33,845 bases of DNA, from positions 1 through 33,845 of IMG/VR virus record IMGVR_UViG_3300021185_000687. The stretch is one strand, 5' to 3'. The DNA comes from a virus. Of the stretch, positions 1-33,845 are shown piece after piece (positions within the stretch are counted from its first letter, which is position 1; the number at the start of each line of letters is the position of its first letter). A program made the position numbers and the translations under genes. The notes below the pieces were generated by a model, which did not search any database, was not told where the DNA came from, and was given only the letters and a program-made list of their open reading frames with translations.

Positions 1-102
1 TGGGTGTACGACTCAGTAGACAAAGACGCTACTGAAGCAAGTCTGCAAGCTAACATTGATTTGCAGGTCAACCCTGTCACTGCTGCGGGTGTTCCGTGGT
101 AG
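1..102 (+). CDS. C-terminal fragment of an unidentified phage protein
   Basis: The reading frame is open from the first base and stops with TAG at 100-102, so only the last 33 codons are inside the window. The fragment is hydrophilic and ends in VTAAGVPW. It lies upstream of small phage genes, and in the presumed circular order it follows the tail-fibre region, so a tail or fibre-associated protein is likely by context only. It does not continue the frame of the fibre gene at the right edge. The family is not recognised. Confidence 0.55.
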   Translation, partial: WVYDSVDKDATEASLQANIDLQVNPVTAAGVPW

Positions 103-124
103 TTTTTAACTAGGAGAAAATCTA

Positions 125-358
125 ATGAGCAAAGACAACAAGCCTCAGATGATTACGATAAACGATGTTGAACACGACACAGCTACATTCACTGAAGAGC
201 AGATTGCTATGACTAATCACTGTCTTGATCTGGACAGGAAGATTGGCAACATGAACTTCCAGTTACAGCAGCTACAAGTGGGTAAGGATTCTTTCTTGAA
301 GATGCTTACTGAGTCTTTAGAGACTGTAGACGAGTCGTTTGAAACACAGCCTGACTAA
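125..358 (+). CDS. Small conserved phage protein, DUF6447-like
   Basis: This 77-residue protein begins with ATG behind a good ribosome site (taggagaaaa). It reads ITINDVEHD near the N-terminus and then DLDRKI and LQQLQVG, a helical pattern that I associate with the DUF6447 family of short marine phage proteins. The middle (about residues 22-65) is predicted to be helical and could form a coiled coil. There is no signal peptide or membrane segment. The function is unknown. The family assignment is from memory of the pattern, not from a search. Confidence 0.7.
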   Translation: MSKDNKPQMITINDVEHDTATFTEEQIAMTNHCLDLDRKIGNMNFQLQQLQVGKDSFLKMLTESLETVDESFETQPD

Positions 359-374
359 AGTCTAGGAAGAGTAA

Positions 375-590
375 GTGACACACCTGTTCTTGCTAATGGT
401 TCTGGTTAATGGACAGGTGGAGTCATCTGATATGTTTTTCTACAATATTCATCGATGCAACTACTTTGCTAATGCAATAGTAACAGGCAAGGTAGAACGC
501 ACTATGAACTCTGAACCAAGACGCATAACCCTCGCGGCCTATTGTTTGCCACGAGTCGCAGATAAAGACGCAGTGAGGGTATATGAGTGA
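375..590 (+). CDS. Hypothetical small protein with hydrophobic N-terminus
   Basis: This 71-residue protein starts with GTG at 375 behind taggaag. The first ten residues (THLFLLMVLV) are strongly hydrophobic, but there is almost no preceding basic stretch, so this could be a short signal or anchor, or only a buried strand. Two cysteines (in HRCNYF and AAYCLP) remain. The stop overlaps the next start by 4 bases (GTGA), which suggests coupled translation with the 154-residue membrane protein downstream. No function is recognised. Confidence 0.65.
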   Translation: MTHLFLLMVLVNGQVESSDMFFYNIHRCNYFANAIVTGKVERTMNSEPRRITLAAYCLPRVADKDAVRVYE

Positions 591-1051
591 TAGAGATTAT
601 TGCAGCGGTATCAGCAGCAGGGAAGGCGTTTAACTACATCCAACAAGCTGTCAACAAAGGTCATGAGATAAACGACCTAGCACATAAGTTCGGTGCTTTC
701 TTTGACGCGAAGGATAAGATCGGTGAAGTAGAAGCAGGTGTTGAGAATGCCTCAGCAATGTCAAAGTTATTTGCTAAAGGCTCTGTAGAGAATGCAGCGC
801 TACAGATTACAATGGCAAAGCAGAAGACTCAGCAGATGGAGCGACAGCTTCGTGAGATTATCACCTACACAGCAGGTCAGGATGTTTACATTGAAATGCT
901 CAGGACTCGAGCAACTATCCGTAAGCAAAGGCTAGAAGCAGCACGAGCTAGAGCTGCACGAAAGCGTTTAGTAATTGATGGTATTGGATTCGCGTTTCTT
1001 GGAACAATACTTTTTGCCTGTATCATGGCAGTGGTAGGAGTAGTAGTTTGA
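587..1051 (+). CDS. C-terminally anchored membrane protein, phage hypothetical
   Basis: The protein has 154 residues and a GTG start within the GTGA overlap. Residues 1-130 are mostly helical and charged, with a long basic stretch around 105-128 (rich in R, K and A). They are followed by one clear transmembrane segment at about 132-154 (IGFAFLGTILFACIMAVVG) at the extreme C-terminus. This tail-anchored layout places the helical domain in the cytoplasm. It sits between two coupled genes and a few genes upstream of the lysis cassette. Similar proteins are common in aquatic podoviruses, from memory, but I know no function. Confidence 0.7.
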   Translation: MIEIIAAVSAAGKAFNYIQQAVNKGHEINDLAHKFGAFFDAKDKIGEVEAGVENASAMSKLFAKGSVENAALQITMAKQKTQQMERQLREIITYTAGQDVYIEMLRTRATIRKQRLEAARARAARKRLVIDGIGFAFLGTILFACIMAVVGVVV

Positions 1052-2235
1052 GTCTAATAGATTACGCCAAGACAGAACGTCAACGAGAAGCAGTTAAAGC
1101 GTGGGAAGACTGCGGTGAAGTAGTTGCTAAAGCGGCGGGTGTCTTGGGTCTTTCTCCGTCCACAGTACGCGACCACATTGGGGCGGTTAAAAACTTTGCG
1201 GCCAGTGCGGGTTACTCAAGCAATTGGGATGCGACCCGACACGTTCCTGAAGGCGAAATAGTAATTGGTCGGTCTATCTATACCGCAGATGATGAGGGTA
1301 ACAAGGCTTGGTTAAAGACTAAACGAACCATGACCGAGGCTGCGCGAGACAAAGCGCTGCAAGGTTTTGTTGATGGTCTGACCAAAGGGGTTAAACCTTA
1401 CAAGCCAAAGGCTAAGCCAAAGGCGAAGAAGTTTGATGCAGATTTATTGCCTACAATTGTGATAGGTGACGCACACTTCGGGATGAGGGCTGACGCGAGA
1501 GAGACCAAGGCTCGTGACTACGACACCAAGATAGCCTCTAATGATATGTTAGCGGCTATAGAGTATTTGGTAGATGCTGCCCCTGCATCCGATCAGGCAC
1601 TACTGGTCAACGTAGGAGACTTCATTCACGCCAATGGTAGCAGTGGTACTACCTTTGCAGGAACTAAGCTAGACGTAGACACCAGAATAGAGGTAGTGCT
1701 TGAGACAGCCGCGCAGACTTTCTTGTACGCAATAGATAAGCTGCTTGCGAAACACAAGAGTTGCGTTGTAGTGATGGCTAGAGGTAACCACGATTCTGAT
1801 ACTGCCATTGCCCTCGCGTTAATCTTGAAGTTCTACTACTCCAAAGAACCACGAGTGACTATCTTAGACCCGCACGGATTCTTTCATACAATGCAGTTTG
1901 GCAAGAACCTATTAGCGGTACATCACGGGGATAAGGTCAAGGCTGCAAAGTTAGGTGCTATTCTCCCTAAGATGTTACCAGAACAATGGGCAGAGACTGT
2001 GTATAGGAAGTGGTTAGTAGGACACATACATCACCAGAACGCCATCGAAACAGATAATGGCGTTTTCGTGGAAGCCTTTGGGACATTAGCCCCGCCTGAC
2101 TCTTGGCATGCAGGAGCAGGATACGGCGCTTCCAGTGTGATGAATCAAGTAGTATTCCATCGTGACGGAGGAGAAGTTTTACGTCACGTTTATCAAATCA
2201 GAGACTCGCGGAAAGTCCCTGACCTGACATTATAG
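1048..2235 (+). CDS. HTH-metallophosphoesterase (calcineurin-like) fusion
   Basis: The protein has 395 residues and a TTG start overlapping the previous stop by 4 bases; GGAG lies about 8 bases upstream. Residues 12-46 form a helix-turn-helix (VLGLSPSTVRDHI). After a basic linker (about 112-130) comes a metallophosphoesterase domain with its full motif set: D141-x-H143 (GDAHFG), G190-D191 (VGDFIH), G246-N-H-D249, H293-G and G325-H-I-H328. All metal ligands expected for a two-metal site are present, so it is probably an active phosphodiesterase or nuclease. The HTH suggests DNA targeting. Its substrate is unknown; a role in DNA turnover is an inference. Confidence 0.85.
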   Translation: MSLIDYAKTERQREAVKAWEDCGEVVAKAAGVLGLSPSTVRDHIGAVKNFAASAGYSSNWDATRHVPEGEIVIGRSIYTADDEGNKAWLKTKRTMTEAARDKALQGFVDGLTKGVKPYKPKAKPKAKKFDADLLPTIVIGDAHFGMRADARETKARDYDTKIASNDMLAAIEYLVDAAPASDQALLVNVGDFIHANGSSGTTFAGTKLDVDTRIEVVLETAAQTFLYAIDKLLAKHKSCVVVMARGNHDSDTAIALALILKFYYSKEPRVTILDPHGFFHTMQFGKNLLAVHHGDKVKAAKLGAILPKMLPEQWAETVYRKWLVGHIHHQNAIETDNGVFVEAFGTLAPPDSWHAGAGYGASSVMNQVVFHRDGGEVLRHVYQIRDSRKVPDLTL

Positions 2236-2242
2236 GTGTAGT

Positions 2243-2464
2243 ATGGATTATCAAGTCATGTTTAACATAACAATAGCAGTCGCAGGATTCGTTGTTGGAT
2301 GGTTAGTTAATCGAGTCTTTGCATTATTGGATAGGATTGATGCTGACATGAAAGCCATACCTATTATGTATGTAGCAAAAGAAGACTACCGCGATGACAT
2401 ACGAGAAATCAAAGAGATGCTCGGTGCTATCTTTAAACGACTTGATACCAAGGCTGACAAATAA
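2243..2464 (+). CDS. Membrane-anchored small protein of the lysis region
   Basis: This 73-residue protein has one N-terminal transmembrane helix (about residues 6-27, with GFVVGWLVN), followed by a charged helical tail likely to form a coiled coil. A tataggtgtagt leader provides a weak ribosome site. The N-in or N-out orientation cannot be decided. It begins the run of three small membrane proteins before the lysozyme, so a holin-accessory or i-spanin-like role is possible. It lacks any lipobox or proline-rich partner, so spanin is not supported. Confidence 0.7.
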   Translation: MDYQVMFNITIAVAGFVVGWLVNRVFALLDRIDADMKAIPIMYVAKEDYRDDIREIKEMLGAIFKRLDTKADK

Positions 2465-2473
2465 GGAACGACT

Positions 2474-2596
2474 ATGAAATACGTTAAAGTAATAGGCAAG
2501 TTTGTAAAAGCAAAGTTCATGGATTCAACGGACGAGCAAGCTACTGTCGTTGTACTGTTGACTGCGTTCATTCTAATAGCGTTAGCGGTGAATTAA
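2474..2596 (+). CDS. 40-residue membrane peptide in lysis cassette
   Basis: ATG at 2474 follows aaggaacgact, a good ribosome site; the stop TAA at 2594-2596 directly abuts the ATG of the holin at 2597. The peptide is basic in its first 15 residues (four K in KYVKVIGKFVKAK), acidic in the middle (DSTDEQ) and then has a C-terminal hydrophobic helix (VVVLLTAFILIALAV). The ribosome site, the exact abutment and the clean membrane topology support a real gene. It could be a small holin or antiholin. Confidence 0.7.
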   Translation: MKYVKVIGKFVKAKFMDSTDEQATVVVLLTAFILIALAVN

Positions 2597-2977
2597 ATGC
2601 TGTCCTCGCTTACAGCGTTAATTGGGCCAGTCACAAACCTGCTAGATCAATTTGTTGAAGACAAAGACAAGAAGAACGAGCTTGCCCATCAGATTGCTAC
2701 GATGGCTGATAAACACCATCAGGAAATCATGTTGGCGCAAATCGCTGTCAACCGTGAAGAGGCGAAAGGAAATTGGTTTCAGTCTTCTTGGAGGCCAGCT
2801 ACTGCTTGGGTCTGTGTGGCTGGTTTTGCGGTCAATTTTCTTATCTCTCCCTTAGCTGCGCCTTTTGGGATTAATGTTCCACAGGCTGATACCACGGTTA
2901 TGCTGCCTGTTTTAATGGGAATGCTCGGTTTGGCAGGAGCTAGAAGCTACGAACGTGTTAAAAATGTAGGGAAATAA
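2597..2977 (+). CDS. Holin, GTA_holin_3TM family
   Basis: This 126-residue protein makes the inner-membrane lesion that releases or activates the endolysin. An amphipathic N-terminal helical region (1-58) is followed by WFQSSWRPATAW, the tryptophan-rich signature of the Holin_3TMs / GTA_holin_3TM family. Two hydrophobic segments follow (about 68-92 and 98-115, ending in GMLGLAGARSYE). Length and layout match the family. It lies between a 40-residue membrane peptide and a small gene next to the lysozyme, which is the expected lysis-cassette context. Confidence 0.85.
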   Translation: MLSSLTALIGPVTNLLDQFVEDKDKKNELAHQIATMADKHHQEIMLAQIAVNREEAKGNWFQSSWRPATAWVCVAGFAVNFLISPLAAPFGINVPQADTTVMLPVLMGMLGLAGARSYERVKNVGK

Positions 2978-2979
2978 TT

Positions 2980-3189
2980 ATGACCGACAAGGTGATTGAG
3001 TTTCCACGAGCTAAAACGCTTGATGATATGTACAGTAATATGCACTCGCTTGAATTGGAATTGACAGAGTTAAGCACAAAAGCCATAGATTTAGGGTTGC
3101 CTATTTATAGTATAATCGGCGTATTGCAAGGTCAGACACATTTTTTATTAGCGTTAGAGGCGGGAGAGTTTGACAATGACGAGGAGTAA
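2980..3189 (+). CDS. Hypothetical small protein between holin and lysozyme
   Basis: This 69-residue acidic protein starts 2 bases after the holin stop and overlaps the lysozyme start. It is mainly helical, with an EFPRAKTLDDMY start and an acidic end (EFDNDEE). There is no membrane segment. Similar proteins often accompany packaging or lysis genes in aquatic phages (from memory), but I cannot assign a role. Confidence 0.65.
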   Translation: MTDKVIEFPRAKTLDDMYSNMHSLELELTELSTKAIDLGLPIYSIIGVLQGQTHFLLALEAGEFDNDEE

Positions 3190-3595
3190 GCGTCTAAGCG
3201 ATATGCTTATCAAGCATGAAGGGAAAAGGAACAAGCCCTACGAATGCACAGCAGGAAAGCTGACTATAGGTGTTGGCAGAAACCTTGATGACATGGGTCT
3301 TACTGAAGACGAGGTTTTGTATCTTTTAGACAACGATATTCAGCGGTGCGACACCGAGTTATTGCATAACTTTAAGTGGTATTCTGATTTATGCCGATCC
3401 AGACAAGATGCTTTGATTAACCTTTGTTTTAACATAGGTATCACTAGATTATTGACGTTTACAAATTCTTTATCCTACATGGAAGCCAAGGACTACGAGA
3501 AAGCAGCAGACGAATTCTTAAACTCTAGGTGGGCTGAGCAAGTCGGCAACCGTGCTATAGAGGTTACCGATCTAATTAGAACAGGGCGATACTAA
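3176..3595 (+). CDS. Endolysin, T4-type lysozyme (GH24)
   Basis: This 139-residue muramidase cleaves peptidoglycan at lysis. The catalytic triad has the Glu-8-(Asp/Cys)-5-Thr spacing of GH24: E15 in KHEG, C24 in the YECTAG segment and T30 in LTIGVGR, so this enzyme is of the Cys type. The conserved NLCFNIG helix and the C-terminal R-NRAIEVTDLI segment are also present. ATG 3176 is preferred over the in-frame TTG at 3170 because gggagag lies about 8 bases before ATG and only 2-3 before TTG. There is no signal or SAR anchor, so export depends on the holin. Confidence 0.93.
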   Translation: MTRSKRLSDMLIKHEGKRNKPYECTAGKLTIGVGRNLDDMGLTEDEVLYLLDNDIQRCDTELLHNFKWYSDLCRSRQDALINLCFNIGITRLLTFTNSLSYMEAKDYEKAADEFLNSRWAEQVGNRAIEVTDLIRTGRY

Positions 3596-3819
3596 GGCTT
3601 AACATTCTCTAGCTTTTCTAGCTCTGATTCTATGATGAAGTCGCAGAACTGCTTGATCTTTCTTAGGTCTTCTATGCCGCCTTTGTCTCGCCATCTAGTA
3701 GCGTATTTCACAATACAACCCTCAGCGAAGGGCAATTGATTAGCCATAATGTATTCAATTGGCTGAATTTTCATCTTTTGGTAATGGTCGCCAGCTACTT
3801 GGTAATCTGTTGATTTCAA
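3592..3819 (-). CDS. DUF3310 family protein
   Basis: This 75-residue protein shows the DUF3310 signature: GDHYQKMKIQPIEYI near the N-terminus, then CIVKYATRWRDKGG and DLRKIKQF. The family is widespread in phages and is sometimes annotated as a nucleotide-kinase-like protein, but its biochemical role is not established. It is the last gene of the leftward early operon. Its stop codon overlaps the stop of the convergent lysozyme gene by 4 bases, so no terminator fits between them. Confidence 0.85.
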   Translation of the reverse strand: MKSTDYQVAGDHYQKMKIQPIEYIMANQLPFAEGCIVKYATRWRDKGGIEDLRKIKQFCDFIIESELEKLENVKP

Positions 3820-4019
3820 TGTAAATCTCCTCCATCGTTGTCGTATAGAAAGTCAAACTTCTCTTCTAATCCTTGTTCTTCAAGGAACTCACTATGATCC
3901 ATAAGCATTGCCATCATGGTTGCTATGCACCGCTTAGGGCCTTCCTCAAGGTCATGAAACTCACCATCTAAGAACTCAGTCATTTCTTCTGCGGACATCG
4001 CCATTACATATTCAGGCAT
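3816..4019 (-). CDS. Hypothetical acidic small protein
   Basis: This 67-residue protein overlaps its upstream neighbour by 8 bases and its downstream neighbour by 4, so it is embedded in the coupled early operon. It is strongly acidic, rich in D and E, with a helical methionine-rich core (IATMMAMLMDH). There is no cysteine cluster or membrane segment. The family is not recognised. Confidence 0.65.
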   Translation of the reverse strand: MPEYVMAMSAEEMTEFLDGEFHDLEEGPKRCIATMMAMLMDHSEFLEEQGLEEKFDFLYDNDGGDLH

Positions 4020-4509
4020 TTTTGAGCCTCTTTATTGTAAGTCTTTTCCATAGCTCTTCAATTGGTCGTAACTGGCTTTGTTCTAAAGTGAAACCACCTT
4101 CACCTAAAGGCTGTGATAACTCAGCAAATTGCTTACGAGTAGTCCAGCCAACCAGCTTAAACGTGTTGTCATTGATCTTAACAACTAACACGCCTACTTG
4201 TGATTTGAACGCTTCTAAACTTCTAAACAAGAGTCTATAGGTCGGTTTAGAGGCTGCTTTAACATCAATGGTTATTTCTTGAATAGTGTAATCTGTACCA
4301 CCATCTGAGCCGAGATTATCCTTCGGGTCTTCCAAGTTAAATATCTTGGCAAACACTAACTCACCTTGAACGCCTAGCAGCTCCACGTTCATGTTAGAAG
4401 TGTCTATTCTCAACTGAGTTAATCCTAACTCACGAGAGGTATCATATCTGGAGAGTGCTACGTCTCTGCATAAGGCTTGTTCTTCATCCGATAGGGTAAC
4501 TTGAATCAT
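4012..4509 (-). CDS. Predicted PD-(D/E)XK-type nuclease
   Basis: The 165-residue protein shows the pattern of a restriction-like nuclease core: a helix with E50 (LLGVQGELVFAK), then D73 in GGTDYTI and D82-V-K84 in TIDVKAA. This matches the D...(D/E)-x-K arrangement of the PD-(D/E)XK superfamily. It follows NinG with a 4-base overlap, within a recombination operon, so a role in resolving or trimming recombination intermediates is plausible. The fold call rests on motifs only; catalytic activity is not certain. Confidence 0.6.
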   Translation of the reverse strand: MIQVTLSDEEQALCRDVALSRYDTSRELGLTQLRIDTSNMNVELLGVQGELVFAKIFNLEDPKDNLGSDGGTDYTIQEITIDVKAASKPTYRLLFRSLEAFKSQVGVLVVKINDNTFKLVGWTTRKQFAELSQPLGEGGFTLEQSQLRPIEELWKRLTIKRLKNA

Positions 4510-4934
4510 CTCAGGCGATTCTCATGGTATTTGATTTGCTCGTTAAACTCCTCAAGCATCTCTTCGTAGTCTGCCTTGTAGAGTTTAATGGGGTTGGACT
4601 TAGTAGCAATCATCTCATCTACAAAGTCCCTGCCGTACATATCCTCCATCCATAAGGTGTACTGTTGAGCGGCAGAGCCGTACCTCATGCCCCACATATT
4701 ACAGGATGCGCATTGGGCGTGTACATTCTCGATCCTTAATGCCCAAAAGCTAGAGCTTCCTTTTGCCAACCAATGACCTCCCTGTAGCTGTGAGTAATGC
4801 TTAACAACCCCACAAGAGACACAGGCGCAATTACCATCATCATCTGCTGCGGCTAGTCTGCATAACCGCTGGATGGCTTTGAGGCACTCCTGACGTAAGA
4901 CTTTGCTAGATTTGACTTTAGGTTTGCGCTTCAT
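4506..4934 (-). CDS. ninG: NinG/Rap-like recombination protein
   Basis: The 142-residue protein has the cysteine pattern of lambda NinG (Rap), a Holliday-junction and D-loop acting protein. CACVSCG (C36, C38, C41) comes first, then GGHWLAKG with H54, then AQCASCN (C75, C78). The N-terminus is basic (MKRKPKVKSSK), suited to DNA binding. It is shorter than lambda NinG (about 204 residues). The start overlaps the preceding stop by 4 bases. Neighbouring ERF and exonuclease genes support a role in phage recombination. Confidence 0.85.
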   Translation of the reverse strand: MKRKPKVKSSKVLRQECLKAIQRLCRLAAADDDGNCACVSCGVVKHYSQLQGGHWLAKGSSSFWALRIENVHAQCASCNMWGMRYGSAAQQYTLWMEDMYGRDFVDEMIATKSNPIKLYKADYEEMLEEFNEQIKYHENRLR

Positions 4935-5140
4935 AATCTGTACGGTCTTCCAGTTTGCAGGGAGTTAATTACCCGAATGGCTCTTAGTCTAGTCTTGCTA
5001 TCCATATTCTTCATTCGGCTTTCTAACAACTTGATGCTGAATAGCTTACTATTCACTGGATAAATCATAGATAAGAACTTCAATTCATCGCTTATCTGAT
5101 AGACATTTCTTGCCTCAGTGTCGCCTGTTTGCTTCGCCAT
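4931..5140 (-). CDS. Hypothetical small protein upstream of NinG
   Basis: This 69-residue protein overlaps the end of the preceding gene by 49 bases in another frame and the NinG start by 4 bases. Its ribosome site is weak (gag 4-6 bases before ATG), so translation probably depends on coupling. It is mainly helical and basic toward the C-terminus (LRAIRVINSLQ). A short protein at this place upstream of ninG is common in phages, but I do not recognise the family. Confidence 0.6.
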   Translation of the reverse strand: MAKQTGDTEARNVYQISDELKFLSMIYPVNSKLFSIKLLESRMKNMDSKTRLRAIRVINSLQTGRPYRL

Positions 5141-5421
5141 TGCTCAAATCTCATATTCATTACTTGAATCTTATGCCGCAATAACACTGCTTTTTCTATT
5201 GCGACTTTTAATCCTGCTAATAACTCAAGGTACTCAGGATGAGAGTACGCATATCTTTCCTGTTTGGCAATCGGCATAGAATGCTCGGTTCTTTCTGCTT
5301 CTGCCATAAGGATAGCTTTTTTGGACTTGCGGAACTCCATAAGGTACTGTCGTTCAGCTTCTGCTTGGGCAAACTCTTGAGTAACTCTCTCAAGGTCTGC
5401 GAGTGTATTTCCTACGCTCAA
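5092..5421 (-). CDS. Conserved phage helical protein
   Basis: A helical protein of 109 residues from the preferred TTG start at 5421, where ggaga sits 6 bases upstream. In-frame ATG codons at 5436 and 5427 have no usable ribosome site. The pattern MEFRKSKKAILMAEAE followed by ERYAYSHPEYLELL occurs in many phages beside recombination genes, from memory. It is almost all alpha-helix, with heptad character and no cysteine. The function is unknown; an accessory to the recombination operon is an inference. Confidence 0.7.
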   Translation of the reverse strand: MSVGNTLADLERVTQEFAQAEAERQYLMEFRKSKKAILMAEAERTEHSMPIAKQERYAYSHPEYLELLAGLKVAIEKAVLLRHKIQVMNMRFEQWRSKQATLRQEMSIR

Positions 5422-5545
5422 ATTCATTCTCCACATAAAGTCTTACACGTTCTTGGTAGTCAGGAGGCACTTTAGATAAAGCCTCCCTCCTTTCCTCTCT
5501 GGTCTTAAGTGCCAGTATTTCTGCTGCGTAGTGTCTTGGCTTCAC
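5390..5545 (-). CDS. 51-residue conserved phage protein
   Basis: It starts with GTG at 5545 inside a 4-base overlap (GTGA) with the preceding gene and ends with TGA at 5390-5392. The sequence KPRHYAAEILALKTREERR, then VPPDYQERVRLYV, resembles a short helical protein that I have seen in many phage recombination operons. It overlaps the next gene by 32 bases, and its 3' part contains that gene's ribosome site. The role is unknown. Confidence 0.72.
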   Translation of the reverse strand: MKPRHYAAEILALKTREERREALSKVPPDYQERVRLYVENEFERRKYTRRP

Positions 5546-5715
5546 AGATAAGTGCCGTTGATATACTCCATCACTAAGGATATGTCCTCAACATCATCGT
5601 ATTTACAGACACCAAACCCTTTATCATCAAAGACTATGACGTAAGGGATATGCTCAGAATCAGCACAGAACACAGCCTCTTCAATCGCGTCTTCAGCAGT
5701 ATCAAAAACTATCAT
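5542..5715 (-). CDS. 57-residue acidic protein
   Basis: ATG at 5715 overlaps the stop of the XRE gene by 4 bases, and its own TGA overlaps the next GTG. It is acidic (IVFDTAEDAIEEA, then KYDDVEDISLV), with alternating strands and helices and two cysteines. Coupled overlaps at both ends argue for a real gene despite its size. The family is not recognised. Confidence 0.65.
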   Translation of the reverse strand: MIVFDTAEDAIEEAVFCADSEHIPYVIVFDDKGFGVCKYDDVEDISLVMEYINGTYL

Positions 5716-5912
5716 AAGCCTTTCGCCACAAATTCTAGTTCATCAACGCCTAGCTCATTAGACATCTTGGTCACCAGAGATAAACTAGCATCTTTCTGGT
5801 ATCTCCATCTGGAGACTTGCTGCTTATGAACAGCAAAGCGTTTCGCCAGTTCTACCGACGTTACGCCTTGCTCCTCTTGGGCAGCTCTAAGTGCTTTCCC
5901 AAAATCAATCAT
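5712..5912 (-). CDS. XRE/Cro-type transcriptional regulator
   Basis: This 66-residue protein starts at ATG 5912, preceded by gaggtactt, a better site than the upstream in-frame ATG at 5948, which would overlap the previous gene. It consists of a single helix-turn-helix of the Cro/CI type (SVELAKRFAVHKQQVSRWR at about residues 19-37). Cro-sized, with no dimerisation or cleavage domain, it probably acts as a small repressor of the early operon in which it lies. The inverted repeat at the leftward promoter (7384-7402) is a candidate target. Confidence 0.8.
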   Translation of the reverse strand: MIDFGKALRAAQEEQGVTSVELAKRFAVHKQQVSRWRYQKDASLSLVTKMSNELGVDELEFVAKGL

Positions 5913-5919
5913 AAGTACC

Positions 5920-6195
5920 TCAGAAGGGTAAATCCGAATCAAAGTCATCCACAGGCGCAGCAGCGACAGGAACTGTGTCTACTGGGCTGTCAGTGTTGAT
6001 CGAGCCAGAGCCTTTAATTAACGGCTTGTTAGAACCATCGGGCTTATTAGTAAACGCAGTGGTAGAGATATTCTCTGTAACCACTTGGCAGTTAGGGCAG
6101 GTAAACGAAGCCTTGCCTGTCATCTGTGGTGACCTTTCTGATTTAGGCTTGTCGTTTTTCCACAGGGCAAAATCAATTACTTGTGTGTATGTCAT
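5920..6195 (-). CDS. Short protein with SSB-like acidic C-terminal tail
   Basis: This 91-residue protein begins with a strand-rich segment (IDFALWKNDKPKSE, then MTGKASF), reminiscent of small phage OB-like proteins. It has one CPNC pair (33-36) and a low-complexity linker (about 60-80). It ends in DDFDSDLPF, almost the DDDIPF tip by which bacterial SSB recruits RecO, PriA, exonuclease I and other partners. It lies directly after the exonuclease with a 4-base overlap. I infer a single-strand DNA-binding or SSB-mimic role. The N-terminal part is too short for a full SSB. Confidence 0.6.
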   Translation of the reverse strand: MTYTQVIDFALWKNDKPKSERSPQMTGKASFTCPNCQVVTENISTTAFTNKPDGSNKPLIKGSGSINTDSPVDTVPVAAAPVDDFDSDLPF

Positions 6196-6785
6196 TCTTC
6201 TTTCCTCAATCGTTCAGTTTCAGATTTAATAATATTAGCAGTTTCTATGAGTAGAGGTTCTGCCAGTTCCAAGAGCTTATTATCGCGTTTAACCTCAATA
6301 ATAAGCGGTTTCATCTCAGGGTGATAAGAAGCAAAAATGTAAGTATCAATCCCCAACACGAGCATTGAGCCTTGCACCTGTTGAATATAGGTACTTGGCA
6401 GTTTTCCAGCGCGAAGATAAGCGCAGTGAGTATGAGCTAAAGGACATTTTAGCTCTACACCGCATTTACCATCATCAAATAAACCATCGGGACTGCAACC
6501 TATCTCATGATTTGTCATTTTAATTAAGCCAACTTCCTCAATACTGATGCCTAGCTTCATTTCTACAATCATTCGAGCGGTATCTTCCAGCTCGTTTCCA
6601 CGCTCCATCGCAGCGGACTTGAACGTCTCCGTTGGCTTGCCTGTGAGTTTTTCAGCGATTAACTGATTGATAAGACCCTCGCGGCTAGTAGATAACTTAC
6701 CAGTAGTAGTAAAGACTTTGGAAAAATTACTTGCTGTAACGACTCCGCATCTGGCTGTAAGCCATTCTTCGCTACCCTGAATCAT
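6192..6785 (-). CDS. Lambda-type exonuclease (YqaJ recombinase family)
   Basis: The 197-residue protein resects double-strand ends 5' to 3' to leave a strand for the annealing protein. WLTARCGVVTASNF near the N-terminus is the family opening. The catalytic core is visible: E65 in RGNELED, D100 in CSPDGLF and E111-L-K113 in GVELKCP, followed by the IQQVQGSMLVLG helix. The start overlaps the ERF stop by 4 bases. With ERF it forms a two-component exonuclease-annealase system like lambda Exo/Bet. Confidence 0.92.
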   Translation of the reverse strand: MIQGSEEWLTARCGVVTASNFSKVFTTTGKLSTSREGLINQLIAEKLTGKPTETFKSAAMERGNELEDTARMIVEMKLGISIEEVGLIKMTNHEIGCSPDGLFDDGKCGVELKCPLAHTHCAYLRAGKLPSTYIQQVQGSMLVLGIDTYIFASYHPEMKPLIIEVKRDNKLLELAEPLLIETANIIKSETERLRKEE

Positions 6786-7354
6786 TCTTTTCGCTCCTTA
6801 GCCTTAGTCATAGCAGTTACCATTTGCTTGTAATCAGCAACAGATAGCTCAACAAGTGCAGAGATTTGTTTCTTGGCTAACACTTGTTCCAATGGGTAAT
6901 TGTTTAGCTCAAGCATGGCTTCTAATGAAATTGCTTGCTGTGCCGTAATACGGTTATCTAGTTCTGCTACACCGTCAGTCATTCCGTCAGTGTCATCGTC
7001 TGCGGCACAACCACATACAGAGGCTAAAGTGTATCTGCGGCAATAGGTAATGTTGCTGCCGTATTCCCAAGGATGCGCTTTAGCTACAGGAATGCTTAAC
7101 GATGCTTCTAGCCATTGTCCTGATGAGTGCATCAACCTTGTAGTTACGCCTACAATATTGTTTTGGCTAAAAGGCATTTGAGTAAAGCTGATTCCATTTT
7201 GGTTTAACGGCCCAATCACAGCCTTGATTACATTGGCTAAATCAGCGTATTTAGAGCCTCTAGCTCCGGTGCAATTTTTTTCTGGAGGGACAATTTGAGA
7301 TTGAGCTGTAGCTAAAGCCGTAGCCAAATCGTTGATATTTTCTGATGTTTGCAT
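6782..7354 (-). CDS. erf: ERF-family single-strand annealing protein
   Basis: The protein has 190 residues from ATG 7354, which is preceded by taaaggagattaat; an upstream in-frame start at 7411 lacks a ribosome site and would overlap the promoter. Signature segments are YADLANVIKAVIGPLN with NGISF, and GSNITYCRRYTLASVCG followed by ADDDTDG, both typical of ERF proteins. It anneals complementary strands exposed by the neighbouring exonuclease, allowing recombination or genome circularisation. It is the first gene of the leftward operon, with a sigma-70 promoter immediately upstream. Confidence 0.92.
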   Translation of the reverse strand: MQTSENINDLATALATAQSQIVPPEKNCTGARGSKYADLANVIKAVIGPLNQNGISFTQMPFSQNNIVGVTTRLMHSSGQWLEASLSIPVAKAHPWEYGSNITYCRRYTLASVCGCAADDDTDGMTDGVAELDNRITAQQAISLEAMLELNNYPLEQVLAKKQISALVELSVADYKQMVTAMTKAKERKE

Positions 7355-7382
7355 ATTAATCTCCTTTAGATAATGCACAGAC

Positions 7383-7411
7383 AGTCTACTGCTGCTGTAG
7401 ACATTGGTCAA
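7383..7411 (-). promoter_or_regulatory. Leftward early promoter for the ERF operon
   Basis: Read on the minus strand there is TTGACC (7406-7411), a 17-base spacer, then TAGACT (7383-7388): five of six and four of six matches to sigma-70 boxes. The predicted start near 7376 leaves a short leader holding the taaaggag ribosome site. The -10 lies inside a perfect inverted repeat, so it is likely repressible. Confidence 0.7.
7384..7402. promoter_or_regulatory. Operator-like inverted repeat over the leftward -10
   Basis: GTCTAC (7384-7389) and GTAGAC (7397-7402) are perfect inverted arms separated by 7 bases. The 19-base site covers the -10 and the start of the spacer, where a bound dimer would block RNA polymerase. 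The size suits a small XRE dimer, and the operon encodes one (5712-5912). The pairing of the two is inferred. Confidence 0.6.
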
Positions 7412-7448
7412 CTGTTTTTATTTACAACTGTGTGTTTCCACAAATACC

Positions 7449-7485
7449 ACGACAAATCAGCGCTTTTTTTTGTGAGTTTTGTCGT
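7449..7485. repeat. 8-base inverted repeat in control region
   Basis: ACGACAAA (7449-7456) and TTTGTCGT (7478-7485) are perfect inverted arms with 21 bases between them, including a run of eight T at 7463-7471. The distance and weak stem do not suit an intrinsic terminator; a pair of half-sites or a looped operator is more likely. Confidence 0.4.
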
Positions 7486-7488
7486 AGT

Positions 7489-7524
7489 CAATCGTAATTA
7501 CTACTGAAGCAATCGTAATTACTA
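7489..7524. repeat. Two direct repeats each holding a GTAATTAC palindrome
   Basis: The 15-base sequence caatcgtaattacta occurs at 7489-7503 and again, identically, at 7510-7524, a period of 21 bases or two helical turns. Each copy contains the perfect palindrome GTAATTAC (7494-7501 and 7515-7522). Tandem dimer sites on one face of the DNA are typical of cooperative operators. Confidence 0.6.
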
Positions 7525-7563
7525 GCTGAAACTTTTTTATTTCAACTGGAATTTTTGACAGGC

Positions 7564-7592
7564 AAAAAAAAGCCCCTTGTGGAGAGGGGCTT
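7564..7592 (-). terminator. Intrinsic terminator, minus strand
   Basis: AAGCCCCT (7570-7577) and AGGGGCTT (7585-7592) form an 8-base stem with a 7-base loop. On the minus strand it is followed directly by a run of T (complement of the A-run 7564-7571). On the plus strand no T-run follows. It therefore ends leftward transcripts that start to the right of 7592, before the ERF promoter. Confidence 0.75.
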
Positions 7593-7681
7593 GCAATTTC
7601 GTACAAAGGAGAATAACATCAAAGGGTCGGTGGGTTGACAGCCCTAAATTCCGACTAGAGAAGGAAAGTTAGAAACCCGAC
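7564..7681 (-). ncRNA. Candidate small RNA between promoter and terminator
   Basis: A minus-strand promoter (7688-7717) and the intrinsic terminator (7564-7592) bracket about 118 bases without an open reading frame. The predicted RNA carries two copies of GGGCTGTC and two GTCGG segments that could pair alternatively with one CCGAC. It also has pyrimidine-rich stretches (TTCTCCTTTG and ACTTTCCTTCT) complementary to Shine-Dalgarno sequences, including 8 contiguous bases of the ERF ribosome site. It could be a trans-acting regulator. Existence of the transcript is inferred. Confidence 0.45.
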
Positions 7682-7687
7682 AGCCCA

Positions 7688-7717
7688 AGTATACACAATA
7701 TCTTGTGCCTGTCACAA
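7688..7717 (-). promoter_or_regulatory. Candidate minus-strand promoter for the small RNA
   Basis: On the minus strand TTGTGA (7712-7717), an 18-base spacer and TATACT (7688-7693) form a sigma-70-like promoter. The predicted start is near 7681. A second weaker candidate, TTGCCA (7750-7755), 17 bases, TATAGG (7727-7732), lies just upstream on the same strand. Confidence 0.5.
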
Positions 7718-7886
7718 TCCCTTTCCCCTATATCTAGTCCCCGACCGTGTGGCAAAGCCTGACGTACTCTGGCTCATGCAAGCTGTCGCTTTTAATTCAG
7801 CCCCAGAAATGGGAGATTAAACCAGCACCAATGTCCTGCTCTGTCTCGGCCCTTGACAACAGGCAACCGCAAAATCGCAAGATACT

Positions 7887-8078
7887 GCCACGAACCGCTG
7901 GTGAGATACTTATACAATAGTGGCTGACTGTTCCACGCTGTGAAGCGTCAAGTCAGGGGGAAGCGACTCACTCAGGTGGGCGTTTTATTGAGTACCAAGT
8001 CTTAGGACTTTCGCTACGGCGGACGCAAGTGTCAGGGTGTATAAGGCTCTGGGTGATTTGCGGGGGAAAAAGGGCCGT
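7887..8078 (+). ncRNA. Candidate structured RNA in the control region
   Basis: A chain of perfect helices occupies this gene-free stretch. GCCAC/GTGGC pairs 7887-7891 with 7920-7924. CTGACT/AGTCAG (7924-7929, 7951-7956) is continued by ACGCT/AGCGT (7935-7939, 7944-7948) closed by a GTGA (GNRA) loop. AGCGA/TCGCT (7962-7966, 8011-8015) encloses CTCA/TGAG (7967-7970, 7989-7992) and AAGTC/GACTT (7997-8001, 8006-8010), a three-way junction. ACGGC/GCCGT (8016-8020, 8074-8078) follows directly. The GNRA loop favours the plus strand. It may be a leader of the 8124 operon or a separate RNA. No known family was recognised. Confidence 0.45.
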
Positions 8079-8123
8079 TGCGCCTAAAATTCGTGTTATC
8101 AGAAAAAACTTGAAGGAAATCAA

Positions 8124-8324
8124 ATGGATAACTTATCTGAGAAGCCCTGTCCCTGTGGTCAAACAATGGGTGAAGTCATAGGCTTTAAGGAACGAGTAAC
8201 AGATGGAGCGATGGTTAAATACAGAGTTTGCTGGTACTGCCCAGAGTGCCATGCAGTGGAAAAAGCGATTGGCAGGGAAACATTTGTAGAAACAATTCAT
8301 GATAAAGTAAACTCAGACTGTTGA
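8124..8324 (+). CDS. Small zinc-ribbon protein
   Basis: This 66-residue protein follows tgaaggaaatcaa, a good ribosome site. CPCGQTMG near residues 9-16 and CWYCPEC at about 36-42 give two cysteine pairs suited to one zinc ion, a rubredoxin-like or zinc-ribbon layout. It opens the rightward early gene group. Small zinc-ribbon proteins in phages often bind nucleic acid or inhibit host factors, but nothing here decides between these. Confidence 0.7.
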   Translation: MDNLSEKPCPCGQTMGEVIGFKERVTDGAMVKYRVCWYCPECHAVEKAIGRETFVETIHDKVNSDC

Positions 8325-8349
8325 CGCTGGTATGTGGTTCAGGCATTAT
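8321..8349 (+). promoter_or_regulatory. Possible rightward early promoter
   Basis: TTGACG (8321-8326), 17 bases, then CATTAT (8344-8349): five of six and four of six matches to sigma-70 boxes. It overlaps the stop of the preceding gene, and the start near 8356 would precede the ggag ribosome site of the gene at 8388. Confidence 0.4.
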
Positions 8350-8387
8350 TCTCCCAACAGCAACGAAAACACCCACGGAGAATGATT

Positions 8388-8552
8388 ATGGAAAACAACA
8401 TATATAACGCAAAGTCTCTACTAAGCATCGCAAACTTTTGGGGAGAGGATATCACTCCAGAACAAGCAGTTTGGTTAGATACGGAAGTAAATGACCTGCC
8501 AAGAAACGAGCAGGAAAAGTTTCTTGATCTTTATCTTAGAAACACATTTTAA
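8388..8552 (+). CDS. Hypothetical 54-residue protein
   Basis: ATG 8388 is chosen because ggag lies 7 bases upstream; an earlier ATG at 8382 is too close to it, and the GTG at 8334 has no site. The protein is acidic, with DITPEQAVWLDTEVNDLP in the middle and a helical end. No cysteines or membrane segment are present. It is not recognised. Confidence 0.62.
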   Translation: MENNIYNAKSLLSIANFWGEDITPEQAVWLDTEVNDLPRNEQEKFLDLYLRNTF

Positions 8553-8558
8553 CCCGAC

Positions 8559-8574
8559 TGCCCCTTCGGGGGCA
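8559..8574 (+). terminator. UUCG-capped intergenic hairpin
   Basis: TGCCCC (8559-8564) and GGGGCA (8569-8574) form a 6-base stem closed by TTCG, a very stable tetraloop. No T-run follows, so it is more likely a transcript-stabilising or partial-termination element than a full terminator. It lies in the gap between two small genes. Confidence 0.5.
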
Positions 8575-8586
8575 TTGGAGACTGAC

Positions 8587-8778
8587 ATGAAAGAATTAAC
8601 CCTAATCGCTGCTTTAATCATTACCATTGCTGGCATGAGCTTCGCTGGCAAGTTTGACCGTGAAGAGGCAGAACGCGCCTCTGCTGAATACACCGAGATG
8701 GTGTGCCTGTTCAAAGAAACCAGTGGCGAGTTTGGCTGGCCTGACTTTAAAAACCTAAAAATTACTTGTGGAGAGTAA
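8587..8778 (+). CDS. Small membrane or exported protein
   Basis: This 63-residue protein starts at ATG 8587 after ggagactgac. Residues 4-21 form a hydrophobic segment (LTLIAALIITIAGMSFAG) that could be a signal peptide ending near FAG or a membrane anchor. The remainder is hydrophilic, with two cysteines (MVCLF and ITCGE) that could form a disulfide in the periplasm. A longer frame from 8491 exists, but its start is inside the preceding gene and lacks a ribosome site. The function is unknown. Confidence 0.65.
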   Translation: MKELTLIAALIITIAGMSFAGKFDREEAERASAEYTEMVCLFKETSGEFGWPDFKNLKITCGE

Positions 8779-8779
8779 C

Positions 8780-9160
8780 ATGAGCTTAATCGACGCGATT
8801 GACGCAAACTTAGAAGATTTGGTTGATCCTAAGAACCGCTGCGTAGAAGCAACAGACGCAGCCGCTAACGAACTGGTCATTGCTGCGACCGAGGAAAGCC
8901 CTGACGAGCTTCAGGAGATAATGTTTTATGAAAGCTCAAACTCTGTATACGCGCAGTTCCATGTTGATATGGCTAAGGCATTTGCTGGAAAGATGAGCCA
9001 CGATGACTTCTTTATCAAGTATGAACCTTATTTTGACATAGCCAAGCGCTTCATCATGGACGACCTAGAGTCTAAAATCTGGAACAGGTACACAGACCTG
9101 CATGATGTTCCTGTGTTGGATATGTATGATTATAACGGTGTTCGAAGGGAGGACTTCTAA
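8780..9160 (+). CDS. Hypothetical acidic protein
   Basis: The 126-residue protein starts at ATG 8780 after gtggagagtaac, 1 base after the previous stop. It is acidic and helical, with a middle segment (FHVDMAKAFAGKMSH) and an aromatic C-terminus (LDMYDYNGVRREDF). Its stop shares a base with the next ATG (TAATG), so translation is coupled. I do not recognise the family. Confidence 0.68.
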   Translation: MSLIDAIDANLEDLVDPKNRCVEATDAAANELVIAATEESPDELQEIMFYESSNSVYAQFHVDMAKAFAGKMSHDDFFIKYEPYFDIAKRFIMDDLESKIWNRYTDLHDVPVLDMYDYNGVRREDF

Positions 9161-9387
9161 TGTGGAGTTTAGCTCGTAACGGTGAAAGGTTTGGCTACTG
9201 TGCCAAGGATAAGGCAGGCATAGAGAAATTCCGTGGATGGTACATAGACGACCATGTGGTAGCTGAAGCGGCGCAAATCCAGTTAAGACTCTGGAATGAA
9301 TCCCAGTCTTCTCTCTTGCAGTCAGAAGCAGAGCAGGTGGCTCGTGACAATCTGGAAGAGCAAATCACCATAGTGGAGGTCAAATGA
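9160..9387 (+). CDS. Hypothetical 75-residue protein
   Basis: It is coupled to both neighbours (1-base and 4-base overlaps). The N-terminal half has an aromatic pattern (RFGYCAKDKAGIEKFRGWYI), and the C-terminal half is one acidic helix. Its place among small early genes suggests a host-takeover or regulatory role, but there is no sequence evidence for one. Confidence 0.65.
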   Translation: MWSLARNGERFGYCAKDKAGIEKFRGWYIDDHVVAEAAQIQLRLWNESQSSLLQSEAEQVARDNLEEQITIVEVK

Positions 9388-9572
9388 CTACGAACATTAT
9401 GCGCTGTGAAGGCTGTCCAAAGTGGGTCAGGTCGCTCAAAGATACGATGTTTTGTGACGATTGCCTGAAGCTCAATGCAGTCTTAAATGAGTCGTGGCAA
9501 AAGCCTCAGATGCCAGAGCTGTCAGAACTTAAAAGGCTCATTGATTCATTTCCAACAAAGGTTACAAAATGA
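9384..9572 (+). CDS. Small zinc-finger-like protein
   Basis: This 62-residue protein has C8-x-x-C11 (RCEGCPKW) and C24-x-x-C27 (FCDDCLK), a four-cysteine zinc knuckle. A helical C-terminus (MPELSELKRLIDSFP) follows. It overlaps both neighbours by 4 bases. It may bind nucleic acid or act as an adaptor. It is the second zinc-ribbon-like protein in this early group but is not closely similar to the first. Confidence 0.68.
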   Translation: MTTNIMRCEGCPKWVRSLKDTMFCDDCLKLNAVLNESWQKPQMPELSELKRLIDSFPTKVTK

Positions 9573-10309
9573 TTAAATATCATGGAACACCAATTGGAGG
9601 CAAAACGACAGACGCTGCCGAACTTCTGAGAGGAAGGCACGGGCTGGTAAGTATTGCGCATCCAGAGCAATTGAATGTGGTTATGGAAAACTGCCAGTCT
9701 TTTGTCCTTGATAACGGCGCTTTTAGTGAATGGAAGAAATCTGGCAGCGAAATAGACTTTGATGCTTATGCGGACTGGGTAAAGTCTCTTTATCGGCATC
9801 CAAATTTTGATTGGTGTTTAATCCCAGACAAGATTGATGGAACAGAAGAAGAGAATGTTCAGCTCGTTAATAAATGGCTGAGAATGGGCTTAAGAGCAAA
9901 AGGCGTTCCTATCTGGCATCTTCACGAGAGTTTAGAGTGGCTTGAATGGCTTGTGGATAGATTTGAGTGGGTAGCAATCGGCAGTTCTGGTCAGTGGGCT
10001 ACTCCGAACACAAAGGGATGGTGGGCGAGAATGGGTGAAGCAATGAGTGTCTGCTGCGACTCAGAAGGACGGCCAAGAGCTAAACTGCACGGCTTGAGGA
10101 TGCTTGATCCGAGTATATTCACGAATCTGCCATTAGCATCTGCCGATAGCACTAATGCTGCCAGAAACAATAACCAGTTAAGTCGCTTTGGTATGTACGC
10201 GCCTCCATCAGCGGGACAAAGAGCCTCCAATATAGCGGCGAGAATTGAATCTTTTAACTCTGCTCCGGTTTGGCTTGGTAATAATCAGCAGTCTCTTGAT
10301 TTATTCTGA
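9569..10309 (+). CDS. TGT/DpdA-like deazaguanine transferase, predicted
   Basis: The 246-residue protein resembles, in motif order, the TIM-barrel tRNA-guanine transglycosylase superfamily and its phage DNA-modifying branch DpdA. FVLDNGAFSEW (D48) matches the DSGGF loop of the base pocket. IPDKIDG, PIWHLHES, VAIGSSGQ and LHGLRMLD follow, then LASADSTNAAR with D193 at the place expected for the nucleophile. The zinc cysteines of classical TGT are absent. It would exchange guanine for a 7-deazaguanine in DNA or tRNA. No preQ0 synthesis genes are in the window, so the base would have to come from the host. Function is inferred. Confidence 0.6.
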   Translation: MIKYHGTPIGGKTTDAAELLRGRHGLVSIAHPEQLNVVMENCQSFVLDNGAFSEWKKSGSEIDFDAYADWVKSLYRHPNFDWCLIPDKIDGTEEENVQLVNKWLRMGLRAKGVPIWHLHESLEWLEWLVDRFEWVAIGSSGQWATPNTKGWWARMGEAMSVCCDSEGRPRAKLHGLRMLDPSIFTNLPLASADSTNAARNNNQLSRFGMYAPPSAGQRASNIAARIESFNSAPVWLGNNQQSLDLF

Positions 10310-10334
10310 TGATTAATTCAAATTCTTGTAGCAA

Positions 10335-10427
10335 TAAAGTGTCGCAAAGCGTCATATGAGGCGCATTAAAGTGCTAAATGACCCATATATGTTTCTTAAA
10401 GTGTAAAAAGCGTCACAAAAGGCGCAT
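10335..10427. repeat. Tandem ~31-base repeats upstream of helicase
   Basis: TAAAGTG recurs at 10335, 10367 and 10397. The first and third copies also share AAAGCGTCA (10346-10354, 10407-10415) and AGGCGCAT (10359-10366, 10420-10427); the middle copy has decayed. A 30-32 base period is three helical turns. The first copy includes the palindrome TCATATGA. Placed just before the helicase, these could be origin iterons or operator sites. Confidence 0.6.
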
Positions 10428-10448
10428 AACCAGACAAGGCAAAGAATA

Positions 10449-11927
10449 ATGCTAAGACCACATCAAGAAGTAGCAGTAGAGGCTCTGAGGCAGTCTCTAC
10501 GCAAAGGTAAGATGCGACCCTTGCTGGCAGCGCCATGTAGCATGGGTAAGACCATGATAGCAGCTCATATCATGATGAACGCAGCAGAGAAGGGTATTCG
10601 GTCTGTCTTCTTCTGTGACAGGGTTAAACTCGTTTCTCAGACAACGGACACGTTTGACCGCCTAGGAGCTTCATACAGCGTCTTACAGGGCGATGACCCA
10701 CGGTATGACCCTAGTAAGCTAATTCAGATAGCGTCCATCCAGACGGCTGTACGGAGGAATCACCTGCCTTTTGGTCTAGCGATAGTGGATGAGTGCCATA
10801 CCATGTACAAAGGTTTGGTAGAGGGATTCATGAAAAGGTATGACAATGTACCCTTTATCGGACTTAGCGCCACGCCATTCAGCAAATCGCTCGGTCTGCA
10901 CTGGGATGATCTGATAGTCACCACCACCACCAGACAGCTACTGGATCAAGGCTGGCTCTGTCCTACGGATTATTACGTTGGTAAGTCCATAGACCGCAAA
11001 GGTATCAAGACTAAAGCCCTATCTACTGGCGGCTCAGACTATGACCCAGAAGCATTGGGTAAGGCTATGATGGACGATGACACGTTCAACGGGGATATTG
11101 TGGAGAATTACCGCAAGCATTCCAATGACTTACAGAGGAAAGCCATAGCCTTTAGTCCATCGGTAGCACACTCCAAGTCAATGGTAGAAAGGTTCAACGC
11201 TGCTGGCATCCCTGCATTGCACATAGATGGTTACATGGGCGATGAGGAGCGGAAGTATATCTATGACGATCATAGGTCGGGACGGTGTAAAGTCCTGTGC
11301 TGTAGCCGCCTTCTCGGTGTAGGATACGACGACCCTTCCGTAGAGATACTGATAGACTGCTTCCCCACGAAGTCTCCGATAGCCTTTGTCCAAAGGGCAG
11401 GCAGAATCTGGAGAATCGCAGAGGGTAAGGAGAAGGCCACCTACTTAGACCATGCCTCAAATCTAAAGACGTTCGGCTTTCCAGAGGATATTGTTCCGTC
11501 TAAATTAGACGACGGTACTCAAAAGTTTTCTGAGCGTCAGCAACTCAAAAAAGACGAACGTGAAAAGATAACCAGAGATTGTCCTGTGTGTTCAGCAGCG
11601 TTCCAAGGCAGGGCTTGTGCTTGTGGATATACCATCCCATCAAGAGACCCTGTGTTCAAGGATGACGGCACAATGCTCAAGAAGGCAGGCAAGGACTTCA
11701 AGGTAGAAGACAAGTCAGCATGGATGGGGCAATTGGTTCAGTACGGTAAAGATCATAATTACGCAGAAGGCTGGGCTAGTCACAAGTATAAAGAGAAGTT
11801 TGGTGTATGGCCCAAGGGAGTCGATAGAACTCCGAAGCCAGTAACCAACGAAGTAAGAGGGTTCATCACCCACACTAACATTAAGAGGAGAATGGCAAAT
11901 GATAGACCTAGAACGTATTCTTGGTAG
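10449..11927 (+). CDS. SF2 DNA helicase (DEAD/DEAH-like) with zinc tail
   Basis: The 492-residue protein has the ordered motifs of superfamily 2: APCSMGKT (Walker A, 28-35), VDECHT (D114-H117), LSATP (139-143) and QRAGRIWR (motif VI, 315-322). It opens with LRPHQEVAV, a Q-motif-like opening of SSL2-type helicases. Cysteines 378, 381, 390 and 392 may form a zinc site. A further C-terminal domain (about 410-492) is unassigned. It probably unwinds DNA at replication or recombination forks. It is the first gene after the TAAAGTG repeats and overlaps the zinc-domain gene by 29 bases. Confidence 0.9.
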   Translation: MLRPHQEVAVEALRQSLRKGKMRPLLAAPCSMGKTMIAAHIMMNAAEKGIRSVFFCDRVKLVSQTTDTFDRLGASYSVLQGDDPRYDPSKLIQIASIQTAVRRNHLPFGLAIVDECHTMYKGLVEGFMKRYDNVPFIGLSATPFSKSLGLHWDDLIVTTTTRQLLDQGWLCPTDYYVGKSIDRKGIKTKALSTGGSDYDPEALGKAMMDDDTFNGDIVENYRKHSNDLQRKAIAFSPSVAHSKSMVERFNAAGIPALHIDGYMGDEERKYIYDDHRSGRCKVLCCSRLLGVGYDDPSVEILIDCFPTKSPIAFVQRAGRIWRIAEGKEKATYLDHASNLKTFGFPEDIVPSKLDDGTQKFSERQQLKKDEREKITRDCPVCSAAFQGRACACGYTIPSRDPVFKDDGTMLKKAGKDFKVEDKSAWMGQLVQYGKDHNYAEGWASHKYKEKFGVWPKGVDRTPKPVTNEVRGFITHTNIKRRMANDRPRTYSW

Positions 11928-12324
11928 TTTAGATAAGGTAAGAAGGTCAGGTAAGAACTATGTGGCCTGCTGTCCAGTACATGGGGACAACAACCCTTCA
12001 ATGTCCATCAAGGAGGCTGAAGATAAGGTTTTGATGTACTGCCACGCCTGTGGCGCTAAAGGCCCAGAGATAGTACAAGCCCTTGGCATGAAGCCAGACG
12101 TACTGTTTGATAAGCCATTCAAGACGGAATACGACCGTCACTGGTTATTAAACAAGAAAGCCGATTGGGATGACACCATGCTGATGATGGCGCATGAAAC
12201 ACTATCTCAAGGTAAAACAATAAGTTATAATGACTACAAGGAAATAAAGCAGTCATTAGCTCGTAGAGAACAACGCAGGAAGTTAAGACTGCCGATACTA
12301 TTTAACATGGACATCGCACTATGA
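11899..12324 (+). CDS. CHC2 zinc-binding protein, primase-like fragment
   Basis: The 141-residue protein carries the primase zinc-binding domain: CCPVHGDNNPSMS (C25, H28) and YCHACGAKG (C48, C51), which contacts template DNA in DnaG-type primases. The rest is helical and basic, with no TOPRIM catalytic motif. Primer synthesis is therefore not expected from this protein alone. ATG 11899 has ggag 8 bases upstream and lies inside the end of the helicase gene in another frame. It may load the helicase or guide host primase. Confidence 0.8.
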   Translation: MIDLERILGSLDKVRRSGKNYVACCPVHGDNNPSMSIKEAEDKVLMYCHACGAKGPEIVQALGMKPDVLFDKPFKTEYDRHWLLNKKADWDDTMLMMAHETLSQGKTISYNDYKEIKQSLARREQRRKLRLPILFNMDIAL

Positions 12325-12494
12325 AAGACAACTCTTGGATCAGCGAACGAATCCAGAAGGAAACCGAAGAGTATCTAGCCAAGGGCGGGAAGATTAAAGT
12401 CTTTCCTCCTCAGTCATTTAGTGACGGTCATGAAAACAAAGCCCTGCGTGATGAGACCTTTGCCAAGTACACGGCTAAGAAGAACAAGTCATGA
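12321..12494 (+). CDS. 57-residue hypothetical protein
   Basis: ATG 12321 overlaps the previous stop (ATGA), and TGA lies at 12492-12494. The protein reads ERIQKETEEYLAKGGKI, then VFPPQSF, and ends with the basic segment KYTAKKNKS. The resemblance of the central part to other short phage proteins beside primases is only general. The coupled start and sensible composition support it. Its stop is inside the extended -10 element of the terminase promoter. Confidence 0.65.
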   Translation: MKDNSWISERIQKETEEYLAKGGKIKVFPPQSFSDGHENKALRDETFAKYTAKKNKS

Positions 12495-12500
12495 TACAAT
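12492..12500 (+). promoter_or_regulatory. Extended -10 element before terminase genes
   Basis: TGA followed by TACAAT (12495-12500) is a TGn extended -10 with five of six core matches. No -35 is seen at the right distance, which such elements can do without. The predicted start near 12507 precedes acaggag and the GTG of the small terminase. Confidence 0.45.
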
Positions 12501-12527
12501 CAGGAAAACCCTACAGGAGCTAGACCA

Positions 12528-12893
12528 GTGAATCCAGACGGAAGACCTCCAAGAGTCTTTACTGAGGCTGAGATACAAGAGACAAAAGAACTCGCTGACG
12601 TATTATCTCAAAAGCAGTTAGCTGATTATTTAGGCTGCACTCCTGAGACTCTACGCTCAGCTTTTAAGCGCCAGCCCGAACTTGCTGAGGCATACCGTAA
12701 AGGCAAGGCTCTTGGGATAACCAAGATAGCCAAGTCACTGGCTGCGAAGGCTTTAGATGGTGACATCAACGCTGCTAAGTTCTATCTGTCTCACCAAGCA
12801 GGATGGACAGAGACTAAGCGTACCGAGCTTACTGGCAGGGACGGCGACCCCATTGAGATAGACAACCATTGGACTATTGAGGTGGTGGAATGA
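12528..12893 (+). CDS. Terminase small subunit
   Basis: The 121-residue protein starts with GTG after acaggag. An HTH spans about residues 28-50 (QKQLADYLGCTPETLRSAF), and a helical oligomerisation segment follows (AYRKGKALGITKIAKSLA, then AAKFYLSHQAGW). This layout, and the place directly before the large terminase, is that of a DNA-recognising small subunit that assembles into a ring at the packaging site. Identity is from layout and context. Confidence 0.82.
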   Translation: MNPDGRPPRVFTEAEIQETKELADVLSQKQLADYLGCTPETLRSAFKRQPELAEAYRKGKALGITKIAKSLAAKALDGDINAAKFYLSHQAGWTETKRTELTGRDGDPIEIDNHWTIEVVE

Positions 12894-13102
12894 GTACAGG
12901 GCCGTGGGAAGGTGGCAAAGGTTCTAGGCCACGCAAATACAAGGTTCAGAAGTATTTAGACAACTACGACAGGATATTCGGAAATGCCAGCAAGCAAGAA
13001 GAAGGGCAAGAAGGGCATCAGCGAGAACATCAAGATCGAGATGGCAGCGGGGAAGCCCCAAAAGCAAGCGATAGCAATTGCTATGTCAAAGGCGAAGCGT
13101 AA
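12890..13102 (+). CDS. Small conserved protein between terminase genes
   Basis: The 70-residue protein overlaps the small terminase stop by 4 bases (ATGA). Its first 31 residues (GPWEGGKGSRPRK, then YLDNYDRIFG) look like a conserved small phage protein that normally ends soon after DRIFG. The remaining 39 residues run in the same DNA as another gene (12984-13121) and are low-complexity and hydrophilic (rich in Q, E, G). The tail may be a by-product of that overlap. The function is unknown. Confidence 0.68.
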   Translation: MSTGPWEGGKGSRPRKYKVQKYLDNYDRIFGNASKQEEGQEGHQREHQDRDGSGEAPKASDSNCYVKGEA

Positions 13103-13121
13103 GAAGGCGACCTACGAATAA
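12984..13121 (+). CDS. 45-residue lysine-rich protein, overlapping frame
   Basis: It starts at ATG 12984 after aggatattcggaa and stops at 13119-13121, directly before the large terminase ATG. It is strongly basic (SKKKGKKGI, then KRKKATYE) and has a central helix (KPQKQAIAIAMSKAK) of the kind found in short basic proteins near phage terminases. It overlaps the preceding gene for 119 bases in another frame. Composition and exact abutment suggest it is real. It may bind DNA. Confidence 0.7.
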   Translation: MPASKKKGKKGISENIKIEMAAGKPQKQAIAIAMSKAKRKKATYE

Positions 13122-14528
13122 ATGCCTAAGATGCAAATCCCCAAGAAGCTGCAACCTTTTCTCAAGCCTAAACGCATAAAATGTGCTGTGGGCGGAAGGG
13201 GAAGTGGGAAGAGCATGAGTTTCGCTGATATGTGCTTGATGGACGCACAGACCAAGGGGATTAAGACTGCCTGCTTCCGTGAGTTTCAAAACAGCATAGA
13301 TGACTCAGTTCATGCTTTGCTCAAGTCAGAGATAGAACGCCTCAACCTCCAAGGCTTTGAGGTGCAGAACAACCAAATCCTCCTGAATGACGAGCCAGCG
13401 TTTAAGTTCCGTGGTCTCGCTAAATCAGAGGGTGTGAAGTCAATGCACGGCTTCCAAAGGTTCTGGGTAGAGGAAGCCCAGACTATCTCCTTCAACTCCC
13501 TCAAGGCTCTAACGCCTACTCTCCGTGAGGAAGGATCAGAGCTATGGTTCAGTGCCAATCCCCGATCAAGTGTGGATGCGTTTAGCCAACGGTTCATCAA
13601 GCCGTATGAGAAGCAGCTCAGAAGGGATGGCTTTTACGAAGATGATATGCATCTTATAGTCGTTATCAATATGGCTGATAATCCATTCGCCCCTGATGTC
13701 CTCAAGCAAGAGATGGAGAATGACAGAGCGTTGATGTCTCCTGCTCTGTTCGAGCATATTTGGGAAGGCCAGTACTATGACTCCGTTGAGGACAATATCA
13801 TCGCGACAGAGTGGTATGATGCAGCCATAGACGCACACAAGAAGTTGGGCTTTGAGCCGTCTGGTGCGTTGATAGCCTCACACGACCCCTCAGACGAGGG
13901 TGGTGATTCCAAAGGGTTCGCCCTCCGGAAAGGCTCGGTAGTCTTAGAAGTGTGTGAAAAGGTAACAGGCGATTCAGGCGAAGGCATGGACTGGGCTTTA
14001 CAAAAGGCACGGCAATCACAAGCTGATTGGTTTGTGTGGGACTGTGACGGTTTGGGCATCTCTCTCAAGCGTCAGGTAGACCAAGAGCTTGAATCCACCA
14101 AGATGCAGAAGCACCAGTTCCGTGGGTCAGAGACTCCTGATGATGCCGCTGTACCGTATAGTGGCAAAGACTCCAAAACAAACAAGGACACGTTCTTTAA
14201 CAAAAGGGCGCAGTATTGGTGGAAGCTAAGGGATAGGTTTGAGGCTACCTACCGAGCAGTCGTGAAGGGTGAGTACGTCAATCCTGATGATATAATCTCC
14301 CTATCATCTGATATTGACGTATTAGATCAATTGCGAAGTGAAGTGTGCAGAATACCGCAAAAACGCTCAAACAATGGTAAAATCCAGATTATGTCGAAGA
14401 TAGACATGGCTAAGAAGCCGTATGAGCTACCGTCTCCTAACATGGGTGACGCGCTTATGATGTCAATGTTTTCACCAAAGGCAGTCCAGAAGCAGGCTGT
14501 CAAAATCAATTTTAAGGGCTGGGGCTAA
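13122..14528 (+). CDS. Terminase large subunit
   Basis: The 468-residue packaging motor has Walker A GGRGSGKS (24-31), a Walker B region FWVEEAQT with E117-E118, and a nuclease domain in its second half, with SHDPSDEGGDS (around residue 250) and VWDCDGLG supplying acidic metal ligands. The length and pattern fit the PBSX/P22-related Terminase_3 type. It pumps DNA into the prohead through the portal and cuts it. Its TAA overlaps the portal ATG by one base. Confidence 0.95.
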   Translation: MPKMQIPKKLQPFLKPKRIKCAVGGRGSGKSMSFADMCLMDAQTKGIKTACFREFQNSIDDSVHALLKSEIERLNLQGFEVQNNQILLNDEPAFKFRGLAKSEGVKSMHGFQRFWVEEAQTISFNSLKALTPTLREEGSELWFSANPRSSVDAFSQRFIKPYEKQLRRDGFYEDDMHLIVVINMADNPFAPDVLKQEMENDRALMSPALFEHIWEGQYYDSVEDNIIATEWYDAAIDAHKKLGFEPSGALIASHDPSDEGGDSKGFALRKGSVVLEVCEKVTGDSGEGMDWALQKARQSQADWFVWDCDGLGISLKRQVDQELESTKMQKHQFRGSETPDDAAVPYSGKDSKTNKDTFFNKRAQYWWKLRDRFEATYRAVVKGEYVNPDDIISLSSDIDVLDQLRSEVCRIPQKRSNNGKIQIMSKIDMAKKPYELPSPNMGDALMMSMFSPKAVQKQAVKINFKGWG

Positions 14529-16756
14529 TGGCTACCTACGAAAATGGATACGAAGAGAAAGAAGAATCGGCACAGATGACCGAGGATGATCTGTCTTATA
14601 AAGACAAATACGATGACCACCAGAGCGTGTTGAATCTTCTCTCAGCGTGTCAGGAGGCAGACCACGACAACCGTGAGATGTCTCGTGAGTCTCACCTGTT
14701 CTTGGATAAGAGGGATGGTCAGTGGGAACCGTACTGGTGGGAAGCTAACCAGAACAAGCCACGCTACACCTTTGACAACGTGAATCCTATTGTGGATCAG
14801 GTAGCCTCAGAGATTGAGCAGGCTGACTTTGATATCCGTGTCAGTCCCGCTGGTGGCAATGCTACTAAAGACATAGCCTCTACCTACGACGGCTTGATCC
14901 GCAACATTGAAAACATCTCCAACGCTAAGCAAATCTACTCACAAGCAGCCAGAGGCATGGTGACTGGTGGCTTTGATGCGTGGCGCGTCAGTCAGAAGTT
15001 TGTTGATGACAACTCATTCGATCAGGACATAGTGATTGAGAAGGTTGGCAACCCAGTAGACCGAGTATGGTTCGACCCTGCTGCTGAGCTACAGGATAAG
15101 TCAGACTCAAGGTATGCGTTTGTCCTGCATCCTATGGCGATTGATGAGTACGAAAACAGATGGCCTGAAGGCTCAGGTGAGTCAGTCCCTGATGACCGTG
15201 AAGGCGATGCTTACTACGACAAGGCTGAGGCTATTGTTGTTGGTGAGTTCCTATACATGGAGTCAGAAGAACGCGAATTGGTCATGATGTCCAACGGTCA
15301 GACTCACGAGGTCAACGAGGACTTTGAGAAGGTCGTAGATGACCTAGCCATGATCGGGGTTACAGAAGTACGCAGAAGGACTCGCAAGGTTCATAAGGTA
15401 TGCTCAAGGTTCTTTGATAACAAGGATTGGCTAGAAGATGACCGTGACACTGTGTTCAATAGAATCCCTGTCATTCCTGTGTATGGCAACTTCAAGATAT
15501 TTGAAGGCAAGACTCTGTACTGGGGCGTGGTTGAGAAGCTACTAGACCCGCAGCGTGTATTGAACTACGCAATGTCTCGGTCTATTGAGGAAGGCGCATT
15601 AGCTCCAAGGGCTAAGTACTGGATGACTCCTACTCAGGCTGCGGGCCATGAGGATCAGTTAGGTACTCTCAACACCAACTCCGATCCTGTTCAGTTCTTC
15701 AACCCTGACCCAGAGTTTCCTGCCATCCCACAACAACAGGGTGGGGCGCAGGTCAATCAGGGTCTGAGTCTGATAGCTCAGTCCATGCAGGGCATGATCA
15801 ACGCCACTGCGGGTATGTTTGCAGCTAACATGGGCGACAACCCTAACGCTCAATCAGGTGTGGCTATACGTCAACTCCAGAACAAGGGCGACAATGGCAC
15901 GTTCAAGTACAGCCGAGCAATGGAGATAGCCATCGCTGCTACTGGTCGGTTGATCAAGGACGCTATCCCTAAAGTCTACGACACCACTAGAACTGTCAGA
16001 ATCCTGCGTGAAGATGAGTCGTATGACATGGCTGACCTCAACCAACAAGTGATAGACAACGCCACTGGTGAGATAGTGGTTATCAATGATCTGTCTGTTG
16101 GTTCGTATGACGTTATCTGTAAGGCTGGCCCTAGCTACAAGAACCGTCAGGAAGAGACCATTGAAGCCATCACTGCGTTAGCACAGGTTGATCCGTCCAT
16201 CATGCAGATAGCTGGCGACCTGATGTTACAGAGTGTCAATACTCCTGCGGCTTCACAGATAGCCGAGAGGAAGCGGTCGCAGATGCTCCAGCAAGGTGTT
16301 ATTCCTCAGTCACAGATGACCGAAGAGGAAATCATGGAGATGCAGCAAGCGCAGATGATGGCGCAAGGCCAGCAAGCTCCAGACCCTGCAATGGTTCTAG
16401 CACAGGCCGAGCAACTCAAGGCTGAGGCCGAGATGATGCGGTCACAGATAGAGATGCAGAAGCTCCAGAACGAGCAGATGAAGTTACAACTTGAAGCGCA
16501 GAAGCTCCAGAGCCAATCTGTAGGCGACCAAGCAGATAATGCCATTGATGCCTTCAACGCTGAGACTAAGCGCATGGAGACGCAGATCAAAGCACAGCAG
16601 GCTAACGCCACAGTAGACAAGACAGCAGCTCAGGCAATGGGCGAGAATCTGGACAACCAGAGGAAGATGTCTGACATGATGGATGAACAACAGCGAAAGG
16701 CTCAGTTAAGCATGATGAGTCCGGTTGATTTGATGAGGATTGCTAACGGTGGCTAA
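14528..16756 (+). CDS. P22-like portal protein
   Basis: The 742-residue protein forms the dodecameric ring at one head vertex through which DNA enters and leaves; P22 gp1 has 725 residues. Conserved early segments include DGQWEPYWW, PRYTFDNVNPIVDQV and AARGMVTGGFDAWRV, all P22-portal-like. From about residue 600 onward comes a long glutamine- and methionine-rich helix, equivalent to the barrel or coiled-coil tail. It is joined to the large terminase by a TAATG overlap. Confidence 0.93.
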   Translation: MATYENGYEEKEESAQMTEDDLSYKDKYDDHQSVLNLLSACQEADHDNREMSRESHLFLDKRDGQWEPYWWEANQNKPRYTFDNVNPIVDQVASEIEQADFDIRVSPAGGNATKDIASTYDGLIRNIENISNAKQIYSQAARGMVTGGFDAWRVSQKFVDDNSFDQDIVIEKVGNPVDRVWFDPAAELQDKSDSRYAFVLHPMAIDEYENRWPEGSGESVPDDREGDAYYDKAEAIVVGEFLYMESEERELVMMSNGQTHEVNEDFEKVVDDLAMIGVTEVRRRTRKVHKVCSRFFDNKDWLEDDRDTVFNRIPVIPVYGNFKIFEGKTLYWGVVEKLLDPQRVLNYAMSRSIEEGALAPRAKYWMTPTQAAGHEDQLGTLNTNSDPVQFFNPDPEFPAIPQQQGGAQVNQGLSLIAQSMQGMINATAGMFAANMGDNPNAQSGVAIRQLQNKGDNGTFKYSRAMEIAIAATGRLIKDAIPKVYDTTRTVRILREDESYDMADLNQQVIDNATGEIVVINDLSVGSYDVICKAGPSYKNRQEETIEAITALAQVDPSIMQIAGDLMLQSVNTPAASQIAERKRSQMLQQGVIPQSQMTEEEIMEMQQAQMMAQGQQAPDPAMVLAQAEQLKAEAEMMRSQIEMQKLQNEQMKLQLEAQKLQSQSVGDQADNAIDAFNAETKRMETQIKAQQANATVDKTAAQAMGENLDNQRKMSDMMDEQQRKAQLSMMSPVDLMRIANGG

Positions 16757-18503
16757 GACCAATCAGGAGCTTGCCCAAGAACAGTTAGACTCAATGGGGA
16801 TACCGTGGAAAGGCGCAGAAATGAAGCCTTTCTCTCCGTCTATCAATCCATTCAACCCTAACTTCCGAGCCACGATAGGTAGCAAGCTGCGTGAGTGGAT
16901 TGACGATAGCGGTATAGGCGGCGGGTATAGGCAAGGGCTTATCAACGCTGGAGAAGGCATTGAGACAGCCATAGACTTTACGCCTATTGTGGGTGACGCT
17001 GTAGGCATAGGCGATATACGCACTTCGTACAACCAAGGCGACATGGTAGGCACTGGGATTAACGCTGCGGCTGCGGCTGTTGGTGCGTTGCCTATTGTGG
17101 GGGATGTGGCGGCTAAAGGCGTAAAAAAAATTGGCTCATCGCTGCGAGAGATTGACGGGATTAAGCAGATAGGAGGAGTTCCGCTAGAAGGGGCGCCAAG
17201 CAGACCCAACATCCCAGAATTAGGAACGGTGCAGATTGGTCCGAACCCGCAGGTAGAAGAGGCCGCACAACAGTATTCAGCTTTATCTGGTGTGCCATAT
17301 ACGCCAATGGCAAGATACACCAGAGTGGACCAGCCACGCGCAGAAATGGTGGCTAGAGAATACGACAGAATGCTTCACGCACCAGAAAACCCAGAGGTCC
17401 AACGTGCTTATCAGCAAATGATAAATGAGACTATGGGACAATACGATCAAATGCTGGCCCAAGGCATAGAACCGTACTTTATAAATGATGTTGATCCTTA
17501 CGCTGCAAGTCCTTATTTATCCCTTATAGATATGGCAGAAAATAACCGTTTAGGCGTCTTCCCTACTAGGTCTGGATTTGGCTCAAATGCTGATTTTGAC
17601 CCTAAAAACAACCCCTTACTAGCAGAAACAGGGTATACTATTAGTGGTCAGCCAGCCCTAGCCAATGATATTTTTAGGGCAGTTCATGATTATTATGGGC
17701 ATGGTAAGTCAGGCGTTGGCTTTAGAGCGATGGGTGAGGAAAACGCTTATCAATCTCATGCAGGGCTTTACTCTCCATTAGCAAGAAGAGCCTTAGCGTC
17801 AGAGACTAGAGGGCAAAACTCTTGGCTGAATTACGGACCTTATGGCGAAAGCAATAGAACCGCCAGTATTGACGACACGGTATTCGCAGATCAAAAAACA
17901 GGCTTAATGCCTAGATACGCATCTGAATCAGGTTTAATCATCAATGACGATAAGCGAGAAAGATTTTTTGATGCTTTGCGCCGTGGTGAAACAGGACTTG
18001 AAGGAGCAATCACGGATGATGGAAAGTTACGAATCATCCACAGATCAAACCAACCCATTGAGCGAGTCGACCCAGAAATGTACGGACGAGGCTTATCTGG
18101 GAGAAGTGCAGAACGTAATAGAGCGGGAAGCCCAGATTTCGTCAAAAGATCGTATTATGGTATCCCTGCATCGGAGAATCCATATAGACGAGAGGTGGGA
18201 ATAGGCTCTATTCAAAACGAAGTGTTGATTGAACCTGAATTGCTTTATGACGCTAGAAAAGACCCAGATAAATTATGGATTCCAAACGACCCAACTGGTT
18301 CAGAGAAACGCATAGCAGATAGTAATTACACTGGCTATTTTGTAGATCATCCAAAGCTAGGCAAAGTGGCGTCTATCTTTGACCCATACGATGTCACTAA
18401 GACATATATGATTCCTATAGCTACTGGCGCTGGAGCTTTAGGCGCAGTGTCTTCATTGCGAGATATGCAGGAAGAGCCTACACAGCCCCAACCAGCTCTG
18501 TAA
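16749..18503 (+). CDS. Polyvalent protein with possible C-terminal toxin-like domain
   Basis: GTG 16749 is preferred (gagga about 10 bases upstream) over TTG 16740, giving 584 residues. An N-terminal helical region is followed by a glycine/alanine hydrophobic segment with DFTPIVGD (76-83) and LPIVGD (114-119), a pattern known from polymorphic-toxin pre-toxin regions. Near 309-317 is FRAVHDYYGHG, typical of large polyvalent phage proteins. From about 428 comes LRIIHRSNQPIERVDP, then LLYDARKD near 498, resembling ADP-ribosyltransferase-like domains. A hydrophobic segment (PIATGAGALGAVSS) lies near the end. It sits between portal and scaffold, where MuF-toxin proteins occur. The enzymatic role is inferred. 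Confidence 0.6.
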   Translation: MAKTNQELAQEQLDSMGIPWKGAEMKPFSPSINPFNPNFRATIGSKLREWIDDSGIGGGYRQGLINAGEGIETAIDFTPIVGDAVGIGDIRTSYNQGDMVGTGINAAAAAVGALPIVGDVAAKGVKKIGSSLREIDGIKQIGGVPLEGAPSRPNIPELGTVQIGPNPQVEEAAQQYSALSGVPYTPMARYTRVDQPRAEMVAREYDRMLHAPENPEVQRAYQQMINETMGQYDQMLAQGIEPYFINDVDPYAASPYLSLIDMAENNRLGVFPTRSGFGSNADFDPKNNPLLAETGYTISGQPALANDIFRAVHDYYGHGKSGVGFRAMGEENAYQSHAGLYSPLARRALASETRGQNSWLNYGPYGESNRTASIDDTVFADQKTGLMPRYASESGLIINDDKRERFFDALRRGETGLEGAITDDGKLRIIHRSNQPIERVDPEMYGRGLSGRSAERNRAGSPDFVKRSYYGIPASENPYRREVGIGSIQNEVLIEPELLYDARKDPDKLWIPNDPTGSEKRIADSNYTGYFVDHPKLGKVASIFDPYDVTKTYMIPIATGAGALGAVSSLRDMQEEPTQPQPAL

Positions 18504-18651
18504 CCATATCATCTAGCTTATCCCACAACTCCTCAATGATAGGGCCATCTCCGGCCCTGTCAGCCTCTATTAGCTGTCCTATCACATCAAACAGTATGTC
18601 GTGCATCTGCTCTGGGTCATCTGTCTCAAATACTTCATACAAGTCGCTCAT
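18478..18651 (-). CDS. 57-residue acidic protein on the opposite strand
   Basis: On the minus strand ATG 18651 is preceded by ggaggatgt, a strong ribosome site, and the frame runs to TAG at 18478-18480. It is very acidic, with 17 D/E and only two K/R (DLYEVFETDDPEQMHDIL at the start, then ELWDKLDDMVTEL near the end). It is probably all helical. It is convergent with the polyvalent protein and overlaps its 3' end by 26 bases. It is the only minus-strand gene in the late region. No clear promoter is seen. Confidence 0.65.
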   Translation of the reverse strand: MSDLYEVFETDDPEQMHDILFDVIGQLIEADRAGDGPIIEELWDKLDDMVTELVGAV

Positions 18652-18721
18652 ACATCCTCCGTGGCGTATCTCGCCATTAGTTAGCCTAATTTACCTCTAA
18701 GTGTTGCTTTTTACCACACTA

Positions 18722-18730
18722 TGCTATAAT
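18722..18730 (+). promoter_or_regulatory. Strong extended -10 promoter before scaffold and coat
   Basis: TGC followed by a perfect TATAAT (18725-18730) is an extended -10. TTGCTT (18704-18709) lies upstream at 15 bases, and TGTTGC at 17, so the -35 is poor. The predicted start near 18737 gives a leader of about 45 bases. It would give high expression of scaffold and coat independent of the terminase transcript. Confidence 0.65.
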
Positions 18731-18782
18731 CGCGCTTAGGCCACCTGACCTATTCAGGGCATTTACCTATAAAGGGCATATT

Positions 18783-19613
18783 ATGAGCAAGCTGCAACCA
18801 GAGGATAACTACGAGTACGATTCTGAGGAAGACGTAACCACAGAAGAGGAGGTAGTAGAGACTGAAGATTCTGATGAGGATCAGGATACCGAATCAGCAC
18901 CGGAGGCGGGGGAGACCCCAGAGAAACATATCACGTTCAGCGAAGACCAGCAGCGAATACTTGATGAGGCTGTAGGGAAGAAGGTTTTCAAGCTCCGAGA
19001 GAAGGAGCGGGAAGCAGAAGCCCTGAAGAAACGGCTTGAAGAGTTAGAGGCTAAAGTTCCTGAACAGAGGCGACCTAACGTCCCAGCAATACCAGACCCG
19101 TTTGCAGTATCCGATGAGGAATACAGACGGCAACTGTATCTAAGGGATGAGGCACTCAAACAAGCTATTGCGTTCGATCAGCAACAGCAAATGCTGAAAC
19201 AGCAGAAAGAACAACTGCACTATCAGCAGCAACAAAAGCAGCAAGAAGCACTGACTGAGAGGGTTCAGTCTTACTCCCAGAAGGCCACAAGTCTAGGGAT
19301 TAAGTCAGAGGACTTACAGGTAGCAGGTAACACAGTAGCGCAGTTTGGCATTCACGAGGACTTAGTTCAGTACATACTGGAAGAAGACCAAGGGCCATTG
19401 ATTACTACTTACCTGTCTAAGAACCTCTTAGAGCTAGAGAAGCTACGCGAGATGTCACCTACACAGGCGGCAGTTTATGTAGCAACGACGGTCAAGCAGA
19501 AAGCTGCTGCTCTTAAACCCAAGGTAAATAACGCTCCTGATCCTTTGGAGCAACCACACGGCGCTGGTAAAGCCCCCAAACCTAGAGGGCCGCAAGGCGC
19601 AGTATTTGAATAG
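18783..19613 (+). CDS. Scaffolding protein
   Basis: The 276-residue acidic protein directs coat assembly and leaves the head at maturation; P22 gp8 has 303 residues. Residues 1-50 are dominated by E and D. A coiled-coil follows (about 60-95, KLREKEREAEALKKRLEEL), then a glutamine-rich helix at about 125-155 and a basic, proline-containing tail (KAPKPRGPQGAVFE) likely to bind coat. The position directly before the coat gene, and the highly charged helical composition, identify it. It begins the transcription unit of the 18722 promoter. Confidence 0.85.
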   Translation: MSKLQPEDNYEYDSEEDVTTEEEVVETEDSDEDQDTESAPEAGETPEKHITFSEDQQRILDEAVGKKVFKLREKEREAEALKKRLEELEAKVPEQRRPNVPAIPDPFAVSDEEYRRQLYLRDEALKQAIAFDQQQQMLKQQKEQLHYQQQQKQQEALTERVQSYSQKATSLGIKSEDLQVAGNTVAQFGIHEDLVQYILEEDQGPLITTYLSKNLLELEKLREMSPTQAAVYVATTVKQKAAALKPKVNNAPDPLEQPHGAGKAPKPRGPQGAVFE

Positions 19614-19625
19614 GAATAGTTAAAA

Positions 19626-20888
19626 ATGGCTAACAATCTCAATAGTAACGTCACTCGGAAAGTGGCTCGGGTCTTCCTAGAAGCATTCGAGGCATCACGA
19701 GTTCTGACTAAGACTGTCAACACTCAACTGTTGTCAGGCAAGTTCAACCCTTCATCGGGTTCAAACGTGGACTTCAAGCGTCCTCACGACTACAACTCAA
19801 TCCGTACCTCTGGCGGTGACATTAGCTCAAGCACTAAGAGCGATATCATTGCAGGTAAGGCAACTGGTACAGTACAAGACTACTTCACTGCCGCTACTGA
19901 GTGGGGCAATGTTGAAGAAGCTCTTGAGCTAGACCAACTCGACCAAATCCTTGAGCCAATGGCCCGTCGCATTGTGACTGACCTTGAGCTAGATCTTGGC
20001 GCGTACATGAACAAGAACGCTTCACTCAAGTATGGTACTCACGGCACTGCCGTAGATGCTTGGGGCGACGTTGCAGGCGCTGGTGCATTGATGGACTCTA
20101 TCGGCGTTCCTATGAGCGACGAGAAGTATTACATCATGAACCCATTCACTACTACTGCGCTGTCTTCAGCTCAGAACGGTTTGAATGCGGCTGATGGCCT
20201 TGTTCGTACAGCATGGGAAAAAGCACAGATCAGCCAGTCTTTCGGCGGAATGATGGCGCTTACTTCTAACGCACTGCCTAGCTACACTTCAGGTACTACT
20301 ACTGACCGTGAAGGCGCTTTGGCTACTGCTCCTGACGCAACTTACGTCACAGCTAAGGACACTATGACTCAGGTTCTTTCTTTGAGCGGTCTGGGTACTG
20401 GTACTATCAAAGCTGGTGACATGGTAACTATTGCGGGCGTTAACCGTCTCAACGTGGCTACTCGTCAGCCTATGCTTGATGCTTCAGGCGCTGTTGTGCC
20501 TTGGACAGGCACTGTACTCGAAGACGTGACTATCGCTGGCAACGCTGCGACTATCACTGTTTCAGGTGCTGCTATCTACGAAGCTAACGGTCAGTACAAC
20601 AACGTAGACGCTGCTCCTGCACAGGCTGCGGTTGTAACGATCCTTGGCGCTGCTTCAACTCTGTACCAGCCTAACCTCTTCTACACGAAGCAGGCGTTCG
20701 GCATGGGTACTGTTAAGCTACCTAAGCTCTACTCAACTGACACTATCGCTACTACTAGCGACGGTATGTCAATCCGAGTATCTAAGTACGCAGACGGTGA
20801 CGCGAATACTCAAAAGATTCGTTTCGACCTACTCCCTGCATACGCAACCTTCAATCCGCTGTTTGCGGGTAAAGGCTTCGGTGTATAG
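19626..20888 (+). CDS. Major capsid (coat) protein, P22 gp5 family
   Basis: The 420-residue HK97-fold coat protein is close in length to P22 gp5 (430). The start ANNLNSNVTRKVARVFLEAF, the SNVDFKRPHDY region and DLELDLGAYMNKNAS fit the P22 coat family. A middle domain (about 235-345) with TIKAGDMVTIAGV and PWTGTVLEDVTI corresponds to the inserted I-domain. The end has KIRFDLLPAYATFNPLFAG. A C/T-ending codon bias suggests high expression. A hairpin follows the stop. Confidence 0.93.
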   Translation: MANNLNSNVTRKVARVFLEAFEASRVLTKTVNTQLLSGKFNPSSGSNVDFKRPHDYNSIRTSGGDISSSTKSDIIAGKATGTVQDYFTAATEWGNVEEALELDQLDQILEPMARRIVTDLELDLGAYMNKNASLKYGTHGTAVDAWGDVAGAGALMDSIGVPMSDEKYYIMNPFTTTALSSAQNGLNAADGLVRTAWEKAQISQSFGGMMALTSNALPSYTSGTTTDREGALATAPDATYVTAKDTMTQVLSLSGLGTGTIKAGDMVTIAGVNRLNVATRQPMLDASGAVVPWTGTVLEDVTIAGNAATITVSGAAIYEANGQYNNVDAAPAQAAVVTILGAASTLYQPNLFYTKQAFGMGTVKLPKLYSTDTIATTSDGMSIRVSKYADGDANTQKIRFDLLPAYATFNPLFAGKGFGV

Positions 20889-20902
20889 CACTGACTGAGG
20901 AT

Positions 20903-20927
20903 GGGGGCTTCGGCCCCCTGATTCTTT
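20903..20927 (+). terminator. Hairpin after coat gene, weak terminator
   Basis: GGGGGC (20903-20908) and GCCCCC (20913-20918) form a perfect stem with a TTCG loop, followed by tgattcttt, a poor U-tract. Partial termination here would keep coat mRNA more abundant than the downstream neck genes. Confidence 0.6.
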
Positions 20928-21188
20928 ATGGCAAAACCAAGTAAAGGCAAAGCTAAGGTCAAAGTCACCAAGTCTGGAAAGAAAGTTTCTTACGGACAAT
21001 CTGGCAAAGCAAGTGACGGTGGGCCACGAGTACGCGCTGGTACAAAGAAGGGCGACTCATACTGTGCTAGATCATTAGGCATCAAGAAAGGATTGCCTAA
21101 AGAGAAGCAGAACGATCCTAATACGCCAAATAACCTAAGTCGCAAGCGCTGGAAGTGTAAGGGCGCTAAATCTGCAAGGTACGAATAA
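20928..21188 (+). CDS. Basic small virion-region protein
   Basis: The 86-residue protein starts shortly after the coat hairpin. It is strongly basic, with SGKKVSYGQSGKASDGGPRV, GDSYCARSLGIKKG and DPNTPNNLSRKRWKCKG; two cysteines are present. This pattern is common in aquatic phage genomes near the coat gene (from memory). It ends KSARYE. It may bind packaged DNA or decorate the head interior; no function is established. Confidence 0.75.
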   Translation: MAKPSKGKAKVKVTKSGKKVSYGQSGKASDGGPRVRAGTKKGDSYCARSLGIKKGLPKEKQNDPNTPNNLSRKRWKCKGAKSARYE

Positions 21189-21349
21189 TGGCTGGACTAT
21201 ACGAAAACATTCACAAGCGCAGGGCTGCAAAAAAGAAGTCAGGCGGTAGAATGCGTAGCGCGGGCGAAACAGGCGCACCAACGGATCAAGCGTTTAAAGA
21301 TGCAGCTAAGACTGCTAAGAAGCGCAACAAAGGAGCTACATACGAGTAA
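21188..21349 (+). CDS. 53-residue basic protein between coat and gp4
   Basis: ATG 21188 overlaps the previous stop (TAATG), and its own TAA overlaps the gp4-like ATG in the same way. It begins AGLYENIHKRRAAKKKSGG, continues RMRSAGETGAPTDQAFK and ends KGATYE. This short lysine-rich protein is recurrent in phages beside coat or connector genes (from memory). The role is unknown. Coupling at both ends and the family pattern support a real gene. Confidence 0.75.
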   Translation: MAGLYENIHKRRAAKKKSGGRMRSAGETGAPTDQAFKDAAKTAKKRNKGATYE

Positions 21350-21834
21350 TGGCTACTGTCGCGCAGGTTGCAAAGGCATCCCTACAGAGGATACTTGTAC
21401 AAGCATCTGAAGCTCCTCTTGAGCCAGATGAGTACCAAGACTATATCTTCGCACTAAATAATTACATGGCTCAGTTAGATGCTCAGGGCATTATGCTGGG
21501 TTATACCGTGGTTGATAGCCTCGGTGATGAAGTCACAGTCCCCACTGGCGCATTAAGAGGCATCATCGCTAACATGGCGATTGAAGTCGCGCCTGACTAT
21601 GGAGGAGTGGTTTCAGAGGGTCTAGCTCTGGCAGCGCGTCAGGGTATGCAGACCATGAGGACAATAGGTCAGAGAATCAGGGCAAGCAGGTTGCCTGCTA
21701 CGTTGCCTTTGGGTTCTGGTAATGAGGATGAGTCCTACGGATTGAACGGACACTTCTACCCAGACGCAGAGCAGGAAATACTCGCCGAGACTACAGGCGC
21801 AATCGGTTTGGAGGTCAGCACTAATGGCGGGTAA
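21349..21834 (+). CDS. Head-tail adaptor, P22 gp4-like
   Basis: The 161-residue protein compares with 166 for P22 gp4, the tail accessory factor that binds the portal underside and completes the neck. It has the helical opening AQVAKASLQRILVQASEAPL, then FALNNYMAQLDAQGI and GALRGIIANMAIEVAPDYG, which match the family pattern. It precedes the gp10-like gene, as in P22, with one gene inserted. The start is coupled by a TAATG overlap. Confidence 0.82.
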   Translation: MATVAQVAKASLQRILVQASEAPLEPDEYQDYIFALNNYMAQLDAQGIMLGYTVVDSLGDEVTVPTGALRGIIANMAIEVAPDYGGVVSEGLALAARQGMQTMRTIGQRIRASRLPATLPLGSGNEDESYGLNGHFYPDAEQEILAETTGAIGLEVSTNGG

Positions 21835-22666
21835 TTCACAAGGTCGCAAGAAGAGTGAGTTTATTCAACAAGGCACAGTCTTAGCTAATAGCTATCTGGA
21901 CTACGTTGTAAACGGTACTAACTACAAGATCAGCTATGACAACTTCGTAGCTAACCTTGGCGTTACTGGCTCTATAGTCCAAGACGGAGCGGTAACTGGC
22001 GCACCTGTGCTTGATGTTGATGGAACTGTTAATAAGATCAGAACCATAGAAAATGGCTCTGGTGTTAATGCTAATGTCTCAGCAGAGAATGGGATTAAAC
22101 TCTCACACAACTTTGTAAATGACGGCACTGGTACTCCTCTATTCCTAAGCACTACGGCAGACCAGCCAGTGTTTGCAAGTTTGGTGGCTGGTAATGGCAT
22201 TTCACTTACCTCTACGGATAACTACGTCACCATTGCTCAAGAAGGTATTGCTGAGTACGCCAGCGTTACCATGCATGGCAATGCCACAGAAACAGTCATT
22301 GCTGCGACAGCAACACCAGTCAAGGTAGCTGGTACGTTTATAGTAGGCGATGAGGCTGGGTACACTGGCGACACTACAGGACGCATCACACATACTGGCA
22401 ATACTGCTAGACACATTATCAATGCAATTATCAGTATGACTGTAGCCAGCGGCACAAACCACACAGTGTCCATGTACATCGCGTTAAATGGCACTGTCAT
22501 TCCATCTACTAAGACTACTACCACAACGTCTAGCAGCCTCTACAGAAGCCTTGCAACCTTCGCAAACCTTGAGTTAGATGAAGGTGACTACGTTGAGATA
22601 TTCGTCAGGAACGAATCCACAACTGATAACTTGATTGTATTGGATGCCATTATAGGGGCGCTTTAA
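21824..22666 (+). CDS. Beta-rich neck or tail protein with jelly-roll-like end
   Basis: The 280-residue protein starts at ATG 21824 after ttggaggtcag. The first 50 residues are mixed (GRKKSEFIQQGTVLANSYL); the rest is beta-rich and threonine-rich. The C-terminal third (from about 150) ends LDEGDYVEIFVRNES and then IVLDAIIGAL, typical of TNF-like or C1q-like jelly rolls. Such a knob occurs in the Sf6 tail needle. It lies between gp4-like and gp10-like genes, so a neck-plug, needle or small appendage is likely; which one cannot be decided. Confidence 0.6.
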   Translation: MAGNSQGRKKSEFIQQGTVLANSYLDYVVNGTNYKISYDNFVANLGVTGSIVQDGAVTGAPVLDVDGTVNKIRTIENGSGVNANVSAENGIKLSHNFVNDGTGTPLFLSTTADQPVFASLVAGNGISLTSTDNYVTIAQEGIAEYASVTMHGNATETVIAATATPVKVAGTFIVGDEAGYTGDTTGRITHTGNTARHIINAIISMTVASGTNHTVSMYIALNGTVIPSTKTTTTTSSSLYRSLATFANLELDEGDYVEIFVRNESTTDNLIVLDAIIGAL

Positions 22667-24102
22667 TGCCTGTGACTCAGTTACCCATAGCGAATGGTTT
22701 CTATGTATCAGACTCTCTGCCTATCGCAGCTCAAGAGTGTACGAACTGGTATCCGAATGTTGTTCAGGGTGCTGGATTGGCTCAAGAAACTCTATTCGGC
22801 ACTGAAGGCATTGTTCAACTCGCTACCTCGGGCGTACTAGATAACGTCAACCGTGGGTCGCACGAGATGGCGGGTAAGCCGTACTTCGTCAATGGCGAAA
22901 GGCTTTATAGGTTAGATGAGTCTGGTGATGATTACACTTTGACGTTCATCGGCGATGTTGAAGGGACTGTCAGAGTCTCTATGGCTGACAACGGCACACA
23001 ATTGATGGTGCTTGTTCCTAATGGTAACGGTTACATCTACAACCACGTTACTGACACGTTTAGTCAAATCACAGATTCGGACTTCACTGCGAATGGTGTT
23101 CCACAGTTTGTAGTGTTCATAGATGGCTACTTCTTAATCACCACAGATTCTAAGAAGTTCATAGTAAGCTCCATCAATGACGGCTTGAGCTACAACGCCT
23201 TAGACTTCGGTACAGCCGAGTCCGACCCTGATGACATTGTTGCTCCTGTAGTCTACAAGAACCAACTATTCATCTCTGGTGGTCAGACCTTTGAGGCGTT
23301 TCAAAACATTGGTGGTGCTGACTTCCCTTTCCAACGTACAGGTCTATTCCTTCAGAAAGGCTGCTACGCTCCGTACTCATTGGTAAACGCGCAAGACACG
23401 TTCATGTGGGTCGGCGGTGGAGAGAATGAAGGGCCAGCTATCTGGGCGTTGAACGGCAACAGTACAGTCAAGGTTTCCACTACAGCCATTGATTCACTTT
23501 TATCTAAGCTATCAGATACTCAGGTTGCCAGTATTTACTCATGGGCCTACGCCAGCAAAGGAGCGTACTTTATAGGCTTCGCCCTGCCTTCTACAACGCT
23601 TGTCTACGATACCACTAGCCAAAGGTGGCATGAGCGTAAATCGTTCATAGCAGGCTCGTTAGGGGCTTTGAGAGTGGCTTCTGTAGTAAAGGCATACAAC
23701 CAGATTTTATGTGGCGACATCATTGACGGTCGCATTGGTCAGTTCGATCAAAACGTCTACACAGAATATGAGAATACTATTGTCCGCAGGGTGGCAACTC
23801 AGCCTTTCCAGAACAATATGCAGTCTGTGTTTTTCCCTTCATTAGAACTCACTGTTGAGTCTGGTGTAGGCAATGAGAATGTGATTGATCCGCAGATAAC
23901 CTTAGAACGGTCAAAGGATGGCAAGACTTGGAGTGGCGCTATCTCTCGCAGCATAGGTAAGATCGGTGAGTACAGCCGAAGGGCTATCTGGAGACGGAAC
24001 GGCAGGGCGGCTAGGTTTGAGATATTCCGATTCACCTTAACGGATGCGGTGAAGCCTGTGATTATTCAACTGACTGCCAATATTATCGGCGGTGACAAGT
24101 GA
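22666..24102 (+). CDS. Packaged-DNA stabilisation protein, P22 gp10-like
   Basis: The 478-residue protein compares with 472 for P22 gp10, which closes the neck and holds DNA in the head. It begins MPVTQLPIANGFYVSDSLP and QECTNWYPNVV, a family start, and continues as repeated beta blades (VNGERLYRLD, FVVFIDGYFLITTDS, YSWAYASKGAYFIGF) like a propeller. The CxNWYP motif with two cysteines in the first 90 residues is conserved in this family. It overlaps the previous stop by one base. Confidence 0.88.
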   Translation: MPVTQLPIANGFYVSDSLPIAAQECTNWYPNVVQGAGLAQETLFGTEGIVQLATSGVLDNVNRGSHEMAGKPYFVNGERLYRLDESGDDYTLTFIGDVEGTVRVSMADNGTQLMVLVPNGNGYIYNHVTDTFSQITDSDFTANGVPQFVVFIDGYFLITTDSKKFIVSSINDGLSYNALDFGTAESDPDDIVAPVVYKNQLFISGGQTFEAFQNIGGADFPFQRTGLFLQKGCYAPYSLVNAQDTFMWVGGGENEGPAIWALNGNSTVKVSTTAIDSLLSKLSDTQVASIYSWAYASKGAYFIGFALPSTTLVYDTTSQRWHERKSFIAGSLGALRVASVVKAYNQILCGDIIDGRIGQFDQNVYTEYENTIVRRVATQPFQNNMQSVFFPSLELTVESGVGNENVIDPQITLERSKDGKTWSGAISRSIGKIGEYSRRAIWRRNGRAARFEIFRFTLTDAVKPVIIQLTANIIGGDK

Positions 24103-24353
24103 CAAGCCCAAGACTTAACGCAGCCCAGCCTATCGTACAAGCAGATGGGACTATGGAGCAGCCGTTCAGACAGTTTACGCAAGACGCTAGTCTCAGTATT
24201 CCTATTATCGGGGAAGGGTCGCCAGAAGGCGTGGTAGAGGCTAGGCAGTACAGTTTATACATAGATGCCAATGGTTCTAGTGGGTCTATAGAGTACAGAA
24301 AGATGCAGCCATCCATTGCAGGCGATACATCTCAAGGCTGGATTGCTGTCTAA
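24099..24353 (+). CDS. Hypothetical small structural-region protein
   Basis: The 84-residue protein has a GTG start within the stop of the gp10-like gene (GTGA). It has LNAAQPIVQADGTMEQPF near the start and PEGVVEARQYSLYIDANG in the middle, ending GWIAV; this pattern is common after neck genes in aquatic podoviruses (from memory). It is probably a small beta-structured virion or chaperone protein. No domain is recognised. Confidence 0.7.
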   Translation: MTSPRLNAAQPIVQADGTMEQPFRQFTQDASLSIPIIGEGSPEGVVEARQYSLYIDANGSSGSIEYRKMQPSIAGDTSQGWIAV

Positions 24354-24356
24354 GTG

Positions 24357-24365
24357 TGGTAAAAT
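24357..24365 (+). promoter_or_regulatory. Possible extended -10 promoter before cupin-like gene
   Basis: TGG followed by TAAAAT (24360-24365) is an extended -10 with five of six core matches, lying in a 40-base intergenic gap. No -35 is apparent. It is embedded in an imperfect palindrome (TGGT to ACCA, 24357-24371). Confidence 0.35.
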
Positions 24366-24393
24366 TAACCAAATTCAATAAGGCTAATTTATT

Positions 24394-24846
24394 GTGCAAG
24401 CGGTTATAGATCAAGATCATAGAGAAAGAATGGAAGCTCTTGAAGGCGCTATGGCTGCTAGTGACAATAGCATTGATGTCGAAACACTAGAATGCAATCA
24501 TTATTTCTCTCACGGCTTGTACACGAGAGAGTTACACATTCCTCAAGGCGTGGTCATTACTGGCGCTATTCACAAGTATTCTAATGTGAATATTCTTTCT
24601 CAAGGGAAAGTCATCGCTGTAACGGATCAAGGCAGAATTGAGATAGAAGCTCCTTATACGTTTGTATCTAATGAGCTTGTAAAGAAAGCTATTTACGCAG
24701 TCGAAGATGCGGTATGGATTAATGTCTTACCGTGGGATAAAGAGCCAGATGTTGATTTGGTTGAACAAGAGTACGTTATCCCAACTTACGATTTATTAGA
24801 TATTCAAATGGGGTTAAGCCCCGAACAGTTATTGGAGAAAGAATAA
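24394..24846 (+). CDS. Cupin-like virion-region protein
   Basis: The 150-residue protein starts with GTG at 24394 (aagg about 10 bases upstream). After a charged helix (HRERMEALEGAMAAS) comes a beta-rich cupin-like stretch: HYFSHGLYTRELHIPQG, then GAIHKYSNVNILSQGKV and EAPYTFVSN, with AVEDAVWINVL. Several histidines fall where cupins place metal ligands. Related proteins in phage tail regions have no known reaction, and no substrate is suggested. Its end overlaps the next start by one base. Confidence 0.7.
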   Translation: MQAVIDQDHRERMEALEGAMAASDNSIDVETLECNHYFSHGLYTRELHIPQGVVITGAIHKYSNVNILSQGKVIAVTDQGRIEIEAPYTFVSNELVKKAIYAVEDAVWINVLPWDKEPDVDLVEQEYVIPTYDLLDIQMGLSPEQLLEKE

Positions 24847-25589
24847 TGGCATTCGCAGTAGGTGGAGCTTTATTATTGGGTGGAGCTAGTCTTGCTGGTT
24901 CAGCCATGAGCAATAGAACCAACAGAAAAATTGCAGAGCAATCTCAGGCGCAGAACGCGCAAGATAAAGCCTTGACTCAGCAATATGCAAAAGCAGCAAT
25001 GGAGCAATTGCCTGTTGGATACCAAAATGCCCAAGCGGTGCGTCAGCAGGCTTTAGGTCAAGGTCTTGGCCTAGCTGGTCAGACATTCCAGCCTACTGCT
25101 GAGATGATCAACCAAGGCGGCATGATGAATCAAAATGCTCTGTTAGCTGGCCTACAGCTTCAGCGTAACGCAATTCTTGGTAAGGACATGGATTACAGCA
25201 CTTTGCAGGCTATGTCTCCTCAGATGGACTATGCTGCGTTATCTGGGTTAATGCAACCTCAAGGTTTAGATTTTAAAGCTATTGAGCCATTAAAAAATAC
25301 CTTCACTACTACTCAGAATGAGATTCAAACATATCTCGATGAGAATCCAGATATTGAGGCTGACTACATAAGACAATTGCCAGAGCTTCGCGCTGGTGAC
25401 CCTAACAATCCCAACTACAAAGACATTCAGTCTTACGGTAGATGGCATTACGACAACATCGGTAAGTATGAAATCGAGCAAGGTAAACGCGCACCGATTG
25501 GCAGTAAGGCCGCGCCTCAAGCCCAAGCAGCTCAATTAGTTACAACAGATCAAGTCAGTAAAATCCTTAACGCTGGAATGGAGCCTTAA
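24846..25589 (+). CDS. Ejection protein, gp7-like position
   Basis: The 247-residue protein begins with a glycine-rich hydrophobic helix (AVGGALLLGGASLAGSAM, 4-21), usual for proteins ejected across membranes. A glutamine/alanine-rich helical region follows, then an acidic segment with LDENPDIEADYIRQLP and RWHYDNIG. In P22 order this is the place of gp7, the first ejection protein (229 residues). Identity rests on order and composition rather than on residue similarity. Confidence 0.68.
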   Translation: MAFAVGGALLLGGASLAGSAMSNRTNRKIAEQSQAQNAQDKALTQQYAKAAMEQLPVGYQNAQAVRQQALGQGLGLAGQTFQPTAEMINQGGMMNQNALLAGLQLQRNAILGKDMDYSTLQAMSPQMDYAALSGLMQPQGLDFKAIEPLKNTFTTTQNEIQTYLDENPDIEADYIRQLPELRAGDPNNPNYKDIQSYGRWHYDNIGKYEIEQGKRAPIGSKAAPQAQAAQLVTTDQVSKILNAGMEP

Positions 25590-25591
25590 CA

Positions 25592-28381
25592 ATGTCGGCT
25601 ATTCAAGATATTCAAAGACTAATTAGTCAAAGCCAGCCTATTCCAGAAAGCGTTCAACGTGCCGCTTTGCAAGAGGCGGCTTTGTCAGGTATGAGTAACG
25701 CAGCTCTAGCTTCAACTTTGGGTGTTCCTGAAGCAATGGTTGTTGACGCAGCAGCCGCTCTTAATTTTTCACCTGCACCTGTGGTAGCAGCAACGCCAAC
25801 ACCGTCGCCAGCACCACGCTCGACACCAAGGGCAGAGCCTACGATAACGCTAACACCAGCACCAAGACCTGCGCCTACTCCTGCGCCAACACCTGCACCA
25901 AGACCAGCGCCAACACCTGCACCTGCGCCAGCGCCAAGACCCGCACCTACGCCTGCACCTGCACCAGCGCCTGCGCCAGCGCCAAGCCCCTTAGCTGGCA
26001 CTGCACCTGCACCAGCGCCTGCGCCAGCGCCAAGCCCCTTAGCTGGCACTGCACCTGCACCAGTAAATTACGCTCGGCAGGTAAAAGCACTGATTGAACA
26101 ACAACAGCCAATCCCTGTTGAATTACAGAAGCAAACCTTTCAGCAAGCTGTAGAGCAAGGCGTATCTAGGGAACAAATGGGAGAATTCCTTGGCGTTGCT
26201 CCAGAAATGATATCGCAAGCGGCAACCGATCTTGGTATCGCTGATCAGCTTCCTCCTGTGTTAATGGGGACAGAAAACCCAGCTATTCAGAATATTAATA
26301 ATCCAGCGGCTCAAGAGATTATAAAATCTATTCCTCCTACTGGTACTTATACTTCAGAGCAAGTGGAGACTGTGACTGATCTAATCAACACAGGTCAGGT
26401 CAATATCTCTGATGTATCTAGCCATTTTAATGTAGACCCCAGCTTTGTCATGGAGGTTGTGTCTGGCGTTCCTAAGTCTGTCTATGCCGAAGGGTCATTT
26501 ACCCCAGAGCAAGTCAATAAACTTGAATCAATAATTTCATCTGGTGTTGCCACCTCAGATCAAGTCGCACAGTATTTTGATGCGCCTGTTTCTGATGTGA
26601 CAAACTATCTTGCTCAAAACGCAAATTACACTCCAGACCAGTTAGCCAGTTCATTTGTTAGTAACATTGCGGCAGACCAAGACTACAGCATGGAAGACGC
26701 TATTCAGGTCAAGGCTGCAATAGATTCTGGCAATATGACTATCCCCCAAGCTGCTAGGCAGTTCGGTGTTTCTGAAGCAGATGTCATTCGAGTCATGGAT
26801 GAAATTAACGCTTCCACTGTGGCTGACACAACAACCGCAAATACTCAAACCGCAGACACTCAATCCGCAGCTAATCAAGCCGGAGCTAACCAAGCCGCAG
26901 TTAATCAAACAAACGTACCAACTGGTGTAAACCTAGCAGGATCAGGTACAACATACGGTGCTGCTGGGACTGATATTCCTACTGGATTAGCTGGTTCTGA
27001 AATGGCTCTGTCAGGCAGTGCTAGTGACGCTTTAAACCTGCTTAACCAAATCAACCAAGCTGGTAGAGCTGATTTGATTGGTATGACTAATCAGGGGCTA
27101 GATGAATTAATAGGCTCTTATCAGCAGTCAAGATCAGACATTACTGAAGGCACTACTAGCGGATTAGATGCGTTAAATGCTGGAATGGCTCAAGCCAGAA
27201 CTGATCTTACTGGTGGTACAACAGATGCGTTGAACGCTTTGCAAACAGGCGCTACTCAAGCTAGAGGCGATATTACAGACGCTTTTGGTAGAGCTGAGGC
27301 TATGTTTGATCCTTACGCTCAAGCAGGCACTACGGCCCTACAACAGCAGCTTGCGTTGTCAGGAGCGTTAGGACAAGACGCATTCAATCAAGCGTATCAA
27401 GAATCGCCACAGATGGCGTTCCTGCGCGAACAAGGCATGAGGGCTAACCTTTCTGGCGCAGCGGCTACTGGTGGATTAGGTGGCGGCAATGTGCAAAGAG
27501 AATTACAGCGCTTTGGTCAGGGTCTAGCCTCACAAGGACTTCAGCAGCAGATAGAAAATCTAGGTGCATTGTCAGGACAGGGGTTTAACGCTGCAAGCAA
27601 TGCGTCAAATGTTGCCACTACAGGCGGTACAAACTTGGCTAACATTGCGTCTCAGCTAGGCGCGAATCAATCTAACCTGTACCAGAACCAAGGTCAGAAT
27701 CTGTCAGCTATAGCCCAGCAGCAAGGTCTAACTGGAATGGATGCCTACCTTAATCAAGGCACTAACCTAGCCAGACTTGCTGAAGGTTATGGTGTTAATC
27801 AATTAAACACTAGAACCAATCTTGGTAGTCAATTAGCAAACTACGGCTTGAATACAGGTCTACCAGCAGCAACTACCGTATCTAATTTGGGTATCAACTT
27901 GGCTAGTGGTAGAACACAGGCAGGTAGAGACTTAGCAAATCAAGTCGGCTCTGTTGCCCAGTTACTCGGTGGAATTCAACAAGGCCAAGCCACTAACCTT
28001 GCCAACTTGACTCAGGGCCAGATGAACTACATCAACAGCCTGACAAACAACGCAGCCACTGCCGAGGCACAAGCGCAACAAGGTTACAGCGGCAATCAGG
28101 CTAATATGCTGACAGGCACAGGTAGCGCAATGGTTGGTCTAGGTAATGTTCCTGCGTTTGTCCCTGATTATGGAAATCAAGTAGGCAATGCAGCACAAGC
28201 AGCCGCTACTGGATATAGCTTGTTTGGCAACCAAAACACCAACCAACAACCTAGTGGCTATGGCACGAACATGAACGTAGGTGGTTACTTCCCTCAAGGG
28301 TACTTTAATCAACAACCACAAGCGGCAATGAATTATAATCCTACATTATATTCTCCACAGAATCTTAAGGGACTAGCATAA
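25592..28381 (+). CDS. Large ejection protein with tandem helical modules, gp20-like position
   Basis: The 929-residue protein has an unusual build. Five short HTH-like modules of the form SG-x(4)-A-x-x-(L/F)GV-x(2)-(A/D)-x-V occur at about 32-54, 189-211, 267-290, 317-340 and 379-402. A Pro/Ala linker (about 60-158) separates the first two. Three 22-residue repeats (GLDALNAGMAQARTDLT type) lie at 501-566. The C-terminal half has SPQMAFLREQGMRANL, then GGLGGGNVQRELQRFGQ, a pattern of phage DNA-transfer proteins, and is rich in N, Q, G and A. It probably leaves the capsid with DNA. Confidence 0.7.
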   Translation: MSAIQDIQRLISQSQPIPESVQRAALQEAALSGMSNAALASTLGVPEAMVVDAAAALNFSPAPVVAATPTPSPAPRSTPRAEPTITLTPAPRPAPTPAPTPAPRPAPTPAPAPAPRPAPTPAPAPAPAPAPSPLAGTAPAPAPAPAPSPLAGTAPAPVNYARQVKALIEQQQPIPVELQKQTFQQAVEQGVSREQMGEFLGVAPEMISQAATDLGIADQLPPVLMGTENPAIQNINNPAAQEIIKSIPPTGTYTSEQVETVTDLINTGQVNISDVSSHFNVDPSFVMEVVSGVPKSVYAEGSFTPEQVNKLESIISSGVATSDQVAQYFDAPVSDVTNYLAQNANYTPDQLASSFVSNIAADQDYSMEDAIQVKAAIDSGNMTIPQAARQFGVSEADVIRVMDEINASTVADTTTANTQTADTQSAANQAGANQAAVNQTNVPTGVNLAGSGTTYGAAGTDIPTGLAGSEMALSGSASDALNLLNQINQAGRADLIGMTNQGLDELIGSYQQSRSDITEGTTSGLDALNAGMAQARTDLTGGTTDALNALQTGATQARGDITDAFGRAEAMFDPYAQAGTTALQQQLALSGALGQDAFNQAYQESPQMAFLREQGMRANLSGAAATGGLGGGNVQRELQRFGQGLASQGLQQQIENLGALSGQGFNAASNASNVATTGGTNLANIASQLGANQSNLYQNQGQNLSAIAQQQGLTGMDAYLNQGTNLARLAEGYGVNQLNTRTNLGSQLANYGLNTGLPAATTVSNLGINLASGRTQAGRDLANQVGSVAQLLGGIQQGQATNLANLTQGQMNYINSLTNNAATAEAQAQQGYSGNQANMLTGTGSAMVGLGNVPAFVPDYGNQVGNAAQAAATGYSLFGNQNTNQQPSGYGTNMNVGGYFPQGYFNQQPQAAMNYNPTLYSPQNLKGLA
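25953..26063 (+). repeat. 48-base direct repeat in Pro/Ala linker
   Basis: A 48-base unit at 25953-26000 is repeated exactly at 26001-26048, with 15 more matching bases to 26063. It encodes 16 residues of a PAPAPAPAPSPLAGTA-type block. It lies within a longer stretch of imperfect proline repeats (from about 25790). Slippage or unequal recombination would explain it; the linker length may vary among relatives. Confidence 0.85.
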
Positions 28382-29640
28382 TGGTTGACGTAGCAAGAGC
28401 GTTATCAGGAATAGGCGCTGCCTTTAAGAACGAAATACCCCAGTTCCAGCAGCGTATGCAGCAAGAAGACCTGTATAAGATGAAGATGGCTGACATGGAC
28501 ACGGCGCGTCAGGATGCTTTATTAAAGCGAGAGGAAGAGAGAAAGAAAACTCTATTCCAAGACGCTGCTACTGCTAGGCAGTATTTTGACAAAGGCGATT
28601 TTGGGTCTATTGCTGACATCGCTAGAGATAGACTAGAGATTCTGACTCCGATGGGTGTGAATACTCGTGACTCTCAGCAGATGCTTCAGTTAGCTGACGC
28701 AGCTCGTGCTGGCGACCCTACGGCTATTAAAGGTTTAAAAGACCAGCTAGATACCATTTACTCTGTCGGTAGTTTGTATAACGTCTATGGCTCTGGAAGC
28801 ACTCCTGCGTCATTCCGTGCGTTAGAATTACAAGCTCAGGCAGCAGGCATTCCCAAGGGGTCGCCAGAATATGAAGAGTTTATGCGCTATGGCGGCGCAA
28901 CGCGCGAAGAAGGCGCAAAGGGTCTGACTCGTTTTGTTAATGGTTCTTACATACAAGTAACAGGCACTGGTAACCGTGTTTACGACACCTCAGGCACAGA
29001 GGTAACTGATCCAACACAAAGACAAGAAGTTATTAGGCAAGGGTATGACAGCGGCATACTCCGAGAAGGAGAAATTGCTGCAAGAAAAGCGCAAGCAACA
29101 GGCAGCGAAGAAAGGGCGCAAGGAATTATTAACCAAGGTCAGGATGCGGCTAATTCTACGGCAGTGCTACGCCGATCTTTGGCGCTGCTTGATAGAGTGG
29201 AAACTGGCGGGTTTAACCGTGTTGCTCTTGCTACTAAAAAGCTATTTGGTGTTGAAGGTGGTGACGAAGGTGAATTGTCTGCCAACTTGGGTAAGGCGGT
29301 ATTATCTCAATTAAGAGCTACTTTCGGGGCAGCGTTTACAGCTAAAGAAGGTGAGTCACTTAAAGCGATTGAAGCAGGCTTTGGTTCTAGCGTAGATACT
29401 AATAAGCGTTTGCTTAACAACGCGCTTGCAATAGCAGAAAACTCAGCGCAAAAAGCGATACGCAGAGCAGAACTTCGTGGAGATTACGAAACCGCAGATG
29501 AAATTGAGGCAGCGCTTCAGTTTAATCTTGCAGATATTGAGGCCGAGTTTGCCGAAGAATCTCCTCCTGCGGGGACACCTACGTCTGGTAGGTTTGTTTA
29601 CGACCCAGCAACAAAAACTCTCGTACCACAGGGGCAGTAA
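28381..29640 (+). CDS. Ejection/internal virion protein
   Basis: The 419-residue protein shares one base with the previous stop (TAATG). It is helical and charged at the start (ALSGIGAAFKNEIPQFQQR, then a long K/E/R helix to about residue 60). RRSLALLDRVETGGF and AFTAKEGESLKAIEAG occur in the second half, a pattern also seen in internal virion proteins of other phages. A proline-rich tail ends VYDPATKTLVPQGQ. By position it matches P22 gp16 or an extra ejection protein. The biochemical role is unknown. Confidence 0.7.
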   Translation: MVDVARALSGIGAAFKNEIPQFQQRMQQEDLYKMKMADMDTARQDALLKREEERKKTLFQDAATARQYFDKGDFGSIADIARDRLEILTPMGVNTRDSQQMLQLADAARAGDPTAIKGLKDQLDTIYSVGSLYNVYGSGSTPASFRALELQAQAAGIPKGSPEYEEFMRYGGATREEGAKGLTRFVNGSYIQVTGTGNRVYDTSGTEVTDPTQRQEVIRQGYDSGILREGEIAARKAQATGSEERAQGIINQGQDAANSTAVLRRSLALLDRVETGGFNRVALATKKLFGVEGGDEGELSANLGKAVLSQLRATFGAAFTAKEGESLKAIEAGFGSSVDTNKRLLNNALAIAENSAQKAIRRAELRGDYETADEIEAALQFNLADIEAEFAEESPPAGTPTSGRFVYDPATKTLVPQGQ

Positions 29641-29643
29641 TCA

Positions 29644-31509
29644 ATGGAAGAAATGATTGAGGTAACTCTCCCCGATGGTAGTGTTGTTAGTTTTCCAGCA
29701 GGGACACCAGAGAATGAGATTATTGCAGCTATAGAGCAAAGGACTAGCACTCCTGCCGAGCCTGTTGCACAACCTATAGGTATGGGTGGTGAGGCAGCGC
29801 TTGGAGCTACTCAAGCAGCATTTGATGCAATGGGTGCAGAGTCAGGTCGTGGTCGCAACATGGGCGACATCTTTGATGCTACGCTTCGTGGTGACCAATC
29901 TCTCAGCGAAGGGGTCATGCAAACAGCAGGACAAGGCGCTGGCTATTTAGGTGATATAATTGGCGCAGGCATTACCAAACTTGGACAAGGCGTGTCTTAT
30001 GTGACACCTGATGTTGTAGAAGACGAAGTGATGACACAGCTTGGTATATTCTTTGACCAACCGTTAATGCAGACGGGTAAAGAAGCGTTACAGGCTGGCG
30101 GTGAGGCTTGGAATAGGTTTTCTGAAGAAAATCCAAGGGCTGCCAGAAATATTGCTGCTGTTACTAATATCGCTGGCGTTGGCGTTCCTACCAGATTAGC
30201 CGCACCTTCAGTAGCTAGAACAGCTTCACGAGTAGAACTGCCTTCCACTACACGCGCTAGGCAAGCTCAAGCTAGTATGGAGCAAGGTGGCATAGAGGCT
30301 ACTCGTGACATTACTGCGCCATATAGACTTGAAGAATTGCCTCCAGCAAGCTGGAAAGAGGGTGCGCCAACTCCTGCGGCAGCAAGTGAGATTCCTGTAG
30401 AGAGAAGAATTCCTGCACAAGAAGGACAGACAGTAACTCCTCCTCGCAGGTTAGTTACAAGCCCAGTTCAGAAAGAAGCGGTTAGACAAGGCTTTGATGA
30501 AGGCTTGATAGCTATGATCCGTGAGGCCAGCCCAACAGATCGTAGGAATATGCTTGAGTCATTAAAAATTATGGAAAGGGCTACAGGCAACAAGAAGTTC
30601 AGTATGATGAATAGAACTACTGATGTTGCTGGCAACTCAATGCTTAAAAGATATAAAGCAATTGAAGAAGCCAACAAAAAGGCCGGAAGAAGTATTGATC
30701 GGTATGCAAGAAATAATCTCAAGAATCAATATGTAGACTTTGATGGGCCTGTTAATAATTTTGAAGCTAATCTTAATGATATGGGTATTACCCTGAAAGA
30801 TGATTTAACTTTGGATTTTGCAGGCTCTACTATTGAAGGTTTGGCAGGCGCAGAAAGAATCTTGAATCAAATGGTCAAGAGGATGCGTAGCCCAAGAGAT
30901 ATGACTGCCTATGAAGTCCATACCTTTAAGAAGTTTATTGATGACCAAGTTACCTACGGCAAGCAAGTAGAGGGTTTATCAGGGCAAGCTGAAAGAGCTA
31001 TCAAGCAGCTAAGGCGTGAGTTAGATGAAGTATTAGATAGTAACTTTGAAGGGTATAATCAGGCCAATACTCAATACGCCGAAACTATTAGAGCGATGGA
31101 TGACTTCCAAAGTGTCATGGGCCGCACTATAGACATGAGCAACCCTAATGCAGCTACAGCAATCGGCACAAAACTCCGAGGGCTTGGCTCAAACATTCAG
31201 AGCCGAGGTAGACTGCTAGACTCTTTAAATGAGATGCAAACTCTAGGTAATAAGTATGGCGGCGGGTTTGATGATGATGTAATCAACCAAGCTGCTTTCA
31301 CAATGGAGCTTGATAGATTATTTGGCACTAAAGCTGATACGAGTTTTGCTGGTCAAATTTCTGAAGCCATCGGCAATGCCCCTCCAACTACTACTGGTCA
31401 GGCTATTAGTGCTGCGGCAAGAGCTGCTACAAACAAGGTTAGAGGTGTTAATCAAGAAGCTCAGTTCAAAGCAATGCGAGAATTGCTCAACAGCTTTAAC
31501 GGACAATAG
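29644..31509 (+). CDS. Large internal virion/ejection protein
   Basis: The 621-residue protein begins with a short domain common in ejection proteins (VTLPDGSVVSFPAGTPENEI). Glycine-rich amphipathic segments follow (AGYLGDIIGAGITKLGQG at about residues 95-112, with others near 170), then a long helical, charged C-terminal half. ATG 29644 is preferred to ATG 29653 because of an aggggc site about 10 bases upstream. With its neighbours it would form the conduit for DNA entry. No enzymatic motif (transglycosylase or peptidase) was found. Confidence 0.7.
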   Translation: MEEMIEVTLPDGSVVSFPAGTPENEIIAAIEQRTSTPAEPVAQPIGMGGEAALGATQAAFDAMGAESGRGRNMGDIFDATLRGDQSLSEGVMQTAGQGAGYLGDIIGAGITKLGQGVSYVTPDVVEDEVMTQLGIFFDQPLMQTGKEALQAGGEAWNRFSEENPRAARNIAAVTNIAGVGVPTRLAAPSVARTASRVELPSTTRARQAQASMEQGGIEATRDITAPYRLEELPPASWKEGAPTPAAASEIPVERRIPAQEGQTVTPPRRLVTSPVQKEAVRQGFDEGLIAMIREASPTDRRNMLESLKIMERATGNKKFSMMNRTTDVAGNSMLKRYKAIEEANKKAGRSIDRYARNNLKNQYVDFDGPVNNFEANLNDMGITLKDDLTLDFAGSTIEGLAGAERILNQMVKRMRSPRDMTAYEVHTFKKFIDDQVTYGKQVEGLSGQAERAIKQLRRELDEVLDSNFEGYNQANTQYAETIRAMDDFQSVMGRTIDMSNPNAATAIGTKLRGLGSNIQSRGRLLDSLNEMQTLGNKYGGGFDDDVINQAAFTMELDRLFGTKADTSFAGQISEAIGNAPPTTTGQAISAAARAATNKVRGVNQEAQFKAMRELLNSFNGQ

Positions 31510-31518
31510 GAAACTACA

Positions 31519-33845
31519 ATGGCACGATTCGGTGATTTCGACCAATACTTAGACAACGCTGGCGACCCCTTAGCTGAGGGCAAGCTGTACTTCTACGAGT
31601 CAGGTACTACCACTCCAAAGACTACCTATTCGGACGTTAATAACTCAATTCCGAATACTAATCCGGTATTGTTGTCTGCGGCTGGTCGTCAACCTAACAT
31701 CTTCTTTGACGGTGTGGCTAAGGTCATATTGACTGATAACGATGATGTTCAGTTAATCGTGCGAGACCCTGTAGGTGAAACAGCTACAGACTTTGGCGAC
31801 CAGTGGGTTGCTACTAAGATTTACAACGCCACAGATGTTGTACTGGGTTCTGATGGAGTCTTTTACCGTTCTTTAATCAACGGTAACCAAGGTAACAATC
31901 CTGTTACCACTACAGGCAACTGGACGCTTCTATACTCAGTAGAGTGGAACGCTGGCATTACCTATCAGGTAGGCGCTGTTGTAACTTATGACGGCGAACA
32001 GTACCAATCACTACAAGGTTCTAACCTCAACCAGAATCCATCTACAGCCTCAAGCTACTGGGTGCTATTGAGCTTTGCATGGTTGGCAACAGCTACTTAT
32101 TCTGACGGTCAGAACGCAGTCGGTACTGACGGTATTCTGTATACCTCACTACAAGACTCTAACACTGGTAACGATCCTGCTACCTCACCTGCTTATTGGG
32201 TGGGTACAAGCGCAGCGGCAGCGGCCAGTGCAGTAGCGGCAGCGGCGAGTGCTGCGGCGGCCTTGGTCAGCGAGAATGCGGCCGAACTTGCAGAGACTAA
32301 TGCCGAGACAGCTCAGGCGGCAGCGGAAGCAGCTCAGGCAGCGGCAGAGACAGCCGAGGTTAATGCTGAGACAGCCGAAACCAATAGTGCGGCAAGTGCT
32401 GCATCATCTGCAACTAGCGCCAGTGAGAGTGCCGCTTCGGCCGCTGCGGCCTTGGTAAGCCAAAATGCTGCGGCAACATCGGAGTCAAATAGCGCCTCTA
32501 GTGCCGCAGCGAGTGCGTCTAGTGCCTCGGCTGCCTTGGCTTCAGAAACGGCGGCAGCGGCCTCTGAGGCGGCAGCAGCGACATCGGAGTCCAATGCGGC
32601 TTCATCGGCCAGCTCATCTGCGTCAAGCGCCTCGGCTTCGGCCTCAAGCGCCTCTGATTCTGCGACTTCTGCCTCGGCTAGTGCTTCATCTGCCACGGAT
32701 TCGGCCAACAGCGCAACAGCAGCGGCGGGTTCAGCAACGGCAGCGGCAGGATCAGCAACAGCAGCAGCAAGCTCAGCTACAGCGGCGGCAGGATCGGCTA
32801 CCGATGCAGCAGATAAATACGATGAGTTTGATGACCGCTACTTAGGCGACAAAGCCTCAGACCCAACACTGGACAATGACGGCAATGCTTTATTAACTGG
32901 TGCGTTGTACTTCAACACCACTACAGATGTCATGCGTGTCTACACTGGTTCTGCTTGGCAGGATGTCGCTATTAGCACGAACTCCCCAACCTTCACAGGC
33001 ACAGTCACGGCTGATGGTTTGAATGTTGATGGTGATGCTACGTTAAGCAGCACAGGAAGCGTTACGCTAACATTAGCAGCAGACACAGATAATATTACAG
33101 AGACAGATGTACCAACAATTATTATGTCTCAAGACAACAATTTAACAAATGTTTATTTTGGTATTGAAGGGACTGCAGGTACTGCTTTTTCAGGCTCTGT
33201 AGCAAACTATCCATATATAAAAAGTACTTCTGCTTTGCAGATTGCAACATCATCAAGTCCAACAGCTCTTTTTGACTACAACGGCGACATCTCCTTCTAC
33301 GAAGACACCGGCACGACTCCAAAGTTCTTCTGGGATGCTTCTGCTGAGTCTTTGGGTATTGGTACTACGAGTCCTGTAAGCGGATCTGGTACAAATAGTG
33401 TAAGCATATACAATACAACTCCATATCTTTATTTGCAAAATCCTACTAGCGGAACAACAGCGTCTGACGGGTTTTCGTTAACAATTCTTGGCTCTGACGC
33501 TTATATTAACAATCGTGAAAACGGAAGTATGCGTTTTTACAACAACGGCTCAGAACGCCTCCACATAGACTCCAGTGGTAATGTTGGTATTGGTACTACG
33601 AGTACTAACATTAGTGGAGGCGCATCAGGAAGCACCGCTTTAACTATTTCTGCGTCAACTGCTGATAATAGCAATAGAAATGGACTTTTGGAGTTAAAAG
33701 GTACTAGGTCTAGTACTGGCGCTATTGTGTCGTATATGCGGACATTTAATAACTCAGCCACAACGCCTATGACCGATATTCAGTCAATCAGAGGAAGTGC
33801 AGACACGCTAGGCGAAATGACGTTTCGTACATCTAACGCAGAAGC
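31519..33845 (+). CDS. Tail fibre protein, 3' end cut by window
   Basis: ATG 31519 follows taggaaactaca, and 775 codons remain open to the window edge. Residues 1-85 (MARFGDFDQYLDNAGDPLA, then GKLYFYESGTTTPK) form a virion-attachment domain usual in podovirus fibres. Three CBM5/12-like units follow at about 96-138, 141-184 and 186-229 (pattern Y-x-G-x-x-V-x-Y-x-G-x-x-Y-x-S...WVLL). An Ala/Ser repeat of about 200 residues (231-432) comes next, then FDDRYLG, a GALYFNTT...MRVYTGSAW block and beta-repeats with GNVGIGTTS. It binds the host surface; the C-terminal end is missing. Confidence 0.85.
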   Translation, partial: MARFGDFDQYLDNAGDPLAEGKLYFYESGTTTPKTTYSDVNNSIPNTNPVLLSAAGRQPNIFFDGVAKVILTDNDDVQLIVRDPVGETATDFGDQWVATKIYNATDVVLGSDGVFYRSLINGNQGNNPVTTTGNWTLLYSVEWNAGITYQVGAVVTYDGEQYQSLQGSNLNQNPSTASSYWVLLSFAWLATATYSDGQNAVGTDGILYTSLQDSNTGNDPATSPAYWVGTSAAAAASAVAAAASAAAALVSENAAELAETNAETAQAAAEAAQAAAETAEVNAETAETNSAASAASSATSASESAASAAAALVSQNAAATSESNSASSAAASASSASAALASETAAAASEAAAATSESNAASSASSSASSASASASSASDSATSASASASSATDSANSATAAAGSATAAAGSATAAASSATAAAGSATDAADKYDEFDDRYLGDKASDPTLDNDGNALLTGALYFNTTTDVMRVYTGSAWQDVAISTNSPTFTGTVTADGLNVDGDATLSSTGSVTLTLAADTDNITETDVPTIIMSQDNNLTNVYFGIEGTAGTAFSGSVANYPYIKSTSALQIATSSSPTALFDYNGDISFYEDTGTTPKFFWDASAESLGIGTTSPVSGSGTNSVSIYNTTPYLYLQNPTSGTTASDGFSLTILGSDAYINNRENGSMRFYNNGSERLHIDSSGNVGIGTTSTNISGGASGSTALTISASTADNSNRNGLLELKGTRSSTGAIVSYMRTFNNSATTPMTDIQSIRGSADTLGEMTFRTSNAE
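32209..32815 (+). repeat. Ala/Ser low-complexity tract of the tail fibre
   Basis: About 600 bases of gcg, gcc, gct, agc and tct codons encode the Phage_fiber-type Ala/Ser repeat. It probably forms an extended trimeric coiled-coil shaft. The GC-rich repetitive DNA also produces long spurious frames on both strands. Such tracts recombine easily, so shaft length may vary between relatives. Confidence 0.8.

Follow-up and report, generated by a model that had tools for sequence, protein, structure and literature searches.

The window analysed here is the whole 33,845-nt contig of an uncultured marine virus from IMG/VR. A gap without genes extends from 7366 to 8123, bounded on the left by leftward genes that end at 7365 and include the ERF and YqaJ recombination genes, and on the right by rightward genes that start at 8124 and encode a small zinc-ribbon protein, an SF2 helicase, a CHC2 primase-like protein and terminases. 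The zinc-ribbon-like protein has no match in Pfam or PHROGs, and the nearest PDB sequence to the helicase is that of RadD. Another protein of the window (9569-10309) matches PHROG 887, queuine tRNA-ribosyltransferase (2e-64), and is possibly a DpdA-like DNA-modification enzyme. In the gap lies a predicted RNA of about 470 nt that heads the rightward replication operon, and its 3' end may read into that operon. Together with the promoters and terminator, the region begins at 7562. Table 1 presents an overview of the features. Some related phages have a small extra ORF of approximately 70 codons separating the RNA from the zinc-ribbon gene (L008 4714-4920, L013 4793-5000, L032 4795-5002).

Table 1. 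Features of the RNA locus in window coordinates, except for the last row (promoters, terminator and transcripts are predicted).
Feature	Position	Strand	Remarks
Intrinsic terminator of antisense RNA	7562..7592	-	GC-rich hairpin 7592-7570, then T run
Antisense RNA	7565..7681	-	~117 nt; deduced from promoter and terminator
Sense promoter	7591..7619	+	sigma-70-like; -35 TTGCAA 7591-7596, 17-nt spacer, -10 TAACAT 7614-7619
Long structured RNA, full extent	7626..8092	+	5' module 7626-7741, type A 3' module 7742-8092
Hairpin H1	7626..7655	+	GTCGG/CCGAC plus inner GGG/CCC; inner stem compensatory (GGG/CCC, GGTAT/ATACC, GGCAT/ATGCC)
Helix P2, closing 5' module	7653-7659 with 7733-7739	+	GACTAGA with TCTAGTC; parallel changes
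Antisense promoter	7688..7715	-	-35 GTGACA 7715-7710, 16 nt, -10 TATACT 7693-7688; kept position
Hairpin CGT/ACG	7746..7764	+	7746-7748 with 7762-7764; 7746/7764 E<0.05; 99% paired, 13 double changes
Hairpin CCC-AGAAAT-GGG	7802..7813	+	7803/7812 E<0.05; 97% paired, 18 double changes
Core hairpin S1	7835..7863	+	CCUG-CUCU-GUC/GAC-AA-CAGG, C-rich loop; near-invariant in 28 diverse sequences
Pseudoknot	7848..8076	+	loop GGCCC 7848-7852 with GGGCC 8072-8076; 84% of cells paired, double changes at 3/7 pairs
Long-range helix X	7867..8063	+	CCGCAAA 7867-7873 with UUUGCGG 8057-8063; double changes at 6/7 pairs
Local hairpins GCCAC/GTGGC, CTGACT/AGTCAG, ACGCT/AGCGT	7887..7956	+	94-100% paired where present
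Hairpin CAC-UCAG-GUG	7969..7978	+	100% paired, 8 double changes
Two-pair tertiary contact	7988..8071	+	7988-7989 with 8070-8071, beside pseudoknot; 38/38 paired at both
Hairpin AAGUC-UUAG-GACUU	7997..8010	+	8000/8007 E<0.05; 99% paired, 31 double changes
Hairpin CGC-UACG-GCG	8012..8021	+	85% paired, 27 double changes
Small zinc-ribbon-like protein	8124..8324	+	first gene 3' of the RNA; homologues have other first genes
RepL-like genes	L234 9071-9475; L235 9557-9955		in HS5 and Vibrio phage 1.115.A

In 14 of 16 representatives the best sigma-70-like match, the predicted sense promoter, lies 6-8 nt ahead of GTCGGTGG (shuffle p <=0.025); in the other two, of the L128/L132 class, it stands 13 nt ahead of GTCGGTGG, with a score of 6.5 and p ~0.3. 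The predicted antisense promoter occupies the same position in all 16, 5-7 nt before GTCGGG on the opposite strand, while its -10 element varies among TATACT, TAGAAT, TATAAT, TACAAT and GATAAT. Its shuffle p is 0-0.08 in 13 representatives and 0.24-0.33 in three, which belong to divergent classes. Most homologues keep a terminator hairpin with its T run, with altered stem sequences; in the L024 and L132 classes it is either missing or located further upstream. From these signals we infer both a sense and an antisense transcript. The convergent promoters are about 56 bp apart, so the predicted antisense RNA would overlap the first ~56 nt of the sense RNA and be complementary to its 5' end. The antisense RNA does not reach the 3' strand of P2, which is located past its start, and P2 is therefore part of the sense RNA.

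Covariation, strand and extent of the RNA

The initial annotation proposed an undescribed structured RNA on the plus strand at 7887-8078, distinct from known riboswitches, tmRNA and RNase P. Rfam scans and ARAGORN, which detects no tmRNA or tRNA, agree with that proposal, and the element is almost certainly a genuine structured plus-strand RNA. The proposed interval covers less than half of it, as the element extends over about 7626-8092; the S1 hairpin, helix X, the pseudoknot, the promoters and the exchangeable 3' modules described below fall wholly or partly outside 7887-8078.

The RNA is judged to be real because of its conservation and covariation and not because of its folding energy. 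The excess of folding energy expected over shuffled sequence does not appear for 7887-8078, where z is -1.13 on the plus strand, with 26 of 200 shuffles folding equally well, and -0.13 on the minus strand. For the 3' modules of 15 homologues the mean z is -0.59 on the plus strand and +0.24 on the minus strand, and for the 5' module alone z is -3.0 on the plus strand. Folding energy is a poor test here since the defining pairs are pseudoknotted and therefore invisible to it.

Covariation is present in homologous intergenic regions between erf and the zinc-ribbon gene. Under a tree-based null, four pairs reach E<0.05 among 38 type A sequences (8000/8007, 7803/7812, 7746/7764 and 7988/8071), and these are Watson-Crick or wobble pairs in nearly all of the 38. 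The tertiary contact that includes 7988/8071 occurs as UA, AU and CG at one pair and as UA and AU at the other. In a set of 28 diverse sequences, 91.2% of the cells of the S1 hairpin, helix X and the pseudoknot are paired, and 10 of the 21 pairs have double changes, with 51 double-change cells against 17.5 when shuffled. One S1 pair swaps between U-A and A-U (17:11) across this set. Sliding the partners by one to three columns leaves 36-47% paired, a control that flatters the structure because the partners were chosen from the same sequences; the double changes are independent of that choice. Re-pairing strands between sequences leaves shared ancestry in, such that the following means are descriptive: P2 scores 7.57 against 6.49 (sd 0.13) for strands re-paired between 55 sequences, helix X 6.91 of 7 against 5.76 (sd 0.10), and the pseudoknot 5.77 against 3.03 (sd 0.43). 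At least six of the seven helix X pairs form in 32/32 sequences, and P2 recurs as GACTTG/CAAGTC, GACTCAAGA/TCTTGAGTC, GACTTTGGGG/CCCCAAAGTC and GATTGAA/TTCAATC.

All of the helix strings named in the initial annotation are present in the DNA at the places given, and the homologues sort them. CTGACT/AGTCAG is real, with 94% pairing and 19 double changes in 38 aligned homologues. GCCAC/GTGGC (97% paired) and ACGCT/AGCGT (100% paired) are plausible; they are limited to the subset of roughly 13 relatives in which these segments occur, and show no double changes. AGCGA/TCGCT is 65% paired and gives way to the local hairpin CGC-TACG-GCG at 8012-8021, which fits better; the three-way junction built on it has no support in the homologues. 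ACGGC/GCCGT is rejected at 39% paired, its 3' strand belonging to the pseudoknot. The choice of the plus strand is borne out, although by the helices and their wobble pairs and not by the GNRA-type loop on which it had been based. U-G and G-U wobbles in helix X and the pseudoknot of four homologues (L015, L144, L177 and L183) pair only on the plus strand, which therefore is the strand of the RNA.

These same data bear on whether the conservation could reside in the DNA alone, as a protein-bound origin or promoter region in which RNA folds are incidental. Very high nucleotide conservation and the presence of two promoters would suit such a site; however, pair-preserving double changes nearly 200 nt or more apart and wobbles confined to one strand are unexpected for it, making this reading very improbable. 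Protein coding was also considered and is judged unlikely because indels among homologues are not divisible by three.

Distribution and exchangeable 3' modules

When the gap is compared by BLAST with loci fetched through the zinc-ribbon and ERF proteins, 7559-8108 is 92.5% identical in L013 and 91.4% in L047, as against 43% and 45% identity of their ERF proteins to that of the window. Likewise, for L009-L012 the RNA region is 86.5% identical and ERF 47%. A pattern scan finds the 5' module in 72 viral contigs, and the S1 core gives 78 pattern matches, a few of them possibly due to chance, that reach highly divergent relatives. Eight queries drawn from the element in different contigs gave no match among isolated phages, nor did a plasmid search with the element. 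In GTDB genomes the 5' module has no match and the core pattern has three; one of these (L229) has the G-run and an X-like pairing, and the other two look like chance. The full element is absent from the isolates, plasmids and GTDB genomes in the collections searched. It apparently represents an undescribed RNA family common to dozens of uncultured phages.

Several shorter relatives extend the picture. The L229 match (5890-6180), from a Rhodospirillales MAG, is a compact core with S1, the G-run and the X-like pairing just after a tRNA-like sequence, and is perhaps an integrated element. Compact cores without the 5' module also occur at other sites, between the small and large terminase genes in L207 and among other genes in L194. 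On the reverse strand of L179 (4600-4850) and L200 (3780-4010), shorter relatives with closing helices of 10-11 bp (GCCCATCCGGT/ACCGGATGGGC and GCCCGGATAGG/CCTATCCGGGC) lie upstream of similar small ORFs, and may be of the true freshwater-1 type.

The constant 5' module is followed by any one of three alternative 3' modules, designated A, B and C. The 59 distinct 5' modules comprise 42 of type A (40 by pattern, with L149 and L172 added by eye), 11 of type B, three of type C and three that are cut off; additional type B pattern matches (L210, L213-L218, L221, L227 and L228) were set aside as chance. The exchange is apparent in pairs of loci. The 5' module of L162 (type C) is the same as that of L170 (type A) up to CACTGACC, beyond which the two diverge, and L006, with type B and an HNH gene, has a close relative in L007 with type A. 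Types C and A share just short motifs (AACTGTGGCTAAAATT and GAGTAC), for which reason their relation is only a suggestion. It is unusual for whole 3' modules to be swapped while the 5' module, with its predicted antisense partner, stays constant, and this exchange renders the function directly testable.

In L006 and L017 (3880-5000 in each), a type B module followed by an HNH endonuclease gene and a small ORF takes the place of type A, an arrangement that may reflect intronless homing into the RNA locus; the HNH protein is recognized by Pfam. The same genes raise the idea of a catalytic or mobile RNA, intron-like or self-cleaving, that spread with homing endonucleases, as do homing-type endonuclease-like ORFs seen by eye near L206 and L200 and the varied contexts of the element. 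Yet there is no Rfam match to group I or II introns or ribozymes, no interrupted gene or empty site is seen, and in every locus read the genes that follow the element are whole, leaving this a distinctly unlikely reading. Splicing was judged unlikely by eye, since the flanking genes are whole.

Candidate functions

The best guess, tentative and drawn by analogy, is an antisense-controlled replication RNA of the ColE1 type. In the scheme that we infer, every step of which is conditional, the long RNA would fold into its pseudoknotted shape and persist at the template or recruit replication proteins, thereby helping to start phage DNA synthesis via the host replisome, the phage SF2 helicase and the primase-like protein. 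The short antisense RNA would refold or block the long RNA and so limit initiation, and exchange of the 3' module would resemble a change of replicon type.

Replication control is favoured because of the position of the RNA, the lack of a recognized initiator, a contrast with RepL-like genes, the sense/antisense layout, the module exchange and the precedent of mycobacteriophage RNA origins (PMC7157519). The RNA lies between the leftward erf/YqaJ recombination genes and the rightward operon of the SF2 helicase and CHC2 primase-like protein, and no recognized replication initiator is found among the window proteins scanned. In two isolates without the RNA, Pseudoalteromonas phage HS5 and Vibrio phage 1.115.A, the same SF2 helicase is immediately preceded by a RepL-like gene, and that gene is absent from all RNA-bearing genomes searched. 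L214, one of the chance type B matches, was counted in error among the RNA-bearing genomes in this comparison. The RepL-like call comes from the deposited annotation and weak PHROGs matches of the Vibrio protein, to which the HS5 protein is 69% identical; a search with Pfam RepL detects none, even in these two phages. Cumulative GC skew is lowest near 6-8 kb, where it is confounded by gene direction.

Other findings weaken the case for replication. The RepL contrast comes from two related isolates, mutual exclusion of RNA and RepL is not seen among the ERF relatives, and the RNA-less YA3, Baldr and many ERF contigs have neither feature. Compact cores at other sites, such as between terminase genes, would be odd for an origin. 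Motifs are not shared with RedRock and Gladiator, and the antisense promoter does not score above shuffles in the three divergent classes. The broader version, a widespread family of RNA-driven, antisense-controlled origins in uncultured phages in which the antisense target is a constant 5' module, the replicon type depends on interchangeable pseudoknotted 3' domains and the RNA replaces a protein initiator, is somewhat doubtful.

Nearly as likely as replication control is a cis-acting leader of the early operon. The folded nascent RNA would either influence the transcribing polymerase by RNA-only processive antitermination, as HK022 put does, or affect how the first gene is translated, and the antisense RNA would serve to switch it off. 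The RNA follows directly on its promoter, has no 3' terminator and adjoins the ribosome-binding site of varied first genes (zinc ribbon, helicase, MazG, HNH and terminase large subunit). The putRNA acts without a protein (PMC9378689) and resembles the present RNA as a structured nascent transcript heading a phage early operon. However, put is short and lacks such a pseudoknot core, the element is far larger, the operon is not enriched in rightward intrinsic terminators for which antitermination would be required, and the exchange of the whole 3' module is left unexplained; antitermination is a hypothesis here.

A further possibility is a large ornate RNA that is processed from the early transcript and acts in trans as a scaffold or multimer, as GOLLD and ROOL do in forming RNA-only homo-oligomers (PMC12286853). 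The size, the pseudoknots, the phage habitat and, mostly, the lack of a conserved partner gene are in keeping with this. GOLLD, ROOL, OLE and HEARO are likewise large, ornate, associated with phages or metagenomes and of function not known; in contrast to them, the element has no match to their Rfam families, and a 3' terminator or processing signal is not seen. A trans-acting role is unlikely.

Comparison with known RNA families

No Rfam family reaches its gathering threshold in the window or in seven homologous loci, GOLLD, ROOL, OLE and HEARO included, and scans at permissive thresholds, run on the type A, B and C modules and on compact forms, add only weak matches below curated cut-offs besides freshwater-1. 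The latter (RF02979, a 62-nt sRNA with a gathering score of 72 bits) is the only recurring sub-threshold match, at 13.7 bits in the window and 8.1-19.4 bits in homologous genomes, and it falls exactly on S1 in the window and in most related genomes having any match. Its consensus hairpin, CCUGCUCUG..CAACAGG, recurs with the same asymmetric internal loop at window 7835-7863 (alignment L189), whereas the 62-nt model lacks helix X, the pseudoknot, the 5' module and the promoters of the ~470-nt element. By threshold the element is not a member of freshwater-1, and it is probably related to it by the shared motif. Apart from a short hairpin, Rfam has no annotation for this large phage RNA, which occurs in dozens of viral contigs and is strongly supported by comparison.

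In the ColE1 plasmid, RNA II is the replication preprimer and RNA I its antisense RNA, and a defining feature of this type is an RNA-DNA hybrid processed by RNase H into the primer at ori. The present element is similar in having a long structured RNA with its own predicted promoter at the 5' end of a replication region. A counterpart to the antisense RNA of ~110 nt, with a convergent promoter and its own terminator, is a prediction here, from sequence signals that are found in most classes and are weak in three. It differs in that the overlap is only ~56 nt, the antisense RNA runs past the sense start, the 3' modules are exchangeable and the role as an origin is putative. The plasmid search found no sequence relation to ColE1 or plasmid origins, and a likeness between GAAACCCGACA and the ColE1 origin region was discarded, being short and on the wrong strand.

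Among phages, the closest parallel to the proposed replication control comes from the RNA origins of mycobacteriophage prophages (RedRock, Gladiator and Alma), which are about 600 nt of noncoding DNA from which RNA is made, and which were shown to be required for and sufficient to support autonomous replication (PMC7157519). Both are noncoding phage DNA making RNA, although the mycobacteriophage origins sit in parABS prophages and the present element in metagenomic phage contigs without a GTDB match; the RedRock and Gladiator origin regions contain no S1 or 5' module motifs. If the RNA does drive replication, the range of RNA-based phage origins would widen from prophages of mycobacteria to phages that are uncultured and mostly marine, and the unexplained freshwater-1 motif would gain a context.
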